Part shown: positions 1 through 64,000 of the stretch, piece by piece
Position numbering within the stretch: the first letter of the stretch is position 1
Layout of the letters: each line of letters begins with the position of its first letter
NCBI RefSeq assembly: GCF_001546855.1
Contig: NZ_KQ958161.1
Location: 65,045 to 129,044 of the forward strand
Length of the DNA stretch: 64,000 bases
DNA from: Megasphaera sp. MJR8396C
Lineage (GTDB): Bacteria > Bacillota > Negativicutes > Veillonellales > Megasphaeraceae
Direction: 5' to 3'
Position numbers and translations under genes: made by a program
The notes under the pieces: model-generated
Database searches by the model: none
What the model saw: only the letters and a program-made list of their open reading frames with translations
Told to the model about the DNA's origin: nothing

Positions 1-840
1 GGCGGCATCTTCTAAGGTTAACCCATCGAGGAGACCACTGGTAAAGCCGACGGCAAAACCATCGCCGGCACCGACGGTATCGACGATGTGTTTTACGTGA
101 TAACTCGGTACGTAAAATTCTTCCTGTTCCGTCCGAATATAGGTGCCGTTACTGCCGCCGAGCTTGATAACAACGGTCTGGACGCCGCGCTGCAGATAAT
201 ACTGGGCAATGTCCTGTTCACTTTCCCGACCGGTCAGAATCCGGCCTTCACCGAGGCCCGGCATGACGATATCGGCATACCGAGCGGCACCATTGATAAC
301 TCTAGCCATGGCTTCCTCTGATTTCCAGAGCATGGGCCGCAGATTAGGGTCAAAGGAAATGCGTACGCCTTTACTGTGGGCCCGCATCATGAGAGTATAG
401 ATCGTTTCCCGGCATGATTGCGACAAGGCTAAGGGAATCCCCGTCACATGAAGGTGGTTGACGCCAGTCCAGTCGATACCGCTTAAATCAGATGGCTGGA
501 AATGAGAAAAGGCCGTATGCTTACGAATATTGGCCACAAAAGGATCTCCTTCGACGACTTTTTCCTTCATCTGAAAGCCCGTCATATGGTCCTCGTCGGT
601 CCATACATACTGTTCGTGGATGTTGTTTTCTTTCAGGAAATTGACGATACAGCGACCAAAGGGATCGATACCGACTTTAGAAATATACGATACGTTATTT
701 CCCAGGCGCGCCATACCGACGGCATAATTCAGCTCAGCTCCGCAGACGTGGCGGGAAAAGTGTTCGACCGCTTCCAACGGCCCCGTTTCTTCGGCGATGA
801 GTAGCCCCATCGCTTCGCCAATAGTAAGCACATTCTTCAT
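1..840 (-). CDS. kdgK: PfkB-family sugar kinase, probably 2-keto-3-deoxygluconate kinase (C-terminus cut by window edge)
   Basis: Likely phosphorylates 2-keto-3-deoxygluconate to KDPG in the cytoplasm, the last step before aldolase cleavage. The 280 visible codons start MKNVLTIGEAM behind a GGAGGAATCAAA ribosome site and stay open to the left edge. The PfkB signature DTVGAGDGF, with its catalytic Asp, lies close to the visible end, so only a short C-terminal part is missing. The substrate is inferred from the upstream sugar-acid operon, because PfkB kinases are hard to tell apart by sequence alone. Base composition is richer in GC than the operon upstream, so the gene may be native and the operon acquired. 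Another hexose or ribose kinase of the family remains possible. Confidence 0.85.
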   Translation of the reverse strand, partial: MKNVLTIGEAMGLLIAEETGPLEAVEHFSRHVCGAELNYAVGMARLGNNVSYISKVGIDPFGRCIVNFLKENNIHEQYVWTDEDHMTGFQMKEKVVEGDPFVANIRKHTAFSHFQPSDLSGIDWTGVNHLHVTGIPLALSQSCRETIYTLMMRAHSKGVRISFDPNLRPMLWKSEEAMARVINGAARYADIVMPGLGEGRILTGRESEQDIAQYYLQRGVQTVVIKLGGSNGTYIRTEQEEFYVPSYHVKHIVDTVGAGDGFAVGFTSGLLDGLTLEDAA

Positions 841-863
841 TTTGATTCCTCCATAAGATAAAA

Positions 864-888
864 CGAGACTGTCGCAGCAGACAGTCCC
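864..888 (-). terminator. hairpin between the SDR gene and the kinase
   Basis: GACTGTC and GACAGTC (867-873 and 880-886) form a 7-bp stem with a 6-nt loop. In minus-strand direction it is followed by TCGTTTTATC, a weak U tract. It may end or attenuate the sugar-acid operon before the kinase gene. The T tract is poor, so full termination is uncertain. Confidence 0.4.
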
Positions 889-1004
889 GTCATCGATTTT
901 CTAATTCAACTTACATAGATCATGATACTGTCAAGATATAAATTAGAATATCCTTTCATGTCATTACCAACAGGGAAGCTATATCAAGATCCCTTATTCG
1001 ATCC

Positions 1005-1781
1005 TTATTTTACCAAATATCCGCCATCAACCGGAATAATCGCCCCGCCAAGATAATCACTTGCATGGGAGCATAAGAATAAGCAAGGCCCCTTCATATC
1101 ATCACCCGTACCCCAACGGTGTGCCGGAATGCGTTCTGTAATCTGAAGATAGCGAGGATTATTTTTATCGAGAAGGGCGTCATTCATCTCCGTTGCCATA
1201 TAACCGGGAGCAATAGAGTTTACATTAATTCCCCGGCCAATCCAATCGTTGCTCAATTCTTTTGTTAACTGAGCAATACCGCCTTTGGCTGCAGCATAAG
1301 CAGGTACCGTCTGCCCCCCAAAGAAAGAGGACATAGAAGCAATCGTAACAATTTTTCCGTACCCCTTTTTTAACATGATCTTGCCTGCTTCCTGGCAAAG
1401 GATAAAAACAGAATTCAAATTAACATTCAAAACTTCATCCCATTCTTCCATAGGGAATTCTTCTGCACTGTGGCGACGCTGGATTCCATGAGACGTAACC
1501 AGGATATCCAAATCCCCCCCAAGGGCTGCTACACTTTCCCGAAAAACACGATAAACTTCATCGCGGACAGCCAGATTACCTTTGACAGCGTGGCAGGCAA
1601 AGCCTCGGTCTTTAAAATCATCAGCAACGGTAAATACCCGATCAGACGTCCCGACGATAACGACTTCAGCCCCCGCTTCCATAAGGCCTTCAGCCATGCC
1701 ATAGCCCAGGCCACGGGTACTGCCTGTTACAATCGCTTTTTTCCCCTTTACATCAAATATATTTTCAGTCGAAATATTCAT
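1005..1781 (-). CDS. SDR-family oxidoreductase, KduD/gluconate 5-dehydrogenase-like
   Basis: Predicted NAD(P)-dependent sugar-acid dehydrogenase of 258 residues, interconverting a hydroxyl and keto group on a sugar acid or 3-deoxyketo acid. The N-terminal cofactor motif TGSTRGLG, the Ser of IASMSSF and YAAAK (YxxxK) give the usual SDR active site. The tail RIPAHRWGTGDD and DYLGGAIIPVDGG resembles KduD. I start at the ATG at 1781, which has GGAGG at good spacing; an upstream in-frame start would run into the preceding gene. It is the sixth gene of the operon, 16 bases after the zinc dehydrogenase. The exact substrate cannot be read from sequence. Confidence 0.88.
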   Translation of the reverse strand: MNISTENIFDVKGKKAIVTGSTRGLGYGMAEGLMEAGAEVVIVGTSDRVFTVADDFKDRGFACHAVKGNLAVRDEVYRVFRESVAALGGDLDILVTSHGIQRRHSAEEFPMEEWDEVLNVNLNSVFILCQEAGKIMLKKGYGKIVTIASMSSFFGGQTVPAYAAAKGGIAQLTKELSNDWIGRGINVNSIAPGYMATEMNDALLDKNNPRYLQITERIPAHRWGTGDDMKGPCLFLCSHASDYLGGAIIPVDGGYLVK

Positions 1782-1797
1782 AATGACATCCTCCAAA

Positions 1798-2841
1798 TTA
1801 TTCATCAAATAAAATTACCATTTTCTTAACAGATGGATCGGGATTTTCTATTTTATCAAAGACTTCTTGAATGCGACTAAAGGGAATATAATTGGTAGCA
1901 ATTCCTTTCAAGTTAAATTCGCCATTTTCCATACGTTCAATTGTAGGCTCGAACTGATAGCAGGACATTCGTGAGCCAATAATATCTAATTCTCTCTGAT
2001 TGATCATCGCTTGAGTGATTTGTTCAGGAACGGTAACAAATCCAAGGGGTACGACACGTCCGGCATTGCAGATAATCCCCGGTTCCATGATCATCGTTAA
2101 AGACCCGGGGAAGCAGGCTGAATCAAAGGCAATCGTTACTCCATGTCCATCAGTCAACTCATGAATCCGCTGTTTCAAATCTTCCCGCTTTGTATTAATA
2201 ACAAAATCTGCACCATATTCTTTTGCCCGTTCTAATGAACTATCACTGATATCAGCACAAATAATCTTTTTAACGCCCTTTGCCTTACATGTTTGTAAAA
2301 TGATAGCGCCAATCGTCCCAGTCCCCAATATAAGAACCGTATCATCAGGTACCACGCGCCCTCTTTGCGTGCAATGTGCGCCGATTGCAAAAGGTTCTAC
2401 CAAAGCCGCATCTTTCCAAGGTACGTCGGAACTGATAGGATATACTTCACCTTCGGGAACAATGAAGTATTCCCGCCAACCGCCATCATAACCAGAGCCG
2501 CGAACCAAGACATTCTCGCAGACATTTTTACGATGAATACGGCATTGGTAACACGTTCCACAAGTATGAATCAAATCAACAATAATATGGTCGCCAGGTT
2601 TGACCTTCGTAACTTTAGAGCCGACAGCCGCTACGACCCCTGCATTTTCATGGCCGGGAATTCGTGGATAGCTGGCGCACGGATTGGAACCATTATAGAT
2701 ATGGAAGTCACTGCCGCAAACACCAGCAGCCTTCATTTGAACTAACACATCATAATCACCCTTAACTTCAGGCCGAGGCACCGTCCGTACCTCATAAGCA
2801 TGTGCCCCTGTAACGACGACTTCTTTCATCATATCTGACAT
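1798..2841 (-). CDS. zinc-dependent alcohol dehydrogenase (sorbitol/L-idonate dehydrogenase-like)
   Basis: MDR-superfamily dehydrogenase of 347 residues that probably oxidises a sugar acid or polyol with NAD. GVCGSDFH and GHENAG carry the catalytic zinc ligands, and CGTCYQCRIHRKNVC the four structural-zinc cysteines. The Rossmann motif GTGTIG follows in the middle. The ATG at 2841 is chosen because GGAGG lies 7 bases upstream; seven extra codons would be needed for the longer reading. The gene sits between the TRAP large permease and the SDR, so its substrate is probably what the transporter brings in or a derivative of it. L-galactonate, L-idonate, altronate or fructuronate are all possible. 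Confidence 0.88.
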   Translation of the reverse strand: MSDMMKEVVVTGAHAYEVRTVPRPEVKGDYDVLVQMKAAGVCGSDFHIYNGSNPCASYPRIPGHENAGVVAAVGSKVTKVKPGDHIIVDLIHTCGTCYQCRIHRKNVCENVLVRGSGYDGGWREYFIVPEGEVYPISSDVPWKDAALVEPFAIGAHCTQRGRVVPDDTVLILGTGTIGAIILQTCKAKGVKKIICADISDSSLERAKEYGADFVINTKREDLKQRIHELTDGHGVTIAFDSACFPGSLTMIMEPGIICNAGRVVPLGFVTVPEQITQAMINQRELDIIGSRMSCYQFEPTIERMENGEFNLKGIATNYIPFSRIQEVFDKIENPDPSVKKMVILFDE

Positions 2842-2887
2842 ATCTATTCCTCCATTTCGCAATGATACACTATATTTATACTTCTAT

Positions 2888-4171
2888 TTACTTCATTAGG
2901 TCAAGAATCCCAATAGATAAAGCCGGGAAGAAAGCAAATAAGAAGGCGCAGACAATTTCAACAGCCACAAAAGGTAACAATCGTTTGGCGACTTTCGCTA
3001 CAGGTTCCCCACTAAGGCCACAAGAAACAAACATGGTGGTCCCGAAAGGCGGTGTCGCCTGTCCCATCGCTAATAAGAATACAAACAGCAGACCAAATTG
3101 AACGGGATCTACACCAAACTTAATCGCAATCGGTGCTAAGATAGGTCCTAATATTAAGTTCGTCGCACCGACTTCCAAAAACATCCCGCAAATGGTAAGC
3201 AGAACAATAATTAATACTAAGAACACAGATGCATTGCTGGCAATAGCCATAAACCCTTTCGTTACCAATACCGGAATGTGATAGAAGGTAACAATAAACC
3301 CAAACATCTGCGCCGTAACAACCAGAAACATGATGTTAGCCGTTGTAATGGCAGTCTGTCGAACGACATCAAAGATCTGGGCTCCCGTAATTTCTCGATA
3401 AATCCCTAGGCAAACAAAAAAGCCATAAAATACAGCGACAACGGCGCTTTCAGTCGGAGTAAAAATCCCGCCATAAATTCCACCTAAAATAACCAGCGGC
3501 ATTAAAAGAGCCCAGATGGCATCGCGGAAAGACAGTAAAAAGCGTTTAAAGGAAAAGCTATCATTGCACGGGAAATTACATTTCTTGGCTTTGATGTAGG
3601 CATATACACAAAGGAAAAATCCACAAATGATACCAGGTACAATCCCTGCCATAAGCAATTTAGCAACCGACGTATTCGTAATATTACCATAAATAACGAA
3701 TACCGTAGATGGGGGAATAACGATGCCTAAGGTACCACCAATCGCTTGACACGCGGCCGAATAATCCTTAGGGTAATCTCGTTTAACCATTTCAGGATAC
3801 ATAATGCCGCCAATCGCTGCCGTCGTCGCAACAGAAGAGCCTGAAATAGCTGCAAAAAACGCACAAGCAACGATAGATACCAAGGAAATACCACCTGAAA
3901 TCCATCCGACCAGAGAATCGGCAAAGGAAACCAGACGTCCAGATAATCCACCTTTTGCCATGATATCTCCGGCTAAAAAGAAGGCCGGTAATGCCAGCAT
4001 GGCAAAATTATCACATCCTGTGAATATTTTTTGTGTAATCATCGCTAACGATAAATTAGGGTCTAACAAAATAGCACTGATACAAGCTCCCCCCAGTGCC
4101 CAAGTAATGGGCAATCCAATGGACATCAGTCCGACTAATACTACCAGCAGGGCTACTGCAGATAACTCCAT
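2888..4171 (-). CDS. dctM: TRAP transporter large permease (DctM)
   Basis: Large membrane subunit of a sodium-coupled TRAP transporter, 427 residues, almost entirely hydrophobic with about a dozen membrane segments. Conserved DctM stretches are visible: a GLPITWALG-type N-terminus, a Gly/Ser-rich SGSSVATTAAIGGIMYPEM loop, and GQATPPFGTTMFVSCG near the end. The start has GGAGG 8 bases upstream. It follows the small permease after 14 bases, completing a P-Q-M set. Given the dehydratase and dehydrogenases beside it, the cargo is probably a hexonate or hexuronate rather than a C4-dicarboxylate. Confidence 0.93.
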   Translation of the reverse strand: MELSAVALLVVLVGLMSIGLPITWALGGACISAILLDPNLSLAMITQKIFTGCDNFAMLALPAFFLAGDIMAKGGLSGRLVSFADSLVGWISGGISLVSIVACAFFAAISGSSVATTAAIGGIMYPEMVKRDYPKDYSAACQAIGGTLGIVIPPSTVFVIYGNITNTSVAKLLMAGIVPGIICGFFLCVYAYIKAKKCNFPCNDSFSFKRFLLSFRDAIWALLMPLVILGGIYGGIFTPTESAVVAVFYGFFVCLGIYREITGAQIFDVVRQTAITTANIMFLVVTAQMFGFIVTFYHIPVLVTKGFMAIASNASVFLVLIIVLLTICGMFLEVGATNLILGPILAPIAIKFGVDPVQFGLLFVFLLAMGQATPPFGTTMFVSCGLSGEPVAKVAKRLLPFVAVEIVCAFLFAFFPALSIGILDLMK

Positions 4172-4185
4172 AACCTTTCGCCTCC

Positions 4186-4692
4186 TTATTCGTTATTTGT
4201 GGAATGTACATCCGCTTCATGATTTGTAAAACACCGTTCTTTCATCTGGAATAAGATAGCGAGTACCGTTAAGCCAAACCCCAGAGAAACAATTCCATAC
4301 ATGACATTCATTGGAAGTCTCAGTGCTGGGCTCATCTGGTAGCCACCGATCTCGATCATTCCAAAACTGCTGTAGAAAAAGACACTGGCAATGATAAACG
4401 CTAATAGTTGTCGAATGAATTCTAACCTTTGTTTATTCTTTTTAGAAAGGATATTATCAATTAAATCGATGCTGACAAATTGATTTTCAGTAACCGCAAT
4501 ATTTACACCAAGAAGGGTTAACGCTACATAAAGATATCGTGAAGCTTCCTCTGACCAGGGAATACTATAAAAAACAACATATCGGGTTACGGTTTGTATA
4601 AACACAATGCTCATAATCAGAATCAAAATAACCGCGTTTAACCGCATAACCCAAGATTGAATGCTTTTAAACCATTTTTCACCTTGCCTCAT
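4186..4692 (-). CDS. dctQ: TRAP transporter small permease (DctQ)
   Basis: Small integral subunit of the same TRAP transporter, 168 residues with four membrane segments (roughly 17-37, 50-70, 92-112, 130-155). It holds the typical DctQ pattern of an aromatic-rich first loop and WSEEASRYLYVAL in the second segment. A TTG directly upstream could also be used, but the ATG at 4692 has better spacing to GGAGG. It is separated from dctP by three bases and from dctM by 14, so the three are surely co-transcribed. Confidence 0.9.
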   Translation of the reverse strand: MRQGEKWFKSIQSWVMRLNAVILILIMSIVFIQTVTRYVVFYSIPWSEEASRYLYVALTLLGVNIAVTENQFVSIDLIDNILSKKNKQRLEFIRQLLAFIIASVFFYSSFGMIEIGGYQMSPALRLPMNVMYGIVSLGFGLTVLAILFQMKERCFTNHEADVHSTNNE

Positions 4693-4695
4693 CAA

Positions 4696-5712
4696 CTATT
4701 CCTCCTCTCCAATATCTTTAGCGGTTTGCTTAATTCGATCCAGTGTATCCTTAAATGTTCCACTAAACTCATCGCGAACGCTGCTAGTAGCTGCAATAAA
4801 CTGAGATTTATTGGGGTACGTAATCTGCATGCCTTTTGAAGCCAAGGTATCTAACGCTTCTTTATCCATCTGTCGGCTCAACAGTCTTTCGTTTAAATTA
4901 GCTCGATTCATGCATTCTGTAATAAGCTGTTGATCGTCCGGAGTGAGGCCTTCCCAAGTTTTCGGTGACATAATCAAAAATACAGTAGAGTATACGTGCT
5001 GTGTAATAGCCATATGTTTATTCACTTCTACTACATTATTTTTGTCAATAACCGTCGGCGGATTTTCCTGGCCATCTAGAGCCCCTTGCTGTAAGCCGGT
5101 ATAGGCATCTCCCCAAGACATGGGCACTGGATCAGCGCCTAATGCTTTCCAGAGCTCTTGATGAATTTTATTTTCCATAACACGCACTCTTAAGCCATAG
5201 ACATCTTCTACATTAACGACGGGACGTTTAGAATTGGTTAAATCGCGGAACCCGGATTCCCAAATCCCCAATCCATGCAATTTCACAGAGGATAATCGCT
5301 GAAGGAAGTCATTACCAATAGGACCTAAGAATACGGCATCGGCATGTTTTTCACTCTCAATCGTATAGGGAAGATCAAATACGGCTATTTCCGGAATAAA
5401 ATTAGCCAGGACACTTTGATTAACTACGGCAATGTCTAAATTTCCTAATTCACAAGCTTCTATATTATCTCGTTCGGAACCTAATTGCCCATTATGAAAA
5501 ACACTGATTTGGATACGTCCATTCGATTTTTCATAAACATCTTTGGCAAATATTTCCAAACTCTTACCAATAGCACCATCTGCAGCCGAGGCTTGGGATA
5601 ATCGCAAGTGAGCTACTCCATCAGCATCATAAATGTTTTTATTGCTCCCACAGCCGGCAGATAATATCAGCATTCCCAGTAAAAGTAATCCGGTCAGAAT
5701 CCTTCGCATCAT
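4696..5712 (-). CDS. dctP: TRAP transporter solute-binding lipoprotein (DctP)
   Basis: Extracytoplasmic binding component of the TRAP system, about 338 residues. A lipoprotein signal ends in LSAGCGSN, so the protein is anchored by an acylated Cys. The family features LRVMENKIHQELWKALGADPVPM (ligand-binding Arg region) and LQQGALDGQENP are clear. Two Met codons precede the ATG at 5712; I choose 5712 because AAGGAG lies six bases before it. It follows the dehydratase by about 30 bases. The ligand is probably the same sugar acid that the neighbouring enzymes process. Confidence 0.93.
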   Translation of the reverse strand: MMRRILTGLLLLGMLILSAGCGSNKNIYDADGVAHLRLSQASAADGAIGKSLEIFAKDVYEKSNGRIQISVFHNGQLGSERDNIEACELGNLDIAVVNQSVLANFIPEIAVFDLPYTIESEKHADAVFLGPIGNDFLQRLSSVKLHGLGIWESGFRDLTNSKRPVVNVEDVYGLRVRVMENKIHQELWKALGADPVPMSWGDAYTGLQQGALDGQENPPTVIDKNNVVEVNKHMAITQHVYSTVFLIMSPKTWEGLTPDDQQLITECMNRANLNERLLSRQMDKEALDTLASKGMQITYPNKSQFIAATSSVRDEFSGTFKDTLDRIKQTAKDIGEEE

Positions 5713-5741
5713 ATTCATCTCCTTAATAGTTTAATGTGTAG

Positions 5742-6989
5742 TTATGGAAGTTGTAAGGCTCCATCTGTTTTTCTAGTTTGCGTCCACTGCACCACCTCGT
5801 TGCTGCAAGGATATTTTGCCGCCTCTTTTTCGTCGATATCAACCCCTAAGCCGGGAGCGTCATTGGGATAGACATATCCATGGCGGAATTCCGGCAATCC
5901 GGGAAAGACTTCCAACAAAGCACCGTGAGGACCTTTAACATCTTGAATAACGACATTCGGGGGTTCAATCCCTGACCACTCTTGAACGCCGAAATTAGGC
6001 GCCGCTAAATCGATATGGACATTCGCTGCATGTGCAATAGGTGTCATATCTCCAGGGCCATGCCAAGCTGTTTTTACTCCAAACTGTTCTGCAAAAATAG
6101 CGAGTTTACGAGCCGGGGTAATCCCTCCGATTTGACTGATGTGAACGCGAATATAATCAATCAATTGCTCTGTAATCAACTGTCTCCATTCGGCAGGATT
6201 ATTAAATAATTCTCCTTCCGCCAAGGGAGTCGTAGTACTCATGCGTATTTTTCTAAACCATTCAATCTGATCCAAGGGCAATACATCTTCCACAAAGAAA
6301 AGGCGATACGGTTCTAATTCTTTCACAAAACCCATGGCTTCGGTTGGACTGATTCGTTCATGAACATCGTGAATGAGCTCAATATCAAATCCTAATTTAC
6401 TCCGGATCCCATCAAACAGTTTTAAGGTATCTTTAATATATTTACGACTATCTAAATAAATTCCCGGATACGCGCCTTCGGGAGTACTATTTAAACCATG
6501 CGCCTTCCATGATCCGCCATAACCACCACACTGACATCGAATATGGGTAATTCCCATCTCCTTAAATCGCTGGATATTTTCACACAATTCTTCTAGATTT
6601 CTACCGTCTGCATGACGATAAACAGGGACGCCCTTACGAATCTTTCCTCCGAACAGTTGATATAGGGGCATTCCGGCAAGTTTTCCCTTTATGTCCCACA
6701 AGGCCATATCAATGCCAGAAATAGCATTGTTCTCAATAGGGCCGTTTCTCCAATATCCGTTCTGATGCATCAACTGCCATAGTTCTTCAATATCTTGAGG
6801 ATCTCGCCCTACTAATAAAGGCTTCAAATATTGTTCAATTAAGCATTTTACGGCTAAAACTCGGTAGGCAAAGGTAGCACACCCAACGCCATATAAACCA
6901 TCTTGATTCGTCATGACCTTGACAGCCACTAGGTTAATCCCTTCCGGAGCCGTTAATATTACACGGACATCTGTAATTTTTAAAGTCAT
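5742..6989 (-). CDS. enolase-superfamily sugar-acid dehydratase, ManD/RspA type
   Basis: Predicted magnesium-dependent dehydratase turning a hexonate (mannonate or gluconate) into 2-keto-3-deoxygluconate, about 415 residues. Metal ligands fit Asp near 208 (IHDVHER), Glu near 234 (FFVEDVL) and Glu near 260 (LAEGELF). The His of HDVHER and the His of AWHGPGD (about 310) are the usual acid/base candidates. It is the first gene of the operon, directly behind a GntR-type operator. Of two adjacent ATGs the second (6989) is better spaced from GGAGG. Some ManD-family members prefer gluconate or act weakly on both acids, so mannonate as substrate is not proven. Confidence 0.87.
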   Translation of the reverse strand: MTLKITDVRVILTAPEGINLVAVKVMTNQDGLYGVGCATFAYRVLAVKCLIEQYLKPLLVGRDPQDIEELWQLMHQNGYWRNGPIENNAISGIDMALWDIKGKLAGMPLYQLFGGKIRKGVPVYRHADGRNLEELCENIQRFKEMGITHIRCQCGGYGGSWKAHGLNSTPEGAYPGIYLDSRKYIKDTLKLFDGIRSKLGFDIELIHDVHERISPTEAMGFVKELEPYRLFFVEDVLPLDQIEWFRKIRMSTTTPLAEGELFNNPAEWRQLITEQLIDYIRVHISQIGGITPARKLAIFAEQFGVKTAWHGPGDMTPIAHAANVHIDLAAPNFGVQEWSGIEPPNVVIQDVKGPHGALLEVFPGLPEFRHGYVYPNDAPGLGVDIDEKEAAKYPCSNEVVQWTQTRKTDGALQLP

Positions 6990-7044
6990 CATACTCCTCC
7001 TTATCCGCTTTTATAAAAATTAACTAGCATAATTGCGTTCTCCA

Positions 7045-7068
7045 AACTTGTATGTTGTCATACAAGTT
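7045..7068. promoter_or_regulatory. GntR-type operator in front of the sugar-acid operon
   Basis: Perfect 10-bp inverted repeat AACTTGTATG / CATACAAGTT around a 4-base centre, just upstream of the dehydratase gene. The size and symmetry fit a dimeric FadR-subfamily repressor. A second, imperfect copy lies upstream of the neighbouring gntR gene. Confidence 0.75.
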
Positions 7069-7092
7069 GAGTGAAAATAAATAACCTCCCTT

Positions 7093-7788
7093 TCAACGAT
7101 CTTGTGACATAATCTTCGGTAACATATCCATAGCATGCTGCATGTGTTCTTCCATCCACATTTTAGCTTGATCAGAATCTTTATTTCTCATCGAATTTAA
7201 AATCTTATTATGGTAATAAACCCCGTCTTTATAGCCAAAAAGCAGATTCAATTGTTGACTCGAACGAAGTGTCTGTCCAAAAATACTTTGCAAGGCACTT
7301 TCAATAAGAACATTCCCTGAGGCTCGGCTAATTTCTAAATGAAACTGCATATCTGCTTGGACAAAGGCAATCGGTTCATTGCTTTTTTTCTTCATGGTGT
7401 CCAAAATAGCTTGCAACTTATCCAAGTGGGTATTGTTCATGCGCTCTGCAGCTAGGGCTGCACTACCACTCTCTATAATTTTGCGAAATTCTAATACTTT
7501 TAGAATATCTTTATAATCACTTTGAGTCAGTGTATGAATGGTATTCACAACACCACGTACATCACTATTTTTTACAAAGGTTCCCCGACCATGCTGACTT
7601 TCCAAAATATTCAGCGCAATACATTGCTGTATAGCCGTTCTCACGCTCGATCGGCTAACATCCATCATTTTCGTTAATTCATTTTCGGATGGAATCTTAG
7701 AGCCGACAGGCCACGTGCCATTTTCAATATTCTTTTGTAAAAAGGCGAAAACTTGTTGCGATATATTGTTTTTTCTTATAATAGGCAT
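7093..7788 (-). CDS. GntR-family (FadR subfamily) transcriptional regulator
   Basis: DNA-binding regulator of 231 residues, probably the local repressor of the sugar-acid operon. The N-terminal winged helix shows the GntR pattern GSKIPSENELTKMMDVSRSSVRTAI followed by the wing HGRGTFV. The C-terminal half is a helical FCD effector domain of FadR type. The ATG at 7788 follows GGGAG; a longer reading would cross the operator half-sites at 7810-7833 and is unlikely. It is transcribed in the same direction as the operon but is separated from it by its own operator. The effector is probably a sugar acid or KDG. Confidence 0.9.
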   Translation of the reverse strand: MPIIRKNNISQQVFAFLQKNIENGTWPVGSKIPSENELTKMMDVSRSSVRTAIQQCIALNILESQHGRGTFVKNSDVRGVVNTIHTLTQSDYKDILKVLEFRKIIESGSAALAAERMNNTHLDKLQAILDTMKKKSNEPIAFVQADMQFHLEISRASGNVLIESALQSIFGQTLRSSQQLNLLFGYKDGVYYHNKILNSMRNKDSDQAKMWMEEHMQHAMDMLPKIMSQDR

Positions 7789-7809
7789 AACAATCTCCCA
7801 AATAAAGTA

Positions 7810-7833
7810 AACTTGTATGACGTCTTTCAAGTT
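7810..7833. promoter_or_regulatory. GntR-type operator upstream of gntR (autoregulation)
   Basis: Starts AACTTGTATG and ends CTTTCAAGTT with the same 24-base length and 4-base centre as the site at 7045-7068. The left arm is identical and the right arm keeps 7 of 10 positions of symmetry. It lies about 20 bases before the gntR start codon, so binding would block gntR transcription. Confidence 0.65.
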
Positions 7834-7883
7834 GATCTGATTGTATCATCTTGAATGCTAAAATTCAATAGAAATATAAACAA

Positions 7884-7933
7884 AAATGCATTGCTTGAAA
7901 AAGAAGAATATCTTTAAATCAAGCAATGCATTT
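7884..7933. terminator. strong hairpin terminator downstream of the 2-hydroxyacid dehydrogenase
   Basis: A 15-bp perfect stem (7884-7898 with 7919-7933, core GCATTGCTTGA) has a 20-base loop. In minus direction it is followed by TTTTTGTTTATATTT. It ends the dehydrogenase transcript and separates it from gntR. Confidence 0.8.
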
Positions 7934-7946
7934 ATTGCAATCATAC

Positions 7947-8894
7947 TTAGAGGACTACGTTTTTCTGATTCCCGGCGATATAAGCGTCGATGTTATCAAA
8001 GACGATGACGGCGCGTTTCGCCATCGATTCAGCCGTTGCAAAGGCAACGTGGGGCGTAACGATGGTATTCTTAGAATGGAGCAGGGGATGATCCGTATCG
8101 AGAGGCGGTTCTTTTTCAAAGACATCGATGCCGGCACCGGCAATTTTACCGCTGTTTAGGGCATCGGCCAAGTCTTGGGATACGACGACCGGGCCGCGGG
8201 CTTCGTTGACCAAGAAGGCCGTCGGTTTCATATAGGACAGGGTTTCTGCATTGATCATGCCCTTAGACTGTTCCGTTACCGGGCAGTGAAGGCTGACGAT
8301 ATCAGACTGAGCCATCAGTTCTTTTAACGGCAGATATTTAATCAGTTCCGTATCTTCTTTATGGGAGAATCCATTGTAGGCAACGACCTTGGCTCCGAAG
8401 GCATGGACCAATTCGGCTACGCGATGACCAATGTTTCCCGTCCCGATAAGGCCGACGGTTTTTCCTTCTAATTCATTGCCGACAAGGCCGGCTTTGGTTC
8501 CTCCAGCCCGGCAGGCAGCGTCTACCTGAGGAACGCGGCGCAGTAAATCGAGGATCATGGCAATGGTGAGTTCGGCTACAGCAACCGTCGAATAACCGGA
8601 AGCATTGCTGACTTTGATGCCCTTAGCTTTCGCTGCGTCGAGAGCTACGTGATCGACGCCGGTAAAGGCGACGTCGATATATTTTAAATTCGGGCAGGCA
8701 TTGATGACTTCTGCCTTGAGAGGCATATTGGCAATGATGAGGATATCGGCATCTTTTGCTTCTTCGATCTGAACTGCGACGTCATCATTTCTTTCATAAG
8801 CGGCAAATTCATGGCCCTTTTCGGTAAGCGGTTTTACATAGGAGTCAAGTAATTCCTGACTGATACCTAACGATTCTAATAAGACAATTTTCAT
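7947..8894 (-). CDS. D-2-hydroxyacid dehydrogenase (phosphoglycerate/hydroxypyruvate dehydrogenase-like)
   Basis: NAD-dependent reductase of 2-keto acids, 315 residues, cytoplasmic. The catalytic triad of the family is present: Arg in VNEARGPVV, Glu in GIDVFEKEP, His in TPHVAFAT. The NAD site reads GLIGTGNIG. There is no C-terminal ACT domain, so it is not a full-length regulated SerA; glyoxylate, hydroxypyruvate or a branched keto acid are plausible substrates. GGAG precedes the start by about nine bases. It is a single-gene unit with a candidate -10 TATAAT on the minus strand (8933-8938) and a strong terminator behind it. Confidence 0.88.
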   Translation of the reverse strand: MKIVLLESLGISQELLDSYVKPLTEKGHEFAAYERNDDVAVQIEEAKDADILIIANMPLKAEVINACPNLKYIDVAFTGVDHVALDAAKAKGIKVSNASGYSTVAVAELTIAMILDLLRRVPQVDAACRAGGTKAGLVGNELEGKTVGLIGTGNIGHRVAELVHAFGAKVVAYNGFSHKEDTELIKYLPLKELMAQSDIVSLHCPVTEQSKGMINAETLSYMKPTAFLVNEARGPVVVSQDLADALNSGKIAGAGIDVFEKEPPLDTDHPLLHSKNTIVTPHVAFATAESMAKRAVIVFDNIDAYIAGNQKNVVL

Positions 8895-9033
8895 GTTAAA
8901 AAGCTCCTTTCAGGATAGTAATCACTCTCTTAATTATACGCAGATAGTAGGGATTTGTAAGCCTCTATGGAAAATCAGTATATAACATTCAATGCTATAT
9001 AAAAAACAGATAGCCATAAGCCAATGGACCAAG

Positions 9034-9078
9034 AAACAAAAAAATACTGCCGGCAATCACAAGGGACTGCCAACAGTA
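9034..9078 (-). terminator. intrinsic terminator of the exonuclease gene
   Basis: In minus direction TACTGTTGGCAGT pairs with ATTGCCGGCAGTA and is followed by seven T residues. It lies directly after the exonuclease stop codon. Confidence 0.75.
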
Positions 9079-9080
9079 CA

Positions 9081-9635
9081 TTATAAGGGTTTCAATTTTA
9101 AATGTGTCGCCTGAAGGAGTTCTTCCATGGAGGAAGCACCGACCGCTTCAGCCGCTTTTAAGACGATATGGGCACAGGCCCGGGCATCATCAAGGGCCTG
9201 ATGGTGCTGGAAAGAATAGCCCAAATAGCCGGCAACGGTGTCCAGTTTATGGTTGGGCAGGTCCGGCCAGACGCGGCGTGATATTTCTACCGTGCAGGCA
9301 TACGACGCCTGGGGCTTTTCCAAATGGTAATACTTCAGCAGGCTGCGCAGGACCCGCGTATCAAACACAGCGTAATGGGCCACCAATATCCGCCCTTCCA
9401 GGTGTTTTTGGATATTTCCCCATAAGGCATCAAATTTCGGTTTATGGGCAACCTGCTCCGGATGAATGCCGTGGATTGCCACATTTTCAGGGTCGAATAC
9501 CATAAAGGGCGGCCGAATCAAAGTGTATCCTTGACGGACACAATCATCGTCATTCATCGTGACCGCCGCCAGCGAGCAGGCGCTGTTGGCATACTTATTG
9601 GCCGTTTCAAAATCAAAGGCCGTGAAATCAAGCAT
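9081..9635 (-). CDS. DEDDh 3'-5' exonuclease (DnaQ/epsilon-like)
   Basis: Stand-alone proofreading-type exonuclease domain of 184 residues acting on DNA or RNA 3' ends with two metal ions. The motifs are in order: FDFETA (Exo I, Asp and Glu), VAHYAVFDTRVL (Exo II) and HQALDDARACAH (Exo III, His and Asp). The ATG at 9635 is chosen because AAGGA precedes it; a TTG seven codons earlier overlaps that site. It is monocistronic. It lacks polymerase or helicase domains, so it may be a repair or RNA-trimming enzyme rather than the replicative epsilon subunit. Confidence 0.85.
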   Translation of the reverse strand: MLDFTAFDFETANKYANSACSLAAVTMNDDDCVRQGYTLIRPPFMVFDPENVAIHGIHPEQVAHKPKFDALWGNIQKHLEGRILVAHYAVFDTRVLRSLLKYYHLEKPQASYACTVEISRRVWPDLPNHKLDTVAGYLGYSFQHHQALDDARACAHIVLKAAEAVGASSMEELLQATHLKLKPL

Positions 9636-9720
9636 ACGATACCATCCTTTTGACAAAATCCTAAAATCTACTTACAATTAAATCTGATTTTTCATTCTTT
9701 TATCGGTACGAGGTATTTCC

Positions 9721-10443
9721 ATGACGAGTGAACAATATACCTTTGCGGCTCAGGACCAAAAATTTTCCGTAACGGTCGTCCGCAAAAAAGTAAAGAACAT
9801 CAATCTCCATATCCGAAATGACGGGAACTTGTTTATTTCCGCATCGCCCCGTGTTCCCTGGGCCTATATCGAGGCTTTCTTACAAAAAAAGAGCGACCTT
9901 ATCTGCCGGGCCGTACAGAAGTTGCAAGAACAGCAGAAAAAGTTCCCTTTCCTGACATTGAGCGACGGCGAAACCCTCTTGATTACGGGGAAACCCTACC
10001 GTCTCGACGTCCGTCTGGGCCTTCGCAATACCATCCGGCGAAATCAGGACACGGTATTTATGGAGCTCAAGGACGATACGCCTCAGACCCGGCAGAAGCT
10101 GTATCATCAGCTGCTGCAGCGCATCGGAGCCCCTCTTTTTTCAGCCAGTCTTCAGCGAATGCTGCCCTTATTCAAAGAATATAACTTAAAAGAACCGATA
10201 CTCAAACAGCGCGTCATGCGTTCCCGCTGGGGCTCGTGCATGCCTTTAAAAGGCATCGTGACCATGAACACCTACTTGGCCATTATGCCGGAAGCCATCA
10301 TTGACCACGTCATGCTCCACGAACTATGCCACTTCATCCACCCCAACCATTCCCGCCATTTTTATGACGTCATGACCGTGCGCATGCCGGACTGGAAGGA
10401 ACGGCGTCAGGCTATGAACCGGTATCTGCCTTACTGCATCTGA
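9721..10443 (+). CDS. YgjP-like metallopeptidase (DUF45/SprT-like)
   Basis: Protein of 240 residues with a zinc-metallopeptidase site HELCHFIHPNHSRHF, giving HExxH and a downstream His as third ligand. The upstream segment QRVMRSRWGSCMPLKGIVTMNTYL is the conserved family core. E. coli YgjP belongs to this family, whose members are usually cytoplasmic peptidases of unclear role. It is divergent from the exonuclease gene and convergent with the binding-protein gene, with the two 3' ends overlapping by 13 bases. Confidence 0.83.
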   Translation: MTSEQYTFAAQDQKFSVTVVRKKVKNINLHIRNDGNLFISASPRVPWAYIEAFLQKKSDLICRAVQKLQEQQKKFPFLTLSDGETLLITGKPYRLDVRLGLRNTIRRNQDTVFMELKDDTPQTRQKLYHQLLQRIGAPLFSASLQRMLPLFKEYNLKEPILKQRVMRSRWGSCMPLKGIVTMNTYLAIMPEAIIDHVMLHELCHFIHPNHSRHFYDVMTVRMPDWKERRQAMNRYLPYCI

Positions 10444-11600
10444 TAATCAGGCGGAATGGTCGCGGCTAGGGACGGCTGTCCGTCTTTGAAAGTCAGGATG
10501 AACACATCTTTAATGGCATCGTGATTGGCGTCAAGTGAAATCGTCCCAGTCGCCCCTTGATAGTCAATCGTCTTGACCAGTTCTTTGGCGACCTCTGTCG
10601 GGTCACCGGACTGACAGCGCGAGATAGCCGCTGCCGTCATCATAAAGGCATCGTAGCCGAGGGCTGCATAACCATCGGGCAAAACGCCGTATTTTTCGTA
10701 ATAGGCCCGGGAGAATTGACGAGCTGTGTCACTCGATTCGTTCCCGGCATAATGATCGGTATAGTAAAGATTAGTCAGATATTGACCGTCTATATCCTTC
10801 TCCATTTTAAGGCTGTTCCAACCGTCAGGTCCCAATAGCGGCATAGAAATTCCCTGGCTTCTCAGTACTTTAATAGCCGGAATCGTCCAGTCGTCGTATC
10901 CCGGAAGATAAATGACATCGATGCCGGCAGCCTTTAGCTCAGATATGGCCCGAACAAGGTCGTTCGGATCCGATACGTCACGAAAAATCGGAACCTCTCC
11001 GCCGCTGGCAAGAAAAGCACTGCGGAAGTATTCCGCCAGTCCCTGGGCATACATCTTATCGGGATAGTAAAAGACGGCGGCCTTGCCGGCCTGCAGGTTA
11101 TGACGGGCATAATCGGCCATGGCACGCCCTTGAGAGGCGTCGATAAAGGCAGCCCGGAACATATACTGATAGACTTCATTAGCCCGGATATCGACGGTGA
11201 TATCGGGCTGCGTCCCGCCAGGACTGATGAGGGGAATCTTGACGGCTTCCACATTGGGAATGACCGCCCGCGTACAGTCGGCAAGGTCCGGCCCAATGAT
11301 GGCCGACACATGCCGCACGTTTAGCTGCTGAATGGCGGCTACGGCATCTTCCGGCTTGCCGTGATTGTCTACCGATACGAGCTGTACCGGTTTGCCCAGC
11401 AGGCCGCCGCGTTCATTGACGATATCTTTCGCCAGTTCAATGCCCCGTTCGGTCGACGCCGAATAGGACATCCCTTTGCCGCTTAGGGCCAGATTGGTTC
11501 CGATGAGAACCCCGGTGTACTGGCGGAAAAAAGTACATCCCCCAAGCAAAAAGGCAGACAAAAATACAAACAGGACAAGGAACTGAACATTTTTCTTCAT
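10431..11600 (-). CDS. ABC-type branched-chain amino-acid/amide substrate-binding lipoprotein
   Basis: Periplasmic binding protein of the LivK type, 389 residues, with a lipoprotein signal ending in FLLGGCTFF. Family landmarks include GTNLALSGKG, GIELAKDIVNERGGLLGKPV, IIGPDLADCTRAVIPN and YDAFMM. It would bind leucine/isoleucine/valine, an amide or an aromatic ligand. No permease or ATPase gene is beside it, so it must use a transporter encoded elsewhere or act as a sensor. It follows the M23 peptidase gene by 47 bases in the same direction, so it may be the last gene of the parB unit. Confidence 0.87.
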   Translation of the reverse strand: MKKNVQFLVLFVFLSAFLLGGCTFFRQYTGVLIGTNLALSGKGMSYSASTERGIELAKDIVNERGGLLGKPVQLVSVDNHGKPEDAVAAIQQLNVRHVSAIIGPDLADCTRAVIPNVEAVKIPLISPGGTQPDITVDIRANEVYQYMFRAAFIDASQGRAMADYARHNLQAGKAAVFYYPDKMYAQGLAEYFRSAFLASGGEVPIFRDVSDPNDLVRAISELKAAGIDVIYLPGYDDWTIPAIKVLRSQGISMPLLGPDGWNSLKMEKDIDGQYLTNLYYTDHYAGNESSDTARQFSRAYYEKYGVLPDGYAALGYDAFMMTAAAISRCQSGDPTEVAKELVKTIDYQGATGTISLDANHDAIKDVFILTFKDGQPSLAATIPPDYQMQ

Positions 11601-11647
11601 GAAAGTCCTCCTTCCTTATTTGAAAACGTCTGCCTGAGTCTTTATGA

Positions 11648-12658
11648 TTAAGGTAAAAACAGTAAGGGATTGGTCGGCGAGCCATTGACCCGAACCTCAT
11701 AGTGGACATGAGGTCCCGTGCTGCGTCCGGTGCTGCCGGCCAGGGAAATGATAGAGCCGGCCTGGACTTCCTGTCCGACCGTAACCAAAAGCATCGAATT
11801 ATGCCCGTAGCGAGTGACAAAACCGTTGCCATGATCGATTTCAACGAGGTTGCCGTAACCATCGACCCAGCCGGCCATGGTAACCTTACCGGCAGCCGTG
11901 GCCCGAACGGGAACGCCATAGTCGACACCGATATCGATACCTTCATGGAAGCCGGAACCGCCGCCAATAGGATTGCCGCGATACCCGAATTCAGACGTAA
12001 TGGTCCCCGTAACCGGCCAAATCGACGGTACCGTAGAGGCACTGTTGGGACTGCCTGAGCTGCCGCCGACCTGATACATACGACTGTTTTGCTGCATTTG
12101 CAGGACTTGTTGACCGGCCGTATCACTGAGGACGGTCTTTAAGGTAATAAAGCTGATAATACGGGCATTGCTGCGCGTTTCCAATCGAGAGGTGGCCAAT
12201 AACAGGTCATTGTAGCTGGCATTAGAAAGGTCCGGGGATTTCTTCTGTCCCCCTGCTACGCCACCGTCACCTTTTGGGCTGTCACCAGCCCCCGATCCCT
12301 TGACCATTTGCCGCAGCTCCTGATCGAGGGCATCCATTTTATCCATTTTTTCCTGGAGCGATGCTGTCTTATCCCGCATCAACTCCAGCTGCTGTTCATG
12401 CAGCATTTCCTGGTCTTTAGCCTGTTGGAGCGAAACAAATTCATAGATACCGATGCCAACAACAATTACAATGAAAATTGCTGCAGCGACTCCGATACGA
12501 ATGATTTTTTTATACTGCTCCGGCGTCACAACCAATGGTTCTGTCCGATCAGATCGCAAAAATGACGGCCACCAAGCCGGCATCTGCGCCGGCTTTACCC
12601 GCTGCCACCAATCTTTCAGGGACGTCAGCCATGGATAGTCCTTAATTTGGAACTTCAC
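11648..12658 (-). CDS. M23-family peptidoglycan endopeptidase with membrane anchor
   Basis: Cell-wall hydrolase of about 336 residues. A short cytoplasmic N-terminus is followed by one membrane segment (about 55-75), a coiled-coil stretch (about 80-125) and a C-terminal lysostaphin-type domain. The zinc site reads FHEGIDIGVDYG (His, Asp) and GPHVHYEV (His-x-His). I start at the GTG at 12658 because GAGGGG lies six bases before it and the upstream gene ends just ahead. It is linked to DUF4446 and parB, a grouping seen in other Firmicutes. The coiled coil suggests it may act at division or elongation sites. Confidence 0.87.
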   Translation of the reverse strand: MKFQIKDYPWLTSLKDWWQRVKPAQMPAWWPSFLRSDRTEPLVVTPEQYKKIIRIGVAAAIFIVIVVGIGIYEFVSLQQAKDQEMLHEQQLELMRDKTASLQEKMDKMDALDQELRQMVKGSGAGDSPKGDGGVAGGQKKSPDLSNASYNDLLLATSRLETRSNARIISFITLKTVLSDTAGQQVLQMQQNSRMYQVGGSSGSPNSASTVPSIWPVTGTITSEFGYRGNPIGGGSGFHEGIDIGVDYGVPVRATAAGKVTMAGWVDGYGNLVEIDHGNGFVTRYGHNSMLLVTVGQEVQAGSIISLAGSTGRSTGPHVHYEVRVNGSPTNPLLFLP

Positions 12659-12671
12659 CTTTTTCCCCTCT

Positions 12672-13202
12672 TTATTCTTCCATATCCTTCTGAACTGCCT
12701 GCATGTCACCGCTGTAGTTCAAAGCGTTGTCCAGGCTTTCCTTTTCTTCTTCACTCATGCCGTAAAGACACTTGCCATCGACAATTGGTTTTGCAAAAAT
12801 ACGGGATTCATTGCGGCCATACACACTGGAAAGACAGAATCCGTCATTTTTCCCATCGAGAACCGTAAAGGCAAAACTTAAGTTATTGCCGATATTGTCA
12901 AAGGCGTTGTATTTGACAAAACCGATTTTACGGAAACAATGGTTCTGTACAGCCATGATATCTTTTTGAGTCTGATGAATCAAATCCAGGGTCCCCTGCA
13001 AATCGTGCAGCTTTTCGACATCATCCCGCAGTTTTGCTTCAACGCTGGTCCCCGTTTCATCCTGCATAAAAAAGGTATACTTCGTTTCTAATTTTTTGAT
13101 TTTCCAGTGTAAAAAGGCAATATAGACGAGCAAAATCAATAAAAGCAAACCGCCTATACCGGCAAGTGCCATTGCAGCAACCTGCATGTCAACATTAAAC
13201 AT
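12672..13202 (-). CDS. DUF4446-family membrane protein
   Basis: Protein of 176 residues with one N-terminal membrane segment (about 11-32), a short coiled-coil or basic stretch, and a soluble domain with the conserved GFVKYNAFDNIGNNLSFA and DGKNDGF motifs of DUF4446. The function is unknown. The gene is found near parB in many Firmicutes, as here (30 bases downstream of parB), which suggests a link to chromosome segregation or the cell envelope. The start has GGGAGGA about seven bases upstream. Confidence 0.8.
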   Translation of the reverse strand: MFNVDMQVAAMALAGIGGLLLLILLVYIAFLHWKIKKLETKYTFFMQDETGTSVEAKLRDDVEKLHDLQGTLDLIHQTQKDIMAVQNHCFRKIGFVKYNAFDNIGNNLSFAFTVLDGKNDGFCLSSVYGRNESRIFAKPIVDGKCLYGMSEEEKESLDNALNYSGDMQAVQKDMEE

Positions 13203-13231
13203 TTTGTTCCTCCCGTAGATATACCAATAGA

Positions 13232-14089
13232 TTATATATGAAACGAAGAAAAGGTCGGCCGTCGAGGACCGTCGTTTTCTTCGGTAAGTATCGACATCAG
13301 TCGTTCAAACTCCGCTTCTGATGAAAATGAAATTTCAATTTTTCCCGTCCCCGGCCCGGGCCGCAACTGAATGGAAACATCGGTTCCTAAAGCCATCTTC
13401 AGCTTATCCTGTAAGAGAGCAAGGTGGGCATCCGGCTCCGGTTTCGGCTCATTCTCAGCCATGAGTCGCCGTACTAAAGCTTCGGCTTTTCGGGCGGACA
13501 GCTCATGTTTCAAAATGTAAAGGGCCGCTTCGCACTGCCCTTCTGCCGTCGGTAGCTGTAATAGCGGCCGGGCCTGTCCCATCGACAGTTTCCCCTCGAC
13601 AATCAAGCCTTTGACGTCTGCCGGCAGCTGCAGCAGACGAACCATATTGGCAACATGGGAACGGCTTTTCCCGACTTTCTGTGCCGTCTGCTCTTGTGTC
13701 AGGCCAAATTCGGTCATCAATCGGTCATAAGCCAGGCCTTCTTCGATCGCATCCAAGTCTTCGCGCTGTAAATTTTCAATGAGTGCGATTTCAGCAGCTT
13801 CAGCAAGGCTGTACCGGCGAATAATCGCCGGAATCTGTTTCAATCCGCATCGCCTGGCGGCTCGCAGCCGCCGTTCGCCGGCAATGAGTTCATATTGACC
13901 GGGCCCTGACTTTTGGACGACGATGGGCTGAACCACACCATGCTGGCGAATGGATTCGGCTAAGGCATCCAGAGCCGCTTCATCAAAGGAACGACGCGGC
14001 TGCCTGGGATTGGGTACAATACATTCGACAGCAATATCAGTGATTCTTTCTCGTTTCCCAGAAGGACCGTCGACCGCCACCATGGCCAC
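13232..14089 (-). CDS. parB: ParB/Spo0J-family chromosome partition protein
   Basis: DNA-binding CTPase clamp of 285 residues that loads at parS sites. The N-terminal domain has IVPNPRQPRRSF, the CTP/arginine motif GERRLRAARR and ENLQREDL. The central helix-turn-helix is LTQEQTAQKVGKSRSHVANMVRLLQLP, and the C-terminal dimer domain follows. No parA is adjacent, and the gene is 26 kb from rsmG, whereas parAB usually lies next to it. A Noc-like paralogue is possible, but a perfect parS occurs at 22.3 kb and supports ParB. It is the first gene of parB-DUF4446-M23. Confidence 0.9.
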   Translation of the reverse strand: MAMVAVDGPSGKRERITDIAVECIVPNPRQPRRSFDEAALDALAESIRQHGVVQPIVVQKSGPGQYELIAGERRLRAARRCGLKQIPAIIRRYSLAEAAEIALIENLQREDLDAIEEGLAYDRLMTEFGLTQEQTAQKVGKSRSHVANMVRLLQLPADVKGLIVEGKLSMGQARPLLQLPTAEGQCEAALYILKHELSARKAEALVRRLMAENEPKPEPDAHLALLQDKLKMALGTDVSIQLRPGPGTGKIEISFSSEAEFERLMSILTEENDGPRRPTFSSFHI

Positions 14090-14243
14090 CTCTTTTCTCT
14101 CGTATTATTTTTAGGTCTATATTATAGTATATAGTCTATTACCCATTTAATCAAATATTTATTCTCTCATCTTTTCTCCAATTTTATGAGAATTCTATGA
14201 TATAATAAGGAAAAAAATATCTCATTCAGAAAGGATGTAACAT

Positions 14244-14906
14244 ATGCCACTATTTACTGATCCCTTAAAAGAAATAGACGCTGCCAGCGTCAAAGAATAT
14301 GCCCAGCAGCGAGGCGCCGAAGAGCTGTCCGATGATATCGTAAACGAAGCCTGCCAACGCGTCATGGAACTGGCCAAACCGAAGGCTTCCTGCCAGCAGT
14401 GCTTCTATGACAATACGTCGCACATGGTCCTTTGCGACAATCCCTTTACGGTCAGCAGCCAGCGTGCCCGCCAGCTCATTGAAGACTCGGCCATCGTATT
14501 GATGTACGCCGTGACCCTCGGCGAAGCCGTAGAACAAGAAATCGACAAGCTGTTCATGGATAAGGAAATCACCCGCGGCCTGGCCCTCGATTCGGCCGTC
14601 GCCGTTGCCACCGCGAACTATACGAAACAGCTCATCGACACCCTCGATGAAGCCAGTGCTGATAAAGGCTATAAAGCCGTATGGGCCATGAGCCCCGGTA
14701 CCGGCGACTGGCCGGTCGGTCAGACAGCCAACATCGCCAAGGCCGTCCACGCCGAACAGATGGGCGTCTCGCTCTTGCCGAGCGGCATGCTCATGCCTCG
14801 TAAAACCGTAGCCGGTATGATTGGTCTTAACATTGCCGACGGCGGCTGCAGCACTTGCGGCGGTTCTTGCGGCGGCTGCGCCATGGCCGGTCACTGCGGA
14901 GAATAA
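14244..14906 (+). CDS. vitamin B12-dependent methionine synthase activation-domain protein (stand-alone)
   Basis: Protein of 220 residues matching the reactivation domain of cobalamin-dependent MetH, which binds S-adenosylmethionine for reductive methylation of cob(II)alamin. The signature SPGTGDWPVGQ and the following GVSLLPSGMLMPRKTVAGMIGL match the SAM-binding core. The C-terminus is Cys/Gly-rich (six Cys in the last 18 residues). It probably partners a short MetH that lacks its own activation domain. It is divergent from parB, with a candidate -10 TATAAT at 14201-14206, and ends at a strong terminator. Confidence 0.8.
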   Translation: MPLFTDPLKEIDAASVKEYAQQRGAEELSDDIVNEACQRVMELAKPKASCQQCFYDNTSHMVLCDNPFTVSSQRARQLIEDSAIVLMYAVTLGEAVEQEIDKLFMDKEITRGLALDSAVAVATANYTKQLIDTLDEASADKGYKAVWAMSPGTGDWPVGQTANIAKAVHAEQMGVSLLPSGMLMPRKTVAGMIGLNIADGGCSTCGGSCGGCAMAGHCGE

Positions 14907-14948
14907 AAGTACCCGCTCGCGCGCGTATCCCCAATATATCAATATATC

Positions 14949-14985
14949 AAAGGACCTGCCACCTTGGTGGCAGGTCCTTTTTGTT
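14949..14985. terminator. bidirectional terminator between the MetH-activation gene and purA
   Basis: A 15-bp perfect stem AAAGGACCTGCCACC / GGTGGCAGGTCCTTT has a two-base loop and T runs on both strands. The genes on either side converge. Confidence 0.88.
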
Positions 14986-15004
14986 ATGGTGTAATTCAGT
15001 TTAT

Positions 15005-16303
<1,299 letters not shown>

Positions 16304-16485
16304 TCATGAATTGCAAAATTAACAAACACTTACATTATACCATAGGCCTTATAGTTATGCTACTAAAAAGGCCCTGGCTTTTACGCTTTTTTTACGATGT
16401 CAGCCTTAATAAAAAAATTTTCCCGTCGAAATCTCGATAGAAATAAAAAAGAAACGTCGCCATGCAGACTTGATAAAACAACTCA

Positions 16486-16514
16486 TTGGCTTATTTCAAC
16501 AAATATTGTATAAT
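16486..16514 (+). promoter_or_regulatory. sigma-A-type promoter of the flavin oxidoreductase gene
   Basis: TTGGCT (16486-16491), a 17-base spacer and TATAAT (16509-16514). The rest of the 285-base gap shared with purA is AT-rich, and I see no other clear element in it. Confidence 0.6.
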
Positions 16515-16573
16515 ATGGAAATACCGAAGAAAAACTGAAATTCATTTTTTATTACCAAGGAGAGATTTTGACC

Positions 16574-17692
16574 ATGTTATTTGATACCTGTCGCATCGGC
16601 CGTATTGAAACGAACTGCCGTATTATCCGTTCTGCTACTTTTGAAGGAATGGGAAGGTATGGTGTGCCGACAGAAAATCTGACCAAAATGTATGAAAAAT
16701 TGGCAGATGGCGGCGCCGGTATCATCATCACCGGTATGATGGCCACCAACAAGATGGAACCGCGGCAGCACTGCCAGATTCGCATCGACGATGACCAGTG
16801 CATCGAGCCGCTTGCTAAGGTCGTCAGCCATGTCCACGACCACGGCAGTAAAGTCGTCGCCCAGCTCGTCGTCATGGGTTCGGCCATCCTCCTGCCGGAA
16901 GTTCCCGAAGGAGAACACCGCATCATCTTCAGTCCCAGCGGCGTTACCGAAAAGGTAGCCAAATGGACGCAGGAATCGCAGGCCCTGACTGTCAGCCAGA
17001 TTCACGAGCTGACCAGCGCCGTTGCCCTGGCAGCCGAACGAGCCCAGAAAGCCGGCTTTGACGGCGTCCAGTTCCACGGAGCCCACGGCTATCTGGCCAG
17101 CAAATTCTTATCGCCTCACTTTAATACCCGTACCGATGAATACGGCGGCAGCTTAGAAAACCGTGCCCGCTTCCTCTTAGAAACGATTGCGGCGATGAGA
17201 AAAGCCGTCGGGCCGGACTACCCCATTTGGGTCAAACTGAACTGTGCCGACTTCATGGAAGACGGCAGCCTGACCTTTGAAGAAAGCAAACAGGTCATGG
17301 CCTGGCTTGCTGACGCAGGTGTCGATGCCATCGAAGTCAGCGGCGGCAACACGTCGTCCCTTCCGCGAAAAGGACCCATTCGGGCCATTAAGCGCACGAA
17401 GGAACCGATGTATTTTAAAAACTACGCGGCCGAAGCCGCTGCCTCGTTAAAGGGTAAAATCGATATCGGCGTCGTCGGCGGTTTCCGCAGTGCCGAAGAA
17501 ATGGAACAGGCCCTCGAAGAAACGGACCTGGCCTTCATTTCCATGAGCCGCCCCTTCCTTCGTCAGCCCGATCTTCCCAAACGCTGGCGTGAAGGCGATA
17601 CCGAACCGTCCTTATGCATTTCCTGCTCGCGCTGCTTCGGCGCTGAAAACGTCGACTGCATCTTTAATAAGCGCGAAAAACAGGAAGGCTGA
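16574..17692 (+). CDS. old-yellow-enzyme family NADH:flavin oxidoreductase (single-domain)
   Basis: FMN-dependent TIM-barrel reductase of about 372 residues. Visible signatures are FHGAHGYLASKFLSPHFNTRTDEYGGSLENRARF (catalytic His and FMN contact region) and the phosphate-binding end GVVGGFRS ... ISMSRPFL. The C-terminus has CISCSRCFGAENVDC, resembling the iron-sulfur cysteine cluster that precedes the extra domains in BaiH/2,4-dienoyl-CoA reductase, but those domains are absent. The substrate is probably an activated alkene. A TTG at 16568 is an alternative start. A good promoter lies upstream. Confidence 0.88.
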   Translation: MLFDTCRIGRIETNCRIIRSATFEGMGRYGVPTENLTKMYEKLADGGAGIIITGMMATNKMEPRQHCQIRIDDDQCIEPLAKVVSHVHDHGSKVVAQLVVMGSAILLPEVPEGEHRIIFSPSGVTEKVAKWTQESQALTVSQIHELTSAVALAAERAQKAGFDGVQFHGAHGYLASKFLSPHFNTRTDEYGGSLENRARFLLETIAAMRKAVGPDYPIWVKLNCADFMEDGSLTFEESKQVMAWLADAGVDAIEVSGGNTSSLPRKGPIRAIKRTKEPMYFKNYAAEAAASLKGKIDIGVVGGFRSAEEMEQALEETDLAFISMSRPFLRQPDLPKRWREGDTEPSLCISCSRCFGAENVDCIFNKREKQEG

Positions 17693-17758
17693 TCGTCTAT
17701 CCCAAGTAAAAGATACGTTAAAAGTTGATTCTGTACGCATGGAAGAGGAGGGCTGGTC

Positions 17759-18541
17759 ATGACGCTTATTGCCATTGCCGTCATACTATTCAGCACAATC
17801 CTGCTCATTTTATGTCTGCCCGTAACCTATGAAGTCACCCTCCACATCGGAAAGCCCTACCACTTCGCCTTCTGTGTCGGATGGGGACGGAAGTTAATCC
17901 AAAAATCCTGGTCCTACACCGTCGGCGAAGAAGCCAAGGGTGAACTCTCGGTCTTTTGGAAAAAGGACGATGCTGACGGGAAAAATACCGTAGCGGAATC
18001 TCGCGAAGAAGCCCTGCAAATCTTAGAGGAAGAAAGTCAGCAAACGACCTATGAAGACCTTCCTTCCATCGAAGAGGCTGAAAAGGAAGCGGACCAGGAA
18101 TCTCCCCCAGATACGAAGGAAGAAACGAAGGAGAAAGAAGAAACGGACACGGCGCCGACTGCAGAAAAAAAGAAGGGCAGCCCCAGCGAGTGGATTCCCC
18201 TCATCGTCAACACCGATTTCCTGACAGCCCTTTTCACCTGGCTGTCCCGCCTCATCGGTCACGGCCAAATCCGGAGTCTTTCCTTCGATGGAACCCTGGG
18301 CCTTCCGGCGCCTCATAAGACCGGCATCTTAGCCGGTGCACTCTACGCCTGCTGCCCGGGAAACCTCGAAAACCTGCAATTCAACTTTTTAGAAGAACAA
18401 TACGACTGTACCGCCCATGCTTCAGGTCGCCTCTATCCGGCAATGCTCCTCTTGTTCACCTTGATGTTTGCCTTGTCGCGGCCTGTACGCCATATATTGA
18501 TTCATTGGTTTGCTGTGAATAAGGAGACGCGCTATGGATAA
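17759..18541 (+). CDS. DUF2953-domain protein
   Basis: Protein of 260 residues with an N-terminal membrane segment (about 2-20), a long acidic low-complexity stretch rich in Glu and Lys (about 75-140), and a C-terminal region with a second membrane segment. It matches DUF2953, named YtfI in Bacillus, where it neighbours ytfJ. Its last eight bases overlap the next gene, gerW-like, reproducing the ytfI-ytfJ pair. The function is unknown; in spore formers the pair belongs to the sporulation set. GAGGAGG precedes the start. Confidence 0.75.
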   Translation: MTLIAIAVILFSTILLILCLPVTYEVTLHIGKPYHFAFCVGWGRKLIQKSWSYTVGEEAKGELSVFWKKDDADGKNTVAESREEALQILEEESQQTTYEDLPSIEEAEKEADQESPPDTKEETKEKEETDTAPTAEKKKGSPSEWIPLIVNTDFLTALFTWLSRLIGHGQIRSLSFDGTLGLPAPHKTGILAGALYACCPGNLENLQFNFLEEQYDCTAHASGRLYPAMLLLFTLMFALSRPVRHILIHWFAVNKETRYG

Positions 18542-18944
18542 CTCGTACATCAAAAACAATTTAGAGCAAATTTTTGAAAGCTTCAAAGAAATGATCAAAG
18601 TCGAAACCGTCGTCGGCCAGGCCGTCCACATCGGCGATGCCATCTTGGTTCCCTTCGTCGACGTCACCTTCGGTTTCGGTACCGGCGGCCTGAACGGCAA
18701 GACAGAAAACGGCCGCAACAGCCTTGGCAGCGGCGGTGGTGCTCGCCTCGAACCGGCAGCCATCCTGGTCATCAAGGGAGACCGTGTCGAAATGTTCTCG
18801 ATCAAAAAAGACGGCTATCAGGCCTCGGCTTTTGAAAAACTCATCGCCATGGCTCCTGAAATTATCGACAAAATGAAGAAGGATAAATACATTTACATCC
18901 ACGATGAAGATGAAGGGGACACGGCGGAAAAAGAAGAAAAGTAA
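18534..18944 (+). CDS. GerW/YtfJ-family protein
   Basis: Soluble protein of 136 residues. The family pattern is clear: VVGQAVHIGDAILVPFVDVTFGFGTGG, a Gly-rich turn, then LEPAAILVIKGDRVEMFSIKK. B. subtilis YtfJ (GerW) is a forespore protein needed for normal germination, but homologues also occur in non-sporulating Firmicutes. It overlaps the DUF2953 gene by eight bases, so the two are translationally linked. Whether this organism sporulates cannot be told from the window. Confidence 0.85.
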   Translation: MDNSYIKNNLEQIFESFKEMIKVETVVGQAVHIGDAILVPFVDVTFGFGTGGLNGKTENGRNSLGSGGGARLEPAAILVIKGDRVEMFSIKKDGYQASAFEKLIAMAPEIIDKMKKDKYIYIHDEDEGDTAEKEEK

Positions 18945-18965
18945 TCTTAGCCCTTTTGCTCATTA

Positions 18966-18994
18966 TTGTAATTCTTAACTAAATTTGTTATAAT
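18966..18994 (+). promoter_or_regulatory. promoter of ompH
   Basis: TTGTAA (18966-18971), a 17-base spacer and TATAAT (18989-18994), about 58 bases before the ompH start codon. Confidence 0.7.
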
Positions 18995-19051
18995 ATAATA
19001 ATAATCATATTTAGTAGTTGAACCGCTCCGGCGGTATAGGAGGAATAAATT

Positions 19052-19480
19052 ATGAAATTGAAAAAACAATTGGCATCTCTCGCCGTTATGGGTATGATGA
19101 GTCTTGCAGCTGCATCGTCAGCCTTTGCTGCCGGTGTCGGCTACGTTAATTTCGACGCTCTCGTTCAGGCACACAAAGACTTCCCGAAAGTCAGCGCTCA
19201 GATGCAGTCGGCTATTAAAGACGCAAACGACAAGTTCTCCAAACAGGCTCCGAAACTGAAAACCGATCAGGAAAGACAGAACCTCGGCCGTGAATTGGCA
19301 CAGAACCTCAGCCAGCTCGAAACGAAACTCGTCGTTCCTATTGAAAAAGACGTCGTCGCTAAAGTCGAACAGGTCCGTAAAGAAAAAGGCCTCGACAGCA
19401 TCGTAGCCCAGGGCGCTATCATCGCCGGCGCTGACAATGCAACCGACGAAACGGATGCCGTCAAAGCATTGCTGAAATAA
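19052..19480 (+). CDS. OmpH/Skp-family periplasmic chaperone
   Basis: Secreted protein of 142 residues with a classical signal peptide cleaved after SSAFA. The mature part starts with GVGYVNFDALVQAHKDFPK, the OmpH/Skp opening, and continues as a long charged helix before a conserved VVAQGAIIAGADN end. Skp holds unfolded outer-membrane proteins in the periplasm, so the gene is direct evidence for a diderm envelope. It has its own promoter and a strong AGGAGG ribosome site, so it is probably well expressed. It is somewhat shorter than proteobacterial Skp. Confidence 0.88.
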   Translation: MKLKKQLASLAVMGMMSLAAASSAFAAGVGYVNFDALVQAHKDFPKVSAQMQSAIKDANDKFSKQAPKLKTDQERQNLGRELAQNLSQLETKLVVPIEKDVVAKVEQVRKEKGLDSIVAQGAIIAGADNATDETDAVKALLK

Positions 19481-19494
19481 GAATATAACCTTCG

Positions 19495-19528
19495 AAAGAC
19501 TGTCACCGTCGTGGCAGTCTTTTTTTGC
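19495..19528 (+). terminator. ompH terminator
   Basis: AAAGACTGTCAC pairs with GTGGCAGTCTTT (one G-U pair) around a CGTC loop, followed by a run of T. Confidence 0.85.
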
Positions 19529-19609
19529 GCTCTTTTCAATCCCAAAGAGGCTATAAAAAGCCGTTTTCCCACCTTTTTGTAAAAGTCTTTCAAAATTTCA
19601 GAATATCTC

Positions 19610-19660
19610 TTGACAGATACCCCCATTGGGTATATTATAACAATGTACCCCGAGGGGGTA
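19610..19660 (+). promoter_or_regulatory. csoR-copA promoter with two CsoR-type palindromes
   Basis: TTGACA (19610-19615) and TATTAT (19633-19638) are 17 bases apart. One G/C-tract palindrome, ATACCCCC ATT GGGTAT (19617-19633), fills the spacer. A second, TACCCC GAG GGGGTA (19646-19660), covers the start site. Such C-tract/G-tract dyads are the known CsoR operator type, so the apo-repressor would cover the promoter and copper would release it. Confidence 0.85.
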
Positions 19661-19680
19661 TCCAAGGAGGGAATACTACG

Positions 19681-20001
19681 ATGGAAGAAAAAGACGTCTG
19701 TCCTTGCTGCAATTCTGAAAAACATAAGTACCGCAGCAAAGAAGGCAAGGAATATAAGTCTCTCGTATCACGGCTGAACCGTATCGAAGGTCAGGTCCGC
19801 GGCGTGAGAAACATGTTGGAAGACGACCGCTACTGCATCGATATCCTGACCCAGGTCAGTGCCATCCAGTCGGCATTGAACGCCTTCAATAAGGAGCTCT
19901 TAGGTCAGCATATCAAAGGCTGCGTCGTCGATGATATTCGCGATGGCAAAGACGAAGTCGTCGATGAACTCGTCGGTGCCTTGCAAAAACTCATGAAATA
20001 A
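19681..20001 (+). CDS. csoR: copper-sensing transcriptional repressor CsoR
   Basis: All-helical tetrameric repressor of 106 residues that leaves its DNA when it binds Cu(I). The ligand set Cys-His-Cys is present as RYCIDIL and GQHIKGC. The N-terminus has an extra CPCC pair plus a His, seen in some members. The ATG at 19681 has AAGGAGGG upstream; a longer in-frame reading would swallow the operators and is rejected. It is followed by copA after 13 bases and probably represses its own operon. Confidence 0.94.
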   Translation: MEEKDVCPCCNSEKHKYRSKEGKEYKSLVSRLNRIEGQVRGVRNMLEDDRYCIDILTQVSAIQSALNAFNKELLGQHIKGCVVDDIRDGKDEVVDELVGALQKLMK

Positions 20002-20014
20002 AGGAGTGAGCCTA

Positions 20015-22690
<2,676 letters not shown>

Positions 22691-22700
22691 ACGATACGCC

Positions 22701-22736
22701 AAAGGCCTCATCCGAAAAATCGGATGAGGCCTTTTT
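22701..22736. terminator. bidirectional terminator between copA and the sensor kinase gene
   Basis: A 15-bp perfect stem AAAGGCCTCATCCGA / TCGGATGAGGCCTTT with an AAAA loop and a T run. It serves copA on the plus strand and probably the kinase gene on the minus strand. Confidence 0.88.
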
Positions 22737-22749
22737 CTGCCTAAAAATC

Positions 22750-23904
22750 TCACCGGGGATCGTCTTGCGAAAAGGGGAGAATAAAGGTAAAGGTCGTCCC
22801 CTTACCAACGGTACTGTCGACCCAGATATTGCCGCCGTGACTGCGGATAAACTGCTGAGCCAGGGCAAGGCCGATGCCGCTGCCGCCGCTCTTACGGTTG
22901 CGCGACTGTTCGCTGCGATAGAAGTATTGAAAAATATGGTCCAAATCATCGGGAGCAATGCCCTTTCCCGTATCGGCAATCTGTACCTGGGCATAGGGCT
23001 TGCCCTCTACGGTAACCCCCATGGTCGATACGGTGATAGAACAGCCCTCATCGATATAGCGAATGGCGTTATTCAGTAAATTATAGATGACCTGATTGAT
23101 GCGGTCGACGTCGATAAAAAGAGACGGCAGGTCGGGACTCAAATGTTGCCGGACCGTCAGTGATTTTTCGTCACATAAGGGCTGGAGCATGCTGACCGCC
23201 CGTTCCAGCATCACATTGATATCGGCCTTTTCTTTATGAAGGGTCAATTCATCGATTTCCGCCAGAGACAAGTCACGGAGATCCTGAATGAGGCGTCCCA
23301 TGCGCACCGTTTCGTCGGCCATGGATAAGAGAATCTTTTTATCCGTCGGGATGATATCGTCGATCATACCCTCTAAATTGCCCTGAAGGATGGCCAGAGG
23401 CGTCCGCAGTTCATGGGCAATGTTGGCAAACAATTGGCGCCGCATCTTGTCATTTCGTGCCAGTTCTTCTGACATCTCATTGAAGGACTCGGTCAGGACG
23501 CCGACTTCATCGTGCCGCTCAACCGATACGGTTTGGCCGTAGTTACCGGTCCGGACTTTTTGGACGGCACCGGTCAAGGTCGACAAGGGCCTCATGATTT
23601 CCCGGACGACAAAGTAACTGACGACGACACTGACGCCGATCATGCCAATGCCGACCCACAATAGTGACTGGTGGACGGCCGAAATATAGGTACTCTCGGC
23701 CGGACCGTGCATCGATCCGTGCATACTGCCCATTCCCATGCCCATCTGGGAATTTCCCATCATATGCGACATATTCGTGAGGTACTGGGAAAAATGGTTG
23801 TTCATCTGATTATTGACTAAAATAAGCAAGATAGCAATCGTCAAAAACAACAGGATAAACACCAACGCCGTCAGGCGGATAACGATACTGTCAGACCGCT
23901 TCAT
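22750..23904 (-). CDS. sensor histidine kinase with Met/His-rich periplasmic loop (CusS-like)
   Basis: Membrane sensor of 384 residues. Membrane helices at about 11-31 and 81-100 enclose an external loop with eight Met and three His between residues 45 and 66 (MSHMMG, MGMGMGSMHGSMH). HAMP and dimer domains follow, with the phospho-acceptor His164 in FANIAHELRTPL. The ATPase motifs are NLLNNAIRY, DTGKGIAPDD and GGSGIGLAL. A loop this rich in thioether ligands points to Cu(I) or Ag(I). It overlaps the upstream response-regulator gene by 14 bases. The copper role is inferred from the loop and the neighbours. Confidence 0.9.
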   Translation of the reverse strand: MKRSDSIVIRLTALVFILLFLTIAILLILVNNQMNNHFSQYLTNMSHMMGNSQMGMGMGSMHGSMHGPAESTYISAVHQSLLWVGIGMIGVSVVVSYFVVREIMRPLSTLTGAVQKVRTGNYGQTVSVERHDEVGVLTESFNEMSEELARNDKMRRQLFANIAHELRTPLAILQGNLEGMIDDIIPTDKKILLSMADETVRMGRLIQDLRDLSLAEIDELTLHKEKADINVMLERAVSMLQPLCDEKSLTVRQHLSPDLPSLFIDVDRINQVIYNLLNNAIRYIDEGCSITVSTMGVTVEGKPYAQVQIADTGKGIAPDDLDHIFQYFYRSEQSRNRKSGGSGIGLALAQQFIRSHGGNIWVDSTVGKGTTFTFILPFSQDDPR

Positions 23905-24598
23905 GGCCGCCTCCTACAAATTTATAGCCGATGCCGTACACCGTCAGGATATACGTAGGCTGTGCCGGATTGGGTTCGAGCTTCTTGCGCAGATTGCGAA
24001 TATGCGTATCAATGGTTCGCTCATAGCCTTCAAAGCTGTAGCCGCCCTGTATCTTATCCATGAGCTGCATGCGGCTGAAGACGCGGTCCGGCGAAGCCGA
24101 CAAGACTTCCAAGAGATTAAATTCCGTCGGCGTCAGCACGATGGGCTGCCCGTTTCGCAGGACGGTGAACTTCTCCTTGTCAATGACCAGGTCGCGGATC
24201 ATATAAGACGTCGTCTGCTGCAGGACTTCGCCGCGCGTACGGCGCAGCAAGCTGTAAACGCGGGCGATGATTTCCTTTACATGAAAAGGTTTGGTCACAT
24301 AGTCGTCACCGCCGATATTGAGCCCTACCAAACGATCCGTTTCATCATCTTTCGCCGATAGGAAAATAATGGGAATATCACTGAACTGCCGCGTCCGACG
24401 GCAGACCTCAAAGCCGTCTATGCCGGGCATCATAAGGTCAAGCAGCATGATCTGCGGCTTCTGGTTCCGCAGTATATTCAAGGCCGCCAGGCCGTCATGG
24501 GCGACGTAAACGATAAATTGCTCCTGCTCAAAATAGGATTGGAGCAGGGTACAAAGCTTTTCATCGTCATCTACGATAAGAATGGAATTGGTACGCAA
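23891..24598 (-). CDS. OmpR/PhoB-family response regulator
   Basis: Two-domain regulator of 235 residues. The receiver domain has the acidic pair DDD (10-12), the phosphorylated Asp54 in LLDLMMPG, and Lys103 in VTKPF. The C-terminal winged helix ends with RTIDTHIRNLRKKLEP and YGIGYKF, typical of the OmpR class. It is co-transcribed with the Met-rich sensor kinase and is its presumed partner. Target sites are not known; the neighbouring membrane-protein gene and copA are candidates. Confidence 0.92.
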   Translation of the reverse strand: MRTNSILIVDDDEKLCTLLQSYFEQEQFIVYVAHDGLAALNILRNQKPQIMLLDLMMPGIDGFEVCRRTRQFSDIPIIFLSAKDDETDRLVGLNIGGDDYVTKPFHVKEIIARVYSLLRRTRGEVLQQTTSYMIRDLVIDKEKFTVLRNGQPIVLTPTEFNLLEVLSASPDRVFSRMQLMDKIQGGYSFEGYERTIDTHIRNLRKKLEPNPAQPTYILTVYGIGYKFVGGGHEAV

Positions 24599-24663
24599 AA
24601 AGGCTCACCTCCAAAAATTTCTTTGTTTCTATTGTACCATATGACCCCTACCGGAGCGACCCC

Positions 24664-24701
24664 ATCAAAAAAAGGACTGCCGCAAAAGCGACAGCCCTTT
24701 C
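24664..24701 (-). terminator. terminator between the Met-rich membrane protein gene and the response-regulator gene
   Basis: In minus direction AAAGGGCTGTCGC pairs with GCGGCAGTCCTTT (G-U pairs allowed), followed by a T run. The two-component genes therefore need their own promoter or read-through. Confidence 0.8.
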
Positions 24702-24722
24702 TTAATGACTATACACGGAGCC

Positions 24723-25403
24723 TTATTTGTTGGAATCCATCTGATCGTGATTCATCTGGTCGTGGTTCATTTGGTTGTTGTTCATCTGATCGCTGCTCAT
24801 CTGACCGTGGCTCATCTGGTCGTGATTCATCTGATCATGGTTCATCTGACCATTGCTCATCTGGTCATGATTCATCTGGCTGTGATCCATAGGCATGTTC
24901 ATATCCATGTTGCCATGCTGCATCTGCATATCCTGCTGAGTCGGAACGTAGCCGGCAAGCGTCGGATTGGCCATGCCGAATACCATAGCCAAGTGGGTGA
25001 ACAGGACGAAGAGAATCATGAGCACGATATGATTCTTGATCTTAGCCGTAGAATCCTGGTTCTTGAAGATAATCCCCAATTCCTGTAAGAGAATCAAAAC
25101 AGCAGGGATGACGCCCAGGACGTAAGCCCAAATGGAAACGTAGTCGATGGGACCGCGCCACTGAATGGTCGGTACGTAGGACGTGACGATGTATACCGTC
25201 GCAATGATGAAGAATACGCCGAGAATAATACCGCAGATGTGGCTCAGGCTGTCCCATTTTTCGCTGCGATGATCTTTATACAGCAAGGAAAAGGCGCCGG
25301 AGGCCAAAATCGTTTCCGCCAATACCATCGGTACCAGCATGAAGAGAATCAAAAACCACGGTGAATGAAGCGACAAGAGCTCCATGTAATGAGTCATTAC
25401 CAT
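24723..25403 (-). CDS. membrane protein with a Met/His-rich pentapeptide tail
   Basis: Unrecognised protein of 226 residues. The first 150 residues hold about four membrane helices (near 12-32, 58-80, 88-108, 125-147). After VPTQQDMQMQHG the tail consists of Met-rich sequence followed by ten consecutive pentads, mostly QMNHD or close variants (QMSHG, QMSSD, QMNNN). Such Met-x-His patterns bind Cu(I) or Cu(II) in other proteins. The gene lies between a small secreted protein and the copper-type two-component genes. I infer a role in copper uptake, storage or detoxification. The start has GGGGGAAG at good spacing. Confidence 0.75.
   Translation of the reverse strand: MVMTHYMELLSLHSPWFLILFMLVPMVLAETILASGAFSLLYKDHRSEKWDSLSHICGIILGVFFIIATVYIVTSYVPTIQWRGPIDYVSIWAYVLGVIPAVLILLQELGIIFKNQDSTAKIKNHIVLMILFVLFTHLAMVFGMANPTLAGYVPTQQDMQMQHGNMDMNMPMDHSQMNHDQMSNGQMNHDQMNHDQMSHGQMSSDQMNNNQMNHDQMNHDQMDSNK
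24729..24878 (-). repeat. ten 15-bp coding tandem repeats (QMNHD-type)
   Basis: Ten in-frame copies of a 15-base unit with period exactly 15 and moderate divergence. On the plus strand the unit reads approximately CATCTGATCGTGATT. They encode the Met/His pentads of the membrane protein. Copy number may vary between strains. Confidence 0.9.
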
Positions 25404-25431
25404 ATTTACTTCCCCCTTTTAAAACAAACGA

Positions 25432-25650
25432 TTATCTCTGATAACCATGATGGCCCATGTACGGGCCATGGCAGTAGCCATCGTTGTAGCCATCGCCATT
25501 GTCACTATAATAGCCATTGCCGTGACAGTAATAACCATTGTTGTAATAAGAAGAATCATACTGGTCTGAAGAATTTGAATTGGCCGCAAAGGCGGAGAAA
25601 CCTGCCATAACGGAAATTGCAGCTACGACGAGCAATACCTTCTTTTTCAT
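25432..25650 (-). CDS. small secreted Tyr/Gly/His-rich protein with two YCHG motifs
   Basis: Unrecognised protein of 72 residues. A clear signal peptide ends at SAFA. The mature part of about 50 residues has 11 Tyr, four His, two Cys and one Met, and repeats the motif YCHG twice, once in GYYCHGNGYY and once in GYCHGPYMGHH. Cys/His pairs of this kind could bind metal. An AGGAGGT ribosome site supports translation. It precedes the Met-rich membrane protein by 28 bases in the same direction, so the two are probably one operon. A periplasmic copper scavenger is my inference; no family was recognised. Confidence 0.7.
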   Translation of the reverse strand: MKKKVLLVVAAISVMAGFSAFAANSNSSDQYDSSYYNNGYYCHGNGYYSDNGDGYNDGYCHGPYMGHHGYQR

Positions 25651-25753
25651 AGATATAACCTCCTAAAGAAAATCATCATCATTTCTATGGTTAGAGTATA
25701 CCAAAAAGGTGCGAAAAATCTATGGAGGAAATGTCAAGAAAATATAAAGATTT

Positions 25754-26599
25754 TTATTTCAAGATGATGTTGTCGATGAGGCGGGTCTTACCGATGCGAA
25801 CGGCAATGGCCAACAGACTTTCGCCGGAAACAGTTTCAATCGGTTCGAGGTCGGGGAAGGAGAAGAGGTCGACATAATCGATGGAGGCCATCGGTTCCGC
25901 TTCAATTTCAGCCGTGACGATGACTTTCAGTTTTTCTACATCTTTTTCGCCGCCGTCATAGGCAGTCTGGGCCTTTTTCAGGCTCCGGGAGAGGACCAGG
26001 GCCGCTTCTTTTTCGGAATCGGACATATAGGCGTTGCGCGAACTGCGAGCAAGACCACTTTCTTCACGGACGATGGGGACCATGTTGATATGGACGGGCA
26101 GGTTGAGGTCGCTGACAAAACGGCGGACGACGACGACCTGCTGAGCGTCTTTTTGACCGAAGAAGGCTTCATCGGCACCAGTAATATTAATCAATTTGGT
26201 GACGACGGTGGCTACGCCGCGGAAGTGAATCGGCCGCTGAGCGCCGCAGAGCTTATGCGTAATGTCGCCTTCGACGTTGACATAGGTGCAGTAGCCCTTA
26301 GGATACATTTCCGACGGTTCCGGATGGAAGACGGCATCGACGCCGACGCTTTCGAGTTTCCGGCAGTCTTCTTCGAAACGGCGCGGATAGGCATCGTAAT
26401 CTTCATTAGGACCAAACTGAGTCGGATTGACAAAGACCGAAGCGATGACGACGTCACAAGCCGCTTTTGCCGTCCGCATGAGCGTCAGATGACCTTCATG
26501 GAGGGCCCCCATGGTCGGGACCAAACCGATGACCTTACCGGCCTTCTTTTGTTCACGGGAAAAAGCCTGCATTTCTTTGACAGTACGGAAAATTTTCAT
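25754..26599 (-). CDS. panC: pantothenate synthetase
   Basis: ATP-dependent ligase joining pantoate and beta-alanine to pantothenate, 281 residues, the standard length. PTMGALHEGHLTLM is the HIGH-type nucleotide motif; FFGQKDAQQVVVVRRFVSDL and ARSSRNAYMS (KMSKS-like) follow. It comes 28 bases after a BASS-family transporter gene on the same strand. panB, panD and panE are not in the window. The pairing suggests that pantoate or ketopantoate is imported rather than fully made. Confidence 0.96.
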   Translation of the reverse strand: MKIFRTVKEMQAFSREQKKAGKVIGLVPTMGALHEGHLTLMRTAKAACDVVIASVFVNPTQFGPNEDYDAYPRRFEEDCRKLESVGVDAVFHPEPSEMYPKGYCTYVNVEGDITHKLCGAQRPIHFRGVATVVTKLINITGADEAFFGQKDAQQVVVVRRFVSDLNLPVHINMVPIVREESGLARSSRNAYMSDSEKEAALVLSRSLKKAQTAYDGGEKDVEKLKVIVTAEIEAEPMASIDYVDLFSFPDLEPIETVSGESLLAIAVRIGKTRLIDNIILK

Positions 26600-26627
26600 G
26601 ATAATAAAACTCCTTCATAAAATGAGA

Positions 26628-27590
26628 TTATGCCGCATGGGCAGTCGATTCTTTTACACTTGTCCCTTCACCCTTTTCATCGCGGCGAGAGAAGTAATTG
26701 GCGATGAGGGACCCTGAAATATTGTGCCAGACGCTGAAAATAGCACCGGGAATGGCCGCTGCCGGATTGAAGTACATGACGGCCAGGGATGCCGCCATCC
26801 CGGAATTTTGCATCCCCACTTCGATCGCCACGGTCCGGGATTTTCGCGAATCGAGGCGAAACAGTTTGGCCATGAGATAGCCGAGAGCCAGACCGAAGCC
26901 ATTGTGCAGGATGACGATAGCCGCCATCAAGAGGCCGACATCAAAGAGGCGGGACGCACTGAGGGAGACGACGCAGCCAACGAGGATGACGATGGTGACG
27001 ACAGACACGACGGGCATGGCCGGCAGCACCCGTTCGACGCCGCGGGCAAAGAAATGGTGAACCCCTAAGCCCAGCATGACCGGGACCAGGACCATTTGCA
27101 CGATAGAAATCATCATCGACAAGAAAGAAACATGAATCCAGGCGCCAGCCAAGAACCAGGTCAGGGCCGGCGTGACGATGGGAGCCAATAACGTCGTCGC
27201 CATGGTCATCGATACCGACAAGGCGACATCGCCCTTAGCTAAATAGGAAATGACGTTTGATGCCGTTCCGCCCGGGCAGGTGCCTACCAGGATGACACCA
27301 ATGGCCAGTTCCGGCGGCAGGGCAAAAATCCGGACCAGTCCCCAGGCCACCAAAGGCATGATCAAGAACTGAGCAAAGACGCCGATGAGGACCTCCCACG
27401 GCCGTTTAAAAACGGTCTTAAAGTCGGCTACGGTCAAGGTCATGCCCATGCCGAACATGACGATCCCCAAGAGCCAGCCGACATAGGGTGCTGCCCACTG
27501 CAGCGTCCAGGGCCAGATAGCTCCGACGACGCCGATGAGGACGACGAAGACGGCCATGTTGCTGACCAGAAAATCACAACACTTTTTCAA
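26628..27590 (-). CDS. bile acid:sodium symporter (BASS) family transporter, candidate pantoate/ketopantoate importer
   Basis: Inner-membrane protein of 320 residues with about ten membrane helices. Family stretches are FGMGMTLTVADF, VGTCPGGTASNVISYLAKGDVALSVSMT and EVGMQNSGMAASLA. I start at the TTG at 27590 because AGGAGGT lies ten bases upstream; longer readings run through the leader terminator. Salmonella PanS, a BASS protein, takes up ketopantoate, and here the gene is directly ahead of panC, so the same kind of cargo is likely. A keto acid of another pathway or a different organic anion is the alternative. Confidence 0.85.
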   Translation of the reverse strand: MKKCCDFLVSNMAVFVVLIGVVGAIWPWTLQWAAPYVGWLLGIVMFGMGMTLTVADFKTVFKRPWEVLIGVFAQFLIMPLVAWGLVRIFALPPELAIGVILVGTCPGGTASNVISYLAKGDVALSVSMTMATTLLAPIVTPALTWFLAGAWIHVSFLSMMISIVQMVLVPVMLGLGVHHFFARGVERVLPAMPVVSVVTIVILVGCVVSLSASRLFDVGLLMAAIVILHNGFGLALGYLMAKLFRLDSRKSRTVAIEVGMQNSGMAASLAVMYFNPAAAIPGAIFSVWHNISGSLIANYFSRRDEKGEGTSVKESTAHAA

Positions 27591-27862
27591 TAAATCTATA
27601 CCTCCTGTCTTAATTTTGGGGCAAAAGGACATAAAAAAACACCCTTCAGCGCGGACTGAAAGGTGTGCGTATCTGCAAACGTCACGTAGGGCCGACATAT
27701 ATCGTAAAAAAACACGCCTATTGCCGTGCCGCCATACCATGATGAGCAATCCTTCCTGTCTCGGTCTGAATCAGATCCAAGCAGATAATGAATCGATAAG
27801 TAGACATAAAAAAAGTATAACTCACATTGCGTGATGCTATCTTTTGCCTCGGCCGTATCATA
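27591..27862 (-). promoter_or_regulatory. long 5' leader of the BASS-panC operon with three hairpin/T7 modules
   Basis: Transcription from the promoter at 27857-27885 would give a leader of about 260 nt. It contains three runs of seven T, each preceded by a hairpin: 27808-27840 (bulged stem), 27706-27728 (short, weak) and 27633-27666 (strong). The last is a full terminator about 30 bases before the ribosome site, which suggests attenuation. A further bulged stem with TCTG/CAGA lies between the first two. I do not recognise a known riboswitch with certainty. Confidence 0.55.
27633..27666 (-). terminator. attenuator-type terminator before the BASS gene
   Basis: In minus direction ACACCTTTCAG pairs with CTGAAGGGTGT over 11 bp with one G-U pair, loop TCCGCG, followed by T7. 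It lies between promoter and start codon. Confidence 0.8.
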
Positions 27863-27885
27863 CCATATTTATGCGTCTCATGCAA
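27857..27885 (-). promoter_or_regulatory. promoter of the BASS-panC operon
   Basis: On the minus strand TTGCAT, a 17-base spacer and TATGAT. It gives a start site near 27850. Confidence 0.55.
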
Positions 27886-27931
27886 TGGTCCCTGCGAAAT
27901 CCGAAAAAGGGGGCGATTCATCGATAAAATC

Positions 27932-27960
27932 CTTGTATTTTTCATCATTCTATCTTATAA
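27932..27960 (+). promoter_or_regulatory. promoter of the sodium:solute symporter gene
   Basis: TTGTAT (27932-27937), a 17-base spacer and TATAAT (27955-27960), divergent from the BASS promoter. Confidence 0.6.
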
Positions 27961-28041
27961 TATTACCAATTCTTGTCACACGTTGTTCCCTTGTGAGGAA
28001 CTAGTGTTGCAAAATAACTTTAAAAAGGAGATACAAGGAAA

Positions 28042-29445
28042 ATGTCGATTCAACTTGCTATTGTCATCTTATACATCATCTTACTATTTGCCATCTCCAT
28101 GTATGTCAAACATCGGGCCAGCCAAAATCCGACGGAATATCTCTTCGCCGGCCGTAAATTTTCGACGGGTCTGGTCGCCGTCAGCATTACCGGCATGGCC
28201 GTCGGCGCTGCTTCTACCGTCGGCGTCGCTGAAAGTGCCGTAAAAATCGGCCTGGCAGCCGGCTGGTACAATGCCGCCTGGGCCATTGGGGCCATCGTCA
28301 TGGGTTTCGTCGCTGCCGGCAAATACCGGTCCTTGAACTGTACGACCATTCCCGAACTCTTTGAACGGAGTTACGATAAAAAAGCCCGTATCATCAGCGT
28401 CATCGGCCTGGCCCTCATCATGCTCTGCATCACCTCCCTGCAGTACGTCGCCGGCGGTTCCATTCTGCATACCCTCATGCCGGATATCTTCTCCATGCAG
28501 GGCGGCATGATTACCAGCGCCATCGTCTTCGTCGGCATCACGGCCATCGGCGGCCTGTGGTCGTCGGGCCTGTCCAACATCCTCAGCGTCACCGTCATTT
28601 ACCTTGGCATCCTCTATTCCCTTATCCGCATCCTCCTCCGCGACGGCGGCATCAGCGGCATCAACGCCGCCTTGCCAGCAGCGGACTTCAGCTGGTTCTC
28701 GCCCATGGGCGGCCTGTCCTTTGCCGTCCTCATGGGCTGGATCATCGTCATGACCACCCAGGCTATCACCGCCCAGGGGCCGGTACAGATCGCCTGCGGC
28801 GCCAAAAGCGCCAAAGAGGCCCGTAAAGGCTTTATCTTAGGCGGCCTGCTCATCTTCCCCATCGGCTTCTTGTCAGCTATCTTAGGCCTGGCAGCCAAAG
28901 CCCAGTTCCCGGATATCAATCCGACCCTGGCCCTGCCGCAAATCATCATGAGCCTCGATCCCTTCTCTTCGGGCATGACCTTAGCGGCCCTTTGGGCAGC
29001 CGACGTATCGACGGCCTGCACCATCCTCCTCGGCGCCGGTACCCTCATCTCACAAGACGTCTTTAAACGCTTTATCAAGCCCAATATGTCCGATATGACC
29101 TACGTCAAAGCCAACCGCCTGATCATCGTCATCATCGGCGCTGTAACCCTCCTCATGGCCTTCTATGCCGTCGGCATCGTAAAGGTCATGCTCATCGGTC
29201 TGAGCCTGACGACAGCCTTCACCCTGGTCTTTTTATGCACCCTCTTTGCCCCGTCCCTGTGCCGGAAAAACACGGCCTTCTGGACGACCCTGGTCGGCAT
29301 CGCCGGCCTCATACTCTGGCAGTTATGCCCGGCCGTCCGCCTGTTCCCACACGTCATCTACTTTGAATGGGTCATCTGCATCGTCACCTTACTGATCGTC
29401 CGTCTCGTCGATAAGACGCCGATTAAAATGCCGGAATTAAAATAA
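28042..29445 (+). CDS. sodium:solute symporter family protein
   Basis: SSS-family sodium-coupled importer of 467 residues with about 13 membrane helices. Recognisable stretches are [41 protein letters not shown] and WAADVSTACTILLGAGTLISQDVFKRF. The family carries sugars, proline, pantothenate (PanF) or carboxylates, and sequence alone does not settle the cargo. The gene is divergent from the BASS-panC operon, which makes pantothenate one candidate but not a firm one. It is monocistronic with its own promoter and a perfect terminator. Confidence 0.88.
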   Translation: MSIQLAIVILYIILLFAISMYVKHRASQNPTEYLFAGRKFSTGLVAVSITGMAVGAASTVGVAESAVKIGLAAGWYNAAWAIGAIVMGFVAAGKYRSLNCTTIPELFERSYDKKARIISVIGLALIMLCITSLQYVAGGSILHTLMPDIFSMQGGMITSAIVFVGITAIGGLWSSGLSNILSVTVIYLGILYSLIRILLRDGGISGINAALPAADFSWFSPMGGLSFAVLMGWIIVMTTQAITAQGPVQIACGAKSAKEARKGFILGGLLIFPIGFLSAILGLAAKAQFPDINPTLALPQIIMSLDPFSSGMTLAALWAADVSTACTILLGAGTLISQDVFKRFIKPNMSDMTYVKANRLIIVIIGAVTLLMAFYAVGIVKVMLIGLSLTTAFTLVFLCTLFAPSLCRKNTAFWTTLVGIAGLILWQLCPAVRLFPHVIYFEWVICIVTLLIVRLVDKTPIKMPELK

Positions 29446-29493
29446 CCTCCGTAAATCCCAAGTCTGCCGGAAAGCATTTAAAATAATAACGAC

Positions 29494-29531
29494 AAAAGGG
29501 AAGCATCCCGCTACGGATGCTTCCCTTTTAT
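29494..29531. terminator. bidirectional terminator after the symporter gene
   Basis: A 15-bp perfect stem AAAAGGGAAGCATCC / GGATGCTTCCCTTTT with loop CGCTAC. It also lies downstream of the convergent hxlR-type gene. Confidence 0.88.
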
Positions 29532-29575
29532 TTACCCGATAAAGAAGGCCCAATCTGTAAGACACTTCCGCTTCA

Positions 29576-29962
29576 TCAATCGAACTGTCGATTATAATCA
29601 CATGTTTGGCATTGGCTCATCGTATTTTCATTATCCGTTTTATGGTACGCGCCGGACCACTCACAGATCGTTTGAAGGATGGGTACGACCGAGCGTCCTT
29701 TTTCAGTCAGACCGTATTCAACCCGCGGCGGAATTTCATCAAACTGTTTACGCTCAATCATGTCATCGTTCATCAATTCTTTCAGCGTCGCCGCCAGGAC
29801 AGCATCGGTAATATTGGCCATCTCACGGCGGACCGAACTGTAGCGCAGCCGTCCCTTTTCGGCCAGCACACAGAGGACCCTTGACTTCCATTTGCCGCCA
29901 AAGACAGACAGGCCATATTCCAGAGGACATCGGATATCCTTCTCTAATTTAGGCTTATACAA
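29576..29962 (-). CDS. HxlR-family transcriptional regulator
   Basis: Winged-helix regulator of 128 residues. The family opening is CPLEYGLSVFGGKWKSRVLCVLAEKGRLRYSSVRREM, followed by LKELMNDDMIERKQFDEIPPRVEYGLTEKG. The Cys just before PLEY matches the redox-sensing Cys of regulators such as YodB and HypR, and two more Cys sit at the C-terminus. It probably controls itself and the divergent small gene through the dyad at 30021-30048. Oxidative or electrophile stress is a likely signal, inferred from the family. Confidence 0.9.
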   Translation of the reverse strand: MYKPKLEKDIRCPLEYGLSVFGGKWKSRVLCVLAEKGRLRYSSVRREMANITDAVLAATLKELMNDDMIERKQFDEIPPRVEYGLTEKGRSVVPILQTICEWSGAYHKTDNENTMSQCQTCDYNRQFD

Positions 29963-30020
29963 GGTTCACGCCACCTTTCTCTATTCTGATTTTATTATAG
30001 TAGCTCTCTTTTATCCCTTC

Positions 30021-30048
30021 AAGTTACTATGAAAATGAATAGTGACTT
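30021..30048. promoter_or_regulatory. candidate HxlR operator
   Basis: Inverted repeat AAGTTACTAT and ATAGTGACTT, 9 of 10 positions symmetric, separated by eight bases, between the divergent hxlR-type gene and the small ABM-like gene. A -10 TATAAT for the plus-strand gene follows at 30089-30094. Confidence 0.6.
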
Positions 30049-30134
30049 ATAAATTTGCTTATATCTTCTCTTCCCCGAGTATGGATACTATAATGAAGAA
30101 GAGCTCACAGAAAACCGAAAGGGAGGAACATACC

Positions 30135-30425
30135 ATGAACGTAAAAGCTTATTTAGAAATTACCATGAAAATCGACGCCGCCAATCGTCCGGCAGCCGCT
30201 AAAGTGTATACCGATTACCGCCAGCCTTTCTTGACCACCATCGAAGGCGCCTTGACCAAGGATCTCCTCATTCGCGATGAAGACGTACAGGTACTCCACG
30301 GTTTTGACAGTGCCGAACACGCCCAGGCTTATCTTTCCAGCGACCTCTTCAAAAACGACGTCTTCGTCGGCCTTCAGCCCCTTTGGACCGAAGATCCGGA
30401 AGTAAAAATCTATACCGTCGCCTAA
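30135..30425 (+). CDS. small protein, possibly dimeric alpha-beta barrel (antibiotic biosynthesis monooxygenase-like)
   Basis: Protein of 96 residues starting MNVKAYLEITMK behind GGGAGGAA. The pattern of an N-terminal strand, a helix around residues 12-38, further strands and a central HGFDSAEHAQAYLSSDLF helix resembles the ABM ferredoxin-like fold, in which quinone or heme monooxygenases and stress proteins occur. The assignment is tentative. A longer in-frame reading from 30042 overlaps the operator and has no ribosome site. The divergent HxlR regulator probably controls it. Confidence 0.6.
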   Translation: MNVKAYLEITMKIDAANRPAAAKVYTDYRQPFLTTIEGALTKDLLIRDEDVQVLHGFDSAEHAQAYLSSDLFKNDVFVGLQPLWTEDPEVKIYTVA

Positions 30426-30458
30426 GCTAACACAAATTTTAAAAATACCGGTATTACA

Positions 30459-30495
30459 AAAAATAAGCAGCCCTTTACAGGACTGCTTATTTTTT
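30459..30495. terminator. bidirectional terminator between the ABM-like gene and the binding-protein gene
   Basis: AAAAATAAGCAG pairs with CTGCTTATTTTT; T runs on both strands; the neighbouring genes converge. Confidence 0.82.
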
Positions 30496-30542
30496 ATATC
30501 TGAACGATTGTAAACAAGAAGATGACTGTCGTTTACGGCACC

Positions 30543-31355
30543 TTATTTAAGGACAGCATCGGCACTGGTCGGGAGATCCGGCATATCGGTGTTAAACCAT
30601 TTTTTATAGATCTGCTGGAATTCGCCGCTCTTCTTCAATTTTTCCATAGCTTCGTTTACTTGCTGCAAGAGTTCCTTGTTGTCCTTATTGAGGGCAAAGG
30701 CCAGGTATTCCGGTTTCGTATTGCTGATATCGATGACGTCGAATTTATCCTTCCCGTCCTGGGTCAGGAAATAATCAGCAACTGGTTTATCGATGATCGC
30801 TGCCGGAGAACCACCGACCTGGAGTTCCATGATGGCTTCCGAGTTATTATCGAACTGCTTGACATTGTAGCCCTGTTCTTCAGCGTATTTAGCCCCTGTC
30901 GTCCCGATTTGGACGGCAATCTGTTTCCCCTGAAGGTCGGCGGCAGAATGGATTCCGCTGTTCTTCGGCGTTAAGATGACCAATTTCGATTCATAGAAGG
31001 GGGCTGCAAAGGCAACTTTCTGGGCCCGCTCCGGCGTAACCGTCATCCCCGTGGCGGCAATATCCATATCGCCCTGCTGGATGATGGGGATGATGCCCGA
31101 AAAAGCAATATTATTAAATTCGACGTCGCGATTCATTTCTTTGGCTACGGCACGGATCAAATCCATTTCAAAACCTTTGTATTCGGCCGACTGATCGCTG
31201 TCTTTAAATTCAAAAGGAACGAAGGTCGCATTGGTAGCGACACGAAGGGGCTTATTGGCATCTCCCGCATCTTTTTGACTGCTGCCGCAGCCTGCCAAGA
31301 GTGACGCCGCCAAAACACCTGTCAGTAATGCAGTACCCATTTTTTTCATATCCAT
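30543..31355 (-). CDS. amino-acid ABC transporter substrate-binding lipoprotein (GlnH/HisJ type)
   Basis: Periplasmic binding protein of 270 residues with a lipoprotein signal ending in SLLAGCGSS. SBP_bac_3 landmarks are PLRVATNATFVPFEF, YKGFEMDLIRAVAKEMN, FSGIIPIIQQGDMDIAATGMTVTPERAQKVAF and the pair QIGTTGAKYAEEQ. It would bind glutamine or a related polar amino acid. No permease or ATPase gene lies beside it. A GGAGG site is seven bases before the start, and a minus-strand TATAAT lies about 50 bases upstream. Confidence 0.92.
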   Translation of the reverse strand: MDMKKMGTALLTGVLAASLLAGCGSSQKDAGDANKPLRVATNATFVPFEFKDSDQSAEYKGFEMDLIRAVAKEMNRDVEFNNIAFSGIIPIIQQGDMDIAATGMTVTPERAQKVAFAAPFYESKLVILTPKNSGIHSAADLQGKQIAVQIGTTGAKYAEEQGYNVKQFDNNSEAIMELQVGGSPAAIIDKPVADYFLTQDGKDKFDVIDISNTKPEYLAFALNKDNKELLQQVNEAMEKLKKSGEFQQIYKKWFNTDMPDLPTSADAVLK

Positions 31356-31451
31356 GCCAATTCCTCCATTTAAAATGAATAAAAATTAAATTTGTTTTTA
31401 TTATTATACCATTTTATACAGAAAAGTAAAGGGGTATTTGGCTAAAATAAC

Positions 31452-31484
31452 AAAAAAGCGCTGCCCCCAAAGGAGCAACGCTTT
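31452..31484 (-). terminator. terminator of the fru-pts operon
   Basis: In minus direction AAAGCGTTGC pairs with GCAGCGCTTT and is followed by TTTTGTTATTTT, just past the ptsI stop codon. Confidence 0.8.
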
Positions 31485-31490
31485 GATATA

Positions 31491-33122
31491 TTATTTACTG
31501 AGATCCAAAGAACGGACTTTTTCACGAAGCGGCAGTACAGCCGGAGGGCTGACCGACAGTTCATCTACGCCCATGCGCAGGAAGGTTTCCGTCAAGGTCA
31601 GATCGGCACCGAGTTCGCCGCAGATACCAACCCAAATGCCGGCTTTATGGCCATTTTCAATGGTCATCTGAATCAATTTCAGGACAGCCGGATGATGGGG
31701 ATCAAAGAAGGTATCGAGCTTCGTCTGCTGACGGTCGATAGCCAGGGTGTACTGGGTCAAGTCGTTAGAACCAATACTGAAGAAGTCGACTTCGTGTGCC
31801 AGTTCTTCACTCATGACGGCAGCCGCCGGCGTTTCAACCATGATGCCGACTTCCATATCCTTATCGTAGGCAATGCCTTTGGCATCCAATTCCTGGCGGA
31901 CTTCATCCAAGATCTTTTTGCACTGCTGTACTTCCCAGACGGAAATAATCATCGGGAACATGATAGCAATCTTACCGAATGCCGAGGCACGCAGCAAGGC
32001 GCGAAGCTGTGTCTTGAACAAATCGACGCGACTCAGGCAGATACGGATGGCACGCATGCCCATAGCCGGATTTTCTTCCGGGTCGAGGTCGAAATAATCG
32101 ACCTTTTTATCGGCACCGATATCGAGAGTACGGATGACGACCGTCTTGCCCTGAAGGGCTTCGGCAGCCTGTTTATAGGCTTCGAACTGCTGATCTTCCG
32201 TCGGATAATCGCTGCTTTCCAAATAAAGGAATTCGCTGCGGAAGAGGCCGATGCCTTCGGCATCATTGGCCAAGACCTGGGGCAGGTTGCCCGGGTTGCC
32301 GATATTGGCAAAGAGATTGATCTTCTTGCCGTCTTTGGTAACCGTCGGGACGCCTCGGACTTGTTCCAGAGCCGTCAGGCGCAGTTCTTCTTCCTTCTGT
32401 TTTTTCTTCATCAGGGCCAACGTTTCTTCATCAGGATTGATGTACACGTCCCCTGTCGTGCCGTCAATGACGGCCATCATGCCGTCAACGTCATTGTGGA
32501 GCTGAGTCCCTGTGCTGACGACAGCGGCAATGCCCAAGGTACGGGCTAAGATAGCCGTATGCGAGTTGGTGCTGCCTGCTGACGTAACAAAGCCAAGGAT
32601 CTTGTCCGTATCGAGCTGTAACGTTTCGCTCGGTGCCAAGTCGTCAGCAGCAATGATAACCTGATCATAGTTACTGAAATCAATCCCCGGGCCGCCGCTG
32701 AGCTGCTGCTCTACACGACGGGAAATATCGAGAACGTCGGCTGCACGGGCCTGCATATAGGCATCGTCCATGGAGCGGAACATCTCAGCCAGTTCTTGAG
32801 CAGTCTGATCAACAGCTGCTTCAGCATTCATTTTTTCCTCGCGGATTCTTGTTTCAATACCTTCAACATAGTCATCGTCATCAAGCATCATCTGATGAAC
32901 TTCAAAGACAGCCGCTTGTTCTTCACCGACTTTGTCTACAGCTTTAACATATAAGTCTTTCAGCTGGCTCATCGCTTCTTCACGCGCTTTTTGGAAACGC
33001 GCCAATTCTACATCGACACTTTCAATCGGTCGAACGGCAGTAGAAATGGTATTGCGATGAAACAGTGCCAGCGGTCCGATACTGATACCGGAAAAGACAC
33101 TCTTACCTTTTAACGTCAGCAT
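31491..33122 (-). CDS. ptsI: PTS enzyme I (phosphoenolpyruvate-protein phosphotransferase)
   Basis: Transfers phosphate from PEP to HPr; 543 residues, slightly short for the family (about 570). The phospho-His lies in GSTNSHTAILARTLGI. The PEP-binding barrel shows LFRSEFLYLESSDYPTEDQQF, GMRAIRICLSRVDLFKTQLRALLRAS, VGIMVETPAAAV and SIGSNDLTQYTLAIDRQ, and GICGELGAD carries the catalytic Cys. It is the last gene of fruR-fruK-fruA-ptsH-ptsI, 21 bases after ptsH. General PTS components inside a fructose operon suggest that PTS sugars are few in this organism. Confidence 0.96.
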   Translation of the reverse strand: MLTLKGKSVFSGISIGPLALFHRNTISTAVRPIESVDVELARFQKAREEAMSQLKDLYVKAVDKVGEEQAAVFEVHQMMLDDDDYVEGIETRIREEKMNAEAAVDQTAQELAEMFRSMDDAYMQARAADVLDISRRVEQQLSGGPGIDFSNYDQVIIAADDLAPSETLQLDTDKILGFVTSAGSTNSHTAILARTLGIAAVVSTGTQLHNDVDGMMAVIDGTTGDVYINPDEETLALMKKKQKEEELRLTALEQVRGVPTVTKDGKKINLFANIGNPGNLPQVLANDAEGIGLFRSEFLYLESSDYPTEDQQFEAYKQAAEALQGKTVVIRTLDIGADKKVDYFDLDPEENPAMGMRAIRICLSRVDLFKTQLRALLRASAFGKIAIMFPMIISVWEVQQCKKILDEVRQELDAKGIAYDKDMEVGIMVETPAAAVMSEELAHEVDFFSIGSNDLTQYTLAIDRQQTKLDTFFDPHHPAVLKLIQMTIENGHKAGIWVGICGELGADLTLTETFLRMGVDELSVSPPAVLPLREKVRSLDLSK

Positions 33123-33143
33123 CTGCTTTCCCCCTCAAAAATC

Positions 33144-33401
33144 TTAGAAGTTTTCCTTCAAGAAGGCTTCTACAGCACTTGCTGCCTGTTCTTCGTCAGC
33201 GCCTTCTACCTGTACTTTAATGGCTTCACCCTGCTTTACCCCTAAAGCCATGACGGTGAAGATTTTTTTCAAATCACCTTTACGAGCGCCTTTGAAGACA
33301 CTGATGTTGGATTCAAATTTTTTAGCTTCTTTAACCAAGAGGCCAGCCGGACGAGCATGGATACCCTGGGGATCGGTTACAACGAATTCAAATTCTTTCA
33401 T
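33144..33401 (-). CDS. ptsH: HPr-family phosphocarrier protein with Lys at position 46
   Basis: Small phosphocarrier of 85 residues. The active His15 lies in GIHARPAG, the canonical motif. The regulatory segment reads DLKKIFTVMALGV, so residue 46, which is Ser in HPr proteins regulated by HPr kinase, is Lys. The protein can therefore carry PTS phosphate but should not become HPr(Ser-P) for catabolite repression. The ATG at 33401 follows AAGGAGG; a longer reading has no ribosome site. A minus-strand TATAAT at 33454-33459 could start a ptsHI transcript of its own. Confidence 0.95.
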   Translation of the reverse strand: MKEFEFVVTDPQGIHARPAGLLVKEAKKFESNISVFKGARKGDLKKIFTVMALGVKQGEAIKVQVEGADEEQAASAVEAFLKENF

Positions 33402-33489
33402 GAAAATTCCTCCTTCAGGAAATACGTGTTTGGAATAGTTGAGATAAAACTCTATTATATAGTGTACTTGATTTATGGAAATTACGCAA

Positions 33490-35433
33490 TTACTCTTGAG
33501 GACGTTTTTTGCGGAAAATACCAAGTAAGATAGCTGCCACGATGACACCGGCGATTAACGAGACGATATACATGGGCCAATTGGTGATGACACCGAATAC
33601 GAAAATACCGCCATGAGGTGCCGGAAGAGCGCAGCCAAAGAGCATCGACAGCGAGCCGGCGACAGCAGAACCGATAGCGCAGGCCGGAATGACGCGAAGC
33701 GGGTCAGAAGCCGCGAAAGGAATGGCGCCTTCCGTAATGAAGGACAGGCCCATGATAAAGTTGGTAATCGTCGACTGCCGTTCTTTCGGCGTAAACTTAT
33801 TTCTAAAGATCAACATCGCCAAGGCGATAGCCAGGGGGGGAACCATGCCGCCGGCCATGACCGATGCCATGATGCCCGAGCTGACAGCCTGACCGGTGGC
33901 GCTCATGAGCGATGCCGTCCCAAAGACGTAAGCCGCTTTGTTGATCGGACCGCCAAAGTCGATAGACATCATGCCGCCGAGGACGAAGCCGAGGACGATA
34001 CGGCTCGACGTCGTCATGCTGTTGAGGCTGTCAAACAACCAGGTATTGAAGATAGCCGTCGGAGGATTGATGACAAAGGTCATGATGAGGCCGATGAGAA
34101 TCAGACCGAAAACCGGGTAAAACAGGATGGGCTTGGTGCCTTCCAGGGATTCCGGCAGGACCGACAACACTTTTTTCAATAAAAGGACCAGGTAACCGGC
34201 AATGAAGCCTGCAAAGAGGGCTCCGAAGAAACCGGATCCGCCCGTTGTCGCCAGGAAACCGCCGACGATACCGGGCATGAGAGCCGGCCGTTCGCCGATA
34301 CTCATAGCAATGTAACCGGCCAGGATCGGCATCATCATGCTGAAGGACAGGCCGCCGATGTTTTTCAATAAGGCTGCCACCGGTGTCCCGCTGCCGAAGT
34401 TGGCGGCCCCGGCATTATCCATATCAAAGAGGAAGGCCAAGGCGATGAGAATCCCGCCGCCGATAACGAAGGGCAGCATGTGGGATACGCCGTTCATCAA
34501 GTGCTTATAGATCTGACGGCCGACGCCTTCTTTTTCGGCGCTTTCAACAGCTACCGCTTCAGAAGACGATTCCGCGCCCTGATAAACAGGGGCCTTGCCG
34601 TCGAGGATCGTCTGAATCAATTCTTCCGGAATCTTAATGCCATTGGCAACTTTGGTGAAGATAACCTTTTTGCCGGCAAAACGCTGGACCGGTACGTCTT
34701 TATCGACGGCGACGATAACGCCGACAGCCCGTTTGATATCGGCTTCAGTCAAGTGATTTTTGACCCCGCCGGAACCGTTGGTTTCGACTTTGATGTCGAC
34801 GCCCATGGCAGCTGCCTTGTTTTCCAAAGCTTCAGCAGCCATGTAGGTATGGGCAATCCCCGTCGGGCATGCCGTAACACCGATGACGAAGGGGCGTTCA
34901 GACGGAGCCGCTTCTTCAGCCGGTGTTTCTTCAGCAGCCGCTTCCGCCGCAGCTTCTTCAGCTTCGGCTTTGATCTGTTCGGCTTCGGCTTTATCGATCG
35001 TCGAAAGGTATTCTTCCGGCGTCTTAGCCTGCATCAAGGCATCACGAAAATCATCATCCATCAGCATGCGGCTCAGGCGGCTCAACACTTCCAAGTGGAC
35101 GTCGGCACCGCCGGCCGGTGCCGCAATCATGAAAAACAGATGAGCCGGTTCGTCGTCGAGGCTTTCGTAATCGACACCGTCACGGACGATCATCGATGCC
35201 AGGCCCGGTTCGTTTACGGCTTCGGTCTTAGCGTGAGGAATGGCAATGCCTTCGCCAATCCCCGTGCTGCCTTCAGCTTCACGAGCCAAAACGCGTTCTT
35301 TGTACAATTCTTTGTTATTCAAATTGCCGCCGGCTTCCATGAGGTCGACTAAGTGGCCAATGGCCGCTGTCTTATCGGCAACAGCGGCGTTAAGGTCAAT
35401 GCTCTGCTTCTTGAGTAAATCTACAATACGCAT
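33490..35433 (-). CDS. fruA: PTS fructose transporter, fused EIIABC
   Basis: Fructose import and phosphorylation to fructose 1-phosphate, 647 residues. EIIA is at 1-145 with phospho-His67 in GIAIPHAKT. An Ala/Glu-rich linker follows (149-180), then EIIB with phospho-Cys189 in GVTACPTGIAHTYMAAEAL. The membrane EIIC domain starts near 305, with about ten helices and GGMMSIDFGGPINKAAYVF. Its product is the substrate of the FruK encoded just upstream, 71 bases away. Confidence 0.96.
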   Translation of the reverse strand: MRIVDLLKKQSIDLNAAVADKTAAIGHLVDLMEAGGNLNNKELYKERVLAREAEGSTGIGEGIAIPHAKTEAVNEPGLASMIVRDGVDYESLDDEPAHLFFMIAAPAGGADVHLEVLSRLSRMLMDDDFRDALMQAKTPEEYLSTIDKAEAEQIKAEAEEAAAEAAAEETPAEEAAPSERPFVIGVTACPTGIAHTYMAAEALENKAAAMGVDIKVETNGSGGVKNHLTEADIKRAVGVIVAVDKDVPVQRFAGKKVIFTKVANGIKIPEELIQTILDGKAPVYQGAESSSEAVAVESAEKEGVGRQIYKHLMNGVSHMLPFVIGGGILIALAFLFDMDNAGAANFGSGTPVAALLKNIGGLSFSMMMPILAGYIAMSIGERPALMPGIVGGFLATTGGSGFFGALFAGFIAGYLVLLLKKVLSVLPESLEGTKPILFYPVFGLILIGLIMTFVINPPTAIFNTWLFDSLNSMTTSSRIVLGFVLGGMMSIDFGGPINKAAYVFGTASLMSATGQAVSSGIMASVMAGGMVPPLAIALAMLIFRNKFTPKERQSTITNFIMGLSFITEGAIPFAASDPLRVIPACAIGSAVAGSLSMLFGCALPAPHGGIFVFGVITNWPMYIVSLIAGVIVAAILLGIFRKKRPQE

Positions 35434-35504
35434 CTACATCTCTCCTTCTCTCTTTAATTTTCTCTATACAATTCAATTCTCTAATATGAAAAATACAGCC
35501 TGAC

Positions 35505-36410
35505 TTATAACTGGGAATAAATGTCCCGAATCTGGGATTCCGTGGCCAGCCATTCATTAAAGGCCGAAGCACTGCCGGCACTGATGCCCATCTTCAACGC
35601 TTCATTGAGGTCGCCCTTAGACGATTCGAAACCTGCCAGGAATCCGGCTACCATGCTGTCACCGGCACCGACAGAGTTGACCAGCGTCCCCTTCGGCGAC
35701 GGACGGCGGTATACCTTTCCGTCTTCGCCGAGAAGAAGAGCCCCGTCGCCGCCGAGGGAAACGAGGACGTTGCGGGCACCCATGGCCTGCAGCTGTTTGG
35801 CGCAGACGATGATTTCGTCATCGGTCTTGAGGTCGACGCTGAACAGTTCACCTAATTCAAAATTATTCGGTTTAATGAGGAACGGTTTATATTTAATGAC
35901 GTTTTTCAATAAATCACCCGTAGCATCGACGACGACGCGGATATCCCGCTTTTGGAGGCGTTTCAAAATCTGTTCATAGATATCGTCGGGAATATCGCTG
36001 GGGATACTGCCGGCCAAGACCAAGGTATCGCCGTCGGAAAGGGCGTCGATCTGGGCCAAGAGGGCATTCAGTTTATCTTCCGGGATATTCGGGCCCATGC
36101 CGTTGACAGCCGTTTCATCGTCAGCGCTGACCTTGAGGTTAATACGCGAGCAGCCTTCATCGAGGAGGATAAAATCCGTATCTCCGCCGTTGGCTTTTGC
36201 CAGCCGTTCGATTTCCTTACCCGTAAAGCCGGCCACAAAGCCCAGCATCTTCGACGGGATATGAAGATTGCCGAGAACGAGGGACACGTTAATGCCCTTG
36301 CCGCCGGGATAAATCATTTCTTGCTCTGCCCGATTGATATCGCCGGCTGTAAACTTCTTCATGTGGACGACATAATCTAAGGATGGGTTGAACGTAACTG
36401 TATAAATCAC
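35505..36410 (-). CDS. fruK: 1-phosphofructokinase
   Basis: PfkB-family kinase of 301 residues converting fructose 1-phosphate to fructose 1,6-bisphosphate. The two family signatures GGKGINVSLVLGNL and VNSVGAGDSMVAGFL are intact, the Asp of GAGD being catalytic. TFNPSLDYVVHM is the usual start of FruK proteins. The start codon overlaps the stop of fruR by four bases, indicating translational coupling. It is the second gene of the operon. Confidence 0.96.
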   Translation of the reverse strand: MIYTVTFNPSLDYVVHMKKFTAGDINRAEQEMIYPGGKGINVSLVLGNLHIPSKMLGFVAGFTGKEIERLAKANGGDTDFILLDEGCSRINLKVSADDETAVNGMGPNIPEDKLNALLAQIDALSDGDTLVLAGSIPSDIPDDIYEQILKRLQKRDIRVVVDATGDLLKNVIKYKPFLIKPNNFELGELFSVDLKTDDEIIVCAKQLQAMGARNVLVSLGGDGALLLGEDGKVYRRPSPKGTLVNSVGAGDSMVAGFLAGFESSKGDLNEALKMGISAGSASAFNEWLATESQIRDIYSQL

Positions 36411-37168
36411 AGGATATGCACCTCCGTCATTTGCTGATACGGTTTGTAATCGAGGCTTTCATCGTCCCGCGCCGTAATCAGCGTAACCATTGATAATTCT
36501 GCAAATGTAATATGTGAAGATAAGCCGAACTTACTGGAATCGGCCAAGACAAAACGATCCAAGCACTGCCCCATAGCGGCTCTCTTACAGACAGCCTCTT
36601 CTTCATCGGGCGTCGTACAGCCGGAATGGACAGCAACGCCATTGGCGCCAAAAAAGCCCTTGGTAAAATGGTATCGGCCAATCATATCTCTCATTTCACT
36701 GCCGACGATAGCTTCAGTATCGCCCTTCACACGGCCGGGCACGATGTACACCCTGCCGCCGATGCGGCCCAATTTCTGGGCCAAGGGAATACTATTGGTC
36801 ACGAACGACGCTTCTGAACCGGCCAGAAAATCGACGAGCTGTTCCGTCGTCGAACCGGCGTCCAGATAGACGAAGTCTTCTTTATGGATCAGTCGGGCTG
36901 CATACTGGGCAATACGCCGCTTTTCACTCATGTGAATGGAATATTTATCCTGCAGATTTTCCATATCCGCTTCATATAAAGAATCGTCACGGAGCGTCGT
37001 CGCTCCGCCATGGACACGGCGCAGGCGGCCTTCCCGATCAAGGGTCAGTAAATCCCGGCGGACTGTCGATTCCGAGATGTTTAAAAAACCAACTAAATCC
37101 TGAACAGATACGGCTCCGCTCGTATTGACGAGTCGCATTATTTTTTCATGTCTTTCTTCAGTCAGCAT
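36407..37168 (-). CDS. fruR: DeoR-family regulator of the fructose operon
   Basis: Repressor of 253 residues. The DeoR helix-turn-helix is VSVQDLVGFLNISESTVRRDLLTLDREGRLRRVHGGA. The sugar-phosphate sensor domain follows with DAGSTTEQLVDFL and FFGANGVAVHSGCTTPDEEEA. In this family fructose 1-phosphate usually releases the repressor. The ATG at 37168 has AAGGA nine bases upstream. It heads the operon and lies behind repeated AATCAAA half-sites, its likely operators. Confidence 0.93.
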   Translation of the reverse strand: MLTEERHEKIMRLVNTSGAVSVQDLVGFLNISESTVRRDLLTLDREGRLRRVHGGATTLRDDSLYEADMENLQDKYSIHMSEKRRIAQYAARLIHKEDFVYLDAGSTTEQLVDFLAGSEASFVTNSIPLAQKLGRIGGRVYIVPGRVKGDTEAIVGSEMRDMIGRYHFTKGFFGANGVAVHSGCTTPDEEEAVCKRAAMGQCLDRFVLADSSKFGLSSHITFAELSMVTLITARDDESLDYKPYQQMTEVHIL

Positions 37169-37228
37169 CGCATCACTTCCTTTTCCAGCCTCCTCTTGCC
37201 ATATTATATCGTTATTTTCGTTCATTTT

Positions 37229-37267
37229 CAATCAAATACAGCCATTATAATCAAAAAGCAATCAAAT
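37229..37267 (-). promoter_or_regulatory. candidate FruR operator region overlapping the fru promoter
   Basis: AATCAAA occurs three times (37230, 37249, 37260; TTTGATT on the coding strand), two of them as CAATCAAAT. A minus-strand -10 TATAAT lies at 37244-37249 among them. Repeats around the -10 fit repression by FruR. Confidence 0.5.
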
Positions 37268-37321
37268 TCCTTCATTTATGTGCTCAACTCATTCAAGTGA
37301 TTTTATTCACATAACCTTAAA

Positions 37322-37360
37322 AAGAAAGAAGGAAACTGTCACTAAAGAGACAATTTCCTT
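37322..37360 (-). terminator. terminator of the OFA transporter gene
   Basis: In minus direction AAGGAAATTGTC pairs with GACAGTTTCCTT (one mismatch) and is followed by CTTTCTTTTT. Confidence 0.7.
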
Positions 37361-37412
37361 CCATAGAAAACGGATCAATCGATTCGAAAAATGTTCAGGT
37401 TTAGGAAAGCAC

Positions 37413-38660
37413 TTACATACCGGCACTCCGAGACGGCTGTCCTGCCGTTTCAATGCCGTGACGGGTCTGATATTTCAAGAAAGCCATCAGGACCAAGGCG
37501 ACGACGAAGGCTCCGACGAAGAAGTACAGCGTCGCAGCGTAGCTGTTGGTCGTTTCCTTGATGATCGATACCAGGACCGGACCGGCGACGCCGGCAGCGC
37601 CCCAGGCCGTCAGTACCCGGCCGTGAATGGCACTGAGGTACTTGGTTCCGAAGAGATCGCTGAGGTAAGCCGGCATGCAGGAGAAACCGCCGCCGTAGCA
37701 GGTAATGATGAGCAAGAGTAAAATCTGGAAGCTGAAAGCACTGCTTACATTAGCCAACTGCCAGAAAGCGAGGATTTCAATGGCGAAGAATAAGACATAC
37801 GTCGACGAACGGCCGATATAGTCAGAAACGGTCGCCCAGGCGATGCGGCCGGCACCGTTCAAAAGGCCGATGAGACCGACCATGGAAGCGGCGGCCATGG
37901 GAGACATGCCGACGACGTCCTGAGCCATGGGAGAGGCGACAGCCAGGAGGGCGATGCCGCAGGTAATATTGGTAAAGAAGAGCCACCAGATGGCATAGAA
38001 CTGCCAGGTCTTCATCGCACCGCGAACGGTAAACTGAGGCTGGGCATCGGCGTATTCAACGGTCGATTTCTTTTTAGCTTCAGCAGCCGCATCTTCTTCC
38101 GGAGGAGCTAAGTAAAGGGAAGACGCTGTCATGATGACCATGTAGACGATACCGAGAATGATGAAATTGGCGACCAGGCCAAAGGACTGAACCAGAATCT
38201 GCATGGCAGGACCGGCAATCAGGCTGGCAAAGCCAAAACCCATGATGGCCAGGCCCGTTGCGAAGCCGCGATTTTCAGGGAACCACTTGACCAGCGTCGA
38301 TACCGGCGTAATATATCCCGTTCCCAGGCCGATACCGCCAATGACGCCATAGAACAGGTAGAGCATGGGCAGGCTGTGTACATAAAGAGCCGCTGCCGTG
38401 CCGAACATCGCCAATACAAAGAAAGACATCGATAAGAGACCCGATTTGCGGGGACCGATCTTCTGAACGAAGCTTCCTAAGAAACCTGCCGATAAACCGA
38501 GGAATAAAATAGCTAACGAAAAAGTCCATGTCGTTTCCTGCAGGCTGAAGCCCATGGCTTCCATGATCGGCTTGGTCAAGACGCTCCAAGCGTAGACACT
38601 GCCGATACAGATGTGGAGGCCGATGGCCGATAAGGCGATGAGCCAGCGATTTCTTTTCAT
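37413..38660 (-). CDS. OFA-family (oxalate/formate antiporter-like) MFS transporter
   Basis: Major-facilitator protein of 415 residues with twelve helices. The start LIALSAIGLHICIGSVYAWSVLTKPI and the segment GGIGLGTGYITPVSTLVKWFPENRGFATGLAIMGFG are characteristic of the OFA branch. Other members exchange oxalate and formate or move related small carboxylates. The gene lies behind a ZTP riboswitch, which senses one-carbon/folate shortage, so formate is an attractive cargo. That is inference; the cargo is not readable from sequence. Confidence 0.88.
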   Translation of the reverse strand: MKRNRWLIALSAIGLHICIGSVYAWSVLTKPIMEAMGFSLQETTWTFSLAILFLGLSAGFLGSFVQKIGPRKSGLLSMSFFVLAMFGTAAALYVHSLPMLYLFYGVIGGIGLGTGYITPVSTLVKWFPENRGFATGLAIMGFGFASLIAGPAMQILVQSFGLVANFIILGIVYMVIMTASSLYLAPPEEDAAAEAKKKSTVEYADAQPQFTVRGAMKTWQFYAIWWLFFTNITCGIALLAVASPMAQDVVGMSPMAAASMVGLIGLLNGAGRIAWATVSDYIGRSSTYVLFFAIEILAFWQLANVSSAFSFQILLLLIITCYGGGFSCMPAYLSDLFGTKYLSAIHGRVLTAWGAAGVAGPVLVSIIKETTNSYAATLYFFVGAFVVALVLMAFLKYQTRHGIETAGQPSRSAGM

Positions 38661-38698
38661 GATCCATTATCTCCTTCCAGGTAGGGAGCCTGGAGGTC

Positions 38699-38766
38699 AA
38701 AAAAATATGCCGACCCCCGGGCCCAAGAATATGTTAGTAGCATACACTTGCCCAGACGGTCGGCAT
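38699..38766 (-). terminator. riboswitch-controlled terminator before the OFA gene
   Basis: In minus direction ATGCCGACC (38758-38766) pairs with GGTCGGCAT (38707-38715), extended by GGGC/GCCC, and is followed by A plus seven T. The 5' arm contains the conserved 3' strand of the ZTP aptamer, so the two structures exclude each other. Confidence 0.85.
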
Positions 38767-38830
38767 GAAATGACTTCGTACAGTTCACGTGGTTGCTCCA
38801 CTTGATTCCGTCAGTCCTGTACGAATCTGC
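38749..38830 (-). ncRNA. ZTP (pfl-type) riboswitch aptamer
   Basis: Read on the minus strand, a 9-bp stem TTCGTACAG / CTGTACGAA (38817-38825 and 38775-38783) encloses GACTGACGGAA and a small hairpin GTGG AGCAA CCAC. After a linker comes CCGTCTGGGCA, where CCGTC can pair with GACGG to form the pseudoknot. This matches the pfl/ZTP architecture, in which the conserved 3' element is C-C-G-x-C-T-G-G-G-C-A. ZTP binding would hold the pseudoknot, prevent the overlapping terminator and switch the transporter on. Confidence 0.85.
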
Positions 38831-38837
38831 TGATGTT

Positions 38838-38866
38838 ATTATACGAATATTGATTTATTTTGTCAA
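38838..38866 (-). promoter_or_regulatory. promoter of the riboswitch-OFA transcript
   Basis: On the minus strand TTGACA (38861-38866), a 17-base spacer and TATAAT (38838-38843). Both hexamers are perfect. Transcription would begin near 38831, just before the aptamer. Confidence 0.85.
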
Positions 38867-38875
38867 TATCCATTT

Positions 38876-39898
38876 TTAAGCGGCAGGCGTAAAGGGAACG
38901 TAGTCCTTGTCCACAGCCTGAGATGGCGTATTTTCAGTCTGTGAGGCATCGGAGGTCTGTTCCGTCGTCTGCTGCGATGCTAATTCAGCAGCCTGCTGCT
39001 GCTTTTCCTGAATATCGGACAAGGTCTGTCCTGCCGGTGCATGGCGCACGATGTAAACGTTTTCCGTCGGTTTCAGGGCCGAAAAAGCATAGGTCATCAG
39101 TTTCTGTGCATCGCCATAACGGTCGCTCGAATTCATGATCGACGCGATGACCGTCCGGCCGTCTCTCGTTGCCGAAACGACCAGGCAGGGACCGCCGGCA
39201 TTGGTCGTACCGGTCTTGATTCCGTTGGCACCTTCAAAACCGCTGGTCAAAAATTCATTGGTCGATACGCAGTGTTTAAATCCGCCGTCCATGTAGGGCA
39301 TGTCGAATTCGCTGCGGCTGACCATACTCTGAAATTCAGGAAGCTTCATGCCATAAGCGGCGATGACAGCCATGTCGCGGGCCGTCGAGTAGTGGTTGCT
39401 GTCGGGAAGGCCGTGAGGATTGGCAAAATGAGTATGCGTGGCACCTAAGGCAGCAGCTTTTTCATTCATCTTAGCGACAAAATCGGCTTCCGTCGGCGTT
39501 ACCGTTTCGGCGACAGCCACAGCCGCATCACAGCCCGATACGAGCATCATGCCGGTCAGGCCATTACTGAGGGTGATTTGATCGCCGGGCTTGATTCCGA
39601 GGACCGAGGCATCACTGTCGATGTCATAGATATCATCGGTGATATGAAGGGGCTTATCCATCATAGCTTGCTCCTTGCCGAGCTCAATCCCAAGGATAGC
39701 CGTCATGATTTTCGTCGTACTGCCGGGATAGGCCAGGTCATCGGCATTTTTGGAATAGAGTTCATCGCCCGTATCGGCATCCATGACATAGGCTGCATGA
39801 GCTTCGATATCAGGCTTTTGGATTTCATCGGCAAAGACCGGAGCTGCCAGGGTAAGACAAGCAACAGCGGCGAGACATAGCATTCTTTTTAAAGACAT
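38876..39898 (-). CDS. D-alanyl-D-alanine carboxypeptidase (S11, DacF-type)
   Basis: Penicillin-binding protein of 340 residues trimming the terminal D-Ala of peptidoglycan stems. After a signal peptide (cleavage near PVFA) come SxxK as PGSTTKIM, the SGC motif in LVSGCDAA, which stands in for SxN, and KTG as GIKTGTTN. The C-terminal 40 residues are Gln/Thr-rich and low in complexity; no clear amphipathic anchor is visible. It lies downstream of rsmG after about 16 bases and may be co-transcribed with the mnm group. Confidence 0.92.
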   Translation of the reverse strand: MSLKRMLCLAAVACLTLAAPVFADEIQKPDIEAHAAYVMDADTGDELYSKNADDLAYPGSTTKIMTAILGIELGKEQAMMDKPLHITDDIYDIDSDASVLGIKPGDQITLSNGLTGMMLVSGCDAAVAVAETVTPTEADFVAKMNEKAAALGATHTHFANPHGLPDSNHYSTARDMAVIAAYGMKLPEFQSMVSRSEFDMPYMDGGFKHCVSTNEFLTSGFEGANGIKTGTTNAGGPCLVVSATRDGRTVIASIMNSSDRYGDAQKLMTYAFSALKPTENVYIVRHAPAGQTLSDIQEKQQQAAELASQQTTEQTSDASQTENTPSQAVDKDYVPFTPAA

Positions 39899-39914
39899 AA
39901 TTGCACCTCTCCCT

Positions 39915-40625
39915 TTATAAAGGATTTTTTACAGCCATTTTCGGCTTGCGCGGATATTTTTTAGGACTTTCGCCCACCTTTTGAATATAGATGACGGCCC
40001 GCACCTCATCGAGTCCCGGAATCTCGACGGCTTTGACGCGAGCTACCTTGCCGCCTAACATTTTCAGGGCATTTTCAGCTTCTTTCAGTTCGTCCTCATA
40101 CTGGGCGCCCTTCAAGGAAATGAAATAACCGCCCTGTTTCACATACGGCAGGGCCCATTCGGCCAAGACGTTCAAACGGGCGACAGCCCGGCTGGTCACG
40201 ACATCAAAGGCACTGCGATAGACGGGCTGATGGGCCGCATCTTCGGCACGCCCGTGAAGAAACTCAGCCGAAAGTCCCAATTGATCGACCAGTTTCTGCA
40301 AAAAAGTAAGGCGTTTTTGCAGGGAGTCAAAGAAGGTGACCTTCAAATCGGGACGATAGATGAGGAGCGGCAGGCCGGGAAAGCCGGCGCCGGTCCCCAA
40401 ATCGAGGACGGACGCCCCGGCCGTAAAGCAGTCTTCCTCATAGCAGGACAGGCTGTCGGCCATGTGCTTAATGGCGACTTCTTTCGGCTCGGTAATGGCC
40501 GTCAGGTTCATGACCTTGTTGGTTTCGATCAAGGCTTCCTGAAAGACGTCGAATTGGCGGAGCTGGTCCTCTGTAATCGAAAGCCCCATAGCCGTCAGGG
40601 CCGATTGTAATTCGCTGCGAAACAT
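39915..40625 (-). CDS. rsmG: 16S rRNA (guanine-527-N7) methyltransferase RsmG
   Basis: SAM-dependent methylase of 236 residues modifying G527 of 16S rRNA. The SAM site is VLDLGTGAGFPGLPLLI, followed by FFDSLQKRLTFLQ and DVVTSRAVARLNVL. The ATG at 40625 has GGGGGGA upstream and overlaps the mnmG stop region. It is in its usual place after mnmG, but parA/parB, which commonly follow, are replaced here by a carboxypeptidase gene. Confidence 0.95.
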   Translation of the reverse strand: MFRSELQSALTAMGLSITEDQLRQFDVFQEALIETNKVMNLTAITEPKEVAIKHMADSLSCYEEDCFTAGASVLDLGTGAGFPGLPLLIYRPDLKVTFFDSLQKRLTFLQKLVDQLGLSAEFLHGRAEDAAHQPVYRSAFDVVTSRAVARLNVLAEWALPYVKQGGYFISLKGAQYEDELKEAENALKMLGGKVARVKAVEIPGLDEVRAVIYIQKVGESPKKYPRKPKMAVKNPL

Positions 40626-40626
40626 A

Positions 40627-42501
40627 TTACTTATCCCCCCGGTTGTGTTGTTCCAAGAGGATGAGCAGGGCCGTAATATCGGCCGGTGAAACACCGGAGA
40701 TACGGCTGGCCTGACCTAAGGACAAGGGTCGAATTTCATCGAGTTTCTGCCGCGCTTCGGCCGACAAGGTATCGATGTCGGCATAGACGATGCCTTCGGG
40801 CATTTTCTTCTTTTCCAGGCGGTTCATCTTGTCGACCTGTTCCATCTGGCGGCTGATATAACCTTCGTACTTGATCGTGATTTCGATTTCTTCTTCGACG
40901 TCTTCTTGTAAGTCCGGCAGGTCAAAGACGGTCTGCAACGACGCATAGGTCACATCGTCACGACGCAGCAGATCATAGGCCGTAAGCGCCGTATGGATAG
41001 GTGCCGTACCGAGTTGTTCAAGTTTTGCCAGATTTTCTTTAGACGGCGTAACCGAAATCTCCTTCAAGGCTGCAATCCCGGCTTCTATGGCCTGTTTCTT
41101 GGCCGTGAAGGCCTGATATCGTTCCTCCGTGACCAAGCCGATGTCGTAGCCTTTCTGGGTCAGGCGCAAATCGGCATTGTCCTGCCGCAAGATGAGGCGG
41201 TACTCACTGCGGCTGGTCATGATGCGGTACGGTTCATTCGTCCCTTTCGTTACCAAATCGTCGATGAGGACGCCGATGTAAGCTTCCGAACGGGTCAGGA
41301 CGAAGGGCTCTTTATGCTGTACTTTTAAAGCGGCATTGATGCCGGCAATCAGCCCTTGAGCAGCCGCTTCTTCATAGCCGCTGGTACCGTTGGCCTGACC
41401 AGCTGAAAAGAGGCCGGGAATCTTTTTCGTTTCCAACCACGGCGTGAGCTGCGTCGGATCGAGGCAGTCGTATTCAATGGCGTAGCCAGGCCGCATGATT
41501 TTCACGTCTTCAAGACCTGGAATGGTCCGCAAGAAGGCATACTGAACATCGGCAGGCATACTGGTACTCATGCCCTGGACGTACATTTCTTCCGTCGATT
41601 CCCCTTCCGGTTCGACAAAGAGCTGATGCCGCTTCTTATCGGCAAAGCGGACGATTTTCGATTCAATCGACGGGCAGTAGCGAGGGCCGATGCCTTCGAT
41701 GACGCCGTTGCACATCGGCGCCCGGTCGAGGTTGTCGCGAATGATTTTATGCGTTTCTTCATTGGTAAAGGTCAGCCAGCAGCAGGCCTTATTACGGTTC
41801 TTCCGTTCCGACAAGAAGGAAAATGCATGGCCGTCTTTATCGCCTTCCTGCTTGGTCATTTCGTCGGTCCGAAGGGTACGGCGATCGACGCGGGCCGGCG
41901 TACCGGTTTTAAAGCGCATGAGCTTGAGACCGGCTTTTAAAAGGGATCCCGACAAATCTTCTGCCGAGCGCTGGCCGATGGGTCCACCGGAATAGGTGCA
42001 GTCGCCAATGATGATTTTTCCCTTTAAATAGGTTCCCGTGGCCAAGATGACGCAGGGAGCCTTATAGACTTCATCCAGTTCCGTCCGCACGCCGGAAACG
42101 ACGCCGTCTTCCAGCAGCAAATCGGTAATCATGAGCTGTTTGACATCGAGATTTTCCTGGTTTTCCAGGGTCTTGGTCATGGACATCTGATAGAGCTTCT
42201 TATCGGACTGAGCCCGCAGCGAATAGACAGCCGGCCCCTTGCCCGTATTGAGCATCCGCATTTGCAGGCACGTTTCATCGGTATTAAGCCCCATTTCGCC
42301 GCCTAAGGCATCGATTTCCCGGACCAAATGGCTCTTTCCGGGACCGCCTACGGCCGGATTACACGGCATGAGGGCAATATTATCTAAATTTAAAGTAGCA
42401 ATCAGCGTCTTGGCACCTAAGCGGGCACTGGCAAGAGCCGCTTCACAGCCGGCATGGCCGGCACCGACGACGATGACATCGTATGTATCGACGGTAAACA
42501 T
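40627..42501 (-). CDS. mnmG: tRNA uridine-34 modification enzyme MnmG
   Basis: FAD-dependent partner of MnmE, adding the carboxymethylaminomethyl group to wobble U34 of certain tRNAs; 624 residues, full length. The FAD motif [19 protein letters not shown] opens the protein. [25 protein letters not shown] and [15 protein letters not shown]-like [16 protein letters not shown] are conserved, and a helical C-terminal domain binds MnmE. It follows mnmE by 12 bases. Confidence 0.97.
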
Positions 42502-42513
42502 AGTTACACCTCT

Positions 42514-43893
42514 TTATTTTCCCAAACAGAATCGGCTGAAGATTTCTTCAACGATATCGTCATGAACGGTATCCCCGGTAATAGAGCCCAACAGACTCCA
42601 GGCTTCCCGTAAATCGACGACGGCAAAGTCGACAGGCATGCCGTCTTCCATGGTCGTCAAGGCCCGGTTCAACGCTTCCCGGCTCTGGCGGACCAGTTCA
42701 ATATGACGCGTATTGGTTAACAGGGCACTGCCCGATTGATTGGTCCGGGGCAGGGCCTGTTCCAAAAGTTGGTCTTTTAACGCCTCAAGGCCCTCGCCGG
42801 TACTGGCCGAAATGGACAAGACCGGATGGTGATAGTCCCTGAGGTCGCCTTCGCTGACGACAGCCGGTAAATCGAGTTTATTGAGGACGATGAGGGCATT
42901 CTTATCAGTCGTAGACGCTAAAATCCCCTTGTCTTCCTCGGAAAGGGGACGGGAACGGTCGATGACGACGACGGTGATATCGGCTTTATCCATATAGGAC
43001 CTGGCCTTGGTCACGCCGATCTGTTCGACCCGATCCTCGGTCTCGCGAATCCCTGCCGTATCGACCAGGCAGACGGGAACGCCTTTTAAAGAAATCCACT
43101 CTTCGAGGACATCCCGCGTCGTTCCCGGCACATCGGTGACGATAGCCCGGTCGCTTTGAAGCAGGCAGTTGAGAAGACTCGACTTGCCGGCGTTCGGCGT
43201 GCCGGCAATGGCGGCCATGACGCCGTCGCGAATCATCCGCCCTTCCCGCGAAGCGGCCAGCATCTCATCGAGGGCTTTTAATTGCGTCCTAATGGCACCG
43301 GCAACGTCAGGGACGGTAATCTCTTCTAAGTCTTCTTCGGGATAATCGATCATGACTTCCAGGCGCGTAATAAAATCGGTCAGTTCCTTGCGCATGGCAC
43401 CGACCGCCTTGGACAGGCGGCCTTCCAACTGGCTTACGGCACTGGTAAGGCCCTGATCGCTTTTGGCCTGGATAACATCCATGACGGCTTCGGCCTGGGC
43501 AAGGTCGATGCGCCCGTTTACGAAGGCCCGCTGCGTAAATTCGCCGGGATTGGCCAGTCGGGCGCCGTGAGAAAGGACCAGCGCCAATATCTCTTCTAAG
43601 GCCTTATAGCCACCATGGCACTGGATTTCCAAGACATCTTCCGCTGTATATGAATGAGGCCCTTTCATAATGAGCAGTAACACTTCATCAATAGGCCGCC
43701 CGTCATCGGACACGATCATACCGTGCTGGATCGAACGGTCTCGCCGATCGGCTAAAGGAACCTCAGAGGAACTCTTAAAAACGGCATCGCCGACAGCATA
43801 AGCCTTACTGCCGCTGATACGAATGACGCCGATGCCGCTCTCACCGAGGGGCGTTGCAATGGCCGCAATCGTATCGGCCGTATCATACATCAT
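42514..43893 (-). CDS. mnmE: tRNA modification GTPase MnmE
   Basis: GTPase of 459 residues acting with MnmG on U34. The N-terminal domain binds folate ([22 protein letters not shown]). The G domain has [15 protein letters not shown] (P loop), [22 protein letters not shown] and NKLD. The invariant C-terminal CLGK is present. The ATG at 43893 follows AAGGAG. A strong hairpin lies between jag and this gene, so a separate transcript is possible. Confidence 0.97.
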
Positions 43894-43914
43894 ATAGGAC
43901 TCCTTCCATAGTCT

Positions 43915-43943
43915 AAAAGGAGTTGTCAGCGACAACTCCTTTT
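43915..43943 (-). terminator. hairpin between jag and mnmE
   Basis: A 13-bp perfect stem AAAAGGAGTTGTC / GACAACTCCTTTT with a three-base loop and short U tract. It may be a partial terminator of the rpmH-jag operon. Confidence 0.65.
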
Positions 43944-43962
43944 TCATATCTATCTTTATACT

Positions 43963-44760
43963 TTATCCTTGATAATAAATGACGACGTGACGGTACGGAT
44001 CTTTGCCTTCGCTTTCCGTCCGTACTTCCGAGTCATTTTGCAGGGCTACGTGAATGATTTTTCGTTCATAACCATTCATCGGCTCCAGGGTAACGGACTC
44101 GCCGTTTTGCTTGACCCGGTTCGCCAGGCGATGAGCCAACTGCTTCAGCGTTTCTTCCCGGCGATGACGGTAGTTTTCAACATCGAGCATGATGAAATAC
44201 CGTGCATTTTCGCCCTGATTGGTCGTCAGGTTGGTCAAATATTGGAGGGCATCCAAGGTTTGGCCATGCTTGCCGATGAGAATGCCTAAGTTCTTGCCGT
44301 GGAGATGAAGAAGGATTTTATCGGACTTGATCATCTTTTCAATGACCACATCGATGCCCATGTTCTTCAACACTTCCTGCAGGAAGGCCTTGCCTTTAGC
44401 GGCTGCTTCTTCTGCGGAAAAAGCTTCTTCTTCCGGTTCTTGTACAGCCGGTTCAGACGGTTCATCTTCCATCATATCCGGTTCAGCGACTTCGACAGCT
44501 TTCACGACGTCAGCTGCTTTCGGTTCAGCAGCGGATACTTCCGTTTCCGGTTCGGCCTGAATGACTTCAGACGGTACCGGCGTTACATCAGCTTTTTCGG
44601 TAATACGGACACGAGCCGGTTTGCTGCCAAACCCAAAGAAACCGCTTTTCGGTTCTTCTAAGATCTCGATGTCAACTTCTTCTTTCATTCTGCCGAGACG
44701 CACCAGACCGGAGCGCACGGCATCTTCGATCGTTTTTCCTGTTGCTTCGATAGTACTCAT
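43963..44760 (-). CDS. jag: Jag/KhpB-family RNA-binding protein
   Basis: Protein of 265 residues with an N-terminal Jag domain (1-50, ATGKTIEDAVRSGLVRLG ... GFFGFGSKPARVRI) and a Glu/Ala/Pro-rich linker (60-125). A KH domain (about 130-195, LLHLHGKNLGILIGKHGQTLDALQYL with the GxxG loop) and a C-terminal R3H domain follow. It binds RNA and in other Firmicutes affects cell-wall growth. The start overlaps the yidC stop by four bases, as is usual next to yidC. Confidence 0.94.
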   Translation of the reverse strand: MSTIEATGKTIEDAVRSGLVRLGRMKEEVDIEILEEPKSGFFGFGSKPARVRITEKADVTPVPSEVIQAEPETEVSAAEPKAADVVKAVEVAEPDMMEDEPSEPAVQEPEEEAFSAEEAAAKGKAFLQEVLKNMGIDVVIEKMIKSDKILLHLHGKNLGILIGKHGQTLDALQYLTNLTTNQGENARYFIMLDVENYRHRREETLKQLAHRLANRVKQNGESVTLEPMNGYERKIIHVALQNDSEVRTESEGKDPYRHVVIYYQG

Positions 44761-45440
44761 GCTTGTGCTCCTTTATTCTTGAGGTGAGCCATAACCATCT
44801 GCTGGCCCCACTGGAAGAGGTTGGAAACAACCCAGTAAATGACCAGACCACTCGGGAAGTTGAGACTGATCCAGCCGATGAACAGCGGCATGACGACTTT
44901 CATGATTTTCTGCTGTTTGGCCTGGGCATCCGATGCCGCTACCTGTGCGCCGGACATCTGGTTCTGAATAAAGTACGTCGAAATAGCCGACAAGATCGGC
45001 ATGACATAAATCGGATCGGGCTGACCGAGGCTCGGAAGCCATAAAAAGCTTTCAAAGGCCGGGTCATAAGGATACTCTCTTAAAGCATAGAATATAGAAA
45101 TAAGGAAAGGCATCTGAATGAGAATGGGGAGGCAGCCCGACAAGGGGTTGACACCCATTTCGCGATACAGTTTAGACATTTCTTCCTGCATCTTCTTCTG
45201 GTTTCCTTTATATTTCTTCTGAATTTCTTTAATCTTAGGCTGCAAAAGCTGCATGCCTTCCATGGAGCGGATCTGTTTCGCCGTAAGGGGCGACAGCACC
45301 AATTTAATAATCAAGGTGAGCAAGATAATGGCAATGCCATAGCTCGGATAGCCCATATTCTGGGTGAATGCATAACAGTAATTCATAAATGTCGTCATAA
45401 TACCACTGAGGACATCCATTATTCCACTGAAAAAGCCCAA
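44757..45440 (-). CDS. yidC: membrane protein insertase YidC
   Basis: Insertase of about 227 residues with five membrane helices. YGIAIILLTLIIKLVLSPLT, the cytoplasmic helical hairpin LQPKIKEIQKKYKGNQKKMQEEMSKLYRE, NPLSGCLPILIQMPFLISIFYAL and NFPSGLVIYWVVSNLF are the conserved parts. It lacks the large periplasmic domain of proteobacterial YidC and is of the short Gram-positive form, although the organism appears diderm. A TTG at 45440 has the best spacing to GGAG; the exact start is uncertain within a few codons. Confidence 0.93.
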   Translation of the reverse strand: MGFFSGIMDVLSGIMTTFMNYCYAFTQNMGYPSYGIAIILLTLIIKLVLSPLTAKQIRSMEGMQLLQPKIKEIQKKYKGNQKKMQEEMSKLYREMGVNPLSGCLPILIQMPFLISIFYALREYPYDPAFESFLWLPSLGQPDPIYVMPILSAISTYFIQNQMSGAQVAASDAQAKQQKIMKVVMPLFIGWISLNFPSGLVIYWVVSNLFQWGQQMVMAHLKNKGAQA

Positions 45441-45476
45441 TGTGCTCAACTCCTGTTCAGTTGTAAAAATAAGGAT

Positions 45477-45686
45477 TTACGGTACGGGATCATATCCACC
45501 TTTATGAAAGGGATGGCATTTTAAAATGCGCCTTATTGCCAAGTAACTCCCTTTTAACGCACCGTATTTCTGCAATGCTTCAAGAGCATAGGCAGAACAA
45601 GTGGGATAAAACCGGCAGCATGGCCGGTGAAGCGGCGATATAAATAACTGGTAGCCCCGAATCAGGGCTATGAAACACCATTTCAT
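45477..45686 (-). CDS. yidD: membrane protein insertion efficiency factor YidD
   Basis: Small protein of 69 residues with the family core [34 protein letters not shown] and an end [18 protein letters not shown]. It probably assists YidC at the inner membrane. It is in its usual position between rnpA and yidC; the rnpA stop lies six bases ahead. Confidence 0.95.
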
Positions 45687-45692
45687 GCATCA

Positions 45693-46046
45693 TCACTTCT
45701 TTTTCAATACCCTGGCATGCCGGAATAACTGCAAAATGGACTGTTCAGCTTCTGCATATCCGGCATATTTCAGACTGCTGCGGCCAATGAGGACTAAATC
45801 GAAGCCGTCCTTCAGATCAAACTGATGGAGACGGTATACTTCCTTCATCAGGCGGCGGCAGCGGTTGCGCTCAACGGCACAACCGATTTTTTTCCCCGTC
45901 ACAAAACCGATGCGGGTCGGTTGCTTTGGCGATCGCGGCAGAACGTATAAAACGACGCGGCGATTGACATACGACTTTCCGCGGCGATATACGAGCTGGT
46001 ACTCGCGATTTTTACACAGCCGTTGCTCTTTCGTTAGTTCATACAT
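45693..46046 (-). CDS. rnpA: ribonuclease P protein component
   Basis: Basic protein of 117 residues that helps RNase P RNA cut the 5' leader of tRNA precursors. RRGKSYVNRRVVLYVL and the RNR signature VERNRCRRLMKEVYR are present. The ATG at 46046 (MYELTKEQR) has a modest AGGA ribosome site. It follows rpmH after about 75 bases, as in nearly all bacteria. Confidence 0.94.
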   Translation of the reverse strand: MYELTKEQRLCKNREYQLVYRRGKSYVNRRVVLYVLPRSPKQPTRIGFVTGKKIGCAVERNRCRRLMKEVYRLHQFDLKDGFDLVLIGRSSLKYAGYAEAEQSILQLFRHARVLKKK

Positions 46047-46121
46047 ACATAATTGTCCTAGTAATGCTAGAAAAACAGAAAAATTCCACATGCCGGAACT
46101 TTTCTGTTTATCTCGTAATAA

Positions 46122-46256
46122 TTAAGCAGAGAGTTTTTTTCTGCCTTTCATGCGTCTTCTTTTTAAAACCATGCGGCCGCCCTTAGTCTTCATTCTTTCA
46201 CGAAAACCATGAGTTCTTTTTCTCCACAATGTATTCGGCTGATATGTCTGTTTCAA
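46122..46256 (-). CDS. rpmH: 50S ribosomal protein L34 (TTG start)
   Basis: Ribosomal protein of 44 residues, [18 protein letters not shown], then [26 protein letters not shown]. It starts at a TTG (46254-46256) with GGAGGTG eight bases upstream and contains the usual L34 basic core. Its position between dnaA (divergent) and rnpA confirms the origin layout. It is too short for many automatic gene finders. Confidence 0.97.
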
Positions 46257-46628
46257 GCTAGACACCTCCTTTTCCATCATTGACAGTAATTGATTTACAC
46301 CATAACAGGTTAATTATAGTAAGCGATGGTCAGCCTGTCAAGCCTTATTTTTAGGCACTTATTCCATTTGAGAATACCCGATGTATAAGTATTCCAACAA
46401 AAATTTCTTCCCATAACCTGGGTTTTGTTGTAGAATGTGGATAGATAAATATAGTTGTCAACAATCCATCCACATTTTGTGGATAAGTGGAAAGAATCGG
46501 AAACTCGATGTACATCGGCTTTCCGGCTTTTTACATTTCATTTGTTCACGTTGTCCACAATGAAGTTGTACACATATGAACGCCCAATATACACACCTAA
46601 ATTTTTCGTACAGACAGGAAGGATTACT
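46257..46628. other. rpmH-dnaA intergenic region with DnaA boxes (upstream part of oriC)
   Basis: No gene in these 372 bases. DnaA-box-like sites: TGTGGATAG at 46436, TGTGGATGG (minus strand) at 46466-46474, TGTGGATAA at 46478, and TTGTCCACA near 46551. With the cluster behind dnaA they form a bipartite origin. The divergent promoters of rpmH and dnaA must also lie here. Confidence 0.8.
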
Positions 46629-48146
46629 ATGGATCTGCTCAGTTTATGGGAAAAAATGTTAGCCAATTTGAAACAAGTCTTGCCCAAAGAAATTTTCACC
46701 AATTGGTTTGAAGGCAACATCATTCCCTACTCTTATTCGGAAGAAGAAAATTTGCTCATCCTCGATACGATGACCAATTTCCTTCGCGATTACGTCAGTA
46801 AAAAATACACCGACGTCCTGGAAACCATCGCCGAAGAAGTCATTGGCCATAAAACAAGGGTTCAGCTCATTACCAGTCAGGAAAAAACGCCGGATCACGA
46901 CAAAACCGAAGCCGTTGCCGAAACGATTACCCTGCCGCCCAAACAAAGTACGCCTCCCGTAGAGGCCGTGACCGCCCCCAAAGCCGCAAAACCGGCTCCA
47001 GTCGTCCAAACCGAATGGGTCCAGCCAGAACTTCCCATCACCGATGCCATGCCGGCTATCAAGGATGCTGCTTCTTTATCACTGACCACAGAATCCAGTC
47101 CTTATAATAATAATTTAAATAAAGATTATACCTTTGACAACTTTATCGTCGGCAACAGCAACCGCGTGGCAACGGCCGTCGCCAAGTCCATTGCCGCAGC
47201 TCCGGCCCAAAAATGGAATCCTTTTTATATCTATGGCGACAGCGGTCTCGGAAAGACCCATTTAATGCATGCCATCGGCCATGAGCTCTTAAAAAACTTT
47301 CCCAATATGCGCCTCCTGTGCATTACCAGCGAAGACTTCGTCAATGAATTCATCCAGTGCATCCAGGACCAGAATACGGAAAGCTTCCGCCGCCGGTACC
47401 GCAACGTCGACGTCCTCTTCGTCGACGACATCCAGTTCCTCGGCCGCGGCGAAAAGGAGAGCTCCAAGGAAGAATTCTTCCATACCTTTAATAAGCTCTA
47501 TCAGGATAAAAAACAGATGGTATTCACCAGCGACCGTCCGCCCCGCGACATCAAAAAGCTGGAAGAACGCCTGCGTTCCCGCTTTGAAAACGGGATGGTC
47601 ACCCAAATCGAGCCTCCCGATCTGGAAACCCGAACGGCAATCCTCCGGACCTGGTCGGAAAAAGAAAATATCGTCTACGATTTAGATGCCTTAAATTATA
47701 TTGCAGCCAACGTCAGTGAAAACATTCGAAAGCTGCACGGCGCTTTCATCCGGGTCCTCTTGGAATCGATGCAGACCAAGAGCAACGTCACATTGCCGTT
47801 GGTTAAACATGCAATCAGCTACATTACCGATGCGCAAGACGAAAAGAAGTACATCACCATCGATGAAATTACGACCTATATCTGTCAGCACTACAATATC
47901 AATTATAAAGAATTAATGGGCAAGAAAAAAACTAAGGATATCGCTCTTCCCCGTCAGATTGCCATGTACATGTGCCGTGAACTGACCGGGAACACCTATC
48001 CCCATATCGGAACGGCCTTCAATGGCCGTGACCATACGACGGTTATGCATGCTTGTACCAAGATCATGGAAAAGGCCAAAGAAGACCGTCACTTTAAGGA
48101 ACACATCGAAAAGATGATGAATGAAATCCGTGGTGTGGATAACTAG
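46629..48146 (+). CDS. dnaA: chromosomal replication initiator DnaA
   Basis: Initiator ATPase of 505 residues. Domain I is at about 1-90 (LWEKMLANLKQVLPKEIFTNWF), with a Pro/Ala-rich domain II (100-155). The AAA+ domain has YGDSGLGKTHLMHA (Walker A) and VLFVDDIQFL (Walker B). The C-terminal DNA-binding domain reads PHIGTAFNGRDHTTVMHA, with Asn in a position that is usually Gly. The ATG at 46629 follows GGAAGGA; an in-frame upstream extension would run through DnaA boxes and is not real. The gene end contains a further DnaA box (48134-48142). Confidence 0.97.
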   Translation: MDLLSLWEKMLANLKQVLPKEIFTNWFEGNIIPYSYSEEENLLILDTMTNFLRDYVSKKYTDVLETIAEEVIGHKTRVQLITSQEKTPDHDKTEAVAETITLPPKQSTPPVEAVTAPKAAKPAPVVQTEWVQPELPITDAMPAIKDAASLSLTTESSPYNNNLNKDYTFDNFIVGNSNRVATAVAKSIAAAPAQKWNPFYIYGDSGLGKTHLMHAIGHELLKNFPNMRLLCITSEDFVNEFIQCIQDQNTESFRRRYRNVDVLFVDDIQFLGRGEKESSKEEFFHTFNKLYQDKKQMVFTSDRPPRDIKKLEERLRSRFENGMVTQIEPPDLETRTAILRTWSEKENIVYDLDALNYIAANVSENIRKLHGAFIRVLLESMQTKSNVTLPLVKHAISYITDAQDEKKYITIDEITTYICQHYNINYKELMGKKKTKDIALPRQIAMYMCRELTGNTYPHIGTAFNGRDHTTVMHACTKIMEKAKEDRHFKEHIEKMMNEIRGVDN

Positions 48147-48371
48147 GTTGATAAAAATATCGATAGATTGTGGATAAGAAAAAAAAAGAAATCCACAGTG
48201 GAAATGTGGACAAAAAATTACCCGTTATCCACATTCTATCCACACCTGTGGATAGCTGAAAATAGCTCTTATCAATCACTTATCCACAAATTCACAGGCC
48301 CTACTACTAAGACTACTGTTTTTTAACTTGCATTTAATTAATTTACTCAGCGCAGAAAAGGGGATACTCCA
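48134..48371. other. replication origin oriC: DnaA boxes, DnaA-trio and unwinding element
   Basis: DnaA boxes TTATCCACA or close variants occur at 48134-48142, 48169-48177, 48225-48233, 48236-48244, 48247-48255 and 48280-48288, in both orientations. After the last box and a short GC patch (ACAGGCC) comes CTACTACTAAGACTACT (48301-48317), a run of three-base DnaA-trio repeats. An AT-rich stretch follows. This order matches the basal unwinding system described for B. subtilis. Confidence 0.88.
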
Positions 48372-49487
48372 TTGAGACTGAAACTAAAAAAAGAAGATCT
48401 GAACAAAGGCTTACAAGCCGTCCAGAAAGTAGCTCAGAACAAAAACAACAATATGTCTTCTGAAAACGGCCTTCTGATCAAAGCCCTTCACGGCATTATC
48501 GAATTTCAGGCCAATGACTATGACATGGGCATCAAGATCACCGTTCCCGGTATCATCGAAGAAAAAGGCGAAGCCTTTATTGCCAATCCGTATTTAATGG
48601 ATTTGACCCGACGGATTCCCAGCGATGAAATTGAAATCATCAAAGCCGATACGGATACGCAGCTGCTCATTAAAGGTGACAAACTGAAATTTGAATGCCT
48701 GACCATCAATCCCGATGACTTCAATGAAGTCGAAATCGTCGAAAACGGCTATGCCAGCTTCAAAACGACCAGCGTTGTCTTAAAAGATTTAATCGATAAT
48801 ACGTCGTATGCTTGTGCTACCGACGTAGCTCGTCCGATTTTCATGGGCACCTTCCTCGATGTCCAAGGCGACCAGATGACCATGGTGGCTACCGATACGC
48901 ATCGCCTGGCCCTGAAAAAGACAACCCTCGATCAACCGGTGGATAATCCGCTGCAGGCCGTTATCCCCAGTCGTCTCTTGTCTGAAATTTCCCGCCAGCT
49001 GCCGACCGATATTCCGGAAACCGTGGAAATCACGGCTGTCCGCAACTACCTGGCTGTCCAGTTCGGCAACGTCTATATCCGTACGCGCCTTATCGAAGGC
49101 GACTTCCCGAATTACCGCCGCGTCATCCCGACGGATTTCAAATGTATTGCCAAGGTCAATCGGGCTGAATTCACCGGCGCCGTCGAACGCGCTTCCATCG
49201 TCGCCAAAGATGCCCAATATAATGTCATTAATTTCTTGATCGGCGACGGTCAAATTAAATTGATGAGTCAGCATCCCGATTACGGTACCGTTGAAGACTA
49301 CGTCTCCTGCGACCTGGACGGTGAAGATTTGGATATATCCTTCAATGGAAAATTTATCCTCGACATCCTGAAACATTGCCAGAACAGCGAAGTCATCTTG
49401 AAATCGAAAGAAAACAGCCCGATGCTCGTTCAGGACAAGGATGACGATTCTTGCGTATTTGTTGTAACCCCTATGAGGACACGATAA
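48372..49487 (+). CDS. dnaN: DNA polymerase III beta subunit (sliding clamp)
   Basis: Ring-forming clamp of 371 residues tethering the replicative polymerase. The three repeated clamp domains are recognisable, with VATDTHRLALKKTTL in the middle and the C-terminal VVTPMRTR in place of the usual PMR. It starts with TTG at 48372 behind GGGG. Its stop codon overlaps the start of the S4-domain gene by one base (TAATG). Confidence 0.96.
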   Translation: MRLKLKKEDLNKGLQAVQKVAQNKNNNMSSENGLLIKALHGIIEFQANDYDMGIKITVPGIIEEKGEAFIANPYLMDLTRRIPSDEIEIIKADTDTQLLIKGDKLKFECLTINPDDFNEVEIVENGYASFKTTSVVLKDLIDNTSYACATDVARPIFMGTFLDVQGDQMTMVATDTHRLALKKTTLDQPVDNPLQAVIPSRLLSEISRQLPTDIPETVEITAVRNYLAVQFGNVYIRTRLIEGDFPNYRRVIPTDFKCIAKVNRAEFTGAVERASIVAKDAQYNVINFLIGDGQIKLMSQHPDYGTVEDYVSCDLDGEDLDISFNGKFILDILKHCQNSEVILKSKENSPMLVQDKDDDSCVFVVTPMRTR

Positions 49488-49702
49488 TGGAAACTATAAA
49501 AATTGAAACGCCGATGATCCAACTGGACCAGTTTTTGAAATGGGCCAGCATTTTACAAAGCGGCGGCGAAATCCGCTTTTTATTGGACGAAGATAAAATT
49601 TTAGTAAACGGAATTTTATGCAAAGCCAAGCGAAAAAAACTCTATCCGGGCGATACGGTAGAGATTAAGGATGTCGGTACATATTTGATTAAAGGTGAAT
49701 AA
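49487..49702 (+). CDS. yaaA: S4-domain RNA-binding protein YaaA/RlbA
   Basis: Small protein of 71 residues with an S4 fold: IQLDQFLKWASILQSGGEIRFLLDEDKILVNG ... LYPGDTVEI. In B. subtilis it sits between dnaN and recF, as here, and is thought to act in ribosome assembly. The start overlaps the dnaN stop by one base, and recF follows after two bases. Confidence 0.92.
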   Translation: METIKIETPMIQLDQFLKWASILQSGGEIRFLLDEDKILVNGILCKAKRKKLYPGDTVEIKDVGTYLIKGE

Positions 49703-49704
49703 TT

Positions 49705-50817
49705 ATGATGATTGAGTCGGTTCGACTGCACCGGTTCCGAAACTATGAGGATCAGAAAATCTCCTTTCCCAAGGCGACGATCCTCTTATATGGGCAAAAC
49801 GGGCAAGGTAAGACCAATCTTCTGGAATCGTTATATTTAGGCGGAATCGGCAAGTCCTATCGGGGCATCGCCGATTCCGATCTCATTTCCTGGGATCAGG
49901 ACAAGGCCAGTGTCATCATCGATTTTAACCGGAATGATACGACGCAGCAGATCAAAGTGATCCTGTCCAAGCTCGAGAAAAAAGAATTATGGGTCAACGA
50001 AACGAAGGTATCGCAGAAAGAACTGATCGGCACCTTGAATGAGGTCCTCTTTTCCCCCGATGACCTTCAGCTCATTAAGGGCAGTCCCTCTTTGCGGCGC
50101 CGTTTTATCGATATGGAGATCTCTCAGGTCAGCCGATCCTATTACCGCGATTTGCTGCAGTATAATAGAGCCATATCACAGCGCAACCTCTTATTGAAAA
50201 AGATGAAATACAGCGGCAGCCAATCCCTGGATGAATGGGATCGGCAGATTGCCGGCTTTGCAGCGTCCATTGTAGCTAAACGTTTAGAAGCCCTTCAGAA
50301 ATTATCCTTTTTGGCCGGCGTCCTGCATAAACGGCTCAGCCGCGGCAAAGAAATGCTTCACCTGACCTATGTCCAGCCTTATGGAAAGGGAGACGGCAGC
50401 CATCAGATCGATCCGAAATGGTACTACGACCTCTTACAGCAGCATCTTCCGGAAGATATCCGTCGTCAGTCGACCTCGGTCGGGCCTCATCGCGACGACC
50501 TCTTATTTTCGGTCGGTCAGGGGGATTTAAAAAAATACGGGTCCCAGGGACAACAGCGGACGGCCGTTCTGGCCCTGAAATTATCGGAGCTTGAATTTAT
50601 TAAGTCGGAGACCGGAGAATACCCCGTCCTCTTATTGGATGACGTCATGAGTGAGCTCGATCAGAGCCGGCGTCAAGCATTGCTTGACTTTGTCCGCAAC
50701 CGCATTCAAACCTTTATTACGACGACCGAGCCCGATATTTTCGCCGGTATGGAGGGCTGTCATCCCATCTGTATCGAACAAGGGAGGGTGGTTTCCCATG
50801 GAGAAGCGAAATCTTAA
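49705..50817 (+). CDS. recF: DNA replication and repair protein RecF
   Basis: SMC-like ATPase of 370 residues that helps load RecA at single-strand gaps. Walker A is LYGQNGQGKTNLLESLYL, the signature region RRRFIDMEISQV, and Walker B VLLLDDVMSELD. It overlaps the DUF721 gene by 20 bases, showing tight coupling in the dnaA-gyrB operon. Confidence 0.96.
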   Translation: MMIESVRLHRFRNYEDQKISFPKATILLYGQNGQGKTNLLESLYLGGIGKSYRGIADSDLISWDQDKASVIIDFNRNDTTQQIKVILSKLEKKELWVNETKVSQKELIGTLNEVLFSPDDLQLIKGSPSLRRRFIDMEISQVSRSYYRDLLQYNRAISQRNLLLKKMKYSGSQSLDEWDRQIAGFAASIVAKRLEALQKLSFLAGVLHKRLSRGKEMLHLTYVQPYGKGDGSHQIDPKWYYDLLQQHLPEDIRRQSTSVGPHRDDLLFSVGQGDLKKYGSQGQQRTAVLALKLSELEFIKSETGEYPVLLLDDVMSELDQSRRQALLDFVRNRIQTFITTTEPDIFAGMEGCHPICIEQGRVVSHGEAKS

Positions 50818-51703
50818 ACTCGAAAAAGCCGGACTTGCTATCCCCGATGTCTTGGCCAAACACCGCCTGCTCCTTCCGTACCGGATGTACCAGGCCAAGC
50901 GGGACTGGAAAAAAATCGTCGGCGAGCAAATTGCCAAATATTCATATATATTAGATTTTAAGAATAATTTGATGATCGTTGCCGTCATGAATCCCGTTTA
51001 CATGAATTATTTATTTATGTATAAAAACAAGATAATTGAGGAATTTAATTCCTATGTTGGGCATCAGGCTATTGCCGATGTCCGTTTTGTCAAAAAGGGG
51101 AAAAAACCCGTTCAGACGGTCTATGAAACCTTAGAAGGAGAAACACAAGATGTCCTTCCTGAAGGGAATATTCGTCAAATCATTCTCGATGACGCGACGG
51201 TAGCCAACATTCGCCGTGAAACGGAAAAACTTCCCGACGGCTTGCGGGAAAAGTTGGTACAGCTGCGTTTTGCCCAGGCTAAACGCATCAAAGCCTATGC
51301 CGTGAGCGGCTTTATCCCCTGTCCTTCCTGCGGTCGCTGGATGGCTAAAGGCGAAAAGATCTGCATCTTTTGCCGAAGTGCTGCCCGCCATGCCCTGAAA
51401 ATGAAGGTGCGTTCTATTTTAGAAGACATGCCCTGGCTGAGCTGGGAGAAAATGGCCGGGCAATTAGATGTTTCGGTTCAGGATAAAGGGGCTGAGCAGG
51501 CCTATAACGATGTCCGGAGAAATCTCATCTATACCTATATTGAAAAAGTATACTATGAGTACGATACGGAGGCCGATGACCTCATCCTGGCCCTGCTCAT
51601 TACGCGCCGCGTTCCCGGCGATATAGAGCCTAAATTCATTGAAAATCTCGTTGCAAAATATCGGAGGAAACCAGACCATCATGTATCTCCATCTGAGCCC
51701 TGA
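50798..51703 (+). CDS. DUF721 (DciA-like) protein with C-terminal zinc-ribbon
   Basis: Protein of 301 residues. The N-terminal 100 residues carry the DUF721 core (YRMYQAKRDWKKIVGEQIAKYS ... MIVAVMNPVYMNYLFMYKNKIIEEFN), related to DciA, the helicase operator of bacteria without DnaC/DnaI. A second half contains a C4 motif CPSC-GRWMAKGEKI-CIFC at about 170-190, like a zinc ribbon, and a helical end. It lies between recF and remB-gyrB, the standard place for DUF721 genes. The zinc ribbon and extra length are unlike minimal DciA. Confidence 0.83.
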   Translation: MEKRNLKLEKAGLAIPDVLAKHRLLLPYRMYQAKRDWKKIVGEQIAKYSYILDFKNNLMIVAVMNPVYMNYLFMYKNKIIEEFNSYVGHQAIADVRFVKKGKKPVQTVYETLEGETQDVLPEGNIRQIILDDATVANIRRETEKLPDGLREKLVQLRFAQAKRIKAYAVSGFIPCPSCGRWMAKGEKICIFCRSAARHALKMKVRSILEDMPWLSWEKMAGQLDVSVQDKGAEQAYNDVRRNLIYTYIEKVYYEYDTEADDLILALLITRRVPGDIEPKFIENLVAKYRRKPDHHVSPSEP

Positions 51704-51941
51704 CACGATTATTCCCATACGGGATATCGTAGCTATCTTACCGTATCCGAAGCGAAAGGGGGCGGCTCTGCTGCAGTCCTTTGGGCTTCCCGTGCAATCC
51801 GTCGGTACTTCCTCGGAAGCCGATTGGCGCTCTCTGGTCATTACAGAAGATTGCGTCTATTCACTGCCGGTCACGGGAGATACCATGCTTCGCCGGTATC
51901 AGAAATGCCTGCAGCTGTTAGCGCCTGGCGACAAGGCCTAA
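51681..51941 (+). CDS. remB: RemB-like extracellular matrix regulator (DUF370)
   Basis: Protein of 86 residues: MYLHLSPDTIIPIRDIVAIL opens like RemB, and RSLVITEDCVYSLPVTGDTMLRRY closes like it. RemB lies between recF and gyrB in many Firmicutes, where relatives regulate matrix or biofilm genes by DNA binding. It overlaps the DUF721 gene by 23 bases. A GGAGG site is 13 bases before the ATG, rather far, so translation may depend on coupling. Confidence 0.87.
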   Translation: MYLHLSPDTIIPIRDIVAILPYPKRKGAALLQSFGLPVQSVGTSSEADWRSLVITEDCVYSLPVTGDTMLRRYQKCLQLLAPGDKA

Positions 51942-52000
51942 GGGCGGGATGTATTTAAAAAATGTGGATTTTACGGTATAATAAAGTGTTAGTTGCCTAG

Positions 52001-53962
<1,962 letters not shown>

Positions 53963-53974
53963 TCAGGAGACCCT

Positions 53975-55135
53975 ATGCCGACTATTTCTCAAAAGATAAA
54001 CTTATTTACCGATTCGGCCATTGCCCGCATGTCAAAGGTGGCTGAAGCCTGCGGCGCCATCAACCTGTCGGAAGGCTTTCCGGATTTTCCGCCGCCCAAG
54101 GCCATGCTCGACCGTCTGGCTGAAGTGGCCGCCGCCGGTCCTCACCAGTACAGCCTCGATAATGGTGCAGAAAATCTGCGCCGGGCCCTGGCCGACTATC
54201 GAAAACTTTTTACCGGGCAAACCTTGGATCCGGAAACGGAAATCGTCGTTACCTGCGGCGGTACGGAAGCGCTCATGACGGCTATGATGGCTATCGTCGA
54301 TCCCGGCGATAAAGTCATCCTCTTTTCGCCCTTCTATGAAGCCTATGCCACGGATGCCCTCCTTTGCGGTGCCGAACCGATTTATGTGTCCCTTACCGGC
54401 GACGACTACACCTTTGATGCCGATGAATTGGAAGCGGCTTTTAAACAGCGGCCGAAGGCCATCTTTATCTGCAACCCGTCGAATCCCTGCGGCAAGGTTT
54501 TTTCGAAAGACGAACTGCTTACTATCGCATCCCTCGTCGAAAAGTACGATACCTTTGCCGTCATCGATGAAGTCTATGAACACATCGTCTATGAACCGAC
54601 GGAGTATACCTATTTTTCGACCCTTCCCGGAATGTATGAACGGACGATTTCCTGCGGTTCCCTCTCGAAGACCTACTCGATTACGGGCTGGCGGTTAGGA
54701 TATATCTTTGCACCGCCGGTGGTGACTGATGCCATTAAAAAGCTTCACGTCTATCTGACCATCAGCGCTCCCAGCCCCCTTCAGGAAGCGGCCGTGACCG
54801 GCCTTCACTTTGGCCTCGATTACTATCAAGGCCTGCGGGAACTCTATCGAAAGAAACGAGATTTCGTCATCGACAGCCTCGATGCCATTGGGATTACGCA
54901 CAATGTCCCCCAAGGCGCTTTCTATATGCTTCTCGATATCGGGGCCTACGGCTATGATGACGATGAAGCCTTTTGCCGGGATTTAGCCGAAAAAATCGGC
55001 GTGGCCCTCGTTCCGGCATCAACCTTTTTTAAAGAACCGGTCCATCATTTGGCAAGATTACAGTTTGCCGTCCGCGATGAAACGTTAAAAGAAGCCATGC
55101 ATCGTTTGGAAGGCATCCATAAACTGAAAAAATAA
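53975..55135 (+). CDS. class I/II pyridoxal-phosphate aminotransferase
   Basis: Fold-type I aminotransferase of 386 residues using aspartate, kynurenine, methionine or another amino acid. The PLP Lys lies in CGSLSKTYSITGWRLGY; the helical cap INLSEGFPDFPPP and ICNPSNPCGKVF (Asn and Pro near the cofactor) are typical. The sequence resembles the methionine/kynurenine aminotransferase branch, but substrate use is not certain. It directly follows gyrB and may be carried on the same transcript. Confidence 0.9.
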   Translation: MPTISQKINLFTDSAIARMSKVAEACGAINLSEGFPDFPPPKAMLDRLAEVAAAGPHQYSLDNGAENLRRALADYRKLFTGQTLDPETEIVVTCGGTEALMTAMMAIVDPGDKVILFSPFYEAYATDALLCGAEPIYVSLTGDDYTFDADELEAAFKQRPKAIFICNPSNPCGKVFSKDELLTIASLVEKYDTFAVIDEVYEHIVYEPTEYTYFSTLPGMYERTISCGSLSKTYSITGWRLGYIFAPPVVTDAIKKLHVYLTISAPSPLQEAAVTGLHFGLDYYQGLRELYRKKRDFVIDSLDAIGITHNVPQGAFYMLLDIGAYGYDDDEAFCRDLAEKIGVALVPASTFFKEPVHHLARLQFAVRDETLKEAMHRLEGIHKLKK

Positions 55136-55171
55136 TTTGTTTCGTTACCTTATCATAAGGAGGGATTGTAC

Positions 55172-55963
55172 ATGAAAAAATGGCAGCTACTTCTCGTCGC
55201 CCTTTGCTTGACGGCTGGTACGATGACCGCCATGGCCGACGATGTTTCTGAAAGCACCCAGCCGAAAAAAGAATCGGCCGTGGTTCTCACCGATCCGACG
55301 GTGAATATGAAGAATTTAAATGATTTTTTTATCATGGAAGGTCGTACCTATGATAAGGTAACCGGTCTCTTAACGGCTTTGCCGCCGCAGACGACAGGCC
55401 TTACAGGCTCTTATTATTTCCGCGTGGACAAGCAGATCGTCGGCGACTATTTCTATCACGTCAAAGCCTACGATACGGACTCTCACGTCTTACTGGGGAA
55501 CTACTTTGTGGCTAAAGATGAGAGCAGCGCTTGGAAGCTTCAAAGCAACCAGCAGGCCTCCCTTATTTACGGCAGTGCCGAAAAACTGATGGACAAGGTA
55601 GAAGTCGTCGTCTATCCGCCCAAAATTCCGATCGGCAGTTACGGCATCATCCGTGTCCACGTGCCCGGCATGATTCCTTATGATATTAAGGCGACCAGCT
55701 TGAATACGAAAATTGCCGATATTACGGACCATATGAATATCCGACCGCTGGAAGCCGGGAAAGTCGATCTCGTCGTCGATGTGAAAATCGGCGATGCCGT
55801 CCGTACGGTGACCAAAGAAATTACCGTCATCGATGAAGCCGACAAACGTACGGAATCAAGATCCCGCAATAATCCGACTGTCGGTGTCGGCATCGGCATC
55901 GGCTGGGGCAGCGGATGGCATCATGGCGGCGGAATCGGCATCGGTGTCGGACCTTGGTGGTAA
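55172..55963 (+). CDS. secreted protein with Ig-like domain and Gly/Trp/His-rich C-terminus
   Basis: Unrecognised protein of 263 residues. A signal peptide ends near TAMAD. Residues about 140-215 look like a bacterial Ig-like fold (GSYGIIRVHVPGMIP ... IRPLEAGKVDLVVDVKIGDAVRTVTKEITVI). The last 25 residues are a Gly-rich stretch with Trp and a His pair, ending GPWW, as sometimes seen in outer-membrane-associated proteins. An AAGGAGGG site supports the ATG at 55172. It lies between the aminotransferase and CorC/HlyC-type genes, all on one strand with small gaps. The function is unknown. Confidence 0.7.
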   Translation: MKKWQLLLVALCLTAGTMTAMADDVSESTQPKKESAVVLTDPTVNMKNLNDFFIMEGRTYDKVTGLLTALPPQTTGLTGSYYFRVDKQIVGDYFYHVKAYDTDSHVLLGNYFVAKDESSAWKLQSNQQASLIYGSAEKLMDKVEVVVYPPKIPIGSYGIIRVHVPGMIPYDIKATSLNTKIADITDHMNIRPLEAGKVDLVVDVKIGDAVRTVTKEITVIDEADKRTESRSRNNPTVGVGIGIGWGSGWHHGGGIGIGVGPWW

Positions 55964-55986
55964 TCTAAAAGGAGAGTGGATCTACT

Positions 55987-57354
55987 GTGGAGTTTTCCCT
56001 AGGAAAACAGTTACTGGTCATCATTTTACTTATCTTTGGCAACGGCATTTTTTCTTTATTGGAAATGGCCATCGTCAGCAGCCATCAATCGCGCTTGGAA
56101 GCGATTGCCGATGAAGGCAGCAAGTCGGCGGCTATCGTCCTGAAGCTGCGTGAAAATCCGAATAAGATGTTTTCTACGGTCCAGTTCGGCATCACCCTGA
56201 TCAGCCTGTTGACCGGTGTCTACGGCGGTACGGAAATGGCCGGACCTTTATCGGTATACGTCGCCAAGATTCCCGGTCTCGAACCCTATGCCTACACGGT
56301 CAGTCTGACCAGCATCGTCGCGGTGATTACCTATTTGACGATCATCCTCGGTGAAATCGTTCCGAAGCGGATTGCCATCGACAATCCGGAAAAAGTAGCC
56401 TGCCTGCTGGCTCGTCCCATGCTCTACTTTTCGACGATCTGTACGCCTGTCGTCTGGATCTTGTCGTGGTCGACGACTGCCGTTACCAAGATGATGGGCG
56501 TCAAGAAGCCTGAAGTCCTTCCCGTAACGGAAGATGAAATTAAACTGCTTCTCGAACAAGGCGTCGAACTCGGAGCTTTTGAAAAAGAAGAACCGGAACT
56601 GGTAACCCGCGTCTTTCGCCTGGCCGATATGGACGTCGGCGATATCATGACCAACCGGACCCAGGTAGACTGGCTCGACGTGGAAGATCCGGAAGCGACG
56701 ATGATGCAGGAACTGGTAGCCTTCAATCACAATAACCTGCCTGTCGGACGAGGCTCTTTGGATGACTTCATCGGCATGGTTTCAGTCAGTGAAATCTTTC
56801 AGAAATATTATGAAAATATTCGCTGTCAGAAACCGGCGTCCCTGCCGGCTATCGTAGAAGACTGTGTCCATAAGCCGATTTACATTCCCGAATCGATGGA
56901 CATCATGAAAGTCGTCCACGTCTTCCGGGAACACAGCGTCCATGAAGTCGCCGTCCTCGATGAATACGGCAACTTCAGCGGCATCCTGACCCTTCACGAC
57001 ATCCTCGAAGAATTAGTCGGCATCATGCCTGCCGGGGAAGAAGAAAAGAAGGAAGAAGCCAACCGCATCATCCAACGGGGCCCGAACGACTGGCTCATCG
57101 AAGGGCTGCTCACCATTGAAGAATTTAAAGATTTCTTTAAAATCGAAGACGAGCTGCCTGACGAAGAAGAAGACTTGTATAAAACGCTGGCCGGCCTCAT
57201 TACCTATGGCGTCGGCCGGATTCCACGGGAAACCGATACGTACGTGTGGAAAGACTTTACCTTTGAAGTCGTCGATATGGATAATCTCCGCGTCGATAAA
57301 ATCCTCGTCACCCGAAATCCAGATTACTCAGAAGACGAAGAAGAAGAAAAATAA
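55987..57354 (+). CDS. CNNM/CorC/HlyC-family membrane protein (hemolysin family)
   Basis: Protein of 455 residues with a membrane CNNM domain (about 1-195, FGNGIFSLLEMAIVSSHQSRLEAIADEGSK), two CBS domains (about 210-335, VGDIMTNRTQVDWLDVEDPEATM and FREHSVHEVAVLDEYGNFSGILTLHDILEEL) and a C-terminal CorC_HlyC domain (about 360-440). Members are linked with magnesium or cobalt efflux; the old hemolysin name is probably misleading. It starts with GTG; GGAG lies 12 bases ahead. A perfect terminator follows. Confidence 0.92.
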   Translation: MEFSLGKQLLVIILLIFGNGIFSLLEMAIVSSHQSRLEAIADEGSKSAAIVLKLRENPNKMFSTVQFGITLISLLTGVYGGTEMAGPLSVYVAKIPGLEPYAYTVSLTSIVAVITYLTIILGEIVPKRIAIDNPEKVACLLARPMLYFSTICTPVVWILSWSTTAVTKMMGVKKPEVLPVTEDEIKLLLEQGVELGAFEKEEPELVTRVFRLADMDVGDIMTNRTQVDWLDVEDPEATMMQELVAFNHNNLPVGRGSLDDFIGMVSVSEIFQKYYENIRCQKPASLPAIVEDCVHKPIYIPESMDIMKVVHVFREHSVHEVAVLDEYGNFSGILTLHDILEELVGIMPAGEEEKKEEANRIIQRGPNDWLIEGLLTIEEFKDFFKIEDELPDEEEDLYKTLAGLITYGVGRIPRETDTYVWKDFTFEVVDMDNLRVDKILVTRNPDYSEDEEEEK

Positions 57355-57363
57355 ATGCACAAT

Positions 57364-57397
57364 AAAAGGAACTGGCCTTTAGGGCCAGTTCCTTTTT
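57364..57397. terminator. bidirectional terminator after the CorC/HlyC-type gene
   Basis: A 14-bp stem AAAAGGAACTGGCC / GGCCAGTTCCTTTT with a five-base loop and T run; gpsA converges from the other side. Confidence 0.88.
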
Positions 57398-57415
57398 TCG
57401 TGATGGCAGTCGTTT

Positions 57416-58375
57416 CTATTCACTTTTTGTCGAGCGGAGAAAGAGATTTTTTAAGACGTCATGAGGGTCTTTCTTTTCTTGAATGATGGAATGGACAGCC
57501 GACGTAATGGGAAGCTCTACACCGTAGTGAGCCGATAAATCTAACAGGGCTTCCGTCGTGCCGACGCCTTCGGCCAATTTTGAAAAAGGTCTTCCTTCGA
57601 TATAATCCTGGCCGAAGCGGCGATTATTGCTGTGCGGTGAAAAGAGGGTCGCTTCATAGTCGCCTAAATGACTGAGGCCGTAGACAGTCATGGCTTGTCC
57701 GCCCATGGCGGAGACTAAGACCGAGAGCTCATGGGCACCGCGGGCCATGAGGGCACCCTTTAGGGCTGTCATGTGGGCACCGTCGAGCATGCCGGCTGCG
57801 ATGCCGACGACATTCTTGGCGGCAGCTCCGATTTCAATGCCGAGAAGATCCTGGCCGTAATAAAAGCGAATCAAGGGGCTGGTGAAGGTGTCGACTAAAA
57901 AATGGGTAAGCCTATCGTCGGCTGAGGCGATGACCATGCAATTGGGCATACCGCTGATAAAGTCCTGAACATGGCCCGGGCCGACCCAGACAGCCGTCCG
58001 CACGGCCTTACCCAGTTCTTCTTCCATGACCGTCGTCAGCCGTTTGCCGCTGCCAGCTTCTAAGCCTTTCATGGCCAGTACGAAGGGAAGGTCGGCGTCG
58101 TATCCGGCCTCACGCAGGTTTTTGGTAAAGGAGCGAAGCTGCTGGGCGCTGATGGAAATGATGCAGATGTCGGCACCGGTAAGGGCCTCTTTCAAGTCAT
58201 CGGTCAGGCTAATTGCGTCCGGCAAGGTAAGATAGTCATTTTTTCGTGTTTCTTTTAGGCGGCTCAGGTTTTGAGACCCCGGTCGTCCCCATAAGGTCAC
58301 GGTATGACCGATGTGATCGGCATACCAGGCGTGGAAACTGCCCCAGCGGCCGCAGCCTAAGACGGTGATGTTCAT
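57416..58375 (-). CDS. gpsA: NAD(P)-dependent glycerol-3-phosphate dehydrogenase family protein
   Basis: Reduces dihydroxyacetone phosphate to glycerol 3-phosphate for phospholipid synthesis; 319 residues. The Rossmann motif reads VLGCGRWGSFHA. The catalytic Lys region is GIEIGAAAKNVVGIAAGML, and LGDYEATLFSPHSNNRRFGQDY gives the C-terminal signature. It differs slightly from standard GpsA (SxNR motif as SPHSNNRRFG), so confidence in the exact substrate is good but not complete. It is monocistronic. Confidence 0.88.
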   Translation of the reverse strand: MNITVLGCGRWGSFHAWYADHIGHTVTLWGRPGSQNLSRLKETRKNDYLTLPDAISLTDDLKEALTGADICIISISAQQLRSFTKNLREAGYDADLPFVLAMKGLEAGSGKRLTTVMEEELGKAVRTAVWVGPGHVQDFISGMPNCMVIASADDRLTHFLVDTFTSPLIRFYYGQDLLGIEIGAAAKNVVGIAAGMLDGAHMTALKGALMARGAHELSVLVSAMGGQAMTVYGLSHLGDYEATLFSPHSNNRRFGQDYIEGRPFSKLAEGVGTTEALLDLSAHYGVELPITSAVHSIIQEKKDPHDVLKNLFLRSTKSE

Positions 58376-58637
58376 AGCATGTTCTCCCCTCAGAATAATT
58401 TTTTGTAATTAAATTATAACATGGATTAATCCCTTCAGACAGTTTAGGAAAATTAGGCCTGTCTTTCTCTCCTTACAATAAGCTATACTTTTTTTGAAAT
58501 TACGATGAGTTCTGTTGTATTTACAATGGATATCTGTCTTTCGTATCGGTATAATGAACTCAGAAAGGGCGGTAATGAGCCCTCTTGATTCGTTAGCTTT
58601 GGTCAGCAGATAGGCTGACTTGAAAGGAGAATGAAGT
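58376..58637. other. divergent gpsA / flavodiiron intergenic region
   Basis: 262 bases without a gene. A -10 TATAAT at 58550-58555 on the plus strand is a candidate for the flavodiiron gene, with no good -35. The rest is AT-rich, and I see no repeat or hairpin. Confidence 0.45.
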
Positions 58638-59831
58638 ATGGGAAAGAAAATTACAGAAAAAGTTACTTGGGTCGGTAAAATCGATTGGGAACTCAATAAG
58701 TTTCATGGTCACGAATATTCTACGGAAAAAGGCTCGTCTTATAATTCCTATTTAATCCGCGACAAAAAGGTCGCCTTGATCGATACGGTATGGAAACCCT
58801 TTGATGAAGAATTTGTCGATTACTTAAAACAGGAAATCGACCTGAAAGACATAGATTACATCGTCATGAATCACAATGAAAATGACCACAGCGGGGCCCT
58901 TCCGGCCTTGATGCGGGAAATCCCTGACGTCCCGATTTACTGCACGCAAAAAGGGGAAGCCATCCTTCGCGGTCTCTACCACCAGGATTGGAATTACGTC
59001 AACGTCAAGACCGGCGATACCTTAGACCTTGGCGACAGCAAACTGGTATTCATTGAAGCGGCCATGCTCCACTGGCCGGACACGATGTTTACCTATATGA
59101 CCGGCGAAAACATCCTCTTCAGTAACGACGGCTTCGGTCAGCATTTTGCCAGCGAATGGATGTACAATGACTGTGTCGATCAGGCAGAACTCTATCATGA
59201 AGCCATGAAGTACTATGCCAATATCTTGAACCTCTACAGCCCCATGGTTACCCGCAAAATCGATGAAATCTTAAAGATGAACGTTCCGGTCAATATGATT
59301 TGCCCCAGCCACGGCGTCATCTGGCGGGACAATCCCCTGCAGATCGTCGAAACGTATCAGAAATGGGCCAAGGAATATCAGGAAAACCAGATCACCATCA
59401 TTTATGATACGATGTGGAATGCGACGCGCCGCATGGCTGAATGCATTGCCCAAGGCCTTCTCGAAGCCGACCCGACGCTGACGGTCAAACTGTACAACTC
59501 CGCCGTCGACGATAAGAACGACATCGTCACCGAAGTTTTCAAATCAAAGGCCATCTTGGTCGGCTCGCCGACCATCAATTACGGCTTCCTCTACTCCATC
59601 GGCGGCATCATGGAAATGATTCGCGGCCTGAAGTTTAAAAATAAGAAGGCCGCTGCCTTTGGCAGTTACGGCTGGAGCGGTGAATCGGTCAAACAGATTA
59701 CGGGCCTCTTAAAAGAAGCCGGCTTCGGACTGATCAATGACGGCCTCCGCTGCCAGTGGAACCCCGATATGGAATCGCAGAACCTCTGCCGTGACTTCGG
59801 TCGTGATTTCGCTAAATCTCTCGCCAAATAA
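58638..59831 (+). CDS. FprA-family flavodiiron protein
   Basis: Oxygen or nitric-oxide reductase of 397 residues. The N-terminal beta-lactamase-like domain carries the diiron ligands in NHNENDHSG (H-x-E-x-D-H), MLHWPDT and SNDGFGQH. The C-terminal flavodoxin domain (about 250-397) starts IIYDTMWNATRRMAE and has GSPTINYGFLYSIGG. It protects anaerobes from oxygen. It receives electrons from a rubredoxin or ferredoxin-type partner not in the window. GGAG lies eight bases upstream. Confidence 0.95.
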   Translation: MGKKITEKVTWVGKIDWELNKFHGHEYSTEKGSSYNSYLIRDKKVALIDTVWKPFDEEFVDYLKQEIDLKDIDYIVMNHNENDHSGALPALMREIPDVPIYCTQKGEAILRGLYHQDWNYVNVKTGDTLDLGDSKLVFIEAAMLHWPDTMFTYMTGENILFSNDGFGQHFASEWMYNDCVDQAELYHEAMKYYANILNLYSPMVTRKIDEILKMNVPVNMICPSHGVIWRDNPLQIVETYQKWAKEYQENQITIIYDTMWNATRRMAECIAQGLLEADPTLTVKLYNSAVDDKNDIVTEVFKSKAILVGSPTINYGFLYSIGGIMEMIRGLKFKNKKAAAFGSYGWSGESVKQITGLLKEAGFGLINDGLRCQWNPDMESQNLCRDFGRDFAKSLAK

Positions 59832-59848
59832 AACCTCCTTTATCTCAT

Positions 59849-59885
59849 AAAAAAATCGGATCTCTCTGAAGAGGTCCGATTTTTT
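59849..59885. terminator. bidirectional terminator between the flavodiiron and isocitrate dehydrogenase genes
   Basis: AAAAAATCGGA.CTCT pairs with AGAG.TCCGATTTTTT around a four-base loop, with T runs on both strands. Confidence 0.83.
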
Positions 59886-59891
59886 CATGAC

Positions 59892-60887
59892 TTATAAGTG
59901 AGCGATGACGGCGTCGCGATAAGCTTCTGTCGTCGCCGTTCCGCCAAGGTCCGGTGTGAGGGCCTTCTTTTCGGCAAGGACGGCATCGACGGCTTTTCGG
60001 ATATTGGCGGCAATAGCCGTTTCGCCGATATGTTCCAGGAGCATGCAGGCTGACCAAAGGAGGGCCGTCGGATTGGCGATGTGCTTGCCGGCAATATCGG
60101 GAGCACTGCCGTGGACAGCTTCAAACATAGCGTAATCGTCGCCGACATTCATCGAAGGCAGGAGGCCCAGGCCGCCGATGAGGCCGCTCGTAAGGTCGGA
60201 AATGATGTCGCCGTAGAGGTTCGGCATGACGATGACGTCGAATTGTTCCGGCCGCATGACCAGCTGCATACACGTATTGTCGACAATTTTGTCGTCACTT
60301 TCGATTTGAGGATAGTCGGCAGCTACGGCGCGGAAGGTATCGAGGAATAATCCGTCGCTCATCTTGAGGATGTTGGCCTTATGGACACAGGTGACTTTTT
60401 TTCGTCCATGGGCGATGGCGTATTCAAAGGCCGAGCGGATAATGCGTTCACTGGCTTTTTTCGTGATGAGTTTGATGGCGTGAACCGTATCTTCATTCAT
60501 CTTATATTCGACGCCGATATATAAATCTTCTGTATTTTCACGGAAGGTGACGACGTCGACGTTCGGGAAGGGCGTCGGTACGGCCGCATTCGATTTTGCC
60601 GGACGGATATTGGCATAGAGATCGTATTTATTGCGCAGGGTGACGTTTAAGGAACGAAAACCCTTGCCAATCGGCGTCGTAATCGGCGATTTTAAGAGGA
60701 TGCGGGTCTTTTCAAAGGAGGCAAAGGCAGCATCGGGAATGAGGGCGCCGTTCTTTTCATATTCGGCAGCGCCGACATTGAAAATTTCATAAGTAAGAGG
60801 CGCTTTGGCGGCGTCGAGGATGGCCAGGACGGCATCCGTGATTTCGGGACCGATGCCGTCGCCTTTAAATACGGTAATTGTCTTCAT
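59892..60887 (-). CDS. icd: isocitrate/isopropylmalate dehydrogenase family, probably NAD-isocitrate dehydrogenase
   Basis: Decarboxylating dehydrogenase of 331 residues. The start ITVFKGDGIGPEITDAV, the substrate loop SPITTPIGKGFRSLNVTLRNKYDLYANIRP and the metal/NAD end NLYGDIISDLTSGLIGGLGLLPS are typical. The Ser-x-x-Thr substrate loop favours isocitrate over isopropylmalate. It follows the citrate synthase gene by three bases, which strongly supports a role in 2-oxoglutarate synthesis. The homologous isopropylmalate or tartrate dehydrogenases are less likely. Confidence 0.9.
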   Translation of the reverse strand: MKTITVFKGDGIGPEITDAVLAILDAAKAPLTYEIFNVGAAEYEKNGALIPDAAFASFEKTRILLKSPITTPIGKGFRSLNVTLRNKYDLYANIRPAKSNAAVPTPFPNVDVVTFRENTEDLYIGVEYKMNEDTVHAIKLITKKASERIIRSAFEYAIAHGRKKVTCVHKANILKMSDGLFLDTFRAVAADYPQIESDDKIVDNTCMQLVMRPEQFDVIVMPNLYGDIISDLTSGLIGGLGLLPSMNVGDDYAMFEAVHGSAPDIAGKHIANPTALLWSACMLLEHIGETAIAANIRKAVDAVLAEKKALTPDLGGTATTEAYRDAVIAHL

Positions 60888-60890
60888 CGT

Positions 60891-62234
60891 TTATCTGTCC
60901 TTTCTGGGAATGTAATCCATGAGGTCGCCGACGTATTTTGCGGCCGGACGGACGATGCGGTTGTCATAGAGCTTGTGTTCGATGTTGTGAGCCAGCCAGC
61001 CGACCATACGGCTGATGACGAACAGCGGCGTATACAGGTCGCGGGGGATGCCCAGCATATTGTAGGCAAAGCCGCTGTAGAAGTCGACGTTGCTGCACAT
61101 GGTGACGCCCTTTTCCTTGGTCAGCGTATCCATGGCCAGTCGCTCGAAACGATTATAGAAGCGGAATACGTCGTTCATGCCCTTTTCTTTGGCTAAGATG
61201 CCGCAGTAATGGCGCATGATTTCGGCCCGCGGGTCGGACAGGGTATAGACGGCGTGACCGAAGCCGTAGACCAGACCCTTATCGCTGCCCTTGAAGGTTT
61301 TGTTGAGGATTTGATGGATGACTTCGACGATTTGGTCGTCCGTCGCCTTAATGCCGATGGCATCGATGATCTGTTCCATCATCAAGGATACACGGATGTT
61401 GGCACCGCCGTGGCGCGGCCCTTTCAGGGCGCCGACGGAGCTGGCCATACTGGAGTAAATATCGGTGTCGGTAGAAGAAACGACGATGTTAGTGAAGGTC
61501 GAGTTAGTACCGCCGCCGTGATCGGCATGGAGGAAGAGCAAGAGATCGAGGAGCTGCGCTTCTTTTGGGGAGAACTTACTGTCCGGACGCAGCATGGATA
61601 AAATATTTTCAGCCGTGGAATAGTCTTTTCGGGGATAGTGGATGACCAGACTCTTACGATTGTAATAGTGAATCTTGGACATGTAGGCATAAACGGCAAT
61701 GGACGGCAGCTTGCTCATGATATTGAGGCCCTTGCGCAGGGTTTGATAGACATCGGTATTGTCAGGATCTGGATCGTAGTTGTACAATGTCAGGAGGGCG
61801 TGCTGCAGCTTGTTCATCAGATTTTTGCCCGGCAGGCGGAGGAGGTTCATTTCCAAAAAGTCATCGGGCAGATCGTAGCCGTTTTGCAGTACCTTACAGA
61901 AGGCCTTCAATTCGTCTTCTGTCGGCAAGTATCCGAAGAGGAGCAGGAAGCTTGCTTCTTCGTATAAATAACCTTTATAATTCGTTTCTTTAACCAGCTC
62001 GCGAATGTCGATGCCGCGGTAGTACAAGATGCCGTCACAGTCGATTTTTTGGTCGTTTTCACCGCGGCGGTAACCGACGACATCGGCGATGCGGGTCAAA
62101 CCGACGAGGACGCCTGTGTGATCTTCATTACGCAAGCCACGCTTTACACCGTACTTGGAAAACCATTCGCGGGGAATCTGCGTGTAGTTCTGTGACTTGC
62201 CGTAAAATTGGGCTAAATAAATATTTTTATCCAA
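60891..62234 (-). CDS. gltA: citrate synthase
   Basis: Condenses oxaloacetate and acetyl-CoA; 447 residues. The catalytic His are in LFLHADHGGGTNSTF and GPRHGGANIRV-type LKGPRHGGAN; VYGFGHAVYTLSDPRA is the third conserved patch. The N-terminus IDCDGILYYRGIDIRELV is the usual citrate synthase opening. It heads an operon with icd and lies divergent from an aconitase-family gene. Together they give the oxidative half of the TCA cycle toward glutamate. Confidence 0.96.
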   Translation of the reverse strand: MDKNIYLAQFYGKSQNYTQIPREWFSKYGVKRGLRNEDHTGVLVGLTRIADVVGYRRGENDQKIDCDGILYYRGIDIRELVKETNYKGYLYEEASFLLLFGYLPTEDELKAFCKVLQNGYDLPDDFLEMNLLRLPGKNLMNKLQHALLTLYNYDPDPDNTDVYQTLRKGLNIMSKLPSIAVYAYMSKIHYYNRKSLVIHYPRKDYSTAENILSMLRPDSKFSPKEAQLLDLLLFLHADHGGGTNSTFTNIVVSSTDTDIYSSMASSVGALKGPRHGGANIRVSLMMEQIIDAIGIKATDDQIVEVIHQILNKTFKGSDKGLVYGFGHAVYTLSDPRAEIMRHYCGILAKEKGMNDVFRFYNRFERLAMDTLTKEKGVTMCSNVDFYSGFAYNMLGIPRDLYTPLFVISRMVGWLAHNIEHKLYDNRIVRPAAKYVGDLMDYIPRKDR

Positions 62235-62554
62235 TTTGATTCCTCTCTTTCCTTCAAGTATGAATATAGAGGAATAACTTATAAATTATCGGTTATTCAG
62301 GAATATTCATATTTTTTTTCTAGGGAATATTTTTTAGAATATTCCTGTAAAGTATAAGTTATTATAGCATATTAATGGACAAAGTAAAATAAAAATCATG
62401 CAAAGTATGTAACGTTTAAAGGGTAGTCAAGGCCTTTTTTGTTATGATATAATATTTACTGAAATGGGATAAATTTTATATTGTGAAAATTATTTTACTA
62501 AATTTCATATTGTGAAAAGCCGTCGCTTTGGCGATGACAAAGGAGGGGTTATGT
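62235..62554. promoter_or_regulatory. divergent control region of the citrate synthase and aconitase genes
   Basis: 320 bases without a gene. Candidate -10 elements are TATAAT on the minus strand at 62361-62366 (citrate synthase) and on the plus strand at 62448-62453 (aconitase). Behind the first lie CAGGAATATTC (62298-62308) and its inverse GAATATTCCTG (62337-62347), plus a related GGGAATATT at 62323-62331. Behind the second lies a 19-base direct repeat at 62471-62489 and 62500-62518. The two repeat sets differ, which suggests two factors. Confidence 0.65.
62471..62518 (+). repeat. 19-base direct repeat upstream of the aconitase-family gene
   Basis: AAATTTTATATTGTGAAAA (62471-62489) and AAATTTCATATTGTGAAAA (62500-62518) are identical at 18 of 19 positions, with starts 29 bases apart. 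They lie between the candidate -10 and the ribosome site. Confidence 0.85.
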
Positions 62555-64000
62555 ATGATTAAGTTATACGATGGTGGTGTCTATTTAGTTCATGGAACGG
62601 AAATCGTACCGGAAAAGGAAATCGCTAAGGTCAAGCAGCTTACGGGAAAAGACGTTTCCAAAGAAGACGCCAAGAAGGGAACCATTGCCTATTCTATTTT
62701 AAAAAATCATAATACGTCAGGTTCGATGGATAATTTGAAGATTAAATTCGATTCCATGGCGTCTCATGACATTACCTACGTCGGCATTATTCAGACGGCG
62801 AAGGCTTCGGGCATGGATCATTTTCCCCTGCCCTACGTCTTGACTAACTGTCATAACTCGCTCTGTGCCGTCGGTGGGACCATCAATGAAGATGACCATG
62901 TATTCGGCTTATCGGCAGCTAAAAAATACGGTGGTATTTTTGTTCCTCCTCACGTTGCCGTCATTCACCAATATATGCGTGAAAAAATGGCCGGCTGCGG
63001 CAATATGATCATCGGCTCCGACAGCCATACCCGTTATGGTGCCCTGGGGACGATGGCTGTTGGCGAAGGCGGCGGGGAACTGGTTAAACAGCTTCTCGAA
63101 GATACCTATGACATTGCCTATCCCGGTGTCGTCGGCGTCTATCTGACCGGTAAACCGAATCCGGCCGTCGGTCCTCATGATATTGCCATCGCCATCGTCG
63201 GTGCCGTCTTTAAAAACGGTTACGTTAAAAATAAAGTCATGGAATTTGTCGGCCCCGGCATCGCTTCCATGTCGACGGACTATCGCAACAGCGTCGACGT
63301 CATGACGACGGAAACGACGTGCTTGTCTTCGGTATGGCGGACCGATGAAGATACGAAAGCCTACCTTACGCAGCATGGTCGCGGCGATGCCTATAAAGAA
63401 TTGAATCCGGCCTACGTTGCCTACTATGACGGCTTCATCTATATCGACCTCAGCACGATCAAACCGATGATTGCTATGCCCATGCATCCGAGCAATGCTT
63501 TCACCATCGATGAACTCAATGCCAACTTAGAAGACATCCTTCATGAAACGGAAGAAGCCATCAATAAACGGATGAGCAATAAGGATTTGAAATACACCCT
63601 TACCGATAAGATTAAAGACGGCAAACTCATCGTCCAGCAAGGGGTTATTGCCGGCTGTTCCGGCGGTAACTACAGCAACGTCATGGCCGCCGCTCACATT
63701 TTAAAACAAGGTTCCAGCAATAGTCATGACTTCTCCCTCGACGTCTATCCTTCGTCGCAGCCGGTTTACCTGGACCTCGTCCGTAACGGTACCGTTTCGA
63801 CCTTACTTGAAGCCGGTGCCATCTTTAAGACGGCCTTCTGCGGCCCCTGCTTCGGCGCCGGAGATACGCCGGCCAACAATGCCTTCAGTATCCGCCATAC
63901 GACGCGTAACTTCCCGAACCGCGAAGGTTCAAAGCCGGGTAAGGGCCAGTTTGCATCTGTCGCCCTGATGGATGCCCGTTCCATTGCGGTAACGGCCATC
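62555..64000 (+). CDS. aconitase-family hydratase (C-terminus beyond window)
   Basis: Probably isomerises citrate to isocitrate with a 4Fe-4S cluster. 482 codons are visible, starting [14 protein letters not shown] behind AAGGAGGGG, and the frame is open to the edge. Aconitase motifs are [31 protein letters not shown] and [15 protein letters not shown], the Cys pair of which contributes cluster ligands. It lies divergent from citrate synthase-icd. Some relatives are annotated only as hydratase, so another hydroxy-acid substrate is possible, but the context favours citrate. Confidence 0.87.

Follow-up and report, generated by a model that had tools for sequence, protein, structure and literature searches.

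ZTP riboswitches of the Rfam family RF01750 usually precede purH, fhs, pfl, glyA or folD, and a terminator that competes with the 3' strand of the aptamer is common, though not universal, among them. Where ZTP riboswitches with this layout have been characterised, as in Thermosinus carboxydivorans, they switch transcription ON: the pseudoknot is stabilised by the ligand, and the terminator is thereby blocked (PMC7337938, PMC2864571). Among carboxylate transporters, SfMCT (6g9x, 6hcl) is a proton-coupled L-lactate transporter and OxlT (8hpk) an oxalate:formate antiporter, that is, an exchanger, for which residue K355 is essential in the handling of oxalate (PMC10070484). In the window, the whole stretch of 64,000 nucleotides of Megasphaera DNA analysed here, an RF01750 riboswitch with such a competing terminator precedes instead the gene of a transporter that has the fold of SfMCT and OxlT (Table 1). 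We propose, with a probability of roughly 0.55, that the ZTP riboswitch controls a monocistronic importer of small monocarboxylates whose cargo is most likely formate.

Table 1. Features of the riboswitch-transporter unit, in window coordinates
Feature	Position	Strand	Evidence
Sigma-70-type promoter, TTGACA-17 nt-TATAAT	38838..38866	(-)	12/12 consensus match
ZMP/ZTP riboswitch aptamer (pfl motif)	38743..38828	(-)	RF01750, 66.5 bits
Intrinsic terminator, reuses aptamer P3/pseudoknot strand as 5' arm	38699..38765	(-)	fold -32.5 kcal/mol, z -5.96
MFS monocarboxylate transporter, 415 aa, riboswitch target	37413..38660	(-)	NF049980 SfMCT 391 bits
Terminator-like hairpin after transporter	37327..37362	(-)	14-pair stem, T-rich tail

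The initial annotation had read the interval 38699-38866 as a perfect promoter followed by a pfl/ZTP aptamer whose last element doubles as the 5' arm of a terminator, and the three elements fit this interval. The promoter is indeed perfect, and the scanner used to find it, run at a loose threshold (9/12), expects 0.6 sites by chance. An Rfam scan aligned the aptamer with the full length of the covariance model (positions 1-86, E 1.4e-8), with a score above the gathering score of 39 bits. Both strands of the pseudoknot are present in the leader, GACGG on one side and its partner CCGUC with the conserved P3 loop CCGUCUGGGC on the other, and the strands and the loop are invariant among 32 transporter leaders, over which the aptamer has 28 invariant columns. 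The folding stability of the aptamer segment alone is ordinary (z 0.06), so the evidence for the aptamer lies in the covariance model and in conservation. As a member of RF01750 the leader RNA is unremarkable, and it is predicted to bind the ligand.

The conserved 3' strand of the aptamer, GACCGUCUGGGC, doubles as the 5' arm of a long hairpin; this arm, TGCCGACCGTCTGGGCAAG, is the P3/pseudoknot end of the aptamer, and the hairpin ends in a tail of seven U (T7 at 38699-38705). None of 200 shuffles of the RNA of 38765-38699 (-) was equally stable, which bears out the terminator of the initial annotation; a simple terminator scan, with a loop limit of 8 nt, had overlooked it. When hairpins were anchored on the U-run with the aptamer strand as the 5' arm, an overlapping terminator was found in 84 of the 89 homologous leaders with the core motif and in 23% of downstream-shuffled sequences, while a fixed 75-nt fold, which fails at the long Megasphaera stems, gave 59/87. 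Because the aptamer constrains the sequence of the 5' arm, two-sided base-pair changes are not expected in this terminator. The leader resembles the ZTP riboswitches of T. carboxydivorans and of Clostridium beijerinckii pfl in the sequence and fold of its aptamer, in the overlapping terminator and in the predicted ON logic (PMC2864571, PMC7337938). By analogy with the characterised switches, from which the direction is taken, the leader is predicted to turn transcription ON when the ligand is present.

The transporter gene starts downstream of the leader terminator, with its start codon at 38660, and its product shares 96% identity with proteins from Megasphaera massiliensis and Megasphaera sp. 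UBA1696. The protein passes the cut-off of the NCBIfam model NF049980 (SfMCT, L-lactate transporter; cut-off 320 bits) and fails those of TIGR00890 (oxalate/formate; 193.8 bits, cut-off 374.85) and TIGR04259 (OxlT; 152.9 bits, cut-off 335). The closest solved sequence is SfMCT 6g9x (E 1.1e-33), followed by OxlT (E 1.2e-27), and an AlphaFold model of the transporter (mean pLDDT 76) fits both folds. In an alignment of 88 ZTP-linked proteins, the carboxylate site formed by Y116, N268 and R272 (Y119, N276 and R280 of SfMCT) is invariant, and SfMCT residues Y331 and F335 are likewise conserved in 88/88. The equivalents of OxlT Arg272, Asn268 and Tyr124 are also kept, whereas the position of K355 is taken by Trp353, a Trp in all 88 proteins. 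These features suggest a site with one cation that would take a small monocarboxylate and exclude oxalate. The target had been described as an OFA-family transporter: its nature as a carboxylate transporter stands, but the OFA label is loose at best, with both curated cut-offs missed by far and no Lys at the position on which OxlT depends for oxalate (PMC10070484). Judged from sequence, by the curated models and the two-cation rule, the transporter is a distant SfMCT-type carrier outside the OFA family.

We then considered how widely riboswitch and transporter are paired. Within the order, 41 of 61 genomes have a close homologue of the transporter, and each of the 41 homologues is preceded, on its own strand and at a distance of 35-153 nt, by a ZTP aptamer. 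Beyond the window's own family, ZTP riboswitches in the order have no target other than the transporter, save for a match of 33.3 bits, below the cut-off, before a pfl gene in genome G033; apart from this weak match, no ZTP riboswitch was detected in the order genomes outside that family that lack the transporter. Among 300 genomes of the class, the aptamer was present at 83 of 90 determinable loci with further homologues, outside the order, of at least 52% identity, 31 by coordinates and 52 by running the order-built model on fetched loci, which brings the total for the Negativicutes to 124 of 131 homologues. The seven homologues of the class without an aptamer include two second copies (L099, L101), the other copy in the genome having one. 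Upstream aptamers were found neither for 11 distant homologues (38-43% identity) nor for six homologues from outside the class (54-57% identity). On the protein tree the ZTP label forms one cluster, with 3 changes (at least 2 of them forced) versus 17 with shuffled labels. The pattern is most simply explained by a single early gain of the riboswitch within the Negativicutes and a few losses. The pairing of riboswitch and transporter is real, conserved and biologically informative.

Two genomes of family f28 have tandem ZTP aptamers before the transporter (L142, 1310-1391 and 1434-1514 (-); L092, 1297-1377 and 1416-1496 (-)), and genome G166 has another tandem ZTP pair elsewhere; five tandem ZTP cases have been described, mostly with folate genes (PMC9481103). 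The homologue at L068 (G029:C2:130956-132158) contains one in-frame TGA inside the match, possibly a frameshift, a sequencing error or a sign of a decayed gene.

The genome from which the window comes (69 contigs, 99.9% complete) has two further ZTP switches, one before fhs, the gene of formate-THF ligase, which lies 59 nt behind its switch, and the other before the gene of AICAR transformylase (NF005492, 714 bits, cut-off 415). Fhs is present in 60 of the 61 genomes of the order. No protein of the window's genome exceeds the cut-off for canonical PflB (TIGR01255). Its two PFL-like proteins, also below the canonical cut-off and so rejected as canonical Pfl, are non-canonical glycyl radical enzymes (L153, 101-2713 (-); L154, 66-2429 (-)), one of which passes the broad PFL2-3 subfamily cut-off while the other is nearest to CutC, below the cut-off. 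FocA was likewise rejected as a formate channel of this genome, since its two FNT-family channels (L158, 1725-2495; L159, 565-1428) fall under the FocA cut-offs; their best match is NirC, again below the cut-off, and one of them, directly behind asrC (sulfite reductase C), is perhaps a hydrosulfide or nitrite channel. The window itself contains a second structured RNA that precedes a transporter, a pan motif at 27752-27843 (-) (RF01749, 55.7 bits, gathering score 36.2), behind which lie a PanS-like pantoate transporter gene (26628-27749, below the PanS cut-off) and panC (25754-26599).

The class-wide pairing, 124 of 131 homologues with a shortage-sensing riboswitch, makes the transporter a strong predicted candidate for a formate importer. 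The three ZTP targets of the window's genome could form one formate-to-purine route of importer, Fhs and AICAR transformylase. A shortage of 10-formyl-tetrahydrofolate would let ZMP/ZTP build up and bind the aptamer during transcription of the leader; the ligand-bound pseudoknot would hold the CCGUCUGGGC strand, block the terminator and allow the transporter mRNA to be completed. With no ligand, the CCGUCUGGGC strand would pair downstream and transcription would stop. The transporter, working presumably in the direction of import, would supply the cell with formate; Fhs, itself behind a ZTP switch, would attach this formate to THF, and the ZTP-controlled AICAR transformylase would use the 10-formyl-THF with ZMP to give FAICAR, thereby removing the signal.

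Pyruvate formate-lyase genes are a known type of ZTP riboswitch target, and their distribution was compared with that of the transporter. Canonical Pfl was not above the cut-off in 84 of 127 transporter-bearing genomes. In family f18, which contains Phascolarctobacterium, 26 genomes have the transporter without canonical pfl, none has both, 10 have only pfl and 22 neither (Fisher p 0.0013, shared ancestry ignored). In family f4, canonical pfl is also present in 17 of the 18 transporter-bearing genomes, and in family f14 the two are uncorrelated. The idea that the transporter simply stands in for Pfl fits f18 and mostly f1, but not f4, with both, or f14, with no relation; we therefore rejected it in this plain form and count it as partial support only. 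A ZTP-controlled pfl occurs in at least 39 Negativicutes genomes (for example G015:C66, G171:C18, G191:C129 and G215:C117), and among the 39 listed, 7 have a ZTP-controlled transporter (p 0.0008, shared ancestry ignored); G171, G191 and G215 carry a relative of the transporter without the ZTP riboswitch and have pfl under ZTP control instead. These statistics are suggestive only. Formate import is plausible, and the regulon logic and the distribution relative to pfl give it indirect comparative support. That ZTP-controlled formate importers are a hitherto unassigned family, ancestral to the Negativicutes, which replaces or complements pyruvate formate-lyase as a source of formate for 10-formyl-THF and purines and would let many gut Negativicutes use formate made by neighbours, is a tentative proposal to which we give slightly less than even odds.

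Formate import is the best hypothesis for the cargo, favoured by a modest margin over its negation, with L-lactate or pyruvate next. Against formate we count the co-occurrence of transporter and pfl in f4, the missing correlation in f14, the curated lactate name and the behaviour of SfMCT, which gave a response to linear unsubstituted monocarboxylates only when these had at least three carbons (PMC6573034). We also count the physiology of Megasphaera NM10, closely related and equipped with the riboswitch-transporter unit (L145): it reportedly excretes formate on glucose (PMC3832451), so that a need for formate is not obvious there.

If the cargo were L-lactate or pyruvate, ZTP control would serve to supply pyruvate for one-carbon routes that produce formate or are linked to serine, or would simply mark growth arrest. 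The NF049980 score, with homologues L162 and L164 passing the cut-off too, and the use of lactate by Megasphaera (PMC3832451) speak for this reading, which we nevertheless regard as unlikely, if the most serious of the alternatives. Identity to SfMCT, with which the ZTP-controlled transporter shares the fold and the Tyr/Asn/Arg site, is only about 26%, and in each of the 88 ZTP-linked proteins the SfMCT pocket residues L145, F359 and C362 are replaced by F, L and W, so the SfMCT name does not settle the cargo; in SfMCT, F359A abolished and C362A reduced transport (PMC6573034). Moreover, formate from lactate-derived pyruvate needs Pfl, and it is mainly by way of this enzyme, not found in those 84 of 127 genomes with the transporter, that a lactate or pyruvate carrier would aid the supply of 10-formyl-THF.

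Less probable again is some other small monocarboxylate with a role in one-carbon supply, for instance glyoxylate, glycolate or acetate, or an exchange of formate for another acid. One conserved Arg carboxylate site with no second OxlT-type cation speaks for this reading, as does OxlT itself being an exchanger (PMC10070484), but no genomic link to a glyoxylate, glycolate or acetate pathway was seen, and the neighbours of the transporter vary between families, being fru genes in the Megasphaeraceae and an aldolase with an unrelated large protein in L162. The riboswitch-transporter unit looks monocistronic, because the hairpin at 37362-37327 is followed by a separate promoter-like site (37231-37203, 11/12) of the next gene downstream, of DeoR type. 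That the riboswitch truly serves the downstream fructose genes (DeoR regulator, 1-phosphofructokinase, PTS), with the transporter as a passenger, is very improbable: these genes lie on the same strand as the transporter, but the hairpin and promoter-like site come before them and the riboswitch-transporter pair has other neighbours in other families.

The riboswitch class is known, and the novelty of its association with this transporter is unproven: the literature searched, which did not include the 2015 discovery paper or its supplement, contains no report of this transporter as a ZTP target or of a ZTP riboswitch associated with a formate or lactate transporter. The cargo of a transporter is hard to read from its sequence, and a riboswitch that senses a single defined shortage, conserved in front of one transporter, offers a strong and cheap functional clue. 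If the cargo is formate, the ZTP-controlled importer would give gut Negativicutes a regulated use of their neighbours' formate for purine synthesis, which would bear on cross-feeding.
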